Positions 1 through 64,000 of a stretch of DNA of 64,000 nucleotides are shown one piece after another. The notes under the pieces were generated by a model, which worked only from the letters and a program-made list of their open reading frames with translations, made no database searches and was not told the DNA's origin. The first letter of the stretch is position 1. Every line of letters starts with the position of its first letter. The position numbers were made by a program, and so were the translations under genes. Origin of the DNA: Burkholderiaceae bacterium (lineage in GTDB: Bacteria; Pseudomonadota; Gammaproteobacteria; Burkholderiales; Burkholderiaceae_C); the NCBI GenBank assembly GCA_017856435.1, contig JAFMFB010000010.1, forward strand, positions 1-64,000, written 5' to 3'.

Positions 1-283
1 CGGGCAGGTGCGATAACGGGGCAATCTCCAACTGGTCGTTGCTGGCAACCTTGGCAACATGGGTGCGGCATGTCCAGCGTGCCTGACCATTGACAGTCAT
101 GGCGCAGGATCCGCACATCCCTACTCTGCAAGCAAACCGATAAGCCAGCGAAGGCTCGAGGTGTCGCTGAATATGGGTCACAACATCCAGAACGGTCTGA
201 CTTTCATGGCGCGGAACTTCGTAACTGACGAAATCGCCAGCTTCTTTGCCACGCCAGACCTTGACCTGAAGATTTTTAGACAT
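1..283 (-). CDS. Succinate dehydrogenase/fumarate reductase-type 2Fe-2S iron-sulfur subunit, N-terminal part (runs off the window)
   Basis: Reverse-strand translation from ATG at 283: MSKNLQVKVWRGKEAGDFVSYEVPRHESQTVLDVVTHIQRHLEPSLAYRFACRVGMCGSCAMTVNGQARWTC...; CRVGMCGSCAMTVNG is a plant-type 2Fe-2S ligand motif of the SdhB/FrdB family. Missed by the ORF track because it has no stop in the window. Confidence 0.85.
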   Translation of the reverse strand, partial: MSKNLQVKVWRGKEAGDFVSYEVPRHESQTVLDVVTHIQRHLEPSLAYRFACRVGMCGSCAMTVNGQARWTCRTHVAKVASNDQLEIAPLSHLP

Positions 284-336
284 GAGTGGATTCTGGTTGT
301 TTTTAGGAAAAATAAAAGCTAATAATCATTGCTATG

Positions 337-357
337 AGATAAAGAAATAGTTTATCT
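337..357. promoter_or_regulatory. Candidate LysR operator, inverted repeat AGATAAA-N7-TTTATCT
   Basis: Perfect 7-bp arms in the divergent intergenic region, 21 bp upstream of the LysR start. Confidence 0.5.
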
Positions 358-377
358 AGAATATTGGAGTTTCATCC

Positions 378-1274
378 GTGGGTACTGTCAGAACCTGGAA
401 AACATTTTTGGCTGTGGCAAAGCATGGCAGCTTTGCGGCGGCGGGCAAAGAGGTTGGCCTGACTTCAGCTGCCGTCGGTCTGCAGATGCGTGCGCTGGAA
501 AGCGAGCTTAACCAGCAGTTATTCGACCGAAGTGCGCGGGCGGTTGTGCTCAATACAGCGGGCCGCAAGACGGTGCCCATGATCAAGGATCTGCTGGTGC
601 GTTACGAGTCGCTGGGCGTTGGCGGTGATCCCGATGAACCGATGGGAACGGTGGCGGTGGGGGCCCTGGTGTCTGCCTTGATGGGGTCGTTTGCAGATGC
701 CCTGTGGAATATCCGGAAGCAATATCCAAAACTTGAGGTCCGCCTGCGTGCGGGCATGTCGGCTGACTTCACACGTCAAGTCGAGCGGGGAGAGCTGGAT
801 GCTGCGGTAGTGATTCAATCACCACATCCCTTGCCGGCGAACCTGATTTGGACACCGTTGTACAGCGAGCCGATGGTTTTGGTGGTACCCCGTAAGCCTC
901 ATTTTGATATGCCATCAGATGGCTCTCAGATGCTCTCGCAGTGCCCGTTTATTCGCTTTGATCCAAGCACCTGGAGTGGCTATTTGGTGCGCGAGGTCTT
1001 GAGGCAATGTAAGGTCACGCCAAAGGAAGCCATGGAGCTCAATTCCTTTGAAGCGATTATTGAGATCGTGCGCCAGGGTTTTGGAATTGCCATTGTTCCC
1101 AAACTAGCCAACGTGGACTGGACACGAGATCAGGGGTTGCGAATCGTCTCCCTGTCTGGAGTGAAAGTTAAGCGAAGTGTTGGTCTGCTCGAGCGAGCAA
1201 ATCATGCCCGTTCTGACTTTACCCTGGCGCTGAAAAAGTACTTCTCGACAAAAAAAGACCGATCCATCAGCTAG
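378..1274 (+). CDS. LysR-family transcriptional regulator
   Basis: N-terminal winged HTH typical of LTTRs (TFLAVAKHGSFAAAGKEVGLTSAAVGLQMRALESELNQQLFDRS), GTG start, divergent from the 2Fe-2S gene. Confidence 0.9.
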   Translation: MGTVRTWKTFLAVAKHGSFAAAGKEVGLTSAAVGLQMRALESELNQQLFDRSARAVVLNTAGRKTVPMIKDLLVRYESLGVGGDPDEPMGTVAVGALVSALMGSFADALWNIRKQYPKLEVRLRAGMSADFTRQVERGELDAAVVIQSPHPLPANLIWTPLYSEPMVLVVPRKPHFDMPSDGSQMLSQCPFIRFDPSTWSGYLVREVLRQCKVTPKEAMELNSFEAIIEIVRQGFGIAIVPKLANVDWTRDQGLRIVSLSGVKVKRSVGLLERANHARSDFTLALKKYFSTKKDRSIS

Positions 1275-1384
1275 TGAAACAGGCGTACTGTGCGCGGGCA
1301 ACTGCTTGCAGATCTCATATTCGTGTGGGGCCGGCAGCCAGTCAGCAATCATGTACTCCATGGTCTTCGAAGTGTTGAGCGGCT

Positions 1385-1512
1385 GAGATGCGTCTGATTG
1401 TTTGTCTGGCCACAAGCCAGACTTCTGCACCGGTCGCTCCAGGAACCGTTGCCATGGCACGACCGGCACCAGAATTGCCGCCAGTGACCCGAGCATGCCG
1501 ACCTAGAGTAAG
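1385..1512 (-). pseudogene. Degenerate N-terminal fragment of a short-chain dehydrogenase/reductase
   Basis: Reverse-strand reading gives LGRHARVTGGNSGAGRAMATVPGATGAEVWLVARQTI..., an SDR Rossmann TGGNSGxGRAMA motif and GAEVWLVAR, followed soon after by a stop; no full-length ORF. Confidence 0.55.
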
Positions 1513-1521
1513 AGCCTACCT

Positions 1522-3123
1522 TTAACGTCCATCACATGCAGGCGTTACACCAAGGTCTGCCCTTGGGTCACGTGGGTGGTGGGGTGGAACCTCTGCGACA
1601 AACGGATAGCGCAGCCTTGCCTTGGTCGCAGTAGTGCTGGGATCAATCGCGCCGCGCACATAGCGCCGGGTAGCATCATCCACAGGCTGGTAGTCCCAAG
1701 CAGTCCAGCGACCCTGCAATAAGGCCTCTTGAGCGAAAAGACGTCGTTGCTGAGAAGCTAGGATAGTTTGCTCCAGCTCATCATAATTCCAGCGCTTCAT
1801 CACCTCGCCATGAAGTTTTGCCTGTCGAGCCGCATGGTCAGGCTGACCGGCCAGGTTGTGAAGTTCGTCAGGATCATTGTTAAGGTCGAACATCATGGGA
1901 GGATCATGTCTGCAGTGGACGTACTTGAAGCCATCCTGTCGCAAAATGCAGGCTGGCGCGAAAACACCTTCGCCAAGAAATTCCATCATCACGTCATCAC
2001 CGCGTGTAGTGTCTGTGCCGTGGAGCATGTCGGCGAAGCTAACTCCGTCCAGTGGGTCGATCGGTGCCACGGGATTGCCATCGGACACCAGATCATTGAA
2101 GGTCGGTAGCAGGTCCATCAGAGATACTCCGCGCTCCTCTGTGTGACCTTGCTTCAGTCCGGGGCCAGCCACGATCATGGGAATTCGAACCGAACCCTCG
2201 AATGGCTGAAATTTGAACCACGAACCTCGCTCTCCCAGCATCTCGCCATGATCCGAGACGATGAAGACATATGTATTTTGGGTGGTGCCAGTTCGATCCA
2301 ACACTTCCAGCAATCTGCCGACTTGCGCGTCGAAGTACGAGGTCATTGCGTAATAGGCGTGCCGGGCGATGCGCAGCTGCTCTTCAGAAATGTCATGTTC
2401 ATCAACCCGGATGGTGTAGGCGTAGCGTTGCGACCACGGATCACGGTCGGCAATCGGGATGAAGGGTACTCGAGGCAGATCTATCTTTTCATGCTCGTAC
2501 AAATCCCAGAATTTTTTTGTTGTGATGAAGGGGTTGTGAGGATGGGTAAACGATGCCCAAAGCATGAAGGGGCGTTTATCACTGCTGCGAACATGGTCAT
2601 GGAGCCACTGCTCAGCTTTGTAGGCGACCTCCTCGTCATAATCAATTTGCATGTTACGCTCACATAGACCCGCTTCGACGATCGAGCGCAGGCTCATGCG
2701 TGATGGCGCATAAGGTTGCCTCGTCTGGGTCCAGTCAGCGGTCCAGCCAAAATCAGAGGGGTAGATGTCAGTGGTCACCCGCTCTTCGAAGCCATGCAGT
2801 TGATCAGCGCCAGCAAAGTGCATCTTGCCAGACAGGCAGGTTCGATAGCCTTGATGTCGGAGGTAATGTGCAAGCGTTAAGGTGGACGAAGGAAAATCGC
2901 CGGCATTGTCATAGGCGGCAACAGCTGAAGACAGTCTACCCGTCAGCATGGCAGCCCGTGAGGGAGCGCAAACCGGGTTATTGCAATAGGCGTTAAGAAA
3001 AGTGACGCCTCGCTCTGCCAGACGGTTCATGTTGGGTATGGCGTGAGCGCTACCACCGTACATCGGAAGTACCTTGGCTGTCAGTTGATCAGCTTGAATT
3101 ACAAGAATATTAGGTTTTGACAT
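1522..3123 (-). CDS. betC: Sulfatase of the choline-sulfatase (BetC) type
   Basis: Formylglycine motif CAPSR; SGKMHFAGADQLHGFEERVTTDIYPSDFGWTADW matches the choline-sulfatase signature; SDHGEMLGERGSWFKF. Confidence 0.8.
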   Translation of the reverse strand: MSKPNILVIQADQLTAKVLPMYGGSAHAIPNMNRLAERGVTFLNAYCNNPVCAPSRAAMLTGRLSSAVAAYDNAGDFPSSTLTLAHYLRHQGYRTCLSGKMHFAGADQLHGFEERVTTDIYPSDFGWTADWTQTRQPYAPSRMSLRSIVEAGLCERNMQIDYDEEVAYKAEQWLHDHVRSSDKRPFMLWASFTHPHNPFITTKKFWDLYEHEKIDLPRVPFIPIADRDPWSQRYAYTIRVDEHDISEEQLRIARHAYYAMTSYFDAQVGRLLEVLDRTGTTQNTYVFIVSDHGEMLGERGSWFKFQPFEGSVRIPMIVAGPGLKQGHTEERGVSLMDLLPTFNDLVSDGNPVAPIDPLDGVSFADMLHGTDTTRGDDVMMEFLGEGVFAPACILRQDGFKYVHCRHDPPMMFDLNNDPDELHNLAGQPDHAARQAKLHGEVMKRWNYDELEQTILASQQRRLFAQEALLQGRWTAWDYQPVDDATRRYVRGAIDPSTTATKARLRYPFVAEVPPHHPRDPRADLGVTPACDGR

Positions 3124-3149
3124 GCTGTCTCAGAATGGTTAATGGAAAT

Positions 3150-4124
3150 TCATTGAAGTTTGATGCCGGCGGACTGTACGAAATTCACCCAGTACTTGTG
3201 TTCAGCTTGCACAAAGGCCGAAAAATCACTGGCAGTGCTACCAACAGGGGAGTCGCCTTGCGCTTGTAACTTGCGTTTGACCTCAGTGCTGTTCAATGCC
3301 TTGCGGGCTGAAGCGTTCAGTCTTTCAATGGTGGCCGCTGGCGTACCCTTGGGGGCCCACAAGCCGAACCAGGTTGAGACATTGACACCCAAGACGCCAG
3401 CTTCTTTCAGGGTGGGAACATCTGGCAGGGCGTCCATGCGAGCATCACCTGTTACAGCCAGGGCTTTCAGCTTGGCCGACCTGATATGAGGCATCACCAA
3501 CTGCGGATTGGCAATGATGTAATTTGCTTCACCAGAGAGCAGGGCCGTGATGGCTTGTGGCCCGCCCTTGTAGGGGACGTGAAGTACTTCAATGCCTGCG
3601 GCCGAGCGGAATGCTTCCCCGGCAATGTGGACCGCCGTGCCGTTACCAGTGGATGCATAGTTCAACTTTCCCGGCTCTGATTTGGCCTTCGTTACAAGTT
3701 CTGCGACCGAGCTGACTTTCAGTTGCAGCGAACTGGTCAGGACAAGTGGGCTGCTTGTGAGCTGTGAAATTGGGGCAAAGTCACCCAGTGGGTCATAGGG
3801 CAGCTTCGGATAGATCCCGGCAGCAATGGCGTGAGTGGCCACCGATCCAAGAAGAATCGTGTACCCGTCAGCTGCAGTGCGCGCAACCATACTGGAACCC
3901 AGGGTTCCACCGGCCCCTGGTCGGTTATCAACGATCACCGGTTGACCCAGGTCGCCCCTCATTTCTTCAGCGATACTGCGGGCCACGAGGTCCAGTGCAC
4001 CGCCTGCAGGGAAGGGTACGACAATGGTGACAGCCTTGGATGGAAAAGGTTGCGCATTGACCCAACTGCTGGCAAAAACCAAGGCCAAAGTAACAAGCGA
4101 ACGGACAAATCGGTAGTGGTTCAT
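3150..4124 (-). CDS. Tripartite tricarboxylate transporter (Bug) family substrate-binding protein
   Basis: Signal peptide then FPSKAVTIVVPFPAGGALDLVARSIAEEM...QPVIVDNRPGAGGTLGS, the canonical Bug motif. Confidence 0.9.
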   Translation of the reverse strand: MNHYRFVRSLVTLALVFASSWVNAQPFPSKAVTIVVPFPAGGALDLVARSIAEEMRGDLGQPVIVDNRPGAGGTLGSSMVARTAADGYTILLGSVATHAIAAGIYPKLPYDPLGDFAPISQLTSSPLVLTSSLQLKVSSVAELVTKAKSEPGKLNYASTGNGTAVHIAGEAFRSAAGIEVLHVPYKGGPQAITALLSGEANYIIANPQLVMPHIRSAKLKALAVTGDARMDALPDVPTLKEAGVLGVNVSTWFGLWAPKGTPAATIERLNASARKALNSTEVKRKLQAQGDSPVGSTASDFSAFVQAEHKYWVNFVQSAGIKLQ

Positions 4125-4166
4125 TAAAACTCCTCAGTAGTGATTTACGGAACTTGAATTGGGAAA

Positions 4167-5540
<1,374 letters not shown>

Positions 5541-5772
5541 TCAAGCCGGTCAGTTTGTAGGCTGGCAGGCTTCTTATTTCGCCCCATCCGGCCAGCGCCA
5601 AGGAAGGATCTTGGATGCAGCCAAAACAATTTCAGCAACCACTAGCAAGGCATGTTTGCATCATCTCCTAGTTCCAGGCAAACAATTGCAGGTGCAAGTT
5701 GAATCCAGGCCAGAGAAGTGGTTTTCAACAGGCTGGAATTTTTTGTCTTGGTAAGGGGCTGAGACGATTTTT

Positions 5773-5786
5773 TGTAAGCGCTTTCA
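5773..5786. promoter_or_regulatory. LacI/GalR-type operator TGTAAGCGCTTTCA
   Basis: AAGCGCTT palindromic core with flanking TG/CA, upstream of the LacI-family gene. Confidence 0.6.
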
Positions 5787-5871
5787 TTATTGATCAAAAA
5801 AATACCCCGTCAACCCTCCTAGATCAAATTTATATTGGGGTTTCCACTGAGGAGATTGCGCCGATCCGTTT

Positions 5872-5885
5872 TGAAAGCGCGTACA
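5872..5885. promoter_or_regulatory. Second, imperfect LacI/GalR-type operator TGAAAGCGCGTACA
   Basis: Half-site match to the same pattern, 99 bp downstream of the first and just before the likely start codon at 5894. Confidence 0.4.
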
Positions 5886-5893
5886 TTAATAGG

Positions 5894-6934
5894 ATGTCAA
5901 AGATACCCAGCATGCGACCCAAAATCGATTTGGTTGCCAAGCGTGCGGGTGTTTCTACGGCCACAGTCTCCCGCGTTTTAAACAAGCCTGATACGGTCCG
6001 TGATACCCTGAGAAAAAAGGTTCTTGACGCAGTCACTGAGCTTGGTTACGTACCACACGCAGGCGCAAGAGCTTTGATGTTACAGCGATCCGGAACCATT
6101 GGTGCCGTTTTTCCCACCATCGATAATGCGATTTTTTCCCAGGCAATTGATGCTTTGCAAAGGCGTCTTACTCAAGAAGATTTTCAATTGCTTGTGGCAA
6201 CCAGCGGCTTCGATCCTGAAGCGGAAAGAAAGCAGGTACTTAACCTAGTCGCGCGAGGAGTGGATGCGCTTGTGCTTTGCGGCTTCAGTCAATCCACGAA
6301 GTTGCTGCGTTTTATCAATCAGCAGGGGCTTGCATGTGTTCATGTCATGGTTCACCCTGGGCGAAAGGGGAGTCTGAGTGTTGGTTTTGACAATGCCGCT
6401 GCCATGCGCCAAGTCACACGATATTTATTGGACTTAGGGCATCGACGGATTGCCATGCTGGCCGGAGTGACACGCCACAATGACAGAGCCCTACAGCGGC
6501 TTGAGGGGGTTCGGGAGGCTTTGCAAAGTGAAAACATTTCGATGCCTGACAATTTTCTGGTGGAGTGCCCCTACACCCTGGATAAGGCGCGCGAAGGTAT
6601 GAGAAGTTTGATGCGCCAAAAGTCTCGGCCGACAGCGGTGATTTGCGGTAACGACGTGCTGGCTTTTGGAGCTCTGCTGGAGGCTTCACATTTGGGGATG
6701 AGAGTGCCACAGGATGTTTCCCTGGTTGGATTTGATGATCTGGAAATGGCAAAGCACTTGCAGCCAGCATTGACGACGGTCAGGGTGCCTACAGAGCACA
6801 TGTGGAGTTTGGCCGCCGAGCGTTTGCTTGCCTCGTTGAGAAATGAGAATGTTCAGTCTCAGACGGAGGTAGACATTGCGTTGGTTGTGCGCCAGTCCTG
6901 CGGCCCCCCGCACACCAAAGATTCTTCTAGGTAA
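5894..6934 (+). CDS. LacI-family transcriptional regulator
   Basis: HTH KIDLVAKRAGVSTATVSRVLNKPDTV; periplasmic-binding-like effector domain. ORF track start (5699) is probably too early. Confidence 0.9.
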   Translation: MSKIPSMRPKIDLVAKRAGVSTATVSRVLNKPDTVRDTLRKKVLDAVTELGYVPHAGARALMLQRSGTIGAVFPTIDNAIFSQAIDALQRRLTQEDFQLLVATSGFDPEAERKQVLNLVARGVDALVLCGFSQSTKLLRFINQQGLACVHVMVHPGRKGSLSVGFDNAAAMRQVTRYLLDLGHRRIAMLAGVTRHNDRALQRLEGVREALQSENISMPDNFLVECPYTLDKAREGMRSLMRQKSRPTAVICGNDVLAFGALLEASHLGMRVPQDVSLVGFDDLEMAKHLQPALTTVRVPTEHMWSLAAERLLASLRNENVQSQTEVDIALVVRQSCGPPHTKDSSR

Positions 6935-6954
6935 ACCGACCCAGCCCTTAGGTC

Positions 6955-7743
6955 TTATTTTTTCGCCAGAGTATTGACGTAATCATGGTGCCTGGTGTTG
7001 ATGGTCGACACGCGATATTCAACCGGACGGTCCTCAAAGCTCAAGGCCAACCGATGTACCTCCATGACTGGAGCGCCAAGAGGTACACCCAACACCCGTG
7101 CGCTGTTTCGGTTGGCACTGACGGCCCGTGCACGTTCTTGAGCTCGCAAGACGGTGATCCCGAAATCTGTTTGGTATAGGCCATAGATGGTGTTGGGTCG
7201 TTCTATGAATCGTTTCTCAGTTAACTGACGAAACAATGTGACTGACAAGACGAGCTGATCATGCATGACCACTTGATCTTGAAGTAAAAGTCGATTCTCT
7301 ATGCGAAATACGAAGTCGCTAGCCTTGATGCGCAAGGCCATGGCCTCTTCTTCGGTGGGCACAGCTTTTTCGAAATGAATGCATTCGATACTGGGATATT
7401 CATCCCGACGATCGAGCACTTCATCACCAAAGGTCCAGCGGGGTTCAACATGAAAAAATTGAAATAAGAACCGAGCCGGGTTGTGAGGCGCCACAAAAGT
7501 GCCTTTACCCTGGCGACGAATCAGGACATGCTCATGCACCAACTCATCGACTGCGTGTCGCAGGGTGCCGATGCTGATCCCTAAGGCGCTGGCCAATGAG
7601 GCTTCGCTCGGCAAAGTCTCGCTAGGTCCATAGTGTCGGGCTTCAATCAATTTTTGCAGTTCGCGCTTGGCCTGTCGGTACAGGGGTTCTGTCTCTTCAG
7701 GGGCAAGCGCATTAGGCAGGACGGCTTGGGATTTCGCTTTCAT
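6955..7743 (-). CDS. GntR-family regulator with UTRA (HutC-type) domain, probable regulator of suyAB
   Basis: LPSEASLASALGISIGTLRHAVDELVHEHVLIRRQGKGTFVA HTH plus UTRA-like C-terminus; divergent from suyA. Confidence 0.88.
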   Translation of the reverse strand: MKAKSQAVLPNALAPEETEPLYRQAKRELQKLIEARHYGPSETLPSEASLASALGISIGTLRHAVDELVHEHVLIRRQGKGTFVAPHNPARFLFQFFHVEPRWTFGDEVLDRRDEYPSIECIHFEKAVPTEEEAMALRIKASDFVFRIENRLLLQDQVVMHDQLVLSVTLFRQLTEKRFIERPNTIYGLYQTDFGITVLRAQERARAVSANRNSARVLGVPLGAPVMEVHRLALSFEDRPVEYRVSTINTRHHDYVNTLAKK

Positions 7744-7776
7744 AAGGCAGATTTGAGCATGAACTGGACAGACATA

Positions 7777-7796
7777 CAAGTCATATATATGACTTG
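7777..7796. promoter_or_regulatory. Perfect 20-bp palindrome CAAGTCATATATATGACTTG, candidate GntR operator
   Basis: Exact self-reverse-complement, abutting a TTGACA (7798-7803)/TAAACT (7820-7825) promoter candidate for suyA. Confidence 0.7.
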
Positions 7797-7860
7797 ATTG
7801 ACAGCGCTGGAACAATCCTTAAACTCACATCCCGGTTCAACAGTAAACCCTGGAGCATTA

Positions 7861-8142
7861 ATGATTCATTTTGTATTACACGATGCCAAAGACACCGTGG
7901 CTGTCGTCGTTGTTGAAGGTGTGAAGTCGGGGGACGACCTGACCGGCTGGATCATGGATGAGGACAAGACCATTCAGATCAAGGCCAAACAGGATATTCC
8001 TATCGGACACAAAATTGCGCTGAAGGAAATGAGTGCTGGCGATACCGTCTGGAAATACGGGATCGATATGGGCAAAGTTATTGCACCCATTCAGGTGGGT
8101 CAGCATGCCCATGTTCACAACATCAAGACCAAGCGTTGGTAA
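7861..8142 (+). CDS. suyA: (2R)-3-sulfolactate sulfo-lyase small subunit (SAF/UxaA N-terminal-type domain)
   Basis: 93-aa SAF-type domain protein [67 protein letters not shown]... immediately upstream of the large subunit. Confidence 0.8.
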
Positions 8143-8159
8143 GCACAAAGGAATTCAAC

Positions 8160-9335
8160 ATGTCAGTGATTGATAAAAACACAACGTTTCTTGGCTACCG
8201 CCGGGAAAATGGCCGGGTTGGCGTGCGTAACCACGTCATCATTCTTCCGCTGGATGACTTGTCCAATGCGGCGGCAGAGGCTGTGGCACACAACATCAAA
8301 GGGACTTTGGCGATTCCGCATCCCTATGGTCGTCTTCAGTTTGGTGCCGACCTAGATTTGCATTTCCGAACCCTGATTGGCACTGGTTGCAACCCGAACG
8401 TGGCCGCCGTGGTCGTGATCGGTATCGAGGATGGCTGGACCAAGAAAGTGGTTGACGGCATTGCTGCCACAGGCAAGCCCGTCACCGGCTTTGGCATCGA
8501 AGGCCATGGCGACCATGAGACCATCATGAAGGCCAGCAAGGTAGCCCGCGAATATGTGCAGTGGGCCAGCGAGAAGCAGCGCGAGGTGTGCGGCATCTCC
8601 GAGCTGTGGGTCAGCACCAAGTGTGGCGAGAGTGACACCACCAGCGGCTGCGGCGCTAACCCCACAGTGGGCAACGCCTTCGACAAGCTGCACCCGCTTG
8701 GCAACTATCTGTGCTTTGGTGAAACCAGCGAGATCACCGGGGGTGAGAGCATTGTTGCAGCGCGCTGCAAAACGCCCGAAGTCGCCGAGCAATTCATGTT
8801 CATGTTCAACCGTTACCAGGACATGATCAATCGTCACAAGACCAGTGATTTGTCCGAAAGTCAGCCGACCAAAGGCAATATCGCCGGTGGTTTGACCACG
8901 ATTGAGGAAAAAGCGCTTGGAAACATTCAGAAGATCGGCAAAAAATGTACGGTTGACGGAGTCATTGACAAAGCCGAAATGCCAACCCATCCGGGTCTGT
9001 GGTTCATGGACTCCTCTTCAGCGGCAGCCGAGATGGTGACCCTGTGCGCCGCGTCCGGTTATGCCGTGCACTTCTTCCCCACAGGCCAGGGCAATGTGAT
9101 TGGCAACCCAATCCTGCCTGTGATCAAGATCTGCGCCAATCCCCGGACTGTGCGGACCATGAGCGAGCATATCGATGTGGATAGCTCGGGCCTGCTACAG
9201 CGCGAAATGACGCTGGACCAGGCAGGCGACAAGCTGCTCGAGTGCATGCTGCGTACAGCCAACGGTCGGCTGACAGCTGCCGAGGCATTGGGGCATCGCG
9301 AGTTTGTACTGACGCGTCTTTACGAATCGGCCTGA
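8160..9335 (+). CDS. suyB: (2R)-3-sulfolactate sulfo-lyase large subunit (UxaA/altronate dehydratase family)
   Basis: [57 protein letters not shown]; UxaA-family C-terminal catalytic part as a separate subunit. Confidence 0.8.
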
Positions 9336-9342
9336 GCTGGTC

Positions 9343-10269
9343 ATGGCGCGCGTCGTCATTACCGAGTTCATGGACGAGCGTGCCGTTGCGCAAATTCGCG
9401 CACGGCACGACGTGCAATACGATCCCCAGCTGGTTGATGATCCTGCCAGACTAATCACGCTTGCGGCTGAAGCCGACGCCTTGATCGTTCGTAACCGAAC
9501 CCAGGTGCGCGGTGATTTGCTGCAGGCCCTGAAGCGTTGTCGAGTCATTGGTCGTCTGGGCGTGGGGCTTGACAATATTGATGTCACGGGCTGCGAAGCG
9601 CAGGGCATGCAGGTGATTCCGGCCACTGGCGCCAATGCGCTGTCAGTAGCTGAATATGTGATCACCACCACCATGATGTTGTTGCGTGGTGCTTATATGG
9701 CCAGCGCCGATGTGGCCAACGGGCTTTGGCCACGCAGTGCTCTGGGCAATGGACGCGAGACGGCGGGACGAACTCTGGGGTTGATTGGCTTTGGCTCCAT
9801 TGGCCAGACTACAGCGCGCCTGGCAATGGGCCTGGGTATGATGGTGAAGACCTATGACCCACTCCTTGCCCCCGGGGCGCCGATCCTGAACCAGACAGGG
9901 GCTGACTATCTCCCATTGGATGAGTTGATCGCCACGGCAGATGTTTTAAGCTTGCATGTGCCGCTGACAGAGGCAACACGCGGCCTCTTCCATGCTGACC
10001 GTATTGCTGCCATGAAGCCTGGCGCAATCCTGATCAATACCTCACGCGGACACATTGTTGACTTGTCTGCATTGGCCCGTTCCCTGCGTGCAGGCCATTT
10101 GGGAGGTGCTGCGATCGATGTGTTCGACGCTGAGCCCTTGAAATCCGATCCTATCCTGCAGGGCTGCCCCAATCTTTTGCTGACGCCTCACATCTCCGGC
10201 GTCAGTGCGGATTCCAATGAGCGCGTCTCGTTCTTGATCGCAGACAAAGTTCTAGAAAGTCTTCGCTGA
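9343..10269 (+). CDS. slcC: D-isomer-specific 2-hydroxyacid dehydrogenase, probable (S)-sulfolactate dehydrogenase
   Basis: Rossmann GLIGFGSIGQTTARLAMGLG, NTSRGHIVDLSALARSL, AAIDVFDAEPL; position directly after suyAB. Confidence 0.75.
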   Translation: MARVVITEFMDERAVAQIRARHDVQYDPQLVDDPARLITLAAEADALIVRNRTQVRGDLLQALKRCRVIGRLGVGLDNIDVTGCEAQGMQVIPATGANALSVAEYVITTTMMLLRGAYMASADVANGLWPRSALGNGRETAGRTLGLIGFGSIGQTTARLAMGLGMMVKTYDPLLAPGAPILNQTGADYLPLDELIATADVLSLHVPLTEATRGLFHADRIAAMKPGAILINTSRGHIVDLSALARSLRAGHLGGAAIDVFDAEPLKSDPILQGCPNLLLTPHISGVSADSNERVSFLIADKVLESLR

Positions 10270-10270
10270 A

Positions 10271-11281
10271 ATGCCTCAAATTTCTATCCAAGAAGCCACC
10301 GAGCTTGTTTCGCGCGCTCTGGCGCGTGCGGGAGCTGGCAAAGCCATGGCTGAGAGCACCGCCACCAGTCTGGTGATGGCAGAAGCTCAGGGCTTGGCGT
10401 CCCATGGGCTGAGTCGAGTTGCGCAATACACCACGCACCTTCGAAACGGACGGGCCAATGGCAGCGCGGTTGCAAGTGTTGCACGACGCAAGGGCGCCGC
10501 GGTACTGGTCGATGCGGGCCAGGGCCTCGCGTTTCCGGCCTGCGAACTCGCAGCTTCGACCGCTATCGAAACGGCGCGTGAATTGGGCGTGTGCTTTGTT
10601 GGCATCACCAACAGCCACCATTGTGGCGTGCTGGTTGACCACTTGCGTCCAGTGGCGAGTGCCGGATTGGTGGGGCTGGGCTTTGCCAATTCGCCTGCTG
10701 CCATGCCGGCGGCGGGGGGCAGGCACCCCATCTTCGGCACCAATCCAGTCGCAGCGATTTTCCCCCGAAAGGATCACATGCCGCTCATGATTGATCTTTC
10801 ACTGAGCGAAATTGCCCGTGGCAAGTTGATGGTGGCAGCCAAGGAGGGCAAGACCATACCACTGGGCTGGGCACTTGATAAAAACGGGGAGCCGACCACC
10901 GACCCCAAGGCAGGACTGGAAGGATCCATGCTGCCCCTGGGTGCCATCAGCAGCCCCAAGGGTTCGATGCTGGCACTGATCGTCGAGTTGCTGGTAACGG
11001 CGGTGATTGGCGCCCAGTTTGGCTTTGAAGCGTCATCCTTCTTTGTCGATGAAGGTAACGCGCCGCGGATTGGCCAGGCTTTCGTGGTCATTGATCCAGG
11101 CGCACTGGCCGGTAACGCTGTCTATTACGAGCGCATTGAAACACTGATCGCCGAAATGCTGGTCGATGATGGTGTTCGACTGGCGGGAGATCGCAGAAGA
11201 GTCTTGGAGGTGAAAGCTTCGGTGTCCGGGCTCAACCTATCAGATGGCTTGCTTGGGCAGTTGAAAGATCTGGCCAACTGA
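10271..11281 (+). CDS. comC: Malate/L-lactate dehydrogenase (Ldh2) family, probable (R)-sulfolactate dehydrogenase
   Basis: GLASHGLSRVAQYTTHLRNG, VGITNSHHCGVLVDHL, GTNPVAAIFPRKDHMPLMIDLSLSEIARGKL; adjacent to the slcC-like gene. Confidence 0.75.
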   Translation: MPQISIQEATELVSRALARAGAGKAMAESTATSLVMAEAQGLASHGLSRVAQYTTHLRNGRANGSAVASVARRKGAAVLVDAGQGLAFPACELAASTAIETARELGVCFVGITNSHHCGVLVDHLRPVASAGLVGLGFANSPAAMPAAGGRHPIFGTNPVAAIFPRKDHMPLMIDLSLSEIARGKLMVAAKEGKTIPLGWALDKNGEPTTDPKAGLEGSMLPLGAISSPKGSMLALIVELLVTAVIGAQFGFEASSFFVDEGNAPRIGQAFVVIDPGALAGNAVYYERIETLIAEMLVDDGVRLAGDRRRVLEVKASVSGLNLSDGLLGQLKDLAN

Positions 11282-11356
11282 TCATTTTCAAGCCTTCTAT
11301 GGTCAACAAAGCCATAAAAATGTCATCGCCTGGCTTTCATTGTGCGTTGACAACCC

Positions 11357-11929
11357 ATGCACAAGTTCTTACCAACACTCTTTCTTGGCTTTAGCCTGTG
11401 CGGTTTCAGTGCTCAGGCTGCGACGCTTGCAGGCCAAATCTTCGATGACAAGTTGCGACTGGAGACCAACGATCTGGTCCTCAACGGTCTGGGAGTACGG
11501 GGTGTATTTATCTTCAAGGCTTATGTGGCTGGCTTGTACCTGCCGCAGAAGGCCAGTCGGGGGGCGGAAATCCTGCGACAACCCGGTGCCAAGCGCCTGC
11601 AATTACGCATGTTGATGGAAATTGGTGCGGAGGACATCAAGAAGGCCTTGATTGACGGCATGCGCAAAAATGTCAGTGATGCTCAGTGGACTGCCATGCA
11701 GGATCGCGCTTCCAGTTTTGCCAGAACCATCGACTCCCTGGAAGTGGCCAAAGTGGGTGACAGCATCTCGCTGGATTACCTGCCTGAACGTGGCCTGGTC
11801 CTTAGTGTCAACGGGGTCGTCAAGGGGGCCGCCGTGCCCGGGGCTGACTTTTACCAGGCCATGCTCGCCATTTTTGTGGGGGATGATCCGGTTGACACGC
11901 GTCTGCGTGACGGTCTCTTGGGACAATAA
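11357..11929 (+). CDS. Chalcone-isomerase-like exported protein
   Basis: Signal peptide; LVLNGLGVRGVFIFKAYVAGLYLPQKA and IKKALIDGMRKNVSDAQW typical of the bacterial chalcone-isomerase-like family. Confidence 0.75.
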   Translation: MHKFLPTLFLGFSLCGFSAQAATLAGQIFDDKLRLETNDLVLNGLGVRGVFIFKAYVAGLYLPQKASRGAEILRQPGAKRLQLRMLMEIGAEDIKKALIDGMRKNVSDAQWTAMQDRASSFARTIDSLEVAKVGDSISLDYLPERGLVLSVNGVVKGAAVPGADFYQAMLAIFVGDDPVDTRLRDGLLGQ

Positions 11930-11971
11930 AATACTTCAGACCTTCATTCTTTTTGTCTTCTGGAGTAATCA

Positions 11972-12931
11972 ATGCGTTGTCGTTCTTTCTGGTTGTTGGG
12001 GGTCCTGGTTAGCGGGGCCGTTTTTGCTCAGGGCTATCCCACCAAAACTGTCAAATTACAGGTACCGTTCGCCCCCGGCGGAACCACCGACATCGTGGCG
12101 CGCGTCATTGCCGAGCCGCTGGGTAAGGTGCTTGGCCAACCGGTCGTGGTGGAAAACAAGGCCGGTGGTGGGGGTGTGGTGGGGGCTCTGGAAACCTCCC
12201 GGGCCAATCCTGACGGCTACTCGCTGGGCATGGCTACGGTCTCCACTACTGCGGCCAACCCGGCCATCAACCCAAAAATTCCTTACAACGTTCTGACCGA
12301 TTTCACACCCATCATCAATATTGCAGCCACACCGAATGTGATTGCCGTTCACCCTGGATTTCCTGCCAAGGATTTCAAGGGATTTGTTGCTGAGTTGAAA
12401 AAGTCGCCAGGCAAGTACTCCTTTGCCTCTTCCGGAACGGGTGGCATCGGTCATCTGCAGATGGAATTGTTCAAAAGTCAGACGGCTACCTTTATCACGC
12501 ACATTCCCTACCGGGGTGCTGGCCCCGCCTTGAACGACACAGTAGCTGGTCAGGTTCCGATTATTTTTGACAATCTGCCATCTGCATTGCCTTTCATCCA
12601 AAGCGGTAAATTGGTCGCCATCGTCGTGGCGGCACCAAACCGACTTGCCCAGCTTCCGAATGTGCCGACTTTCAAGGAAGTCGGTCTCGAGCCTGTCAAC
12701 CGAATGGCTTATTACGGCATTCTTGGGCCCAAGGGATTACCGCAGGAAGTCGTCGACAAGGTCAATGCCAGCGCACGCCAAGTGCTGCAAGATCCAGCAG
12801 TGCGCAAGCGCATTGAAGGAACGGGATCTATCGTCATCGGAAATACGACATCGCAATTCGCTGAGCAGATGAAAGCAGAATTCGCTGTTTACAAGAAAGT
12901 GGTTGAGACGTCCAAGCTGACACTGGACTGA
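11972..12931 (+). CDS. Tripartite tricarboxylate transporter (Bug) family substrate-binding protein
   Basis: [50 protein letters not shown]. Confidence 0.9.
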
Positions 12932-12949
12932 AAGACGCTGGGTCGGGGC

Positions 12950-13843
12950 ATGGATAACTCTATCGATGCCTTTATTGACGCGCTCTGGCTAGAGGAGGGG
13001 CTGTCTGTCAACACCCTGTCGGCCTACAGGCGCGACCTTAGCCTGTTGGCACGCTGGTTGGCACAGCACCAAATGAACCTCGATCAGGCGCGTGAAGCCG
13101 ACCTCGGCGCTTATTTTGCTGACCGGCACGCAGCGACGCGGGCTACTTCTGCCAATCGACGGCTCACTGTCTTCAAGCGGTATTACCGCTGGGCCCTGCG
13201 CGAGCAACGCATCGTCTCTGACCCAACCCTTCGCCTGCAGTCTGCCAAACAGTCACTACGGGTTCCCAAGACCCTGTCCGAAGCTCAGGTTGAAGCCTTG
13301 TTGCTGGCCCCGGGTGAGGCAACGCCGATAGCGATCCGCGACCGCGCCATGCTGGAGCTGATGTACGCCAGTGGACTGCGTGTGAGTGAGCTGGTTGGCC
13401 TGAAGCTGTTCCATCTCGGCATGAATGAACATGTCCTGCGCGTGATGGGCAAGGGCGAAAAAGAACGGCTGGTACCTTTTGGTGAGGTCGCTGCCCATTG
13501 GATCAGGCGTTACCTGCAAGAGGCCAGGCCAGAAATTTTGCAGGCCAGACAGTCGGAGGCACTATTTGTTACTCAGCGAGGTGCCAAGTCTGGTCAGGCG
13601 ATGTCACGCATGATGTTCTGGCTGATGGTCAAAAAGTACGCAACCCAGGCCGGTATCAATGCGCCTCTTTCTCCTCACACCTTGCGCCATGCTTTTGCCA
13701 CCCATCTGCTTAATCACGGCGCAGACCTGCGCGCTGTCCAGATGCTGCTCGGGCACGCCGATATCTCGACCACGACCATCTACACTCATGTTGCCCGAGA
13801 GCGTCTGAAGACCCTGCATGCACAGCATCATCCCAGGGGATAG
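12950..13843 (+). CDS. xerD: Site-specific tyrosine recombinase XerD
   Basis: Core-binding N-terminus (LWLEEGLSVNTLSAYRRDLSLLARWL) and catalytic HTLRHAFATHLLNHGADLRAVQMLLGHADISTTTIYTHV. Confidence 0.93.
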   Translation: MDNSIDAFIDALWLEEGLSVNTLSAYRRDLSLLARWLAQHQMNLDQAREADLGAYFADRHAATRATSANRRLTVFKRYYRWALREQRIVSDPTLRLQSAKQSLRVPKTLSEAQVEALLLAPGEATPIAIRDRAMLELMYASGLRVSELVGLKLFHLGMNEHVLRVMGKGEKERLVPFGEVAAHWIRRYLQEARPEILQARQSEALFVTQRGAKSGQAMSRMMFWLMVKKYATQAGINAPLSPHTLRHAFATHLLNHGADLRAVQMLLGHADISTTTIYTHVARERLKTLHAQHHPRG

Positions 13844-13862
13844 GCGCAACCTTTCCGCAAGG

Positions 13863-13908
13863 CCTAGGGATTTCGCGTAAGGGTATGCCCTAGGGATTTA
13901 TATATAAT
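13863..13908 (+). promoter_or_regulatory. Promoter region with duplicated CCTAGGGATTT motif and TATAAT -10
   Basis: CCTAGGGATTT at 13863-13873 and 13889-13899, AGGGTATGCCCT inverted repeat between them, TATAAT at 13903-13908. Confidence 0.6.
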
Positions 13909-14010
13909 CCGCCCCGGAACAGTTTTGCTCGAGCTAGGCTGTCCCGTCAGGATTTCACGTCCTGGCAATTTCCGGAAATTGTCATCAATTAACTTTCTTA
14001 AGGTAAATAA

Positions 14011-14235
14011 ATGAAAAAGTCTCTAGTTCTGGCTACCCTGATCGCTGCTGTTGCCCTGGCTGCTTGCGGCAAAAAAGAAGAAGCTCCTGCCGCTGCTGCT
14101 CCTGCTGCTGCTCCCGCTGCTGCTCCTGCTGCTGAAACGCCTGCAGCCGCTCCCGCTGCAGCCCCTGCAGCTGCGCCTGCTGCCGAAACACCTGCTGCTG
14201 CGCCCGCTGCAGCCCCGGCACCTGCTGGCAAGTAA
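14011..14235 (+). CDS. Small Ala/Pro-rich putative lipoprotein
   Basis: MKKSLVLATLIAAVALAACGKKEEAPAAAAPAAAP...; lipobox LAAC; repeated APAAAPAAETPAAAP units; followed by an intrinsic terminator. Confidence 0.75.
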   Translation: MKKSLVLATLIAAVALAACGKKEEAPAAAAPAAAPAAAPAAETPAAAPAAAPAAAPAAETPAAAPAAAPAPAGK

Positions 14236-14251
14236 TTCCCCTTGGGAATCG

Positions 14252-14281
14252 AAGCCCCGCTTCTTGGCGGGGCTTTTTTTT
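14252..14281 (+). terminator. Rho-independent terminator
   Basis: AAGCCCCGC-ttcttg-GCGGGGCTT followed by T-run. Confidence 0.9.
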
Positions 14282-14303
14282 GTCTATTTCGCTGATGAGG
14301 GAT

Positions 14304-14334
14304 AAAAAAAGCCCGCTTGAGGCGGGCATTTTTT
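14304..14334 (-). terminator. Rho-independent terminator downstream of rpmG
   Basis: AAAAAAAGCCCGC-ttgag-GCGGGCATTTTTT; T-runs on both strands. Confidence 0.85.
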
Positions 14335-14352
14335 GGGGGAAGAAAAACTGGA

Positions 14353-14523
14353 TTACTTCAGTTTGATTTCTTTGTACTCAACATGCTTGCGAGCTTTGGG
14401 ATCAAACTTCATGATCGACATTTTCTCGGGCATTGTTTTTTTGTTTTTGCTGGTGGTGTAGAAATGACCTGTTCCGGCTGTGGATTCCAGCTTGATTTTT
14501 TCGCGTCCGCCTTTGGTGGCCAT
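14353..14523 (-). CDS. rpmG: 50S ribosomal protein L33
   Basis: [56 protein letters not shown] (56 aa), read from the reverse strand; not in the ORF track. Confidence 0.97.
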
Positions 14524-14603
14524 GGGGATTTCCTTTCAGTATTAAGTAGCTAGTCTGATGCGTGCAGGGCAGTCGAGATTTAGACGCCTTGACGGTTCAG
14601 TTC

Positions 14604-14837
14604 TTAGGCTTGTCCACGTGCACGAAGATCGGCAAGTACGGAATCAATGCCGTTCTTGTCAATCAGACGCAGGGCGGCGCTGGAAACACGCAGGCGTACC
14701 CAGCGATTTTCAGACTCTACCCAGAAACGACGATATTGCAGGTTTGGGAGAAACCGGCGCTTGGTTTTGTTGTTGGCGTGGGAAACATTGTTTCCTACCA
14801 TCGGGGCTTTGCCCGTCACTTCGCATATGCGTGCCAT
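14604..14837 (-). CDS. rpmB: 50S ribosomal protein L28
   Basis: [77 protein letters not shown]. Confidence 0.97.
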
Positions 14838-15076
14838 AGGGACACTTCGCTTTCTTTTTCAACAGCGGTCAATGGCCATCAGCAGGATGAACCTGGATTG
14901 TTGGCATCGGAACCCGCCTCACCTCGCCATAAGGGTGGCGGTAACCCATTTTGTGCATCTATCAGCGCTGAATCAACTGCGAGCGTTTCAGGCCAAGCCC
15001 ACCATTATAGACGATTTGCCTGGGTTTTAGGCCTTGACTACAAGTGGCCCGGTGACTCAAGGCTGTGGGTTGGGTT

Positions 15077-16126
<1,050 letters not shown>

Positions 16127-16274
16127 TCAAAAGCTTGCATTGTAAGAACGATTTTTTACCCGCGGCTGTCCCGCCGCAGATTCACCAGTCAATTTTGGTG
16201 GGATGGTTGCTGACTGACTGGCGGCCTGAACGACCTATCCCGCTACCAGGACCATTCAGAATTTCAGGGTGCCC

Positions 16275-18623
16275 ATGACCTATTCGCTCAACACGCTCAG
16301 CAGTTCCCATACCTCTGAGGACCAGCCGGTTCGTACAGGCTGGAGCCGGTTTGCCACCGAAGCGATGTTGATCCTTGGTTTTTTACTGCTTTCCTTCTGG
16401 CTGCTGGCCGCTATCAGCTACAGCCCCAACGATGCAGCCTGGTCGACTTCGGGTGCTGGAGGTGGCCTACAGAATTACGGAGGTCGACTGGGGGCCTGGC
16501 TGGCCGATAGCTCTTACTTTCTGCTGGGTTTTTCTAGCTGGTGGTGTTGGCTGGCTGGCTTGAGGGTGTGGGTTTCGGGGTTATTGAAATGGTTGCATGG
16601 ACCGGAACTGGCTCCTGCCGATGACGCTGGTTCTTTGTCCTGGCTGGAGCGGTTTTTTCGAGGCAGGGTCGGATTTTGGCTGGGCATGGTGCTCGTGCTG
16701 GCGGCCAGTTCGGTGATTGAATGGTCACGCTTTCATCATCTGGATCTGAAACTTCCCGGCGCCAGTGGCGGTGCCCTGGGTATCTGGCTGGGTGAGCAGT
16801 CTGTACGTTGGTTGGGATTTCCGGGCTCTACTCTGCTGGCCATTGGATTTCTAGTCCTGGGCATGGCGTTTGTGCTGCGCTTCTCATGGGGGCAATTGGC
16901 CGAACGCATCGGCGCAGCGATAGACGGGCTGATTGAGTCCCGCCGCGAGAGGCGGGAGATCGATGAGGATGTGGCTATGGGCCAACAGGCTGCCCGTGAA
17001 CGTGAAGAGGTGGTGTCTGAGCAGCGTGAAGAAATCATTGAACATCACCCATCGCCGGTATTGATTGAACCCGTGCTGCTCGAAGTGCCTCAAAGCGAAC
17101 GGGTCGTCAAGGAGCGACAAAAACCCCTGTTCAGTGAAATGCCTGATTCCAGGTTACCCCAGGTTGATCTGCTCGACAGCGTGCAGTCCAAGCCGGAGGG
17201 CATTGATGCTGAGTCCCTGGAGATGACCAGTCGCCTGATCGAGAAGAAGCTCAGAGACTTTGGTGTCGAGGTGCGCGTTGTGCTGGCCCAACCCGGGCCG
17301 GTGATCACCCGCTATGAGATCGAGCCAGCGACCGGGGTCAAGGGGTCTCAGATTGTCAATCTGGCCAAGGACCTGGCCCGCTCGCTCAGTCTGGTATCAA
17401 TCCGGGTGGTAGAAACCATTCCCGGAAAGAATTACATGGCGCTGGAATTGCCTAATTCGAAGCGGCAGTCCATTCGCCTGTCTGAAATTCTTGGCTCTCA
17501 GGTTTACAACGAGGCCCGTTCGCTGCTCACGATCGGGCTGGGCAAGGACATTGTTGGCAATCCGGTGGTGGCTGATCTGGCCAAGATGCCTCATGTCCTG
17601 GTAGCGGGGACAACGGGTGCCGGCAAGTCGGTTGGCATCAACGCCATGATTCTCTCCTTGTTGTACAAGGCCGAAGCCCGCGATGTGCGCCTGTTGATGA
17701 TCGACCCCAAGATGCTGGAAATGTCGGTTTATGAAGGCATACCGCATTTGTTGGCACCCGTGGTAACTGACATGAAGCAGGCAGCCCATGGGCTGAACTG
17801 GTGCGTTGGGGAGATGGAGCGACGCTACAAATTGATGAGCAAACTGGGCGTGCGAAACCTGGCGGGTTACAACAGCAAGATTGAAGAGGCCAGGCAGCGG
17901 GGAGAATTTTTATACAACCCCTTTAGCCTGACGCCTGACAGCCCCGAGCCCCTCAACCGACTGCCCCATATCGTGGTGGTGATTGACGAACTGGCTGACC
18001 TGATGATGGTGGTGGGCAAAAAGATCGAGGAACTGATTGCCCGTCTAGCGCAAAAGGCTCGTGCCGCCGGCATCCACCTGATTCTGGCTACCCAGCGGCC
18101 CAGCGTGGATGTGATTACCGGGTTGATCAAGGCCAATATCCCGACCCGAATTGCATTTCAAGTCAGCAGCAAGATTGACAGCCGCACCATCCTGGATCAG
18201 ATGGGTGCCGAGGCCCTGCTGGGCATGGGAGACATGCTCTACATGGCCAGCGGCACGGGGATGCCGGTTCGTGTCCACGGCGCCTTCGTCAGTGATGATG
18301 AAGTGCATCGCGTGGTGAGCTATCTCAAGACGCAGGGTGAGCCCGACTATCTTGAGGGTGTTCTTGAAGGGGGCTCGGTCGATGGCACTGACACTGGATT
18401 TGGCGATACACCACCAGGTGGTGAAAAGGACCCGATGTATGACCAGGCGGTTGAAATTGTTCTGAAAAATCGCAAGGCCAGTATTTCACTGGTCCAGCGA
18501 CACCTCAAAATTGGGTACAACCGCGCGGCTCGTCTGGTCGAAGACATGGAGAAGGCTGGTTTGGTCAGCGCCATGAGCACCAGCGGGCAACGCGAAATCC
18601 TGGTCCCCGCTCGGGCGGAGTGA
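16275..18623 (+). CDS. ftsK: DNA translocase FtsK
   Basis: N-terminal membrane segments, Walker [42 protein letters not shown], gamma winged helix at the C-terminus. Confidence 0.95.
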
Positions 18624-18625
18624 GC

Positions 18626-19267
18626 ATGAAGCTTGGCACCTTGATTCTGTTGCTGGGCCTGGCATGGCAGGCCAAGGCAGATGGACTGCAAAGCCTGGAG
18701 ACCTTCATGAAGTCAGCCCACAGTGGAAGGGCCGAATTTGTCCAGGTCGTTACCAGCCCGGCTCGTGACGGGCAAGCCGCAAGAAGTAAAACCTCCATTG
18801 GCAACTTCGAATTTGTCCGCCCCAATCGGTTCCGCTTCAACTACAAGAAGCCTTTTGAACAGACCATTGTTGCAGACGGGCAGACCCTGTGGCTGCATGA
18901 TGTGGACCTGAACCAGGTGACGGCTCGGCCCCAGACGCAGGCCCTGGGTGCCACGCCCGCTGCACTGATTGCGGCTGCTGCCGATCTCCGAGCCTTGCAA
19001 GCGGATTTCAGTCTGGCCTCAGCGCCTGAAAGTCAAGGCGTGCAGTGGTTGACAGCCACACCCAAGTCTCGCGAGGGTGCTTTGAAGTCGATTCGAGTCG
19101 GATTCAAAAATACAGGTCGAGGCGTCGAGCTGGCCACTCTTGAAATCAACGATAACTTTGGGCAGATGTCGGTGCTCAATTTTTCCCGCTTCGAGCTCAA
19201 TCCCCGCTTGCCAGCCGAGATTTTTCAGTTCAAGCCTCCGAAGGGGGCCGACGTCATCCGACCCTGA
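18626..19267 (+). CDS. lolA: Outer-membrane lipoprotein carrier protein LolA
   Basis: Signal peptide; FEFVRPNRFRFNYKKPFEQTIVADGQTLWLHDVDLNQVT; downstream of ftsK. Confidence 0.92.
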   Translation: MKLGTLILLLGLAWQAKADGLQSLETFMKSAHSGRAEFVQVVTSPARDGQAARSKTSIGNFEFVRPNRFRFNYKKPFEQTIVADGQTLWLHDVDLNQVTARPQTQALGATPAALIAAAADLRALQADFSLASAPESQGVQWLTATPKSREGALKSIRVGFKNTGRGVELATLEINDNFGQMSVLNFSRFELNPRLPAEIFQFKPPKGADVIRP

Positions 19268-19354
19268 AAAAGCCGGGGTTTCTGCGTTCTCTGCCTGAGC
19301 CCTGATTCGGACCAGTGTTATGCCAGCGTCGGCTTGCATCAGTGACCTCTTGCA

Positions 19355-19864
19355 TCAGTCCTGTCCACCAGCCAGCGCGCCTTCCAGTCTGAGCAACGCC
19401 GTCTTGCGTGACAGCCCACCGGCATAACCGGTGAGGGAACCGTCGGCGCCGACCACCCGATGGCAGGGCACGATGATGCTCAGTGGGTTGCGACCGATAG
19501 CGCTGCCAACAGCGCGCACCGCGCGCGGTCGATCGATGCGCGCGCTCAACGCGCCGTAGCTGGCGGTGGTGCCGTAGGGCAGTTCGAGCAGAGCCCGCCA
19601 GACCGCCCGCTGGAAATTGGTGCCACTGTCCAGATCCAGCGGCAGGCTGAAGGTGGTCAGTTCGGCTGAAAAATAAGCACTCAACTGCCCAATGGCCTGC
19701 GCATGCAAGGGGGTGGTGTGCTTTGACCATGCTTGCATATCCGGCCGGTGAGCGCTGTCTTCAAACCAGAGCCCAGTCAGACCTTTGGGGCTACAGGCCA
19801 GATAGATGACACCCAGCGGGCTATGCCACTGGGTCAATGACATCTGGGAGGCGACAAATTTCAT
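19355..19864 (-). CDS. ogt: Methylated-DNA--protein-cysteine methyltransferase
   Basis: Active site IIVPCHRVVGADGSLTGYAGGLSRKTALLRLEG. Confidence 0.93.
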   Translation of the reverse strand: MKFVASQMSLTQWHSPLGVIYLACSPKGLTGLWFEDSAHRPDMQAWSKHTTPLHAQAIGQLSAYFSAELTTFSLPLDLDSGTNFQRAVWRALLELPYGTTASYGALSARIDRPRAVRAVGSAIGRNPLSIIVPCHRVVGADGSLTGYAGGLSRKTALLRLEGALAGGQD

Positions 19865-19981
19865 AAGGATCGCTGAATGTGATGGTGGTTGGCTGTGGCT
19901 AAGGCTAAGGCTGAACCCAAGGCAATTGACTGCAACCTACAATTGCTGCCAAGCTAAAAACTCTCGGCAGACACCCAGATC

Positions 19982-21364
19982 ATGCAAGTTAACCCCTCAA
20001 TCTTCAAGGCCTACGATATACGTGGCATTGTGCCAACCACGTTGGATGAATCGGTTGCCGAGGGTCTCGGACGAGCCTTTGGCACTGCAGCCCGAAAGGT
20101 TGGCCAGACCCAGGTCGCAGTTGGGCGTGATGGCCGCTTGAGCGGTCCGTCCTTGAGTGCAGCGCTCATCAGGGGTTTGACTCAGACGGGCATGCAGGTC
20201 ATCGATGTGGGCATGGTCACCACACCGATGCTCTACTTTGCTGCTAACACCTTGTGTCAAAGCGGTATTCAGGTGACCGGCAGCCACAATCCTGCGGATT
20301 ACAACGGCTTCAAGATGGTGCTTGCCGGGCGGGCGATCTATGGTGAGGACATCCAGTCCCTGCGCGCAACCATGGAATCTGAAGCCTGGGAGCTTCAAGG
20401 TGGCGGTCAGGTACTGCAGGCTAATGTCCTCGCAGCCTACCGTGACCGGATCGTGGGTGACATCAAGCTGGCCCGTCCTCTCAAGATCGTGGTTGATTGC
20501 GGCAACGGCGTTGCCGGTGCTTCTGCGCCAGACATTCTGCGCGCCCTGGGTTGTGAGGTGACTGAACTCTTCAGCGAAGTGGATGGGACCTTTCCCAACC
20601 ACCATCCAGATCCCAGCAAGCCAGAGAACCTGCGTGATCTGATTGCATCGCTGCAGACAGGCGCTTATGAGTTGGGCCTGGCATTTGACGGGGACGGGGA
20701 CCGTCTGGGCGTTGTCACGGAGGATGGCCAGAATATTTTTCCTGACCGGCAGATGATGTTGTTCTCGCAGGACGTCCTCAGCCGCGTGCCCGGCGGTACC
20801 ATTGTGTTTGACGTCAAATGCTCGCAGCGTCTGGCTCCGGCAATTCAGGCAGCCGGCGGCAAGGCCCTGATGTTCAAGACTGGCCACTCGCTGATCAAGG
20901 CAAAAATGAAGGAGATCAACTCGCCCCTGGGGGGCGAGATGAGTGGTCATATCTTCTTCAAGGAGCGCTGGTACGGTTTTGATGACGGTACCTATGCCGC
21001 GGCCCGGCTGCTGGAGATTCTCAGTCACAAGCACAATGCCAGTGCCGCCTTAAATGCTTTGCCAACCAGTTTTTCCACACCCGAGCTCAATGTGCGATGT
21101 GCCGAGGGTGAACCTCACAAACTGGTTGAAGCCTTGCAGCGCAGGGCGGCTTTCAAGGAGCCCGCCCAGGTCAACACCATCGATGGCCTGAGAGTGGACT
21201 GGCCTGACGGTTTCGGGCTGATCCGGGCTTCCAACACCACGCCCGTGCTGGTCCTGCGATTCGAGGGGCATTCTGAAGAAGCCCTGCATCGCATCGAAGG
21301 GGAGATGCTGGCCCTGTTGCGGTCGGTCAAACCCGATGCGCACTTTGAGGCAGCAGCCCATTGA
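19982..21364 (+). CDS. Phosphomannomutase/phosphoglucomutase
   Basis: FKAYDIRGIVPTTLDE, GSHNPADYNGFKM, LGLAFDGDGDRLGVVTEDG. Confidence 0.92.
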   Translation: MQVNPSIFKAYDIRGIVPTTLDESVAEGLGRAFGTAARKVGQTQVAVGRDGRLSGPSLSAALIRGLTQTGMQVIDVGMVTTPMLYFAANTLCQSGIQVTGSHNPADYNGFKMVLAGRAIYGEDIQSLRATMESEAWELQGGGQVLQANVLAAYRDRIVGDIKLARPLKIVVDCGNGVAGASAPDILRALGCEVTELFSEVDGTFPNHHPDPSKPENLRDLIASLQTGAYELGLAFDGDGDRLGVVTEDGQNIFPDRQMMLFSQDVLSRVPGGTIVFDVKCSQRLAPAIQAAGGKALMFKTGHSLIKAKMKEINSPLGGEMSGHIFFKERWYGFDDGTYAAARLLEILSHKHNASAALNALPTSFSTPELNVRCAEGEPHKLVEALQRRAAFKEPAQVNTIDGLRVDWPDGFGLIRASNTTPVLVLRFEGHSEEALHRIEGEMLALLRSVKPDAHFEAAAH

Positions 21365-21374
21365 AAGACCTCGG

Positions 21375-22343
21375 TTGAAAATTCTGCTGGTCAAGCTGTC
21401 ATCCCTGGGCGATGTGGTGCACACGATGCCCGTGGTGCAGGATATCCGTCAGGCCCTGCCGCAGGCACAAATCGATTGGGTGGTGGAACGAAATTTTGCG
21501 CCGCTGGTTCAACGCTGTGCGGGAGTACGTCGGGTCATTGCCTGCGATGAGAGGCGCTGGCGCAAGGCGCCGTTTTCTGCCCTAACCCGTCTTGAGTGGC
21601 GAAATTTCCGTGCCGCCTTGCACAGCGAATCCTATGACGCAGTCATTGATCTGCAGGGGCTGACCAAGTCGGCCTTGGTGGCCTGGCTGGCACGGCTTAC
21701 CGCTCAGGGCAAGCGCTTTGCCCTGGCCAACCGAACCGAAGGGTCGGCCTATGAGGTGCCTACCCGGTGGGTGGCCGATATGGCCATCCGGATTGACGTG
21801 CATGTGCATGCGGTGCAGCGGGGGCGCGAGCTGTGCGCCAAGGCCTTGGGCTACCCGATCTCGGCGATTGAAGACTATGGCTTGATGGGTCATCCGCTTG
21901 TTAAAGCGCAGGCGCGTCCTTGTGTGGCGCTGGTGCATGGCACTTCACGCTCAGACAAGCTGTGGCCCGTCGATCATTGGATTGAGTTGGCCAGGCGTCT
22001 GCATGAGGCAGGTTGTGAGTTGGCATTGCCTCACGGTTCTCCACTGGAAGAATCGCGCAGTCACGAACTGGCTGATGCCATGCCTAACGCAACCGTTTGG
22101 CCACGTCTGGATCTGGGTGAACTCACCGATGCCTTGGCGGGCTGTGTGGGTGTGATTGGCGTTGACAGCGGGCTGAGTCATATCGCTGTTGCCCTGAATC
22201 TGCCGCATGTTCAGATCTACAACTTTGATACGGCCTGGCGCACTGGCCCTCAAGGTCATGATTACCAGCGTAGCGTCTATGCTAATCCTTCACCCTCGGT
22301 GGATCAGGTCTGGCAGGCTTGGCAGTCGGTGAGCCGGTCATGA
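21375..22343 (+). CDS. waaC: Lipopolysaccharide heptosyltransferase I
   Basis: LKILLVKLSSLGDVVHTMPVVQDIRQALPQAQIDWVVE; GVIGVDSGLSHIAVALN. Start uncertain (ORF track 21336). Confidence 0.9.
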   Translation: MKILLVKLSSLGDVVHTMPVVQDIRQALPQAQIDWVVERNFAPLVQRCAGVRRVIACDERRWRKAPFSALTRLEWRNFRAALHSESYDAVIDLQGLTKSALVAWLARLTAQGKRFALANRTEGSAYEVPTRWVADMAIRIDVHVHAVQRGRELCAKALGYPISAIEDYGLMGHPLVKAQARPCVALVHGTSRSDKLWPVDHWIELARRLHEAGCELALPHGSPLEESRSHELADAMPNATVWPRLDLGELTDALAGCVGVIGVDSGLSHIAVALNLPHVQIYNFDTAWRTGPQGHDYQRSVYANPSPSVDQVWQAWQSVSRS

Positions 22344-23617
22344 TATTGCGTCTATACGGTTTGCTCATGAGATGCCTGCAGCCGGTGTTGCGGCGAAAAC
22401 TGGCCCGCCGTGCTGTGCTTGAACCCGGTTATTCGCATGCAATCCAAGAGCGCTTTGGGCGCTACAGCCAGCCCCCCTGGCCGGATGACGGAAAAACCAT
22501 CTGGGTGCATGCGGTTTCATTGGGAGAGACACGTGCAGCGGCCGTCTTGCTTGAGCGCTTGCGTAAGCATTTGCCTGGCATGCGCTTGTTGCTGACCAGC
22601 GGTACGGCCACTGGGCGAACTGAAGGCGAGCGACTGTTGACAGAAGAAGATGTGCAGGTCTGGCAACCCTGGGATACACCCGAGGCGGTGCGCGCTTTTC
22701 TGGATCATTTTCATCCCAGGCTAGGCATCCTCATGGAAACCGAGGTCTGGCCCAACATGACTGCGCAGTGTGCGTCTGCCGATGTGCCCCTGGTGCTGGC
22801 CAATGCCCGCATGAGCGAAAAGTCCTTGCGCAAGTCGCTGTCTTTTGGCTGGCTGGTGCGTCCGGCTTACCAGAGGCTCAAGGCCGTCTGGGCCCAGACC
22901 GAGGACGATGCGGCGCGGCTACGCCAACTGGGGGCGCCGGTGAAGGCTGTGTTGGGTAATCTGAAATTCGACGCCACGCCAGATTCGGCGCTGCTGGCCA
23001 GAGGCCGGATCTGGCGGGCAGCGAGCGCCAAACCGGTGCTGATGCTGGCCAGCTCGCGCGAAGGCGAAGAGCAGGACTTGCTGCATTGGTTGACAGAGCA
23101 ACCCCAGGCAATGCAGGCAGTTCAGTGCCTGATTGTGCCGCGCCATCCGCAGCGTTTTGCAGAGGTGGCCTCGCTCGCCCTTTCACACGGCTTTAGCGTT
23201 TCGGCGCGCAGTAGTTGGCAGGAACGCCCCTCCGCGGCTGATATCTGGCTGGGGGATTCGCTGGGTGAAATGGCCAGCTACTATGGGCTGAGCGATGCGG
23301 CCCTGCTGGGCGGCAGTTTTGCCTCACTGGGCGGTCAGAACCTGATAGAGGCGGCAGCCTGTGCTTGTCCGGTGTTGATGGGGCCGCATACCTTCAATTT
23401 CAGTGAAGTGGCCGAACTTGCCTTGCGCGCAGGGGCGGCCATGCGCTGTAATTCACTGGCTGAGGCCGCGCAGACGGGGGTTGTCCTGCTGGCGGATACT
23501 GCCCGTTGTCGCGATATGGCTAACGCGGCGAGTCGCTTTGCAAAGGCCCACCAGGGGGCGGCCCATCATACGGCCGCCCAGATTAGAAGCTTGCTTACTT
23601 GGCCAGCAAGGCGTTGA
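22340..23617 (+). CDS. waaA: 3-deoxy-D-manno-octulosonic acid transferase
   Basis: IWVHAVSLGETRAA, LLTSGTATGRTEGERL, LMETEVWPNM, GGSFASLGGQNLIEAAA. Confidence 0.93.
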   Translation: MILRLYGLLMRCLQPVLRRKLARRAVLEPGYSHAIQERFGRYSQPPWPDDGKTIWVHAVSLGETRAAAVLLERLRKHLPGMRLLLTSGTATGRTEGERLLTEEDVQVWQPWDTPEAVRAFLDHFHPRLGILMETEVWPNMTAQCASADVPLVLANARMSEKSLRKSLSFGWLVRPAYQRLKAVWAQTEDDAARLRQLGAPVKAVLGNLKFDATPDSALLARGRIWRAASAKPVLMLASSREGEEQDLLHWLTEQPQAMQAVQCLIVPRHPQRFAEVASLALSHGFSVSARSSWQERPSAADIWLGDSLGEMASYYGLSDAALLGGSFASLGGQNLIEAAACACPVLMGPHTFNFSEVAELALRAGAAMRCNSLAEAAQTGVVLLADTARCRDMANAASRFAKAHQGAAHHTAAQIRSLLTWPARR

Positions 23618-24929
23618 CCGCCTGAAGATCATCCGGCTTGAGCGAGCCATTGGCCTGGCGCAACTTCAGGCCGCCCACCAGCACGTCGTAGCGGGCCTTG
23701 GCCAGATCACGCTTGGTCTGGAAAAGCTGGCTCTGTGAATTCAGCACATCGATGTTGATCCGCACGCCCACCTGATAGCCCAGCTTGTTGGCATCCAGTG
23801 CACTCTGGCTTGACGCCTCGGCCGCCTGCAAAGCCTTGACCTGACCCAGGCCTGAAATCACACCAAAGTAAGCCGCGCGGGTGGCCTGTGCCACAGTGCG
23901 TTGGCTGTTGTCCAGATCAGCGCGGGCTTTGTCCTCCAGCAAGAGGGTTTCCTTAATCCGGTTCTGGGTGGCAAAGCCCGCAAACAGGGGCAGATTGAAG
24001 GAAAGACCGACCGTGGTTCGGGTCAATGTCGAGTCAATAGAGGCAATATCGGAGCCTGCCAGGTTGCGGTTGGTGAACAGGCTGGCGGTCAGGTCCAGGG
24101 TGGGCTTGTGGCCAGCCTGCGCCTTGGCGGTTTCGAGCTTTGCCACATCCAAGGCAATTCGGTTTTGCCGAACGCTGGGGTGATCCTGCTCGGCCTGCTT
24201 TACCCAGGTATTGAGATCCTGCGGCATGGGCTGGGGCAAATTGGCAGTCTGCAAGGGTTTGGGCGTGGTCGAGGTCTTGCCGACCAACTGGTCGAGCGCC
24301 AGTTTTTTCACGCGCAGATCATTTTCGGCAGCAATTTCCTGCGCCAGTACCAGGTCGTAACGGGCCTGCGCTTCACGGGTGTCGGTGATGGTGGCTGTGC
24401 CAACTTCAAAATTGCGCTTGGCTGAGGCGAGCTGTTCGGACACGGCTGTCTTCTGCGCCTGGACAAAGGCCAGGTTGTCCTGGGCCGCCAAGACATCGAA
24501 ATAGGCCTGGCTGACCCGAACGATCAGATCCTGCTCGGACGCCTGCAACTGCGCCTGCGACTGCTCAAGCTGGCGCTGGCCCTGATCAAAGGTGGCCTGG
24601 TTGGCTGGGCGGTAGAGAGGCTGGCTGGCGCTGACAGTGGCGTTTTGTGTGCCGTAACTGATGTCCTGTGGAGCACCAGAACTCAGGTTACGCTGCGACT
24701 GGCTGGCATTGGCAGAGAGATTTACCGTGGGCAGTAATCCGGCCCTGGCCTGCTCAGCCTTGTATTTGTTGGCATCGTACTGGGCCTGTGCTGACTGGTA
24801 GGCTGCATCGTAACTGCGTGCTGATTCATAGAGCTCGGCAAGGCTTTGTGCCTGTGCGGGCACGCCAAGGCCGGCTGTCACAAGCAAGGCCGGGGACAAG
24901 AGAAAAAGCTTGTTCATGGTGATTTTCAT
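23595..24929 (-). CDS. tolC: TolC-family outer-membrane channel protein
   Basis: SLAELYESARSYDAAYQSAQAQYDANKYKAEQARAGLLPTVNLSANASQS, repeated TolC domain; same strand as RND operon. Confidence 0.88.
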   Translation of the reverse strand: MKITMNKLFLLSPALLVTAGLGVPAQAQSLAELYESARSYDAAYQSAQAQYDANKYKAEQARAGLLPTVNLSANASQSQRNLSSGAPQDISYGTQNATVSASQPLYRPANQATFDQGQRQLEQSQAQLQASEQDLIVRVSQAYFDVLAAQDNLAFVQAQKTAVSEQLASAKRNFEVGTATITDTREAQARYDLVLAQEIAAENDLRVKKLALDQLVGKTSTTPKPLQTANLPQPMPQDLNTWVKQAEQDHPSVRQNRIALDVAKLETAKAQAGHKPTLDLTASLFTNRNLAGSDIASIDSTLTRTTVGLSFNLPLFAGFATQNRIKETLLLEDKARADLDNSQRTVAQATRAAYFGVISGLGQVKALQAAEASSQSALDANKLGYQVGVRINIDVLNSQSQLFQTKRDLAKARYDVLVGGLKLRQANGSLKPDDLQAVNALLAK

Positions 24930-24930
24930 C

Positions 24931-25272
24931 TTAGTAACGCGGGACATTGGGGTCAAGCTGGCTGGACCAGGCATTGATACCTCCGGTGATATTGGCGACA
25001 TGCTTGAAGCCCTGGTATTCAAGAAAGGCGGCGACCCGCATGCTGCGGCCGCCATGATGACACAGACAGGCTACCGGGCGCTCGGGGTCGAGTTCATTGA
25101 GTCGGGGCGGTATCACGCCCATGGGAATATGAACCAGTTCGAAGCCATTGACATTGACGCTGGCACGTTGAAGTTCACTGGGTTCGCGAACATCCAGTAC
25201 GATGGGTTGACCCAGCGGCCGCATTTTTTCGAGCCAGCTCTGTAAGTCACCCGGGTGAATGTTTTCGATCAT
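24931..25272 (-). CDS. Rhodanese-domain protein
   Basis: LDVREPSELQRA..., CLCHHGGRSMRVAAFLEYQGFKHVANITGGINAWS. Confidence 0.9.
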   Translation of the reverse strand: MIENIHPGDLQSWLEKMRPLGQPIVLDVREPSELQRASVNVNGFELVHIPMGVIPPRLNELDPERPVACLCHHGGRSMRVAAFLEYQGFKHVANITGGINAWSSQLDPNVPRY

Positions 25273-25292
25273 GCGCGTGCCTGTCGATTGGT

Positions 25293-25970
25293 TTAAAAGT
25301 TGAAATGGGAATGTTCAGGAAAGTTGAGCAGGCGAGGTGCCAACGTATCCCAGTTTTGGTTATGGCTAAACCCATCGGTCTGACCCCGGGTCCAGGTAGT
25401 GGCGCACATGACGGGCTCATCGCCCACGATGGCCACCAGACGACCGCCGGGCTTGAGGCTTTGCAGCAACCACTGGGGTACTTCGGCGACCGAGCCGCTG
25501 AGCATGATGACATCAAAAGGGGCTTCTACCGGTGCGCCTGAGGCGCCATCGGCCTGTCGAACCTCCACATTTTGAACGCCGGCTGTTTGCAGGTTGGTTC
25601 TGGCCATCGCCACCAGTTCCGGTTCAATTTCCAGGGTGATCACCCGTTGGGCGCGGTGGGCCAGCAGGGCCGCCATATAGCCCGAGCCGGTGCCAATTTC
25701 CAGCACTCTTTCATGCGCCTGTACCGCAGCATCCTGCAACAGGCGCGCTTCCACTTTCGGGGCCAGCATGCACTGTCCCAGGCGCATGGCAAGCTCGGAG
25801 GATCCTCTGAGTGGGATTTCGATGTCGGCGAAGGCCAGACCCTTGTGGACAGCCGGAACAAAGTTCTCGCGGCGAACCACTGACAAGAGTTCCAGCAGAT
25901 CGTTGTCCAGCACATCCCAAGGGCGGATCTGCTGCTGGATCATGTTGAAACGGGCTTTTTCCAAGTTCAC
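25293..25970 (-). CDS. Protein-L-isoaspartate O-methyltransferase family
   Basis: MIQQQIRPWDVLDNDLLELL, VLEIGTGSGYMAALLAHRAQRVITLEIEPELV. Confidence 0.88.
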   Translation of the reverse strand: MNLEKARFNMIQQQIRPWDVLDNDLLELLSVVRRENFVPAVHKGLAFADIEIPLRGSSELAMRLGQCMLAPKVEARLLQDAAVQAHERVLEIGTGSGYMAALLAHRAQRVITLEIEPELVAMARTNLQTAGVQNVEVRQADGASGAPVEAPFDVIMLSGSVAEVPQWLLQSLKPGGRLVAIVGDEPVMCATTWTRGQTDGFSHNQNWDTLAPRLLNFPEHSHFNF

Positions 25971-26024
25971 TTAATATACTCCAAGGGGTATTCTAATGGA
26001 TTGCAGAATTTCTTGCCTAAACGC

Positions 26025-29000
26025 CTATTGTCGCCCGATCAGGCGCTTGCGCAGCCACTGTGACAAATCATCGAGATAGCAGTAAACCACTGGCACGACC
26101 ACCAGGGTGAGCAGTGATGAGGTGATCACGCCGCCGATCACCGCCTGTCCCATGGGGGCACGCTGCTCCGAGCCTTCAGACAAGGCAAAAGCCAGAGGCA
26201 CCATGCCAAATATCATGGCCAGGGTGGTCATCATGATCGGGCGCAGGCGGACCCGGGCGGCCATCAGCAACGCCGCGCTGCGGTCAAGCCCCGGGATGGG
26301 TTGGCCATCGGGCCCGGCCCGCTCAGCACGCGAGCGGATTGCAAAGTCCACCAGCAAAATCGCATTTTTGGTCACCAGACCCATCAACATCACCACCCCA
26401 ATGATGGAAAACAAGGACAAGGCCGAGCCAAACATCATGAGCGTCAGGACCACACCAATCAGGGTCAGGGGTAAGGAGGTCATCAGTGCCAGTGGTTGCA
26501 GAAAGCTCTTGAACTGGCTGGCCAGGATCATGTAGATGAAGATAACGGCCAGCGCCAAGGCCGACAGGGCATAGCCGAAAGATTCAGTCATGTTCTTGGT
26601 GGATCCGCCAAACTGGTAACGGTAGCCTGGCGGGAATTGAATGCTGTCAAGCGCACGCCGGATGTCACCAGAGACCTCACCCATCGAGCGACCAAAAGTG
26701 TTGGCGTTGATGGCAACCTCACGTGAGAGATCGCGCCGGTTGATCTGGTTGGGGCCGGTCGATTCAAGTACCTGCGCCACCTGGTTGAGGCGGATGATTC
26801 GATTGGAGCCGTCAGGTAGGGGGCTTGCCATGACCGGCAGACGCGCGAGGTCCTGTGGCATGTTGCGCGCCTCAGGTGATAACCGTACCTTGACGTCATA
26901 GGTCTGGTCATTGGGTGCGCGCCAGTTGCCGACATTGGTCCCATCCACCAGGGCCCGCAGAGTGCTGCCAATTTGCGCAACATTGAGTCCCAGGTCAGAA
27001 GCAAGGTCGCGGTTCACCCTGATATCGATGGTCGGCTTGTCAGGCTTGATGCTGGAGTCTAGGTCCACCAGGCCGGGGATGTTGCCAATCTTCTCCATGA
27101 CCAGTTGGGTCAGGCGCTCCAGCTCCTTGAGGTCCGAACCTTGAAGTGAAAACTCAATCTGCTTGTTGCCGCCGACCGGATCGAGCAATCCGACATGGGT
27201 GACCGTGATGCCAGGCACCTGTTGGAGGCGGCTTCTGAGCGCAGCTGACATCTGATCGACATTGCGTTTGCGGTCCTTGCGGTCAACCAGGCGGACATAC
27301 ACACTAGCGTAAATCTTGCCCTGCGCGCTGCCGGTATTGATGGTTGAGACTGTGTACTTCACCTCAGGTAATTCATGCAGGATGGCCTCCACCTGGCGGG
27401 CTTTGGCCTCGGTGGCTTCGATCGAGGAGCCGATCGGAGTATTGAAATTGATGGTGGTCTCCGAATAGTCGGCCTTCGGAACAAACTCGGTTCCCAAAAG
27501 CGGCACCATTAGCAAGCTGCCCACAAAGATCAGCGCGGCCATGGCCAGGGTGGTCAGCTTGTGCCTCAAGGACCAGTCCAAAATGTCGTGGTAAAGGTCG
27601 CCCAGCCGGTCGGTGGCGAGTTCGAACCAGCCGGTCACCCGACCAATGGTCTTGTCGTACAGGCTCAGTATGGCTTTCTTTTGACCAGGCGCATGAATGC
27701 TTGGGTCATGCCAGATCGAGGACAGCATGGGGTCGAGCGTGAAGCTGACGAACATGGAGATGGTGACGGCGACCACAATGGTGATGCCAAATTCATGGAA
27801 AAACTTGCCGATGATGCCGCCCATGAAACCAATTGGCAGAAATACCGCCACGATGGAGAACGTGGTGGCCAGCACCGCCAGACCGATTTCCTGTGTCCCA
27901 TCCAATGCAGCCGCAAATGCCGGCTTGCCCATCTGTACATGCCGAACGATGTTTTCTCTGACCACAATGGCATCGTCAATCAGCAGGCCCACGCAAAGCG
28001 ACAGGGCCATCAGCGTCACCATATTGATGGTGAAACCGAACATGTACATGAAGAGGAAGGTTCCGATCAAGGCGATTGGCAGGGTCAGGCCAGTGATGAC
28101 GGTTGAACGCCAGGAATTGAGAAACAGAAAAACGATCAGGATCGTCAGCGCCGCTCCCTCAAGCAAGGTGCCGCGTACATTGTTGACGGCTACCCGGATC
28201 GGACGCGAGAGGTCGGTGACGGGTTCCAGCCGGATGCCCGGGGGCAAGGTGGGCCGCAATTCCCCAATCGTTTTGTTCAGGCCGTCAATGATGCCAATCG
28301 TGTTCTCGTCCTGCGCCTTTTGCACAGTGAGCAGCAGGGTTCGCTTGCCGTTGTAGAGCGCCAGGCTGTCCAATTCCTGCGAGCCATCGCGGACTTCGGC
28401 CAGTTGGCTGACCCGGATTGGCTGACCGCCTCGGCGGGTGACAATGATCCGGTTGAAATCCTCTGGCCGTTGCATGCGTGCATCGATCTGCACAATGCGC
28501 TCCTGGGTTAGAGAGCGGATCGCGCCGACTGGTAAGTTCTGATTTTCTGCTCGCACGGCAGCAGCCACCTGCTCGGCGGTCACGCCAAAGGCCTCCAGGG
28601 CCTGCGGCTTGAGGTAGATGTTGATCTCGCGCTTGGTACCCCCAACCAGGTTGACCTGTCCCACACCCCGCACATTTTCCAGGCGCTTTTTGAGTACCTC
28701 ATCGGCCCAGTTGGTGAGTTCGATCGGGCTCAAGGCACTGGCTGCAGGCTGGGTGCCCTGGGCCGGTGTAGCGCTATTCAAGCCGGCCAAACCCGCGGGT
28801 GCCCCCGCGCGGGGTCGCTCGTCGGGTAATACGGCCAGAGACCAGATGGCACGGTTGGCCGGGTCAAAGCGCAAGACGCGGGGTTCCTTGACCTCATCGC
28901 GAAAGGTGGGCCGTATGATGCCGATTTTCTCCCGCACGTCGTCAGCCGCCTTGCGGCCATTCACGTAGAGCTGAAATTCAACAATGACCACCGACACGCC

Positions 29001-29258
29001 TTCGTAACTGCGCGAGGTGAGGGCGTTGATGCCGGCAATCGAATTGACACCTTCCTCCACCTTTTTGGTGACCTCGCTTTCAACAATTTCAGGCGAGGCA
29101 CCGGGGTATTCGGTGGTGATCACCACCACTGGCATATCAATATTCGGAAACTGGTCTGTCGCAAGCCGTTGGTAGGAAAAAAGCCCCAGCACCAGAAAAG
29201 CCAGCATGACCATGGTGGCAAATACCGGGTTGTTGAGGCTGACACGGGTGAACCACAT
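26025..29258 (-). CDS. RND efflux transporter permease (AcrB/HAE family)
   Basis: 1077 aa; ITTEYPGASPEIVESEVTKKVEEGVNSIAGI, GLLIDDAIVVRENIVRH, MGLVTKNAILLVDFA. Confidence 0.93.
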   Translation of the reverse strand: MWFTRVSLNNPVFATMVMLAFLVLGLFSYQRLATDQFPNIDMPVVVITTEYPGASPEIVESEVTKKVEEGVNSIAGINALTSRSYEGVSVVIVEFQLYVNGRKAADDVREKIGIIRPTFRDEVKEPRVLRFDPANRAIWSLAVLPDERPRAGAPAGLAGLNSATPAQGTQPAASALSPIELTNWADEVLKKRLENVRGVGQVNLVGGTKREINIYLKPQALEAFGVTAEQVAAAVRAENQNLPVGAIRSLTQERIVQIDARMQRPEDFNRIIVTRRGGQPIRVSQLAEVRDGSQELDSLALYNGKRTLLLTVQKAQDENTIGIIDGLNKTIGELRPTLPPGIRLEPVTDLSRPIRVAVNNVRGTLLEGAALTILIVFLFLNSWRSTVITGLTLPIALIGTFLFMYMFGFTINMVTLMALSLCVGLLIDDAIVVRENIVRHVQMGKPAFAAALDGTQEIGLAVLATTFSIVAVFLPIGFMGGIIGKFFHEFGITIVVAVTISMFVSFTLDPMLSSIWHDPSIHAPGQKKAILSLYDKTIGRVTGWFELATDRLGDLYHDILDWSLRHKLTTLAMAALIFVGSLLMVPLLGTEFVPKADYSETTINFNTPIGSSIEATEAKARQVEAILHELPEVKYTVSTINTGSAQGKIYASVYVRLVDRKDRKRNVDQMSAALRSRLQQVPGITVTHVGLLDPVGGNKQIEFSLQGSDLKELERLTQLVMEKIGNIPGLVDLDSSIKPDKPTIDIRVNRDLASDLGLNVAQIGSTLRALVDGTNVGNWRAPNDQTYDVKVRLSPEARNMPQDLARLPVMASPLPDGSNRIIRLNQVAQVLESTGPNQINRRDLSREVAINANTFGRSMGEVSGDIRRALDSIQFPPGYRYQFGGSTKNMTESFGYALSALALAVIFIYMILASQFKSFLQPLALMTSLPLTLIGVVLTLMMFGSALSLFSIIGVVMLMGLVTKNAILLVDFAIRSRAERAGPDGQPIPGLDRSAALLMAARVRLRPIMMTTLAMIFGMVPLAFALSEGSEQRAPMGQAVIGGVITSSLLTLVVVPVVYCYLDDLSQWLRKRLIGRQ

Positions 29259-29260
29259 GG

Positions 29261-30445
29261 TCAGCGCGCTCCCTTACCAATGGCCGCGTCCGCTTCTTTA
29301 ACGGCAGACGTGGGCGCTGCACTCTCTGTGAACTTGACTGGGGTCCCCTCACGCAAAGCGCCGACATGGCCCAGCAAAATGCGTGATCCCGGGCTCAGAC
29401 CCTGCACCATCACCAGGGTCTCTCCACCCTCCGACCCGCGTACGCCCAGGGTCAGCTTGCGGTGCATGACTTTTCCTTGCTCAATCATCTGCACATACGG
29501 TTCTGGCCTGTCGGTACGCACCGCGCGCAGGGGCACGGCCAAGCCCCGGCTGCGGCTGATGGCAATTTCACCCTGAGCAAACATGCCTTGGCGCAGGGCA
29601 TCGCTGCTGGATTCAAGGCCCAGATAGACCAGTACGGCGCGGTTGCCAGCCTGTGCGCTCGGGCTGATGCGCAGCACCTTGGCGTCCAGCGCCTGGCCCA
29701 TGCCCTCGATCTGCAGTTTGGCCAGTTGCCCGGTCCGGATCGTGAGGGACTCTGCGCTGCTGACGCTGGCCTCGAGTTCCAATCGGCTCAGGTCCACTAT
29801 TTCGACAATCCGGGTATCCACCGCCACCCGCTCACCAGGTTGAACCAGGCGTTGGGCAACCATGCCGCCAATGGGTGCCATCAACTGTGTGTCAGACAGG
29901 GTCTTGCGGGCCTGATCAACCGAGGCCTGAGCGGCGGCAAGATTGGCTTGCGCCGACTGCAGATTGTTTTGCGATGTATTGAGCGCTGCCTTGGAGATAA
30001 AACCCTGCGCCACCAAAGCCTGGTTGTCATCGAGCTGGCGCTGGGCAATTTGCATCTGGGCGCGGGCAGCATTGGCCTGTTCAAGAGCCTGATTCAGGCG
30101 GGCCTGTGAGTCGGTCGGGTCCACCCGGGCTATCAGTTGGCCGGGCTTCACGCGGTCACCCTCGCGCACAGTCAAGCCTTGCAGCTCGCCGGCAACCCGG
30201 GCTTTGATAAAGACCGAATTCAATGCCCGAATTGAACCGGAAATCGGCTGTGTCTCGGTCAGCTCGACCTCCTTGAGATCAAATACATCGGAAGCAGCCA
30301 GTTCCATCAAGTTGGAACTTGTTTTTGGGCTTGCGTTGGCATCGGCCTGGTTTTGGGTCCGCCGCTTCTCAATGACGTGCAGGGCACCAAGCGCCAGGGC
30401 AGCGATGACGACGATGGCGATGAGCCATTTGAAGGAGCGATTCAT
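29261..30445 (-). CDS. RND efflux periplasmic adaptor (membrane fusion protein)
   Basis: GELQGLTVREGDRVKPGQLIARVDPTDSQARLNQALEQ, MAPIGGMVAQRLVQPGERV. Confidence 0.92.
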   Translation of the reverse strand: MNRSFKWLIAIVVIAALALGALHVIEKRRTQNQADANASPKTSSNLMELAASDVFDLKEVELTETQPISGSIRALNSVFIKARVAGELQGLTVREGDRVKPGQLIARVDPTDSQARLNQALEQANAARAQMQIAQRQLDDNQALVAQGFISKAALNTSQNNLQSAQANLAAAQASVDQARKTLSDTQLMAPIGGMVAQRLVQPGERVAVDTRIVEIVDLSRLELEASVSSAESLTIRTGQLAKLQIEGMGQALDAKVLRISPSAQAGNRAVLVYLGLESSSDALRQGMFAQGEIAISRSRGLAVPLRAVRTDRPEPYVQMIEQGKVMHRKLTLGVRGSEGGETLVMVQGLSPGSRILLGHVGALREGTPVKFTESAAPTSAVKEADAAIGKGAR

Positions 30446-31164
30446 GGGTTGAGGTCTTTCTGGTCTGATCCTGCAGAGGTTTCAGAAGTGTTGAGTGTTT
30501 GGTTTGGCTGGCACAGGCCATGCAGGATGATCTGGACCTGGGCCTGAAGATAGGTTTGCGGATCGAGGGTGACGCAATTTGCAGCTCGGGTGCCGAACGA
30601 GTGTTTCCAGGTGGTCAGAAAAATCATCGGGGCCAGCACCACGAAAATGCTGTGATCGATGTTGTCAATGAGGAATTCGCCACGGTCCACGCCGCGTTGC
30701 AGGATGCGGCGAATCAACTCCTGACCCGGCAGGATGACTTCCTGCTGGTAAAAGTCCGCCAGTTCGGGAAAATTGCTGGACTCGCTCATGACCAGTTTGG
30801 TCAGACCCGATGCGGGCGTGTTCCCGACGCGTTCCCACCACTGCAGCAAGGTATAGCGCAGCATTTCAGGAGTACTGCCAGCGTAGGCTTCGAACTCGGC
30901 GTTCCACTGCGGAAAGCGGCCGGCCAGATTTTCCCTGACGACCGCCTTGAACAACTCTTCCTTGCTCGGGTAATAAAGAAAGAGGGTGCCTTTTGAAACG
31001 CCTGCCAGGCGTGCCACTTCTTCGGCCCGGGTGGCGGCATAGCCTTTTTCGGTAAAGAGTGTGAGCGCGGCGGCCAGCAGTTCGCCCGGCCGAGCCTGTT
31101 TGCGCCGGCTGGTTCTGCCAGCCAGCGCTGCAGAAGTTGAAAGAGAGGAGGGTAATGCACTCAT
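30442..31164 (-). CDS. TetR/AcrR-family transcriptional regulator
   Basis: LLAAALTLFTEKGYAATRAEEVARLAGVSKGTLFLYYPSKEELFKAVV. Confidence 0.92.
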   Translation of the reverse strand: MSALPSSLSTSAALAGRTSRRKQARPGELLAAALTLFTEKGYAATRAEEVARLAGVSKGTLFLYYPSKEELFKAVVRENLAGRFPQWNAEFEAYAGSTPEMLRYTLLQWWERVGNTPASGLTKLVMSESSNFPELADFYQQEVILPGQELIRRILQRGVDRGEFLIDNIDHSIFVVLAPMIFLTTWKHSFGTRAANCVTLDPQTYLQAQVQIILHGLCQPNQTLNTSETSAGSDQKDLNP

Positions 31165-31169
31165 TTAAT

Positions 31170-31183
31170 GACCAGCGGGTCAG
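31170..31183. promoter_or_regulatory. Candidate TetR operator TGACC-agcg-GGTCA
   Basis: Inverted repeat 6 bp upstream of the TetR start; a reverse-strand TATACT (-10 candidate) lies at 31185-31190. Confidence 0.5.
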
Positions 31184-31293
31184 TAGTATAAGTTCGAATC
31201 GCGCGGCTACGACGCCCTGGGGATTAACGGCCAGGGTTCGGCTATTGGTTAAGCGCACTCAAATCAAGGGAAAACCCTAGAAACATTTGCCTA

Positions 31294-31315
31294 AATGTCC
31301 TATTGACAGGACATT
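31294..31315 (+). promoter_or_regulatory. Operator/promoter: AATGTCCT-N6-AGGACATT overlapping a TTGACA -35 box
   Basis: Perfect 8-bp arms; TTGACA at 31303-31308 spans the centre; TAGGAT -10 candidate at 31327-31332. Confidence 0.6.
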
Positions 31316-31339
31316 AAGACCGAATCTAGGATTCAAGCG

Positions 31340-32134
31340 ATGACGCAACTGATGCCGGTTCCAAAGTACCACCAGATCTACCTGGTCCTGCGCGAGCAAT
31401 TGCAGGAGGGGCGTTTTGTCAACGGCTTGCCCGGCGAACTGGCGCTGATGCGGGAATTCAGCGTGGCGCGGGTCACAGTGCGTCGGGCGCTAGAAAGGCT
31501 GGCCGGTGAGGGACTGATCGTGCGTCAGCCCGGTCGAGGTACAACACCGACGCCCACAGATGTCCTGACGCAAAAGGATGCATCAGACCGTCCGCAGCGG
31601 GCGCAACTCAACGGGCTGCTTGAAAATCTCATCAGCATGGGCTTGCGTACCAAGGTGCGGGTCCTGTCTGTTGATACGGTGGCAGCCAGCGGCCCGGTGG
31701 CCCAAAACCTTCAATTGGCTGTTGGTTCACAGGTCCAGAAGGCGGTTCGAGTGAGAAGCACAGCCCAGGGCCCTCTTTCGCTCATCACCACCTACGTGCC
31801 TGACTCGATTGCCAAAAATTTTGGCTGTGAAGAACTGGCCGAGAAACCTATTCTTCTTCTGATGGAGGAATCGGGTGTTCGAGTAGGTCGGGCGCACCAG
31901 ACCATTTCTGCCAAGCTGGCAGATGCCGAGGTGGCCAGGCACCTTGACCTTTCGGTCGGCTCGCCTCTGTTGGCCGTACAACGACTGATCTATGACGAAC
32001 ATGACCGACCTGTGCAGAGCCTGCATGGGCTGTATCGCCCCGATCGCTATGAATACGAATTGGAGCTGTCCCGAGTTGGCAACATTGATGCCAAGGTGTG
32101 GGTCAGCCATGAGTTATCCGCCAGATTTCATTGA
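31340..32134 (+). CDS. GntR-family regulator with UTRA domain
   Basis: GELALMREFSVARVTVRRALERLAGEGLIVRQPGRGT HTH; UTRA-type C-terminus. Confidence 0.9.
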   Translation: MTQLMPVPKYHQIYLVLREQLQEGRFVNGLPGELALMREFSVARVTVRRALERLAGEGLIVRQPGRGTTPTPTDVLTQKDASDRPQRAQLNGLLENLISMGLRTKVRVLSVDTVAASGPVAQNLQLAVGSQVQKAVRVRSTAQGPLSLITTYVPDSIAKNFGCEELAEKPILLLMEESGVRVGRAHQTISAKLADAEVARHLDLSVGSPLLAVQRLIYDEHDRPVQSLHGLYRPDRYEYELELSRVGNIDAKVWVSHELSARFH

Positions 32135-32164
32135 CCCCTAGCAACTTCAAAACAGGAGAACACC

Positions 32165-33367
32165 ATGCGTACACGTCGCATTTTCATGACTCAATCCGCC
32201 GCTGCCGCTTCGGCCATGGCCTTCCCGCTGATTGGCGGAGCCCAACCTAAAACCGTCAAGGTTGGGGTGTTGCACCCGGTGACAGGTGCCTTGGCCTACT
32301 CTGGTCAGCAGTGCCGGCTGGGCGCCATGATGGCCGTGGAGGACATCAACAAGGCCGGTGGTATCAAGTCGCTGGGGGGCGCAAAAATTGAGGCTTTGCT
32401 CGGAGACGCACAGTCGCAACCGCAGGCCGGGGCGGCTGAAGTCGAGAAAATGAATGAGGCCGGTGTTTCTGCCGTGGTAGGGGCTTTCGCTTCCGCCATC
32501 TGCCTGGCCACAACCCAAGCCGCTGCCAAGCACAACCTGCCTCATGTGGTGGATGTTGGTGTGGCCGACCAGATTGTGGAGCGTGGACTGAAAAACACCT
32601 TCCGGTTTGGACCAGGCTATCGCAAATGCGCCGAAACTGCCGTAGCCAACCTGCATGTGCTCAATACCTTGGCTGGCAAGCCCGCCAGAACGGTCATGAT
32701 CATCCATGAGGAATCCCTGTTTGGTACCGGCACTGCCAATTTGCTGGCGCGTGAGTTGCCAGGCTACGGATACGAAGTCAAGGAGGTGATTAAGCACGCC
32801 AACCCAACCCGTGACTTCAACAATATCGTGCTGCGTATGAAGGCGGTCAATCCCGATATCGTGATTCCTGCCAACTACTACAACGAGTACGCGCTGCTGG
32901 TACGCACCATGCAGCAACAGAAGGTTCAGCCCAAAGCCATCTACTCGGTCCTGGGTGGCGCAGCGTCCAGCTACAAGTTCGTGAAGGAATTTCCCGATGC
33001 AGCCAACGGCATCATTGACTGCAACCACTGGTTCAATCCGAAAGACAAGCGCTCAGCGGCAATGCGCAAGCGGGTGGAAGCCCAGGGTCAGTTTTTCAGC
33101 TATGAAGTGTTCATGGCCTACACCGCCACCCGACTGCTGGCCGATGCCATCGAGCGTGCCAAGTCGGCTGACCGAGCGGCCATCATCCAGGCGCTGGAGA
33201 ACAGTACCTTCTCTGATCACATCATGCCGTATGGCCAGACCAAATTTATCAACGGACAGAACACCGGTGCGCAACCCTTGATGACCCAGGTCCAGAAAAA
33301 TGACATCAAGGTCATCGTTCCGCGCGAGTTCCGCGAAGTCGAGCCACTCTTCCCGATGAAGGCCTGA
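32165..33367 (+). CDS. ABC transporter substrate-binding protein (branched-chain amino acid/amide type), Tat-like signal
   Basis: MRTRRIFMTQSAAAASAMAFPLIGGAQPKTVKVGVLHPVTGALAYSGQQCRLGAMMAVEDINKAGG; twin-arginine-like leader. Confidence 0.88.
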   Translation: MRTRRIFMTQSAAAASAMAFPLIGGAQPKTVKVGVLHPVTGALAYSGQQCRLGAMMAVEDINKAGGIKSLGGAKIEALLGDAQSQPQAGAAEVEKMNEAGVSAVVGAFASAICLATTQAAAKHNLPHVVDVGVADQIVERGLKNTFRFGPGYRKCAETAVANLHVLNTLAGKPARTVMIIHEESLFGTGTANLLARELPGYGYEVKEVIKHANPTRDFNNIVLRMKAVNPDIVIPANYYNEYALLVRTMQQQKVQPKAIYSVLGGAASSYKFVKEFPDAANGIIDCNHWFNPKDKRSAAMRKRVEAQGQFFSYEVFMAYTATRLLADAIERAKSADRAAIIQALENSTFSDHIMPYGQTKFINGQNTGAQPLMTQVQKNDIKVIVPREFREVEPLFPMKA

Positions 33368-33431
33368 GTCAGTTCGTTCTAGCCAGCCCAGTCCGTTCGA
33401 TCCCAGGCTGGGCTGGGTCTTTTCCTCATGT

Positions 33432-34304
33432 ATGTTTGATTCAGCCATTCTGATACCTTCCTTGCTCAACGGGATCACAACCGGTGCGGTGTATGCACTG
33501 ATCGCCCTGGGCCTGACCCTGATCTACGGGGTTTTGCACATCATCAACTTTGCCCACGGTGCTGGACTGATGTTGGCCCTTTATGGGGTTTACCTGCTGA
33601 AGGAACGTTTGGGAATCGATCCCTATCTGGCGCTGCCTGTGATGGTGGTGGGCATGTTTCTGCTGGGTTACTGTCTGCAGCGGCTGGTGATCAACCGTGC
33701 CAGCCATGGCAAGGATGAAAATATCTTGCTGGTCACGCTTGGCCTGTCCATCATCATGGAAAACGCCGCTTTGCTGGCCTTTCAGTCCGATACCCGCTCG
33801 ATAGAAACCCCCTACACCCTGGCCACTGTAACGATCGGGCCGGCCATGATTGCGGTGCCCAAACTGGTGGCGTTTGCCGGGGCTTTGGTGGTGTCGGCAA
33901 TTTTGGTCTGGTTGATCCAGGCCACCGATCTGGGGCGGGCGATCCGAGCGGTTGCCAGGGAAAAGCAGGGTGCCAAGCTGATGGGCATTCATGTTGACCA
34001 TGTCTACGCAATCAGCTTCGGCATCGGACTTGCCTGCCTGGGGGCAGCGGCCTGTTTCCTCCTGCCGGCCTACTATGTCAATCCACAGGTAGGCAATGGC
34101 TTTGTACTGGTGGCTTTCACCATTGTGGTTCTGGGTGGCATGGGCAGCTTTACCGGGGCTTTGCTGGGAGGGCTTCTGATCGGAGTGGTCGAGTCTCTGG
34201 GCGGTCTGTACCTTGGCGAATCTCTGGGTCAGATCGGAATTTTTGGCATCTTCATCCTGGTCCTGCTGTTCAGACCCCAGGGATTGTTCGGGGCGCGTTC
34301 ATGA
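33432..34304 (+). CDS. livH: Branched-chain amino acid-type ABC transporter permease (LivH)
   Basis: NGITTGAVYALIALGLTLIYGVLHIINFAHG. Confidence 0.9.
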   Translation: MFDSAILIPSLLNGITTGAVYALIALGLTLIYGVLHIINFAHGAGLMLALYGVYLLKERLGIDPYLALPVMVVGMFLLGYCLQRLVINRASHGKDENILLVTLGLSIIMENAALLAFQSDTRSIETPYTLATVTIGPAMIAVPKLVAFAGALVVSAILVWLIQATDLGRAIRAVAREKQGAKLMGIHVDHVYAISFGIGLACLGAAACFLLPAYYVNPQVGNGFVLVAFTIVVLGGMGSFTGALLGGLLIGVVESLGGLYLGESLGQIGIFGIFILVLLFRPQGLFGARS

Positions 34305-35272
34305 AACGCTGGCGGCGGGATATTGCAGTCATCGTCCTTTTTGTCGGGGCCATTCTGATCTTGACGACCAGCAGTGATTCCGGTGTGCTGCTCAACTTCC
34401 TGATGATGGCCCTCTATGCCACCTTGCTCGCTCAAGCCTGGAATATATTGGGCGGTTTCGGCGGGCAATTCTCCTTCGGCCATGCCCTCTTTTTTGGGAC
34501 GGGCGCCTATATCCAGAGCATTGCCCAGATGCAATGGGGTCTTGGCGCCTGGGCTGCGCTGCCGTTGGCACTGCTGGGGGCCGCCATGGTGGGCATCTTT
34601 GTGGGCGCTTTGAGTTTTCGCTACGGGCTCAAGGGCTCGTACTTTGCGCTGGTGACGCTGGCATTTGCCGAGGTCTTTCGCATTCTGGCGCTATCAGTCA
34701 ACTTTACCGGCGCCGGGGTGGGGCTGATGCTGCCACTGAAGGAATCATTGGCAAACATGCAATTCGGCTCGCCGCGCGGCTATGTCTATCTGATTCTGGT
34801 CTTTGTTGTACTGGCCTTGTTGATCAGCTGCTGGCTGCGTCACTCCCGTTTTGGTGCCTATTTGCAGGCAATCCGGGACAATGAGGACGCTGCCCGTGCG
34901 CTGGGGGTCAATCCCTTTGGCATCAAACTGGGGGCCATTGCACTGTCTGCGGCGCTGATGGGGGCTGGAGGCGCTTTTTATGTCCAGGTCTTTCACTATA
35001 TCGACCCGGGCCTGGCCTTTGGTCCGCACACCTCGGTGGAAGCATTGGTGGCTGCCATTGTGGGCGGCATGGGTACGTTGTGGGGCCCGGTACTTGGCGC
35101 ATTTCTGCTGCATGGCCTGTCGGACATCACCCGCAACCTCTTTGGTCAGCTACCGGGGATCAACATGATCATCTATGGCCTGGTGCTGGTGCTGATCGTG
35201 ACCTTCATGCCGCGTGGCATTGCGGGGCTGAGCGCAACCTTGCGGGCGCGCCTTGGGGGACGTAATGGCTGA
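34301..35272 (+). CDS. livM: Branched-chain amino acid-type ABC transporter permease (LivM)
   Basis: AQAWNILGGFGGQFSFGHALFFGTGAYIQ; 4-bp overlap with livH. Confidence 0.9.
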   Translation: MKRWRRDIAVIVLFVGAILILTTSSDSGVLLNFLMMALYATLLAQAWNILGGFGGQFSFGHALFFGTGAYIQSIAQMQWGLGAWAALPLALLGAAMVGIFVGALSFRYGLKGSYFALVTLAFAEVFRILALSVNFTGAGVGLMLPLKESLANMQFGSPRGYVYLILVFVVLALLISCWLRHSRFGAYLQAIRDNEDAARALGVNPFGIKLGAIALSAALMGAGGAFYVQVFHYIDPGLAFGPHTSVEALVAAIVGGMGTLWGPVLGAFLLHGLSDITRNLFGQLPGINMIIYGLVLVLIVTFMPRGIAGLSATLRARLGGRNG

Positions 35273-36020
35273 AACCCTGCTCGAGCTCCAAGGGGTCTCG
35301 AAATCCTTTGGCGGCCTCAAGGCTGTCCAGCAGGTCAGTATGCGGGTGCCTGCAGCCAGCCTGACCGCCTTGATTGGCCCGAATGGGGCGGGCAAAACCA
35401 CCCTGTTTGCCTTGATGTCGGGTTTTCTCATGCCTGACGCAGGGCGTGTCTTCTTTGATGGCCAGGACATCACCGGGCATAAACCTGAAATCAATGCTCG
35501 CCGGGGCATGACGCGTACTTTCCAGATTGTTCAACCGTTTGCCCAGCAGACCGTGCGTGAAAACATTGCAGTGGGCGCTCATCTGCACCTTGCGCAGCGG
35601 GCCTTGGCACTGGAACAGGCCGAAGTCGTGGCGCAACAGGTGGGGCTGGCGCCGCTCCTTGACAAAGCCGCGGCAGATCTGACCGTTGCAGCTCGCAAAC
35701 GACTCGAGCTGGCGCGTGCTCTGGCGACCCGACCCAAGTTACTGCTGCTTGACGAGGTGCTGGCCGGGCTCAACCCCCAGGAAATTTCCGAAATGATTCC
35801 TGTGGTGCGCGGAATTGCCCAAAGCGGGGTGACCGTCCTCATGATCGAGCATGTGATGCAGGCGGTCATGAACCTGGCCGAGCGGGTCTGGGTATTGTCC
35901 CAGGGCCAATTGATTGCCGAGGGCTCGCCATCGGACGTGACTCGCGACGAGCGGGTGGTTGAGGCTTACCTGGGCCACGGTACCGCTGCGCGTCTGCGCG
36001 CCATGGGGGGCGCGGCATGA
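35265..36020 (+). CDS. livG: ABC transporter ATP-binding protein (LivG)
   Basis: Walker A GPNGAGKTTLFALMSGF; SFGGLKAVQQVS. Confidence 0.92.
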   Translation: MAETLLELQGVSKSFGGLKAVQQVSMRVPAASLTALIGPNGAGKTTLFALMSGFLMPDAGRVFFDGQDITGHKPEINARRGMTRTFQIVQPFAQQTVRENIAVGAHLHLAQRALALEQAEVVAQQVGLAPLLDKAAADLTVAARKRLELARALATRPKLLLLDEVLAGLNPQEISEMIPVVRGIAQSGVTVLMIEHVMQAVMNLAERVWVLSQGQLIAEGSPSDVTRDERVVEAYLGHGTAARLRAMGGAA

Positions 36021-36754
36021 ACCAGAACGTCACCGGTCAGGACGGCGGGCTGCTGCTGGATGTTCGGTCCCTGCATGCCGGCTACGGTCGGGTTGAGGTG
36101 TTACGGGGCGTTGATCTGACTGTAGGCCAAGGGGAATTGGTTGCCTTGTTGGGCAGCAATGGCGCAGGCAAATCGACGCTTAACCATGTGCTTAGCGGGA
36201 TCGAGCCGGTATGGCAGGGGTCGGTGCTATTTGCCGGACAGGATTTGAGCGCAGCGCACTATCGGGATGTGGTTCGCGCCGGCCTGATTCAGGTGCCCGA
36301 GGGGCGCAAGATATTTCCAAACTTGTCGGTGCTGGAGAATCTGGAGCTGGGATCTTTTACCCGCGCACGCACACGCCGCACCGACAACCTCGAGCGGGTC
36401 TATGCCATCTTTCCCCGACTCAAGGAGCGTCTGAGCCAACTGGCGGGAACCATGAGTGGCGGTGAGCAACAAATGCTGGCCATCGGGCGTGGGCTGATGG
36501 CTGAACCCAAACTGCTGATTCTGGATGAGCCTTCCCTGGGCCTGTCGCCCTTGCTGGTCGAAGAAATGTTTGCCTTGATCGCGCAACTGCGATCCCAGGG
36601 CCTGGCCATTCTGCTGGTAGAACAAAACGTTGGCCAGTCTCTGGAAATTGCCGATCGGGCCTATGTGATGGAAAACGGGGCCATTCGGTTTACCGGTTCG
36701 CCCGCCCAGTTGCTGGGCAGTGATGAATTGCGCCGGGCCTACCTGGGGCTGTGA
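36017..36754 (+). CDS. livF: ABC transporter ATP-binding protein (LivF)
   Basis: Walker A GSNGAGKSTL; MSGGEQQMLAIGRGLMAEPKLLILDEPSLGLSPLLV. Confidence 0.92.
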   Translation: MNQNVTGQDGGLLLDVRSLHAGYGRVEVLRGVDLTVGQGELVALLGSNGAGKSTLNHVLSGIEPVWQGSVLFAGQDLSAAHYRDVVRAGLIQVPEGRKIFPNLSVLENLELGSFTRARTRRTDNLERVYAIFPRLKERLSQLAGTMSGGEQQMLAIGRGLMAEPKLLILDEPSLGLSPLLVEEMFALIAQLRSQGLAILLVEQNVGQSLEIADRAYVMENGAIRFTGSPAQLLGSDELRRAYLGL

Positions 36755-36756
36755 GG

Positions 36757-37704
36757 ATGAAACGACGACACATTATTCTGGCTGGCCTGGCAAGTCCGAC
36801 ATTCGGCTGGGCGCAAAGTGCGCCGGTGCGAGTTCTGGTGGGTGCCCCAGCAGGCGGGACCACTGACACCATGGCGCGCGTGCTGGCCACGGAGCTGGGT
36901 CGTCTGTTGGGCGGCCGGACCGTGGTGGTCGAAAACCGACCTGGCGCCGGCGGCAATATCGCTGCTGAGGCGGTTGCCAAGGCGGCCCCCGATGGCAACA
37001 CCTTGTTGATGAGTTTCACCAGTCATGCCATCAATGCCAGCCTTTACCCCAAACTGCCTTTTGACCCGCTGCGGGATTTCACGCCCCTGACCATGGTTTC
37101 GACCTCACCTGCATTGTTGGTGGCCCATCCCGCCTTGCCGGCCAACAACCTTTTGGAACTCATTGCGCTGGCCAAAAGCAAGCCGGGCAAACTCAACTTT
37201 GCTATTGGCGCGCTGGGCTCATCAGTGCATCTGGCGGGTGAAGCCTTCAAGATGATGTCGGGCACTTACATTGTCAACATCCCCTACAAAGGAACAGCCC
37301 CCGCCCTGCAGGATGTTCTGGCAGGTCAGGTTGAACTGATGTTTGCCAACGTCGGCAATGCCCAGGCCCATATTCGCGCCGGCAAGCTCAAGGTGCTGGG
37401 TGTCACGAGTCCGACCAGGCTGGCCGCCTACCCTGATGTGCCGGCTATTGGCGAAGTATTGCCGGGATACCAGTCGGCTGCCTGGTTTGGCCTGTTCGGT
37501 CCTGCCGGATTGAGCCCTCAGCTGAAGGAACAATTGAGTTCTGCGGCCCGCCAGGCCATTGCAGCACCGGCCGTGAAAAAACGCATCGAGTTCGAAGGCG
37601 CCACGCCGGTAGGCAACGACCCGCAGGAGTTCGCCCGATTTGTGCAGGAGGAAATCAGCCGCTGGAGCCGGGTGGTCAAATACTCCGGTGCCAGGGCCGA
37701 TTGA
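36757..37704 (+). CDS. Tripartite tricarboxylate transporter (Bug) family substrate-binding protein
   Basis: APVRVLVGAPAGGTTDTMARVLATELGRLLGGRTVVVENRPGAGGNIAAEAV. Confidence 0.9.
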   Translation: MKRRHIILAGLASPTFGWAQSAPVRVLVGAPAGGTTDTMARVLATELGRLLGGRTVVVENRPGAGGNIAAEAVAKAAPDGNTLLMSFTSHAINASLYPKLPFDPLRDFTPLTMVSTSPALLVAHPALPANNLLELIALAKSKPGKLNFAIGALGSSVHLAGEAFKMMSGTYIVNIPYKGTAPALQDVLAGQVELMFANVGNAQAHIRAGKLKVLGVTSPTRLAAYPDVPAIGEVLPGYQSAAWFGLFGPAGLSPQLKEQLSSAARQAIAAPAVKKRIEFEGATPVGNDPQEFARFVQEEISRWSRVVKYSGARAD

Positions 37705-37712
37705 GGTTGCCG

Positions 37713-38984
37713 ATGATCCAACCCGCACAAACCCTGGCGCAAAAACTTATTGCGCGGTCAGCCGGACGTGACCATGTGGCAGTCGGCGAAATCGTCAATG
37801 CTCGTGTGGATCTGGCCATGTTCCATGATTCCTCCGGACCGCGCCGCTTGCAGCCGATGCTGCAAGAACTCGGCGCCAGCATCTGGGACAAGTCGCGTGT
37901 GGTGCTGGTGATTGACCACTATGTTCCGGAGCGTGACGAGGAATCCCGCCAGATCGTTCGGATTGCCCGTGACTGGGCGCGTAGCGAAGCCTTGCCTCAT
38001 GTGTACGACAGCCAGGGTATTTGCCATGTGGTGGTGCCCCAGCATGGCCATATCCGACCCGGCATGATGTGCGTTGGGGGCGATTCGCATTCCCCCACCG
38101 GGGGTGCCTTCGGTGCCTATATGTTTGGCGTTGGCAGTACCGAGATGTTGGGTGTCATGGTCACGGGTGAAATCTGGTTGCGTGTGCCTCAGACCTTGCA
38201 GATGCATTGGCGGGGCCGACTCAGCCCCGGTGTGACGGCCAAAGACATGGTGCTGAGTATGTTGGGGCAATTCGGCATGAACGGGGGCCAGTACCAGGCG
38301 GTGGAATTTGCCGGTGAGGCCGTGCGAGCCCTGTCCATGGCCGAGCGTATGACGCTGTCCAACATGAGCGCTGAAATGGGAGCCCAGGTTGGACTGATCG
38401 CGCCCGATGACACCACCCTGGCCTGGCTCCAGGCGGCGGGCGCTGAAGATCTGGGTGAGATCGGGCAGTGGCAGACCGATGAGGCGGCCGAGCGGCAGCG
38501 CCATGACTTTGACGCCAGTGCCCTAGCGCCTTATGTGGCTGCCCCCCATAGCCCGGCGAATGCCCACCCGGTTGTGCAGCACGCCGGGACCCAGGTGGAT
38601 GTTGCCTACATTGGCGCCTGTACCGGGGCCAAGCTGGACGATCTGCGGGCAGCCGCCCAGGTGCTGCGTGGCCGTAAGGTGGCACCCGGCGTGCGCCTGA
38701 TGGTGGCCCCCGCAAGCCTGCAGGATCTGGAGGCTGCCCGCCAGGAAGGGGTGCTTCAGAGCCTGCAGGACGCAGGCGCTGAGTTGTTGCCCAGTTCCTG
38801 TGGCGCCTGTGCCGGTTACGGCAACACCCTGGATGGCGATGTGACCGTGATTTCCAGCACGGCGCGCAACTTCAAGGGGCGCATGGGTTCACCCACCGCC
38901 CAAGTCTACCTGGCCTCACCCTACACCGTGGCAGCTTCTGCCCTGCGTGGGGTCATCTCCGACCCGCGCGGGGTGTTGCCATGA
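37713..38984 (+). CDS. Aconitase/isopropylmalate dehydratase-type hydratase, large subunit (DmdA/LeuC-like)
   Basis: GGDSHSPTGGAFGAYMFGVGSTE, cluster ligands IGACTGAKLDDL and SCGACAGYGNTL, STARNFKGRMGSPTAQVYLASPYTVAASAL. Confidence 0.88.
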   Translation: MIQPAQTLAQKLIARSAGRDHVAVGEIVNARVDLAMFHDSSGPRRLQPMLQELGASIWDKSRVVLVIDHYVPERDEESRQIVRIARDWARSEALPHVYDSQGICHVVVPQHGHIRPGMMCVGGDSHSPTGGAFGAYMFGVGSTEMLGVMVTGEIWLRVPQTLQMHWRGRLSPGVTAKDMVLSMLGQFGMNGGQYQAVEFAGEAVRALSMAERMTLSNMSAEMGAQVGLIAPDDTTLAWLQAAGAEDLGEIGQWQTDEAAERQRHDFDASALAPYVAAPHSPANAHPVVQHAGTQVDVAYIGACTGAKLDDLRAAAQVLRGRKVAPGVRLMVAPASLQDLEAARQEGVLQSLQDAGAELLPSSCGACAGYGNTLDGDVTVISSTARNFKGRMGSPTAQVYLASPYTVAASALRGVISDPRGVLP

Positions 38985-39505
38985 GCCTTGCCCACCGCAT
39001 CTGGAAACTGGGCGCGGATATCGACACCGATGTGCTTGCGCCCGGTCACGCCATGAAGCACGGCATTGACAGAATTGCGCAGCATTGTCTGGAGTCGGTG
39101 CGGCCAGAATTTGCTGCGCAGGTGAAGGTGGGGGATGTCATCGTTGCCGGGCCCAATTTTGGGATTGGATCATCGCGTGAGCAGGCGGCCAGCGTGCTGG
39201 TTCGTCTTGGTGTGGCCGCAGTGATTGCGCCGTCCTACAGTGGCCTGTATTTCCGCAATGCGTTCAATGTCGGCTTATTGTTGTTGACCTGCCCGCAGGC
39301 GCAGACCTTGCAGGATGGTCAATCCCTGGTCATTGACCAGAATGCAAGCTGGGTACAAACTGAAGATGGTCAACGACTGATGTGTGAACCGATCCCTGAT
39401 TTTTTGCTGGACATGGCCAGAAGTGGTGGCCTGCTGAACCAGTTACGGCGCAAACTTGCCAACAAGACGCAGCCTCCAAACCCAAGCCTTTCACCGACAC
39501 ATTGA
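38981..39505 (+). CDS. Aconitase/isopropylmalate dehydratase-type hydratase, small subunit (DmdB/LeuD-like)
   Basis: GADIDTDVLAPG, PNFGIGSSREQAASVLVRLGVAAVIAPSYSGLYFRNAFNVGL. Confidence 0.88.
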   Translation: MSLAHRIWKLGADIDTDVLAPGHAMKHGIDRIAQHCLESVRPEFAAQVKVGDVIVAGPNFGIGSSREQAASVLVRLGVAAVIAPSYSGLYFRNAFNVGLLLLTCPQAQTLQDGQSLVIDQNASWVQTEDGQRLMCEPIPDFLLDMARSGGLLNQLRRKLANKTQPPNPSLSPTH

Positions 39506-39541
39506 AATCATGAACAGGAACCAAGACACGGAGTTTTTCAG

Positions 39542-41056
39542 ATGAGTAAACCCACCACCCGTCCATCCACCACCCACAAGCCCTTTGATACGCTGATCCG
39601 CAATGTTCGTGTGGTGCGTCCGAATGGCAACACAGTGCATCAATCGGATATCGCCATCAGGGACGGCAAGTTTGCCCGGGTAGCCCCTGCTATCGACCCC
39701 GCATTAGCCCAGACCGTGCATGAAGGTCGGGGTTTACTGGCTTTTCCTGGCGTGGTGGATGCCCATATGCACAGCGGCATCTATTCACCCCTGCATGAAG
39801 ATGCAGTCAGCGAGAGCAAGGCGGCCGCCATGGGGGGCGTCACCTCCAGCCTGAACTACTTTCGAACCGGTCAGTACTACCTGAACAAGGGAGGCCCGTA
39901 CAAGAAATTCTTTCCCGAGGTGCTGAAAATTTCCAAGGACAGGTTTCATGTCGACTATGGATTTCACCTGGCGCCGATGGACAGAACCCATATCGCGGAG
40001 ATTCCAGAACTGATCGACAAGTACGGTGTTTCCAGCTTCAAGATCTTCATGTTCTATGGTTCGCACGGTCTGCACGGCGCCTCCAACAGTCAACGCGAGT
40101 TTCTGATGATTGGCGATGACGAACGCTACGATTACGCCCACTTTGAATTCATCATGCGTGGCGTTCAGGCGGCTCGCGAGCGCTTCCCCCAGCGGGCTCG
40201 ACAGATTTCGCTGTCCTTGCACTGCGAAACTGCTGAAATCATGACCGCCTATACCAAGATCGTGGAGAAGGATAAATCCTTCAACAAGCCCGGCATGGGA
40301 TTGGCCGCTTACAGCGCCTCGCGCCCGCAGCACTCCGAAGGTCTGGCGGTTTTCATTGCCAGCTATCTGGCCAACGAGACCGCATTGCCCAATATCAATC
40401 TGCTGCACCTGTCCTCGCGCAAGGCGGTGCAGGCTGCCATGATGATGGCTGACACCTTTCCGCATATCGATTTCAAACGTGAGGTCACCATTGGTCACCT
40501 GATGCTGGACATCAACTCGCGTGCCGCTGAACTGGCCAAGGTCAATCCACCCATACGACCGCGCGAGGATGTTGAGTTTCTATGGCAGGCGCTGCTCGAA
40601 GGTGAGCTGGACTGGGTGGTCAGCGACCATGCCTGCTGCCGGCATGAAACCAAGATACCCAAGCGGTACTTTGGCAACATCTGGATGGCCAAGAGCGGCT
40701 TTGGCGGTACCGAATACCTGTTGCCTGCGCTGGTGAGCGAGGGCATGCGCCGTGGTATGGACTTCAACCACATGGCCCGGGTGCTGGCCTGGAATCCGGC
40801 TCAGCGCTATGGCCTCAACCACAAAGGCGACATTGCTGAAGGGTTTGATGCCGATCTGGCCCTGGTTGATCCGGCGCGCAGCTGGACCATCCACGCCAAG
40901 GACTCTCCTTCGACCCAGGGCTATACGCCCTTCGAAGGGCTCGAGCTATCCGCCCGGGTCGAACAAACCTGGCTGCGCGGCACACAAATTTATGACCATG
41001 CCCAGGGTGTGATCGGCAAACCGCGCGGACAATACCTGCACCGCCCCACCACCTGA
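39542..41056 (+). CDS. Cyclic amidohydrolase (hydantoinase/dihydropyrimidinase/enamidase-type)
   Basis: PGVVDAHMHSG, SSFKIFMFYG (candidate carboxylated Lys), LHCE, HLSS, SDHACC metal-ligand pattern. Confidence 0.85.
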   Translation: MSKPTTRPSTTHKPFDTLIRNVRVVRPNGNTVHQSDIAIRDGKFARVAPAIDPALAQTVHEGRGLLAFPGVVDAHMHSGIYSPLHEDAVSESKAAAMGGVTSSLNYFRTGQYYLNKGGPYKKFFPEVLKISKDRFHVDYGFHLAPMDRTHIAEIPELIDKYGVSSFKIFMFYGSHGLHGASNSQREFLMIGDDERYDYAHFEFIMRGVQAARERFPQRARQISLSLHCETAEIMTAYTKIVEKDKSFNKPGMGLAAYSASRPQHSEGLAVFIASYLANETALPNINLLHLSSRKAVQAAMMMADTFPHIDFKREVTIGHLMLDINSRAAELAKVNPPIRPREDVEFLWQALLEGELDWVVSDHACCRHETKIPKRYFGNIWMAKSGFGGTEYLLPALVSEGMRRGMDFNHMARVLAWNPAQRYGLNHKGDIAEGFDADLALVDPARSWTIHAKDSPSTQGYTPFEGLELSARVEQTWLRGTQIYDHAQGVIGKPRGQYLHRPTT

Positions 41057-41057
41057 A

Positions 41058-42449
41058 ATGAACGAGCCCGTCGTCCTGCGCGGTCAACCGCCCAAAGGTG
41101 CGCCCAGCGTGCCGGTGGCCATTGTGGGTGCGGGAGCCTGCGGCCTGACGGCTGCGCTCATGCTGCACGATGCCGGCATCGAATGTGTCTTGTTGGAGCG
41201 TGATCTTGCCCCGATGGGGTCCACCGCCTTGTCCTCCGGCTTCATTCCTGCCCCGGGCACCCGGGTGCAGCGTGCGCGGGGCGTGGCCGACAGCCCGGCC
41301 CAATTTGCCGCCGATATCCAGGCTAAGACCCATGGCACAGCGCCGGCCCATCTGGTGGCCGCTTACAGTGAAGCGATTGCGCCTGCGCTGGATGCCCTGG
41401 AAGAACGGCACGGTTTGCAGTGGCAGCTGCTGGATGATTTTCTCTACCCCGGCCACAGCCTGTGGCGTATGCACGCCGTCCCTGAAAAAACCGGTGTTGG
41501 CTTGATGGCCCGTCTGCAAAATGCGGCAGCCCGCTGCGACATCCCCCTGCTCACAGAGGCTCTGGTCAGGGTGCTGTGGGTGGACCAGCAGGAAAACATC
41601 ACGGGCCTGGGTTATCTGAGGCCCGATGGCACTTTGGAGCATCTTGCCTGCGACGCTTTGATCCTGGCGTGCAATGGCTATGGCGGCAACCGTGTTCTGG
41701 TTCGGGAGCTCCTGCCCGAGATGGACGGGGCCATTTTTGCCGGTCATGTGGGAAACGATGGCAGCGCGATAGCCTGGGGTCGGGCTCTGGGTTGTCATCT
41801 GGCCGACCTGGGGGGCTACCAGGGCCATGGTTCCTGGGCAGTGCCGCAGGGAGCCCTGATCACCTGGGCGCTGCTGATGGAAGGCGGCATTCAGGTCAAC
41901 CTGGAAGGTCGACGCTTTCATGATGAGACGCTCGGTTACTCCGAAGCAGCGGTTCAGGTCCTGGCGCAGCCGGGCGCAACCGTCTGGAATGTGTTTGATG
42001 AGGAACTGCTTGACTTCGCCCGCAGCTTTCCCGATTTTTGTGCCGCCGAACAGGCTGGCGCTGTCAAATCCTGCTCCGATGAGCATGCCCTGGCCGCATT
42101 GATCGGTTGTGACGACCGGGTATTGCAGGCGACTCTGGACAGTCTGGATCCCGGGTTTGTCGGACCCTTCGGCAGGGTCTTCACGCGCAAACTGCAGGCC
42201 CCCTATTGCGCCATTCGGGTCACCGGCGCACTGTTCCATACCCAAGGGGGCCTGGATATTGATGGGCAATGCCGCGTTCTGCGTACCGATGGCACGGCAT
42301 TTGCCAATTTGCTCGCTGCGGGCGGCGCGGCGCGGGGTGTCTCCGGCAACTCGGTCTGGGGCTATTTGTCTGGCAACGGCTTGCTCAGCGCCGTGGCAGG
42401 CGGGTTCATTGCTGCCCGCACCGCTGCCAGCATGATTGGAAAACAATGA
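41058..42449 (+). CDS. FAD-dependent dehydrogenase (fumarate reductase/tricarballylate dehydrogenase-like flavoprotein)
   Basis: VPVAIVGAGACGLTAALMLHDAGIECVLLERD; STALSSGFIPAPG; LAAGGAARGVSGNSVWGYLSGNGLLSAVAGGFIAARTA. Confidence 0.82.
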   Translation: MNEPVVLRGQPPKGAPSVPVAIVGAGACGLTAALMLHDAGIECVLLERDLAPMGSTALSSGFIPAPGTRVQRARGVADSPAQFAADIQAKTHGTAPAHLVAAYSEAIAPALDALEERHGLQWQLLDDFLYPGHSLWRMHAVPEKTGVGLMARLQNAAARCDIPLLTEALVRVLWVDQQENITGLGYLRPDGTLEHLACDALILACNGYGGNRVLVRELLPEMDGAIFAGHVGNDGSAIAWGRALGCHLADLGGYQGHGSWAVPQGALITWALLMEGGIQVNLEGRRFHDETLGYSEAAVQVLAQPGATVWNVFDEELLDFARSFPDFCAAEQAGAVKSCSDEHALAALIGCDDRVLQATLDSLDPGFVGPFGRVFTRKLQAPYCAIRVTGALFHTQGGLDIDGQCRVLRTDGTAFANLLAAGGAARGVSGNSVWGYLSGNGLLSAVAGGFIAARTAASMIGKQ

Positions 42450-43321
42450 TGGAAAAAACTGATCTCAAGCAGCGGCTAACCCAAAGCCGCGCGTTATTGG
42501 CGCCAGGGGTGTACGACGCGCTCAGTGCACTGGTTGCCGCGCAGGCTGGATTTGAGGCCTTGTACCTGTCGGGTGCTTCGATTGCCTACACCGCCCTGGG
42601 ACGCTCTGATGTCGGCCTGACCACCTATACCGAGGTGGCCGAGACCTTGTCGCGCATTACCGAGCGCGTTGACCTGCCGGTCATCGTGGACGCAGACACC
42701 GGGTTTGGCAATGCCCTGAATGTGCAACGAACCGTCAAGGGTTTTGAGCGTGCGGGGGCGGCCATGATTCAGCTGGAGGACCAGACTTTTCCCAAACGCT
42801 GCGGCCATCTGGACGGCAAGTCCGTCGTTCCGGTGCAGGAGATGGAGGGAAAACTCAAGGCCGCACTGGATGCGCGTACCCGTGGCGACACCCTGATCCT
42901 GGCACGTACCGATGCGTTGGCGGTGGAAGGTATCGAGGCGGCGTTTGAACGCGCCGAGCGTTATCTGGCCTGTGGGGTGGATGCGCTCTTCATCGAAGCC
43001 TTGCGCTCACCTGAGCAGATGGACGCGGCGTGTCAGCGCTTTGCGGCCCGCGTTCCCTTGCTGGCCAATATGGTCGAAGGCGGCAAGACGCCAGTGCAGA
43101 GCGCTGCCGAATTGCAGGCCCGGGGTTTTCGGATTGTCATCTTCCCGGGGGGGACGGTGCGCGCGGTTGCGCATACCCTTGAGGCATATTACGCCAGTCT
43201 GTTCACCCACCAGACCACCCAGCCCTGGCAAGGCAAGATGCTGGACTTTGATGGCCTGAATCAGCTCATCGAAACGCCTGCCTTGATGGCTCTTGGCAAG
43301 CGCTACAGTGCTGATGAATGA
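42446..43321 (+). CDS. Isocitrate lyase/PEP-mutase-family C-C lyase (2,3-dimethylmalate/methylisocitrate lyase-like)
   Basis: APGVYDALSALVAAQAGFEALYLSGASIAYTALGRSD, VIVDADTGFGNALNVQRTVKGFERAGAAMIQLEDQTFPKRCGHLDGKSVV; KRCGH lyase motif present. Confidence 0.85.
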   Translation: MMEKTDLKQRLTQSRALLAPGVYDALSALVAAQAGFEALYLSGASIAYTALGRSDVGLTTYTEVAETLSRITERVDLPVIVDADTGFGNALNVQRTVKGFERAGAAMIQLEDQTFPKRCGHLDGKSVVPVQEMEGKLKAALDARTRGDTLILARTDALAVEGIEAAFERAERYLACGVDALFIEALRSPEQMDAACQRFAARVPLLANMVEGGKTPVQSAAELQARGFRIVIFPGGTVRAVAHTLEAYYASLFTHQTTQPWQGKMLDFDGLNQLIETPALMALGKRYSADE

Positions 43322-43424
43322 GTCTGCCGTGATGCATGGTTGTGACCTGCCGATCTTCCGGCTGCTGGCTGAAATTAGTCGTTGGTGGGCAGACGTTTTA
43401 ATGGCTTGAACAAGGAGTTCCAAG

Positions 43425-43964
43425 GTGTCCTCTGATCCTCAAACCCTCGTCTTGGGTGGTGGTTGCTTCTGGTGCCTCGAGGCCGTCTACCTGCGGGTGC
43501 GTGGCGTTCTGGCGGTGGAAAGCGGCTACTGCAATGGCCATGTCGTGAATCCCAGTTACGAGCAGGTGTGCGCGGGCAATACGGGGCATGTGGAGGTGGT
43601 GCGTATCACCTTTGACCCAGCGCAGATCAGCCTGCGCCAACTGTTGGACATATTCTTTGCAATTCATGACCCCACCACACCCAATCAGCAGGGCAATGAC
43701 GTGGGTCCGCAGTACCGAAGTGGCATTTATTTCGAAACCACCGAGCAGGAGCAGACTGCCCGGGCGATGATGAAGGCCTTGGCCGACAGCGGTGTTTACC
43801 GTGCACCCATCGTCACCGAGCTGATGCCACTGACCAATTACTGGCGTGCCGAGGACTACCACCAGAACTACTTTGCCCAACATCCCAACCAGGGTTACTG
43901 TGCGTTTGTCGTGGCACCCAAGGTCAGCAAGTTCGAACATCATTTCGCCCTTCTACGTCGATAG
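43425..43964 (+). CDS. msrA: Peptide-methionine (S)-S-oxide reductase MsrA
   Basis: VLGGGCFWCLEAVYLRVRGVLAVESGYCNGHVVNPSYEQVCAGNTGHVEVVRITFDP. Confidence 0.95.
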   Translation: MSSDPQTLVLGGGCFWCLEAVYLRVRGVLAVESGYCNGHVVNPSYEQVCAGNTGHVEVVRITFDPAQISLRQLLDIFFAIHDPTTPNQQGNDVGPQYRSGIYFETTEQEQTARAMMKALADSGVYRAPIVTELMPLTNYWRAEDYHQNYFAQHPNQGYCAFVVAPKVSKFEHHFALLRR

Positions 43965-43986
43965 GCCGGCCTAAAATCGGGCTCCT

Positions 43987-44382
43987 ATGACCCAACTCAA
44001 CAGCCCAACCCTGTCCCTGCTCTGGCAGCGAACGGGTGCGCTCCTGCTGGTGCTGGCCGTGTTGTGGGCGCAGGCTTTGGGCTTGACGCACCGTGTCCTG
44101 CATGCGGATACGGCTTGGACCGGCAACGCCCAAAAAACAAGCTTCGACCAAAATTCCACTGTCACTGAATTGGGTCTGCTGGCCCATTTTCTGGGTGGCA
44201 AGGCGGGCGATCCGGACTGTCGGCTGTACGACCAGTTGGCTCTTGGCGAGGCAGCGCCGCCTGGGGCTCTGGCGGCGCCGATCTTGCCGGCTGGGCACAC
44301 GCCTCTGGCCTTGCCCGCAGTGCTGCTTGTCAATGTCGGGTTTGCTGTTTTCCAGGCGCGCGCTCCTCCCGTCATTCGCTGA
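43987..44382 (+). CDS. Small membrane/exported protein of unknown function upstream of a TonB receptor
   Basis: 131 aa, one hydrophobic N-terminal segment; precedes TonB-dependent receptor in the same direction. Confidence 0.65.
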   Translation: MTQLNSPTLSLLWQRTGALLLVLAVLWAQALGLTHRVLHADTAWTGNAQKTSFDQNSTVTELGLLAHFLGGKAGDPDCRLYDQLALGEAAPPGALAAPILPAGHTPLALPAVLLVNVGFAVFQARAPPVIR

Positions 44383-44456
44383 ATCTCACTGAGTCCTTTT
44401 GCCAGATCGGCTTCACAGCTGGTATGGCGTCTCACCCTTGATTCAACGAGTTGGCG

Positions 44457-46496
44457 ATGAACCGCAAGACTGATCCCTTACTTTCTCACGCAACAACAGC
44501 AGCCTGCATCTTGTGCCTGAGCGCCTCCAGCCAGGTGCTGGCGCAGCCGGTGCAGACCAATAGCCTGGACACGGTCACGGTCACTGGCAATGCTTTGGGG
44601 GCAAGCAGCCTGCTCGCGCCAGCCGCGCAGTATTCCGGCTCTGAATTACTGCTGCGTTCCAGATCGACGCTTGGCGAGACACTGGAGGGAACCCCGGGGG
44701 TCAGCAGCACCTACTTTGGCCCCAATGCCAGCCGTCCGGTCATCCGGGGACTGGAAGGTGACCGTGTCCATATTCTCAGCAACGGAGGCGGTACTGCCGA
44801 TTTATCGGGACTCAGCAACGACCATGCCGTCGCAGCGGACCCGCTGACGGTAGAGCGCATCGAGGTGCTTCGTGGACCCGGTGCTTTGCTTTATGGTGGC
44901 AACGCCGCGGGGGGCGTGGTCAATCTGATCGACAACCGGATACCGCGTGAACCGCTGTTCGAGGCCCAGGGCGGCATTACTGGGAAAGTGGACGGCTCCT
45001 TCAATTCTGGCAACCATGAACAAGCGGGGGCGGCGCTGCTGGAGACGGGTACCGATCGTTACGCCCTGCATGTCGATGCCATGTCGCGCAATGCTGCCGA
45101 TGTCAGTGTGCCGATCTCCCTGGCTTGCACCCGCAACGGGGTAAGCACCTGGCGACAGCACATCTGCAACTCGGCCAGCGAAGCATGGGGTGGCGCAGTG
45201 GGCGGCTCCTTGTTTTTCGATCGCGGGTACCTGGGCGCCTCCATTGCCACCACCAACCTGCGCTACGGCACGGTGGCCGAAGATGAATCCCAGATCCGCA
45301 TGCGGTCAAACCGCTTTGCGCTCGACGGCGAGGTGCGCGATCTGGGCGGGCTGCTGCAAAGCGTCAAGGCCCAGATCAGTCGGACCGAATACATGCACAC
45401 GGAATTCACTGCAGACGTCCCAGGAACAGTCTTTCGCAGTTCGGCCAACGGTCTGCGGCTGCAGGCCCGCCATGCCAGGCTGGGTCAGCTCGAAGGAGAG
45501 ATTGGTGTTCAATGGCAAGACAGCAATTTCTCGGCCGATGGCGAAGAGGCTTTTGCGCCCTACAGTCGCACCGGGCAAGCGGCCCTGTTCGCCCTGGAGG
45601 AGCTGCGACAAAACTGGGGCAAGTTGACCGCGGGTGCGCGCGTGGAATCGGTGCGGGTCACCTCCGAAGGTCATCCAACACTGAGCCGCTTCATTGCTGC
45701 CAGTCGATCCTTCAATCCGATCAGCTTGGCGTTGGGTGCCGTCTGGGAGGTGGCACCAGCCTGGCAACTCAGCAGCAACCTGTCGGCGAATGAGCGTGCG
45801 CCCAAGGATTACGAGCTGTTTGCCGATGGTGTGCACCTGGCCACCCATGCGTATGAGACCGGTAACCTGAACCTGACAAAGGAACGTTCAATCAACCTGG
45901 ACTTTGGGGCTGGCTGGAAGCATGGAGCCCACAGCGCCAGTGTCCAGCTGTTTGTCAACCAGTTCAGCAACTACATCTCCTTGGAAGCCACGGGTCAGAA
46001 GATCACTGTCAATGGCACAGACTATGACAGTTACCGCTACACCCCGGTCGCGGCCCGCTTCATTGGTGCAGAGACCCATGCCAACCTGCGGGTGCTCGAC
46101 GGTGCGCACGTTCTGGACTTGCTGCTGCGCGCCGATTCTGTGCGGGCCGACAATACCGACTCAGGACAACCCTTGCCACGCATTGCGCCGGTTCGCCTGG
46201 GCGCGACGTTGCAAGGGTCATCCGGTCCGTGGAGCGCCCGGCTGGGGGTTGACCAGATCGCGGCTCAAAACCGTGTGCCCGATGGTCAGACGCCGACCGC
46301 CGGCTACACACTGTGGCATGCGGCTGTGACCCGACGCGCCAGGCAGGGTGGTGCCAACCTGCTGTGGTATTTACGGCTGGACAATGCGGGTGACGCCTTG
46401 GCCTATTCGGCCAGTTCCATTCTGACGCAGACCGCACCTGGCAAGTCGCCCTTGCCGGGGCGCAGTCTGAAAGTAGGGTTGCAGGCCAATTTCTGA
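44457..46496 (+). CDS. TonB-dependent outer-membrane receptor (ZnuD-like)
   Basis: LDTVTVTGN TonB box region, plug domain RPVIRGLEGDRVHILSNGGGTADLSGLSNDHAVAADPLTVERIEVLRGPGALLYGGNAAGGVVNLIDNRIP, C-terminal aromatic LKVGLQANF. Confidence 0.88.
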   Translation: MNRKTDPLLSHATTAACILCLSASSQVLAQPVQTNSLDTVTVTGNALGASSLLAPAAQYSGSELLLRSRSTLGETLEGTPGVSSTYFGPNASRPVIRGLEGDRVHILSNGGGTADLSGLSNDHAVAADPLTVERIEVLRGPGALLYGGNAAGGVVNLIDNRIPREPLFEAQGGITGKVDGSFNSGNHEQAGAALLETGTDRYALHVDAMSRNAADVSVPISLACTRNGVSTWRQHICNSASEAWGGAVGGSLFFDRGYLGASIATTNLRYGTVAEDESQIRMRSNRFALDGEVRDLGGLLQSVKAQISRTEYMHTEFTADVPGTVFRSSANGLRLQARHARLGQLEGEIGVQWQDSNFSADGEEAFAPYSRTGQAALFALEELRQNWGKLTAGARVESVRVTSEGHPTLSRFIAASRSFNPISLALGAVWEVAPAWQLSSNLSANERAPKDYELFADGVHLATHAYETGNLNLTKERSINLDFGAGWKHGAHSASVQLFVNQFSNYISLEATGQKITVNGTDYDSYRYTPVAARFIGAETHANLRVLDGAHVLDLLLRADSVRADNTDSGQPLPRIAPVRLGATLQGSSGPWSARLGVDQIAAQNRVPDGQTPTAGYTLWHAAVTRRARQGGANLLWYLRLDNAGDALAYSASSILTQTAPGKSPLPGRSLKVGLQANF

Positions 46497-46573
46497 GCAT
46501 GGCGTTTGCTGGTTGATCTGAATCAATGAGGTGCAAGCCCTGGCCGTTAAGCTGGCTGACCGGGAGTTTGCAG

Positions 46574-48348
<1,775 letters not shown>

Positions 48349-48352
<4 letters not shown>

Positions 48353-49374
48353 GCGGCGCAGAACCCAAAATTCATATTCCGGCCCCCCCAAGCGGTGAGG
48401 TACCCTGGGGCAAGGCGTTCGCCCATCAGGTGCTGCTTGACATGTTGCGGATACGGCGCATGGAAGAAAAATGTGCAGAGTTGTACGGCGAGCAAAAAAT
48501 TCGTGGCTTTCTCCATCTCTACATCGGAGAGGAGGCCGGCGCGGCTGGGGTGATGCGCCTGCTGTCGCCGCAGGACAATGTTGTGGCCACCTACCGGGAA
48601 CATGCCCACGCGCTGTTGCGCGGTATTGGCATGGGGCCCATCATGGCCGAGATGTATGGCAAGCAGGAGGGCTGTTCCCGCGGGCATGGGGGGTCCATGC
48701 ATCTGTTTGACCAGGCCACCCACTTCTACGGCGGCAATGCCATTGTCGGCTGTGGCTTGCCCATGGCCGCAGGCCTGGCCCTGGCGGATCAGATGGCGGG
48801 GCGTCAGGCCATCACCGCCTGTTTCTTTGGGGAAGGAGCCATCGCCGAAGGGGCGTTCCATGAGGCGATGAACCTGGCAGCCTTGTGGTGCCTGCCGGTG
48901 CTCTACCTGTGCGAGAACAACCGTTACGCCATGGGCACTGCGCTGTCCTTGTCTGAATCGCAAACCGATCTTTGTGCCAAGGCCACCTCTTACGGCATGG
49001 CGACCCTGTCGGTGGATGGCATGGACGTGGTGGCAGTGCATGAACGCATCAAGCAGGTTGTGCAACAGGTCCGAGACACTGGCAAACCGATGTTTGTGGA
49101 GCTGCGGACCTACCGGTTTCGGGCGCATTCCATGTTCGATCCAGAGCTTTACCGTGACAAGCTGGAGGTGGAGGCCTGGAAGTTGCGCGGGCCCATTCAT
49201 ACCTACACAGCCCGGCTCAAGTCCCAAGGTCTGTTGGATGAGGAAGAATTTCTTGCGCTGGACGGACAGGCCATGGCCGAGGTGGGGCAAGCGGTCGCTT
49301 TTGCCGAAGCCGGGACATTCGAGCCAGTGTCTGAGCTGATGCGCGATGTCTATACCCCACAGGGAGCTGACTGA
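48349..49374 (+). CDS. 2-oxoacid (pyruvate/acetoin-type) dehydrogenase E1 alpha subunit
   Basis: [80 protein letters not shown]. Confidence 0.92.
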
Positions 49375-50348
49375 TGGCTGCCATCACCTACCGTGAAGCG
49401 GTTCGCGAGGCCTTGCGTGAGGCGTTGCAGTCAGATGCGCGGGTCTTTTTGATGGGGGAGGATGTTGGGCGTTATGGCGGCACCTACGCGGTTTCCAAGG
49501 GCTTGCTGGATGAGTTCGGGCCGCAGCGGGTGCGCGACACACCGCTGTCAGAACTGGGGTTCACCGGGCTGGGCATCGGTGCCGCGTTGGGTGGCATGCG
49601 ACCCATCGTGGAGGTCATGACGGTCAACTTCAGCATGCTGGCCATGGATCCGATCGTCAACACCGCCGCGATGATGCGCCACATGTCGGGTGGCCAGTTT
49701 TCCGTGCCGGTGGTGATTCGGATGACCACAGGAGCCGGCCGCCAGGTGGCAGCCCAGCACTCCAACAGCCTGGAGGGCTGGTATGCCCATGTGCCCGGAC
49801 TCAAGGTGCTGGCTCCGGCGACGCTGGAAGACGCGCGTGGCATGTTGGCCCCCGCGCTGGCTGATCCCGATCCGGTCCTGATCTTCGAGCACGCGGGCCT
49901 GTACAACATGGAAGGGGAGTTGCCCGGACCAGTTGAGGTGGACATACGCAGAGCCCGGGTTCGTCGTGAGGGTCAGGATGTCAGCCTGATCACCCATGGC
50001 GGCTCCTTGCCTAAGGCGCTCAAGGCGGCCGAAGTGCTGGCGGAACAGGGCGTGTCGGCCGAGGTGCTGGACCTGCGGGTGCTGCGTCCATTGGACGAAA
50101 CCTCGATTCTTGCCTCGGTGCGCAAATGCCGCAGAGCGGTAGTGATTGATGAGGCCTGGCGCTCGGGCAGCCTGGCCGCGGAGGTGGTGGCGCGTATCAG
50201 CGAACAGGCCTTTTTTGATCTGGATGCCCCGCTGGCCAGGGTATGCAACGAGGAGGTGCCAATTCCCTACCCGCGCCATCTGGAGGAAGCCGCTTTGCCT
50301 CAGGTGGAAAAAATTACCGCTGCCGCACTGCACCTGATGGGACGTTAG
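49374..50348 (+). CDS. 2-oxoacid (pyruvate/acetoin-type) dehydrogenase E1 beta subunit
   Basis: [69 protein letters not shown]. Confidence 0.92.
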
Positions 50349-50359
50349 GACTTCTGTGC

Positions 50360-51658
50360 ATGAGCGACTTCAAGCTGCCATCCCTGGGGGCGGACATGGA
50401 CGCCGGAACTCTGGAGCGCTGGCTGGTCGCGCCGGGCGACACCGTCAAGCGCGGTCAAGTGGTGGCCGTGGTGGAAACCTCCAAGGCTGCAGTGGATGTG
50501 GAAATCTGGCAGGACGGCCAGATCGAGGAATTGAAGGTTCAGCCTGGGCAGAAAGTACCCGTGGGTACGGTTCTGGCGACCTTGCGAACCACCGTGCCGA
50601 CACGGGATCAGACACCGAAGCAGACGCCAGAGCTGATACCAGAGCCGACACCGGAGCCGATACTCAAGACGCCCACCAGGTCATCTGACAAAAGCACCCC
50701 CGATCGTCCACAGCCAATCAGCAGCAAAGCCCAGCCAGCGCAAACCACCCAAGCGGCAGAGCAGACTGTGCCAGCGGTTCCGGCTCCCACCCAGCCGGTG
50801 CCTGCGTCAGCCAGTCGTGTGCGGATATCCCCCGCTGCCCGTAAGCGTGCTCTGGAGATCGGGCTTGATTGGTCCAGGCTCAAGGGCAGCGGTGTGCAAA
50901 GCTCAGTGGTGCTGGCCGATCTGGAGCACATCAGCCAGGCGAAGCAAGTCTCAGCCGCGTCGCCTAGTGGTGTACTTGCGGGACGGCAGCAGGCTATGCG
51001 TCGCGCCATTGCAGCGGCCATGAGCCGCTCCAAACGAGAAATCCCGCACTACTACCTGAGCGAATCCATTCCCATGACGTTGGCGCTGGCCTGGTTGCAG
51101 CAGCACAACACAGGGGTGGCGATCACCGAGCGCCTGCTGCCGGCCGTCCTGCAACTCAAGGCAGTGGCGCTGGCCCTGCAGCAGGTGCCACAGCTCAACG
51201 GCCACTATGTCGATGGAGAGTTTCACTCGGTTGATGCAGTCCATGCCGGCATGGCCATTGCCTTGCGCGGAGGCGGCCTGGTCGCTCCTGCCTTGCATGA
51301 TGTCCAGAGCAAGCCCTTGACCGTGCTCATGCGCGAACTGACCGATTTGGTGAAGCGCGCCCGAGCCGGATCGTTGCGCAGTTCGGAGATGAGCGACCCG
51401 ACCGTGACGGTGACCAACTTGGGTGATCAGGGGGTTGAGTCGGTGTTTGGCGTGATCTATCCTCCCCAGGTGGCGCTGGTCGGGTTCGGCGCCATATCGG
51501 CAAGGCCGGTGGTCGAGGCCGAACTGGTGTGCGCCAGACCGGTGGTGACGGCCTCACTGGCGGCCGACCACCGCGTCACAGACGGTCATCAGGGGGCCTT
51601 GTTCCTGACGGCCTTGCGCGAGTTGCTGCAATCCCCTGAACAACTGGAGATGCCATGA
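50360..51658 (+). CDS. Dihydrolipoamide acyltransferase E2 component
   Basis: Lipoyl domain with VETSKAAVDVEI, Pro/Thr-rich linker, peripheral-subunit binding domain RISPAARKRALEIGLDWSRLKGSG, catalytic AADHRVTDGHQGALF. Confidence 0.92.
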   Translation: MSDFKLPSLGADMDAGTLERWLVAPGDTVKRGQVVAVVETSKAAVDVEIWQDGQIEELKVQPGQKVPVGTVLATLRTTVPTRDQTPKQTPELIPEPTPEPILKTPTRSSDKSTPDRPQPISSKAQPAQTTQAAEQTVPAVPAPTQPVPASASRVRISPAARKRALEIGLDWSRLKGSGVQSSVVLADLEHISQAKQVSAASPSGVLAGRQQAMRRAIAAAMSRSKREIPHYYLSESIPMTLALAWLQQHNTGVAITERLLPAVLQLKAVALALQQVPQLNGHYVDGEFHSVDAVHAGMAIALRGGGLVAPALHDVQSKPLTVLMRELTDLVKRARAGSLRSSEMSDPTVTVTNLGDQGVESVFGVIYPPQVALVGFGAISARPVVEAELVCARPVVTASLAADHRVTDGHQGALFLTALRELLQSPEQLEMP

Positions 51659-51909
51659 ACATGAATCGGGATCAGCTCAAGTCAACTGCGCTGGACGTAC
51701 TGCGGGGGATTGCCCCGGAAGTTGAACCAAACACCCTAGAACCGGCAATTCCTTTGCGGCATCAGGTTGACCTTGACTCCATGGATTGGCTCAATTTTCT
51801 GATTGGTCTGCATGAGCGGCTGGGCGTCAATATTCCAGAGTCGGAATACGCCAACCTAGTCACACTGGACAACGTGCTGGACTTTCTGCAAGCACATGGC
51901 CAGGATTGA
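51655..51909 (+). CDS. Acyl carrier protein
   Basis: 84 aa, HQVDLDSMDWLNFLIGLHERLGVNIPE: DSM phosphopantetheine attachment site; overlaps E2 stop. Confidence 0.88.
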   Translation: MNMNRDQLKSTALDVLRGIAPEVEPNTLEPAIPLRHQVDLDSMDWLNFLIGLHERLGVNIPESEYANLVTLDNVLDFLQAHGQD

Positions 51910-51925
51910 TTAACCAGGGGCCGTA

Positions 51926-51952
51926 AAAAAGCCCGCTGCTAGCGGGCTTTTT
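51926..51952 (+). terminator. Rho-independent terminator after the ACP gene (probably bidirectional)
   Basis: AAAAAGCCCGCT-gct-AGCGGGCTTTTT. Confidence 0.88.
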
Positions 51953-51969
51953 GGTTTCACGGCCTGAGT

Positions 51970-52824
51970 TCAGAAATTGCGAGTTTCGCCTGGTTTCATT
52001 TCAGTCATCAGGTTGCCAATCCCGCGTTTGTCCAACGCAGCCTTGAACTGGGCGGCTGTACCGGCCAAGATCGGATAAGTGCCAAAGTGCATCGGCACCA
52101 CCTGTTTGGGTTTGACCCACTCCACTGCCAGCGAGGCGCGCGCCGGGTCCATGGTGAAGTGGCCGCCAATACAGGTCAGCATCAGGTCAACCTTGTAGAA
52201 CTCGGGGATCAGCTTCATGTCCTGATAGACATCGGTATCGCCGGTGTGATAGATGGTCGGGCCGCCGTCGATCTGCAGGATGTAGCCGACCGGGTTGCCA
52301 CCATGGATGGCCGATTGCCCGCCAGGTGCCGGAGCAGGAATGTTCGGCGTAGTGATGTCGGAGCCATGCGCGGCATTGACCAGGGTTACTTTGGCGCCTG
52401 ACTTGGGCAGCTTGATGGTGCCGCCGATATTGCCACCTGTAGCACCCGTCGCCTGTTTCTCAGGGTAGCCCAGCACGGAGACCATATTGAACTGCAAGCC
52501 ATAGGGAGCCACCAATTCGGCGCCGGTTTTTTTGGCAATCTCGACAGCTTCACCTATATGATCCCGATGGCCATGCGTCAGCAGGATGTAGTCCACCCGA
52601 CCCAGTTCAGCGATTGAATTCTTGTTGGGGTTGCTGGGGACTTTTAGCCAGGGGTCGATCAGAATCACGCCCCCGCTGGGGGTTTCAATCTTGAAAGCGG
52701 CCTGTCCGTACCAATGGACCTTGGTTGCGCCCTGCGCAGCAGCCAGCCCTGAAACCAGCAAGGTACCGAGTAAAAGTGAAAGGCCGAGAAGTTTCTTCAA
52801 CATTGTTGTCAAGATGATCTCCAA
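51970..52824 (-). CDS. Exported metallo-beta-lactamase-fold metal-dependent hydrolase
   Basis: Signal peptide; VHWYGQAAFKIETPSGGVILIDPWLK, LLTHGHRDHIGEAVEIAKK, YHTGDTDVYQDM. Confidence 0.85.
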   Translation of the reverse strand: MEIILTTMLKKLLGLSLLLGTLLVSGLAAAQGATKVHWYGQAAFKIETPSGGVILIDPWLKVPSNPNKNSIAELGRVDYILLTHGHRDHIGEAVEIAKKTGAELVAPYGLQFNMVSVLGYPEKQATGATGGNIGGTIKLPKSGAKVTLVNAAHGSDITTPNIPAPAPGGQSAIHGGNPVGYILQIDGGPTIYHTGDTDVYQDMKLIPEFYKVDLMLTCIGGHFTMDPARASLAVEWVKPKQVVPMHFGTYPILAGTAAQFKAALDKRGIGNLMTEMKPGETRNF

Positions 52825-52900
52825 GTGTGTACAACAGAGACGGCATGATAGGACACAAGTTCTGACGCAGGGGCTCAGTGTTTACCCGAGGGTTAGCCCT

Positions 52901-53539
52901 TCATGGCGCCAGTCGTTCACGCAACCAGGTTCCATCTGACCCCTGCGTGTAACGCAAACGGTCATGCAAGCGGCTGCGACGTCCCTGCCAAAACTCCCAG
53001 CGATCGGGAACCAGGCGAAACCCCCCCCAATGGGGCGGCCTGGGGGGCTGCATCAGGTACTGGGCCGCGTACTTGGCTGCATTGGCCACCAGCACGCCCC
53101 GGTTGGCAATCACCTGGCTCTGCGGGCTGGCCCAGGCACCAATGCGCGAATCAAGGGGACGGCTGGCATAGTACACATCGCTTTCTTCGGCACTGGTTTT
53201 TTCAAAGCAGCCCTCAATTCGGACCACCCGCTCAAGTTCCACCCAATGAAATTGCAAGGCGGCGTAAGGGTTGCCCGCCAGTTCCCGGCCCTTGCGGCTT
53301 TCGTAGTTGCTGTACCAGACGATGCCGCGTTCGTCATAGCCCTTGATCAGCACCACCCGGCTGGAGGGCCTTAAATCGCTGCCCACCGTGGCCAGCGTCA
53401 TGGCGTTGGGCTCAGGAATTTCTGCTGAAATGGCCTCATGCAGCCACTGGTCAAATTGTTGCAGTGGGTTGGCATGAGAGGCGTCCTCGCCGAGTTCGGC
53501 GCGTTCGTAGCTTTTGCGGAGGTCGGAAATTTTGGTCAT
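52901..53539 (-). CDS. pdxH: Pyridoxamine 5'-phosphate oxidase
   Basis: [57 protein letters not shown]-terminus [19 protein letters not shown]. Confidence 0.95.
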
Positions 53540-53570
53540 ACTCGCAGTATAGGAATTTAGGAACAGGTTT

Positions 53571-54575
53571 ATGGAAAGTCTGGATTTAAAGGTGTTGGCC
53601 GATGCCCTGGCCTGGAAGCAAACAGGTCATGCAGTGACTTTGGTGACTGTGGTGGAGACCTGGGGCAGTGCACCCCGCCCGCCCGGTGCCCTGTTGGCTG
53701 TGCGTGATGATGGACTGGTCAGCGGTTCAGTCTCGGGGGGGTGTGTGGAAGACGACCTGATCGCCCGCACCAAGGCCTCTTTCAAGAACCCGACGGACCC
53801 GGGCACTGCCACCGGACTTCCCTCAATGATTGCCTATGGCGTCACCAAGGACGAGGCGGCCCGCTTTGGCCTGCCTTGTGGCGGTACCCTGCGGTTGGTG
53901 CAGGAACCCTTGCTCGAGACGGGTTGGGTGCAGGAGCTTTTACAGCGTACGGCACAGCATCGGTTGGTAAGCCGCACCCTGCGGCTGTCCACCGGCGAGG
54001 TCACCCTGGAGGATACGGTGCGTGGCCAGGCCATGGACTTTGATGGCAGCGTTTTACGTACTGTGTTTGGACCCAAGTGGCGAATCTTGCTGATTGGTGC
54101 AGGGCAGTTATCCCAAGCGGTGGCCTCGATGGCCAGCTTGCTGGACTTTGAGGTGCTGGTGTGCGATCCGCGCGAGGAATATGCAGCCACCTTGAACATG
54201 CAGGGTGTCCAAAGGATTGAGGGCATGCCCGATGATGTGGTGCGTGAACTGATGCCCGATGCCCATACCGCCATTGTCGCCCTGACCCATGATCCCAAGC
54301 TGGATGACATGGCCTTGCTGGAAGCCCTGAAATCAGCAGCTTTTTATGTCGGGGCCCTGGGGTCGCGGCGCAACCAGGAGGCACGCAAACAACGCCTGGC
54401 CGAACACTTTGACCTGAGCGAGCAGGAGCTGGCCCGACTGCATGGGCCAGTCGGGCTGCGACTGGGCGCCAAAACGCCGGCCGAAATTGCCGTCACCATC
54501 CTGGCCGAAATTGTGCAGGTGAAAAATCTAGCCACGATGGCGCAAAGCACCTCCACGGGCTGTGCTCTGTCCTGA
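53571..54575 (+). CDS. XdhC/CoxI-family protein
   Basis: [75 protein letters not shown]. Confidence 0.88.
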
Positions 54576-54586
54576 GGCGGTCGGGT

Positions 54587-55117
54587 TCAATATTTGCGCG
54601 CAATAACGGCGCAAGCCAGGCGAGGCCCAGAATTCCCGGTTGGCTGGGTTTTGAAGTCATCCGGATCGCGGTGCACGATCAACCCAAGGCTCACCACATC
54701 ATCGCCCCGGCCACTGCCCACTGTGAGTTGGCTGGTCTCAAATTGAATCCGGGCCACGCCAGCACCATCGGCTCTCAAGCTGGGCAGGTCACCGGTATGG
54801 TGGACAGCATCACCATGGGCCGCATGCATTCGGCCAAACGGGTTGTAGTGGCCGCCGGTACTCATGCCGTCACCACTGGAGCAGTCACCCTTGGCATGGA
54901 TATGAAAGCCGTGTTCGGTGTTGGGTGTCAGGCCGCGCACCTCACCACTGACCACCACGGAGTCCAAGCGTTGTTCAAACATCAGGCTGCCGGTGACGCT
55001 GCTGCCCTTGGTGGGCTGGAGTTCGGCAGTGGCATGGGCATCGGTAAAACGGGAAGAGGCGGTCGCGCAGGCTGACAGGACGGCCGCACAAGCCAGGGAA
55101 GCGAAGATATGTTGCAT
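54587..55117 (-). CDS. sodC: Cu/Zn superoxide dismutase, exported
   Basis: Lipobox-like LSACAT; GFHIHAKGDCSSGDGMSTGGHYNPFGRMHAAHGD; LIVHRDPDDFKTQPTGNSGPRLACAVI. Confidence 0.93.
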   Translation of the reverse strand: MQHIFASLACAAVLSACATASSRFTDAHATAELQPTKGSSVTGSLMFEQRLDSVVVSGEVRGLTPNTEHGFHIHAKGDCSSGDGMSTGGHYNPFGRMHAAHGDAVHHTGDLPSLRADGAGVARIQFETSQLTVGSGRGDDVVSLGLIVHRDPDDFKTQPTGNSGPRLACAVIARKY

Positions 55118-55171
55118 GGCAAAACCCCAATAGAAGTAACTGAAGTGAGGACATTACGGCGGCTTGAGTGG

Positions 55172-55783
55172 CTATTTCAATGACTTTTCACATGAAATCA
55201 GCAAAGCCTCAAGTTTTTTGTCATGAATTCCGTGTTGCAAAAGGCTGTCGTAAGTTTGTTGCGCGTAATCCAGTGTGGTGCCATAGCGGCCCCTGGCTGC
55301 CGAGAAAATCTGGTGGTACTGCTTCGGACTGAGTGTTCCGGTAAAGCTGGGACTTTTGCGTGACAGGGTGAACGTCAGCGCGGTGACATCCCCCTGCGGG
55401 GTATTGCAGCGCAAAAAGCGCGGGTCATAAACCGCGCTGGGCATTTCCCGCTCCCACAGCAAGGCCAGTGTGGCATGAACTTGAGCCTGCTTCACCCGAA
55501 AGGCCAGCCCGTGACAACTTCCCCCGGCAAGTAGTGCAAATACCAAGCCAGGGCATTCAGGGGTGCCTCGGTTGATGCGGCTCCACATCTTGAGGGCACG
55601 ATGCCAGCCCAGCACACGCGCTGATCGCCGTTCGGTAAAGGGAAAATCTGGTCGCCAGATCAGTGAGGCATAGCCAAACAACCAAAGATCTCCCTGTTCA
55701 CCCCACTGCGCCAAGGTGGTCGCCAACATGGCGATCGGGTCACGGCGACTGGGGGCAGGTGCTGGATTGATCGGGCTCATCAT
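55172..55783 (-). CDS. Gamma-glutamylcyclotransferase (ChaC-like)
   Basis: LWLFGYASLIWRPDFPFTERRSARVLGWHRALKMWS. Confidence 0.9.
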   Translation of the reverse strand: MMSPINPAPAPSRRDPIAMLATTLAQWGEQGDLWLFGYASLIWRPDFPFTERRSARVLGWHRALKMWSRINRGTPECPGLVFALLAGGSCHGLAFRVKQAQVHATLALLWEREMPSAVYDPRFLRCNTPQGDVTALTFTLSRKSPSFTGTLSPKQYHQIFSAARGRYGTTLDYAQQTYDSLLQHGIHDKKLEALLISCEKSLK

Positions 55784-55832
55784 CTCTGCCTAATCTAGGG
55801 TTCCCTCCAGCCATGGTGGCAGCGCTCAGAAC

Positions 55833-56219
55833 TCAGTCATCACGCTGGATCAGCTCGATCTTGTAGCCGTCCGGGTCGGTGATGAAGGCAATCACGCTGG
55901 TGCCGCCCTTGACGGGGCCGGGTTCACGCGTGATGTTACCGCCATGGGAACGGATCTGATCACAGGTGGCATAGACATCTTTCACGCCCAGCGCCACATG
56001 ACCATAGGCACTACCCAGCTCATAACTCTCCACCCCGTAGTTGTAGGTGAGCTCCAGCTCGGCCTGCGCGGGGTTGCTGTCAAAGCCGACGAATGCCAGT
56101 GAATATTTTTGTTCAGGCCGGTCAGTGGTACGCAGAAGCTTCATGCCCATCACCTGGGTGTAGAAGTCAATCGAGCGCTGCAGGTTACCTACCCTGAGCA
56201 TGGTGTGCAGGAATCGCAT
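55833..56219 (-). CDS. gloA: Lactoylglutathione lyase (glyoxalase I)
   Basis: [59 protein letters not shown]. Confidence 0.95.
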
Positions 56220-56327
56220 GGCAGTTTCCTTAGTTAGCAGTCAAACGGATGACATAGAGATCTGGTGCACTCGTAAGCAGAAAAAGTCTCCAGTCATCAG
56301 ATTATCGTAACCCCAGATTGAGCAAAT

Positions 56328-57941
56328 TCAGTGACTGATGCGACCAAAGTTGGTGCGCAGGGGGTCAACACCTCCACCCTGGCCGCCCCCCTTGGGTTGG
56401 CCAGACCGGTTTGCACCACGCCGACGACGGTTGGACTGGCTTAGGGAATCAGTGCCAGTGCGCAACGGATCGGGTTGCGCTGAGTGACCGCTGCCTCGTG
56501 GCCCTTGGGAGCGACTTTCCTGGGTTCGACCCGACTGGCCATGACGACCCTCAGAAGCTGGACGCCCATTGTTTTGGCCAGCAGGCCTGCGCTTGTCGCT
56601 CGTACCTGCACGACCTGAATCACCACGGTTGCTTGCGCCACGCTGAGGCTGGTTGGCCTTGTTGTCGCGAATGCGCTGCATCATTTCTGTACGCGCAGCC
56701 TTGGCTGCTGCGGCCATCACCTCGCGGCTGGGGGGTTTGCCCGCACCGCCCCAGATGGTCTGACGGCCCATGGCAATGGGCTCAGCGCGCTCATCGGCTT
56801 CCGGACCAAATCCTTCCACAGGGACGACCGGGATGCTTTGCTTAGTGAAACGCTCGATTTCTGCCATGAATCCCTGCTCGTCAAGACAAACCAGGTTGAC
56901 AGCCTGACCCTCACGACCGGCACGGCCAGTACGACCGATGCGGTGAACATAGTCTTCCGGAACATTCGGGATCTCATAGTTCACCACATGCGGTAGGTCA
57001 TCGATATCGATACCGCGTGCAGCGATGTCGGTAGCCACCAGGGCACGAATTTCACCGCTCTTGAAGCCAGCCAGGGCCTGGGTGCGAGCCGCCTGGCTCT
57101 TGTTGCCATGCAGGGCCATGGCGGTGATGCCATTTTTCTCCAGGTAATCAGCCACGTTGTTGGCGCCAAACTTGGTACGGGTAAAGACCAGCACCTGGCT
57201 CCAGTTGTGCTGGTTGATGATGTGGGCGAGCAGGGCTTTCTTTTTGGAGCGTCCAACCGGATGGATGCTTTGCTCAATGCGCTGCACGGTGGTGTTGCGC
57301 GGCGTGACCTGGACGGTTTGCGGATTCTTGAGCAAGCCGTGGGCCAGATCACGAATCTCGTCGCTGAAGGTGGCGGAAAACAGCAAGCTTTGCTTATCGC
57401 GCGGTAGCAGTGCCAGCACTTTCTTCACGTCATGGATGAAACCCATGTCCAGCATGCGGTCAGCCTCATCGAGCACCAGTACCTGCACGGTCGACAGGTC
57501 CAGAAAACCTTGTTGTTGCAGGTCGAGCAGGCGGCCAGGTGTGGCCACCAGAATATCGATGCCTCGTTTGATTCGATCGATCTGGGGATTCATACCGACG
57601 CCACCAAAAATCACGGTCGAGGCCAGTTGCAGGTATTTGCCGTAGGTGCGAACGGACTCTTCCACCTGGGCGGCTAGTTCCCGCGTGGGGGTGAGCACCA
57701 GGGCTCGGATGCCGGTGCCGCCCCACTTGTTCTGCGCGCTACGGCTCATGACCAGGCGGTGCAGCAGGGGCAGGGTGAAGGCAGCGGTCTTGCCGGTACC
57801 AGTCTGGGCGCCACCCAGCAGGTCGTGACCGTCCAGAATCACCGGTATGGACTGGGCCTGAATTGGCGTTGGGGTTTGGTAGCCCTGCTCGCGCACGGCC
57901 TTCTGAATGGCCGGAGCCAGCTTGAGGTCTTCAAAGTTCAT
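56328..57941 (-). CDS. rhlE: DEAD-box ATP-dependent RNA helicase RhlE
   Basis: Q-motif TPIQAQSIPVI, AQTGTGKTAAFTLPLL, VLDEADRMLDMGF, SATFS, HRIGRTGRAGREG; basic Gly/Arg/Gln-rich C-terminus. Confidence 0.93.
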   Translation of the reverse strand: MNFEDLKLAPAIQKAVREQGYQTPTPIQAQSIPVILDGHDLLGGAQTGTGKTAAFTLPLLHRLVMSRSAQNKWGGTGIRALVLTPTRELAAQVEESVRTYGKYLQLASTVIFGGVGMNPQIDRIKRGIDILVATPGRLLDLQQQGFLDLSTVQVLVLDEADRMLDMGFIHDVKKVLALLPRDKQSLLFSATFSDEIRDLAHGLLKNPQTVQVTPRNTTVQRIEQSIHPVGRSKKKALLAHIINQHNWSQVLVFTRTKFGANNVADYLEKNGITAMALHGNKSQAARTQALAGFKSGEIRALVATDIAARGIDIDDLPHVVNYEIPNVPEDYVHRIGRTGRAGREGQAVNLVCLDEQGFMAEIERFTKQSIPVVPVEGFGPEADERAEPIAMGRQTIWGGAGKPPSREVMAAAAKAARTEMMQRIRDNKANQPQRGASNRGDSGRAGTSDKRRPAGQNNGRPASEGRHGQSGRTQESRSQGPRGSGHSAQPDPLRTGTDSLSQSNRRRRGANRSGQPKGGGQGGGVDPLRTNFGRISH

Positions 57942-58100
57942 GTGATGAGCGCCCATCCTGGGCGCATGGGGAATCGGTCGTGTCAACTTTCTCAACAGAG
58001 AAAGTTGATCAGTCAAGAACCGATGAATAAAAAAAGGAACCAACCGCAACGGTTGGGACCTCGGCAGAGCGCCGATGTCAGACCAACTGAACTGTCTGAC
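57942..58100 (-). promoter_or_regulatory. Structured rhlE 5' leader with consecutive hairpins and an internal intrinsic-terminator-like element
   Basis: Inverted repeats at 58077-58100, 58061-58075, 58040-58056 (followed on the reverse strand by TTCCTTTTTTT), 57983-58008 and 57949-57965; GATAAT -10 candidate at 58107-58112 (reverse strand). Confidence 0.6.
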
Positions 58101-58142
58101 AACTGCATTATCTCATGACTTGTGCTCCGCTACACTGAGTCC

Positions 58143-58727
58143 ATGACCAGCACCACCATGGCCTACGATGCCCACGAGGACCGCGTCTGGTTGTCATTCA
58201 ACGATGACAGCCCACGCCTGTGGCTCACCCGCCGCCTGATCGAGCAACTGTTCAGTCATGGTTTGTCCTTGCTGGAAAAAACCACAGGAGGCGAACAGGG
58301 CGGTGCCGATGCGGCGACACGGATCGCCCTGGAGCATCAGTTGGCACTCAATGAATTGCTTCCTGGTGAGCAGAAATTACCCATCAAGATGGGGCAGGAA
58401 AGTCCACAGCAGACCCAGCGTGAAACCCATGTCCTGTGCCGCGGTATCACCATGAATTTCAGTGATCGAAATTGCGAGCTGATCTTTTTGCTCCCTGAGG
58501 GACAACGCAAGCTGGCCATGTCGCGTGTGATGATGCACCGTTGGCTGCATGGGCTCAATCTGGCCGTACGCCAGGCCCGCTGGGCGCTTACCAGAGTGCC
58601 GCAGTGGCTCAATCAAAGTCAGCTCCCTGCAGCCATCCAGGCGCTGACCGAAATGCCGATCCCCCGGGAACTTGATGAGGATGACGATCCGCCAGCGCCC
58701 ACCGGCCCGGCTGATCCGCAACCCTGA
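58143..58727 (+). CDS. Conserved-looking hypothetical protein
   Basis: ORF between divergent rhlE and ettA; start ATG at 58143; no domain recognised by eye. Confidence 0.6.
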   Translation: MTSTTMAYDAHEDRVWLSFNDDSPRLWLTRRLIEQLFSHGLSLLEKTTGGEQGGADAATRIALEHQLALNELLPGEQKLPIKMGQESPQQTQRETHVLCRGITMNFSDRNCELIFLLPEGQRKLAMSRVMMHRWLHGLNLAVRQARWALTRVPQWLNQSQLPAAIQALTEMPIPRELDEDDDPPAPTGPADPQP

Positions 58728-58863
58728 GTTTTCATGCGAGCAGCCCGCCCTGCGATAATCTGACCCTTCCCGAACGCACAGGGTCTAATCCGCAGGTTCA
58801 GACGCAGCAGTTCGTTTCGCCGGCCGGTTGGCCGCATTCCCGCTACCTGACAACACCCAAGCT

Positions 58864-60525
58864 ATGGCTCAATATGTTTTTTCGATGAATCGCCTTGGCA
58901 AGATCGTGCCGCCCAAGCGCCACATCTTGAAGGATATTTCACTGAGTTTTTTCCCCGGCGCCAAGATTGGCGTGCTGGGTCTAAACGGTTCGGGCAAGTC
59001 CACCCTGCTCAAAATCATGGCCGGCGTGGACAAAGAATTCGAGGGCGAAGCAATTCCCATGGCCGGCCTGAAAATCGGATATCTGCCCCAGGAACCCCAA
59101 CTGGAGCCTGATGAAACCGTGCGGCAGGCCGTTGAAGGTGGCATGGGCGAGGTCAAGGCCGCGCAGGCCCGCCTGGAAGAAGTCTATGCGGCCTACGCCG
59201 AGCCCGATGCCGATTTCGATGCGTTGGCCGCCGAACAGGCCCAGCTCGAGGCGATTCTGGCAACGGCCGGTGATGGGGGCGACCATCAGCTGGAAATTGC
59301 GGCCGACGCCTTGCGCCTGCCGGCCTGGGACGCTGTTATCAAAAACCTGTCGGGTGGTGAAAAACGTCGGGTGGCGCTTTGCCGCCTGTTGCTGTCCAAG
59401 CCGGACATGCTGCTGCTGGACGAGCCCACCAACCACCTGGATGCCGAATCGGTGGACTGGCTCGAGCAGTTTCTACAGCGCTTCCCGGGCACCGTAGTGG
59501 CTATCACGCACGATCGTTATTTCCTGGACAACGCGGCCGAGTGGATTCTCGAACTTGACCGTGGCCATGGCATTCCCTACAAGGGCAACTATTCCAGCTG
59601 GCTGGAGCAAAAGGAAGCCCGCCTGGAGCAGGAACAGAAGACTGAAGACGCCCGCACCAAGGCCATGAAGAAGGAATTGGAGTGGGCGCGTCAGAACCCC
59701 AAGGGCCGGCAAGCCAAAAGCAAGGCCCGTTTGGCCCGCTTTGAGGAACTCAGCGATTTCGAATACCAGAAGCGCAACGAGACACAGGAAATTTTCATTC
59801 CAGTGGCCGATCGCCTGGGCAATGAAGTGATTGAATTCAAGAATGTCAGCAAATCGTTTGGCGATCGCCTGCTGATCGACGATTTGAGTTTCAAGGTGCC
59901 TCCTGGCGCCATTGTCGGCATCATTGGCCCCAACGGTGCCGGCAAGTCCACCTTGTTCAAAATGATTGCCGGCAAGGAACAGCCCGACAGCGGTGAAGTG
60001 CAGATTGGCAAGACCGTGCACATGGCCTTTGTCGACCAGTCGCGCGATGACTTGTCCAATGACAAGACGGTTTGGGAAGACGTTTCCGGTGGGCTGGATA
60101 TTTTGACGGTGGGCAAATTCCAGATGCCCAGCCGGGCCTACTGTGGACGTTTCAATTTCAATGGCGGCGATCAGCAGAAGAAGGTGGGCATGCTGTCCGG
60201 CGGTGAACGCGGCCGCCTGCACCTGGCCAAGACCTTGATTGCTGGCGGCAATGTCTTGCTACTGGACGAGCCCTCCAACGACCTGGACGTGGAAACCCTG
60301 CGCGCGCTGGAAGACGCCCTGCTGGAGTTTGCCGGCTCGGTGATGGTGATCAGCCACGACCGTTGGTTTCTTGACCGCATCTGTACCCATATCCTGGCCG
60401 CCGAAGGGGACAGTCAGTGGGTATTCTTCGATGGCAACTACCAGGAATACGAAGCAGACAAGAAAAGGCGCCTGGGCGAAGAGGGCGCCAAACCCAAGCG
60501 GGTGCGCTACAAGGCCCTCAAATAA
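58864..60525 (+). CDS. ettA: Energy-dependent translational throttle protein EttA (ABC-F)
   Basis: MAQYVFSMNRLGKIVPPKRHILKDISLSFFPGAKIGVLGLNGSGKSTLLKIMAGVDKEFEGEA; two Walker A sites; NLSGGEKRRVALCRLLLSKPDMLLLDEPTNHLDAESVDWLEQFL. Confidence 0.95.
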   Translation: MAQYVFSMNRLGKIVPPKRHILKDISLSFFPGAKIGVLGLNGSGKSTLLKIMAGVDKEFEGEAIPMAGLKIGYLPQEPQLEPDETVRQAVEGGMGEVKAAQARLEEVYAAYAEPDADFDALAAEQAQLEAILATAGDGGDHQLEIAADALRLPAWDAVIKNLSGGEKRRVALCRLLLSKPDMLLLDEPTNHLDAESVDWLEQFLQRFPGTVVAITHDRYFLDNAAEWILELDRGHGIPYKGNYSSWLEQKEARLEQEQKTEDARTKAMKKELEWARQNPKGRQAKSKARLARFEELSDFEYQKRNETQEIFIPVADRLGNEVIEFKNVSKSFGDRLLIDDLSFKVPPGAIVGIIGPNGAGKSTLFKMIAGKEQPDSGEVQIGKTVHMAFVDQSRDDLSNDKTVWEDVSGGLDILTVGKFQMPSRAYCGRFNFNGGDQQKKVGMLSGGERGRLHLAKTLIAGGNVLLLDEPSNDLDVETLRALEDALLEFAGSVMVISHDRWFLDRICTHILAAEGDSQWVFFDGNYQEYEADKKRRLGEEGAKPKRVRYKALK

Positions 60526-60599
60526 ACCCCCGAGCCTGAGGCTTCAGAACAAGACCTCAGGTGCCTGCAATGCGGGGCGTGCTTTTCAGCCCGATCGGC

Positions 60600-61475
60600 T
60601 CAGGGTTTGCCGCTCACGCTGATGGGCTTGAGTGATCGCAGGTAGGCAATCAGGGCCGACATGTCCTCGGCATTGATGGTCTTGTAGAAGGGGAATCCCA
60701 TCGGCGGTTTCATCGGTTGGCCATTTTTATCGATGCCTTCGCGAATCCCGCGTTCGATCTGGGCATCGGTGGCATTTTTCAGCCCAGTTTCGTGAGGTGT
60801 CAGGTTGCGCGACACACTGACACCCCAGGGGCCACGAAATTCCTGCCCACCGGCACCCAACTGCAACATCTGAAGCATGCCTTTTTGATCCCGCGGGTTG
60901 TGGCAATCCATGCAGTGGCCGATGTTGGCCAAGTACTCGCCATACTTCACCTTGTCACGCGGGGAGGGTGCCTTGACCTGCTTGATGGCGGGCCCATAAC
61001 TGGGTGGCAAGGGAATGTGGTACTTCGACTTGGGGACTTTGTTGCTGACCGCGGGCTGCGCACGCAAGTAGGCAATGATGGCGGCCAGATCATCGTCCGA
61101 CATTTCCCGATAAAAGGAAATGGGCATGGGCGGCCCGATCACCGTCTTGTCAGGACGGATGCCTTCCCGGATGGCCTTGGCCAACTGAGTATCGGTCCAC
61201 CGACCGATCCCAGTCTCTCTATCGGGCGTGATGTTCGGGGCGTAAGCTTTAAATGGGGGTTCATCAAAGACCATGCCACCTGACAAACCCTTGTCCAGCA
61301 AGGGCTCGCCCTGAGGGCCACGCTGAAAGTGACAGTTGCCACAGGCAACGACACCATTCATCAGGTACTTGCCGCGTTCAAGCAAGGCCACTGAGCCTGG
61401 CTTGCCTTGCGACATTGCGGGTGAACTGCACAGGAGAAGGTAAAACCCTAAAGCGGCGAGCCATCGAGTCATCAT
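60600..61475 (-). CDS. Exported diheme c-type cytochrome
   Basis: Two CxxCH motifs (CGNCH, CMDCH) in two similar halves; signal peptide MTRWLAALGFYLLLCSSPAMSQ. Confidence 0.88.
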   Translation of the reverse strand: MMTRWLAALGFYLLLCSSPAMSQGKPGSVALLERGKYLMNGVVACGNCHFQRGPQGEPLLDKGLSGGMVFDEPPFKAYAPNITPDRETGIGRWTDTQLAKAIREGIRPDKTVIGPPMPISFYREMSDDDLAAIIAYLRAQPAVSNKVPKSKYHIPLPPSYGPAIKQVKAPSPRDKVKYGEYLANIGHCMDCHNPRDQKGMLQMLQLGAGGQEFRGPWGVSVSRNLTPHETGLKNATDAQIERGIREGIDKNGQPMKPPMGFPFYKTINAEDMSALIAYLRSLKPISVSGKP

Positions 61476-61655
61476 GATGCTTCCTTGATCGGGGGATCGG
61501 TTGAACAGGCAACCATCTTCAATGCTCGGCACAGGATCTGACTGAGTTACATCAAGTAATTTGAATATCCATTGACAACTTCATGGCGCCGGCCCGGGTC
61601 TGGCCGCGTCAGGGTTTGCCGCCCCGTGACTCAGGTCAAGTTGGCAGGCGATGGG

Positions 61656-62654
61656 CTATCGATGCAGGGAGTTCGCAGCGGGCCAGAAGTGGCCCTGATG
61701 GCTCAGGTCGCTGGCCGCCATGACCGCATTGACCGTGGCGCGCGCGCTGACCTCAGCGGCCAGGGTAGCCAGCAGCACTGGATCGGCCACGGCGGCATTG
61801 CTGCCAGTAGCCAGCGCAAACATGAGATCACCGTCAAATTGGGTATGCACCGGGTTGATCGAGCGGGCCAGGCCATCGTGCGCCACCTGCGCCAGACGTT
61901 GGGCCTGAGGCTTGGCGAGCGCGACGTCAGTGGCAACCACACCAATCGTGGTGTGGCTGCCTGCCATCAGATGAGCCGGTGTCTGGCCTGCCAGTAGCGC
62001 ACTGCGGCTGTTGCGCAGGGTTTTGCCGTCGCTAGTGCGCGCGCCGCAAATCACCGCGCCGGTGGCCGGGTCCAGCACATCGCCCACCGCATTGCAAACC
62101 ACCAGTGCGCCCACGGTGATGCCCGCCACGCTCAGAGAGGCTGTGCCGACCCCGCCTTTCATGGCATAGGCCTGCCCGAACAGCTTGCCCACCAGCGCGC
62201 CACAGCCGGCTCCCGCATTACCCTGGGCAGGCGCTTGCGAACTGGCTGAGCGGCAGGCCTGATAGCCCGCATCTGCGTCGGGTCGGATATTGGCGTCGCC
62301 CACGCCCAGGTCATAGATCACGGCCGCCGGAACGATGGGTACGAGCGCGTGTCCGGTGCGGTAGCCAATGCCTTGTTCTTCCAGCCAGCGCATCACGCCC
62401 GCCGCCGCATTCAGCCCCCAGGCACTGCCGCCACTGAGCAGCACGGCATGGACCCGCTCGACCAGATTGCCTGGCGCCAGCAGGTCGGTTTCACGGGTGC
62501 CAGGTGCTGCCCCGCGCACATCCACCGCGGCCACCGCGCCGGCGCGTGCCAGTACGACCGAGCAACCCGTGGGGCGGCGCGGGTCATTGAAATGCCCTAT
62601 CTCAATGCCGGCAACCTGGGTGATGGCGCCGGGATGCAATTTGCCTGCGTTCAT
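61656..62654 (-). CDS. P1/S58-family peptidase (DmpA-like aminopeptidase)
   Basis: ITQVAGIEIGHFNDPRRPTGCSVVLA, LLSGGSAWGLNAAAGVMRWLEEQGIGY, GVVATDVALAKPQAQRLAQVAHDGLARSINPVHTQFDGDLMFALATG. Confidence 0.88.
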   Translation of the reverse strand: MNAGKLHPGAITQVAGIEIGHFNDPRRPTGCSVVLARAGAVAAVDVRGAAPGTRETDLLAPGNLVERVHAVLLSGGSAWGLNAAAGVMRWLEEQGIGYRTGHALVPIVPAAVIYDLGVGDANIRPDADAGYQACRSASSQAPAQGNAGAGCGALVGKLFGQAYAMKGGVGTASLSVAGITVGALVVCNAVGDVLDPATGAVICGARTSDGKTLRNSRSALLAGQTPAHLMAGSHTTIGVVATDVALAKPQAQRLAQVAHDGLARSINPVHTQFDGDLMFALATGSNAAVADPVLLATLAAEVSARATVNAVMAASDLSHQGHFWPAANSLHR

Positions 62655-62714
62655 GACCGAAGTTTATGCCTTGTCAAGCGCTAATTGACCGGCAGGATTT
62701 TCTACAATGGTCCC

Positions 62715-64000
62715 ATGTTTGTTCACTTGCGTCTGCATACCGAGTTTTCTGTCGTTGATGGCACCAACCGCATTGACCAGGTTGTCAGCGCTGCCGCGGC
62801 CAACGGACAGCCGGCGTTGGCCATCACCGATTTCAACAATCTTTTTGGGGCCATCAAGTTCTACAAGGCCGGTCGCAGCCAGGGCATCAAGCCGATCATC
62901 GGTGTAGAGGTCCAGCTCGATGGTCTGGGCCAGGACCCTGGCGCGATTTCACGCCTGCTGCTGCTGGTGCAAAACAGGCAGGGCTACCTTAACCTGTCGG
63001 AGATTCTGGCGCGTGCCTGGACCCACCATGTCGTGAAAGCCCAGGCGGTAGTCAAGCTGACTTGGCTGCAGGAGTTGAACGAAGGCTTGATTGCGCTGTC
63101 CGGAGCGCAGGCCGGGGCAGTCGGACAGGCCCTGATGCAAGGCGATGCTGACCGCGCGCATGCCCTTGCCCTGGAGTTGTCCACCTTGTTCCCGCATCGC
63201 TTTTATCTGGAACTGCAACGGGCGGGCCGGCCCGACGATGAGTCCCATGTCAGTGCCGCAGTCCAATTGGCCGCCCGCATGAAGCTGCCGGTGGTGGCCA
63301 CCCATCCGGTGCAGTTCACCCTGGAAGATGACTACGAGGCGCATGAGGCGCGGGTATGCATTGCCGAAGGTGAAATCCTGGCCAATCCACGCCGCCAGCG
63401 CAAGTTCACCCGTGAGCAGTATTTCAAGAGCGCCGATCAGATGGGCGCATTGTTTGCCGATCTGCCCAGTGCACTGAGCAACGCCCTTGAAATCGCCAAG
63501 CGCTGCAACCTCACGCTGGAGCTGGGCAAGCCGCAGTTGCCCAATTTCCCGATCCCGCCGGGCATGAGTCTTGAGCAATATTTTCGCCAGATGTCTCATC
63601 AGGGCCTGCAGGAGCGTCTGCAACACCTGTATCCCGACACCCCAAGCCGCGAGCGCGAACAGGGGCGTTATCTGCAACGCCTGGAATTCGAGATCGACAC
63701 CATCCTCAAGATGGGCTTTCCGGGCTACTTCCTGATTGTGGGTGACTTCATCCAATGGGCCAAGACGCACGACTGCCCGGTCGGGCCGGGGCGCGGCTCG
63801 GGTGCGGGCTCGCTGGTGGCCTACGCACTCAAGATCACTGATCTCGATCCGCTGCAGTACAACTTGCTGTTCGAGCGTTTCCTCAACCCCGAGCGGGTGT
63901 CGATGCCCGACTTTGATATTGATTTCTGCCAGGCCAACCGCGACCGGGTGATTGACTATGTGAAGGAAAAATACGGTAAGGAGGCGGTCAGCCAGATCGC
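62715..64000 (+). CDS. dnaE: DNA polymerase III alpha subunit, N-terminal part (runs off the window)
   Basis: [24 protein letters not shown]... PHP domain; [71 protein letters not shown]. Open at right edge. Confidence 0.96.

Follow-up and report, generated by a model that had tools for sequence, protein, structure and literature searches.

The rhlE locus and its leader

The window, a 64,000-nucleotide stretch of DNA from a Burkholderiaceae bacterium, carries the rhlE gene on its reverse strand. The best NCBIfam match of the gene product is PRK10590 RhlE with 611 bits, under the 743-bit cut-off. The sequence between rhlE and a divergent gene on the forward strand (58122-58727) occurs as a single copy in the genome. 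We take this region, some 160 nt in length, to be the leader at the 5' end of the rhlE mRNA; it is predicted to fold into five hairpins (P1 to P5) with a pseudoknot between P1 and P4. The first-pass annotation had listed five hairpins, a GATAAT element and a T-run here, and all of them were found on the reverse strand where it had placed them. The features of the locus are as follows.

56328-57941, reverse strand: rhlE, DEAD-box RNA helicase RhlE of 537 amino acids, with Pfam domains DEAD and Helicase_C
58107-58112, reverse strand: -10 element GATAAT of the putative rhlE promoter, extended form TGAGATAAT; consensus kept in relatives
58077-58100, reverse strand: P1 hairpin, GTCAGAC/GTCTGAC with loop AGTTCAGTTG; predicted fold with double-sided changes
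58085-58090, reverse strand: UCAGUU of the P1 loop, 5' strand of the pseudoknot, facing GACUGA at 58009-58014
58061-58075, reverse strand: P2 hairpin, TCGGC-GCTCT-GCCGA; 93.6% of alignment cells paired, with A-U/G-C covariation
58036-58060, reverse strand: P3, variable hairpin, CCAACCG-TTG-CGGTTGG closed by GG/CC; the terminator stem of the first-pass annotation
58029-58035, reverse strand: T7 run 3' of P3, which makes P3 terminator-like in this species
57973-58024, reverse strand: P4, with a lower stem (58018-58024/57973-57979) and a long upper stem (57998-58008/57983-57993)
58009-58014, reverse strand: 3' strand of the pseudoknot, GACUGA, within the P4 internal loop
57949-57965, reverse strand: P5 hairpin, GCGCCC-AGGAT-GGGCGC, with 99% of cells paired; its loop and 3' arm contain the likely Shine-Dalgarno sequence

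The probable start of rhlE transcription was placed from the -10 element; among 144 rhlE leaders from Burkholderiaceae, 130 have this element in the form TGnGAyAAT. The predicted folding energy of the 162-nt leader is -65.5 kcal/mol as compared to -44.3 kcal/mol (sd 4.0) for dinucleotide shuffles (z = -5.25), and none of the 200 shuffled sequences was as stable. The first 73 nt of the leader on their own gave a z of -4.0. The divergent gene beside the rhlE promoter matches neither Pfam nor NCBIfam and has no assigned function. Only L041 had a relative of it at 72% identity; distant ones (34-40% identity) were present in a few genera, one of which (L036) also adjoins rhlE.

Conservation, covariation and the pseudoknot

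Within the genus, the same leader, altered at many bases, precedes the genes of RhlE orthologues. A covariance model (R1) built from 18 of these leaders matched 161 of 301 Burkholderiaceae genomes and 83 of 141 genera (E <= 1), normally once per genome, and all 130 matches that were fetched lie directly upstream of rhlE. Among 100 leaders, 89.7% of the alignment cells were paired, compared to 78.4% with shuffled partners and 26-40% with slid strands. The lower stem of P4 was paired in 92-93% of cells and its upper stem in 86-88%. Changes on both sides were seen in 29 of 39 base pairs, including all 6 modelled pairs of P1. Because MAFFT misplaced the 5' arm of P1, the final counts were taken from a model-fitted alignment, which favours the modelled pairs; the pseudoknot, being absent from the model, gains nothing from this bias.

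The pseudoknot and the conservation across relatives are additions to the first-pass annotation. The loop of P1 (YCAGUY) pairs with GACUGR on the 5' side of the P4 internal loop, and 95.3% of the cells are paired; in the window UCAGUU (58090-58085) faces GACUGA (58014-58009). In an all-pairs covariation scan, for which the alignment was fitted without the pseudoknot in the model, the outer pair of the pseudoknot was the best covarying pair of columns outside the model. Its states are C-G in 70 leaders, U-A in 15 and U-G in 9, and an inner G-C pair has changed to A-U on both sides in two relatives. The longest helix between the P1 loop and P4 averaged 5.94 bp in 100 relatives versus 3.49 bp after shuffling. 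On the RhlE protein tree the outer pair underwent about 17 state changes, and about 3.5 independent contrasts were with the pairing and 0 against it, too few for significance in a sign test.

A second model, R2, was applied to the wider order, and its best matches in other families, likewise in front of rhlE, were limited to the P4 region. Leaders of other Burkholderiales families keep P1, P4 and the pseudoknot, which reaches 7-8 bp in some members (CCAGUCU(U) with (A)AGACUGG); P2, P3 and P5 are not recognisable there. With the core model R3, 57 of 250 genomes from the order had a match at E <= 0.1, as did 12 of 274 from the class. Of the R3 loci that were fetched, the 35 that pass E <= 1e-8, with E values of 4.1e-9 or lower, all precede rhlE, and the seven loci without rhlE have E values of 0.036 or higher. 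A reduced core thus precedes rhlE in other Burkholderiales families and in a few other Gammaproteobacteria. In a phylum-wide sample of 249 genomes, matches outside the class were found only at E values of 0.01-0.04. Four rhlE-like genes of other families (L261, L262, L263 and L266) have a different, conserved-looking leader, CCUGAACCGGUU...GCAGGC directly 5' of the Shine-Dalgarno sequence, which may be either a far-diverged form of the present one or another type of leader.

The earlier suggestion of a multi-hairpin rhlE leader under selection is borne out by the strong covariation in relatives, on which that suggestion had been staked, and by the position of the 130 family matches and the 35 R3 matches at rhlE. 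The element has a structure backed by covariation and occupies a constant place in the 5' UTR of a single gene, as expected of a conserved cis-regulatory leader RNA. From this conservation and covariation, we regard it as almost certainly a structured cis-regulatory element specific to rhlE. Genomes that the R1 model did not match often have divergent versions of the leader. A few (L244, L249 and L252) have weak or no recognisable copies, suggesting that leader control may be dispensable in places. The leader looks deleted in L244 (genome G054), in which a -10-like sequence, GAGACAAT, is found 6 nt upstream of the predicted ATG; rhlE mRNA would there be made as if leaderless, a natural case of leader deletion.

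Two other explanations of the conserved sequence were considered and rejected. The 11-bp palindrome in P4 could be a DNA operator, but relatives vary it with compensation. An RNA reading is better because these compensatory changes occur in a hairpin of variable length. P4 also resembles AACAGGCUGAUACC of 23S rRNA, but mimicry of ribosomal RNA was ruled out since the leaders share no more 9-mers with 23S and 16S rRNA than their own reverse complements do.

The first-pass annotation had also proposed an Rfam search. When Rfam 15 was searched under permissive filters with the window and 31 loci with relatives, the best matches were unrelated and far below gathering scores, so no known family explains the leader. 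In its compactness, its pseudoknot and its conserved loop sequences the fold is similar to many aptamers, which raises the idea of a metabolite-binding riboswitch with rhlE as its sole target. This is very unlikely in our view, because every fetched strong match precedes the same helicase gene with no metabolic genes among them, and no Rfam riboswitch was matched. The strict linkage to one helicase gene favours autogenous control over a metabolite switch.

Terminator-like sites and the hairpin of the ribosome-binding region

An intrinsic terminator within the leader had been proposed earlier at P3. Our terminator scan found CCAACCG-UUG-CGGUUGG with the T-run as one of 2 sites in the scanned kilobase, where 0.8 were expected from shuffles. 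The T7 run (58035-58029) begins 4 nt past the stem as first annotated, or at the hairpin base if the outer GG/CC pairs are counted, and the terminator shape at P3 has an energy of -14.8 kcal/mol. The proposal therefore holds for the window, which has a good terminator shape with T7, but not as a conserved feature: the U-run is missing in the nearest relative (L021/L041), and P3 is the most variable element, differing strongly in sequence and length between relatives. The antiterminator pairing of GTTGG with CCAAC proposed along with it was at chance level (longest helix between the P1 loop and the P2-P4 linker 4.35 bp versus 4.53 bp shuffled in 100 relatives).

Terminator-like sites were present in 44 of 211 rhlE leaders, compared to 11-14 in shuffled leaders. 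Some Burkholderiaceae have them after P3 and some other families after P4; in six related genomes they follow P1 directly. Because the sites are at different hairpins by clade, attenuation may have arisen more than once. In the six genomes of the P1 type (L246, L247, L248, L251, L255 and L257), a U-rich run of up to U8 immediately follows P1 upstream of rhlE. It is about 35 nt past the -10 element, which suggests a promoter-proximal terminator, and the P1 loop is still complementary to a downstream AAGACUG. A stop after P1 precedes the pseudoknot partner, thus the partner cannot serve as an antiterminator in this clade.

A transcription attenuator, in which P3 with its U-run stops transcription before rhlE unless an alternative pairing forms, would be in keeping with the well-shaped hairpin of the window, with six leaders of one clade in which P1 is itself immediately followed by the U-run and with the excess of terminator-like sites over shuffled leaders. 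It would require a U-run that the nearest relative and most leaders do not have, and an antiterminator for which the proposed pairing is at chance level and, in the clade with the terminator after P1, the pseudoknot partner is transcribed past the stop. We consider this reading improbable, and a conserved attenuator of the intrinsic-terminator type was rejected, as the sites occur at different hairpins in 44 of 211 leaders with no conserved antiterminator pairing. By these comparisons attenuation is not the conserved function of the leader, but in the window P3 and its U-run may provide an additional stop to transcription that is specific to the lineage.

A promoter, a hairpin and a U-run in this geometry, seen in the window (58112-58028) and in six genomes of another clade, could also produce a short RNA (P1 with its U-tail, or P1 to P3 here) which acts in trans, for example by pairing with P4 of full-length rhlE mRNA. 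Since the U-run is not conserved elsewhere, we hold this as a general explanation to be highly improbable; an RNA of about 45 nt acting in trans from the leaders with a U-rich run after P1 is conceivable.

A hairpin at the P5 position, in the ribosome-binding region, was found in 135 of 144 Burkholderiaceae leaders, and 96 of them have GGA, AGG or GAG in its loop. The best match of the window to the anti-Shine-Dalgarno sequence (CAGGAUGGGCGCUCA) runs through P5. Because P5 occupies the ribosome-binding region with the likely Shine-Dalgarno sequence in its loop and arm, translational control is likely in this family. The cores of most families outside Burkholderiaceae do not have a P5 bearing the Shine-Dalgarno sequence, suggesting that the output step may vary, and many of the other-family leaders have an open GGAG or GGAA near the start codon. 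A nine-codon open reading frame (ATG CGC CCA ... ACA TGA, 57938-57967, reverse strand) runs through P5 and shares nucleotides with the start codon of rhlE. It was rejected as a short leader peptide since its ATG is not conserved in relatives.

Proposed regulation of rhlE and comparison with known leaders

We give slightly better than an even chance to a cis-acting leader that sets rhlE expression after transcription starts, most likely via autoregulation by RhlE. The P1-P5 fold with the P1-P4 pseudoknot would hold the likely Shine-Dalgarno sequence in P5. It would then set the amount of RhlE made after initiation through ribosome access at P5, the lifetime of the mRNA, or both. The factor sensed would most likely be RhlE, with active helicase remodelling the pseudoknot and lowering its own expression. 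Taken together, a fold which tunes rhlE output after initiation, with RhlE itself most likely sensed and repressing its own expression, is in our analysis about an even proposition.

Features of other helicase genes bear on this model. In Caulobacter crescentus, the 5' UTR of rhlE is 186 nt long, predicted to be structured and required for full expression, and expression from rhlE promoter fusions rises when rhlE is mutated (PMC5472812). Similar to the leader described here, it is thus long with a predicted structure, and the rise of the fusions in the mutant suggests self-control. Because the Caulobacter UTR raised expression, the sign of the feedback may differ in our case. No homologous RNA was recognised with R3 in the 249-genome sample of the phylum, where matches outside the class were confined to E values of 0.01-0.04. 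Neither a pseudoknot nor such conservation is described for the Caulobacter UTR in the available part of that report (PMC5472812).

RhlE is cold-induced in Caulobacter (PMC5472812), and helicase expression can be regulated by temperature, as for crhR of Synechocystis (PMC3485376). A cold-responsive RNA switch, in which a temperature-dependent refolding of the leader, independent of RhlE, tunes the translation or the stability of rhlE mRNA, would fit with both. We find it doubtful, as specific pairs and the pseudoknot are conserved and not melting behaviour alone. Synechocystis CrhR is also an RNA helicase that autoregulates, partly after transcription (PMC3485376). Its gene is of another helicase lineage and phylum, and no leader motif is shown in common with rhlE.

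The leader of the RNase E gene rne mediates autogenous control of rne. It resembles the rhlE leader as a structured leader before a gene of RNA metabolism, and rne leaders have Rfam entries such as rne-II (PMC2864571). The gene and the fold are different, and no Rfam rne family matched our leader. Within the same order, the sucA (RF01070) and SAH (RF01057) motifs are conserved structured leaders found in B. cenocepacia (PMC4603805). They belong to other genes and other Rfam models, neither of which matches the rhlE leader. No rhlE leader motif was found in the openly licensed literature searched, including two large surveys of bacterial structured RNAs, although an earlier description elsewhere is possible. 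The rhlE leader is apparently an undescribed RNA class of a familiar kind, in which a structured leader controls its own downstream gene.

With RhlE as the factor sensed, we tentatively suggest that the helicase gauges its own activity on the pseudoknot of its own mRNA. The P1-P4 pairing would be the substrate sensor, to which different lineages attached different outputs. As joint parts of the same tentative proposal, these outputs may be the P5 hairpin holding the Shine-Dalgarno sequence in Burkholderiaceae, the terminator after P1 in one clade and the terminator after P3 in this species.

A widespread leader, backed by covariation and tied to one DEAD-box helicase across Burkholderiales, makes feedback by an RNA helicase directly testable, as the pseudoknot as putative sensor, the two strands that form it and the natural variants have all been identified. 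If our postulation is true, a helicase would join the proteins that control their own mRNA through a dedicated RNA fold.
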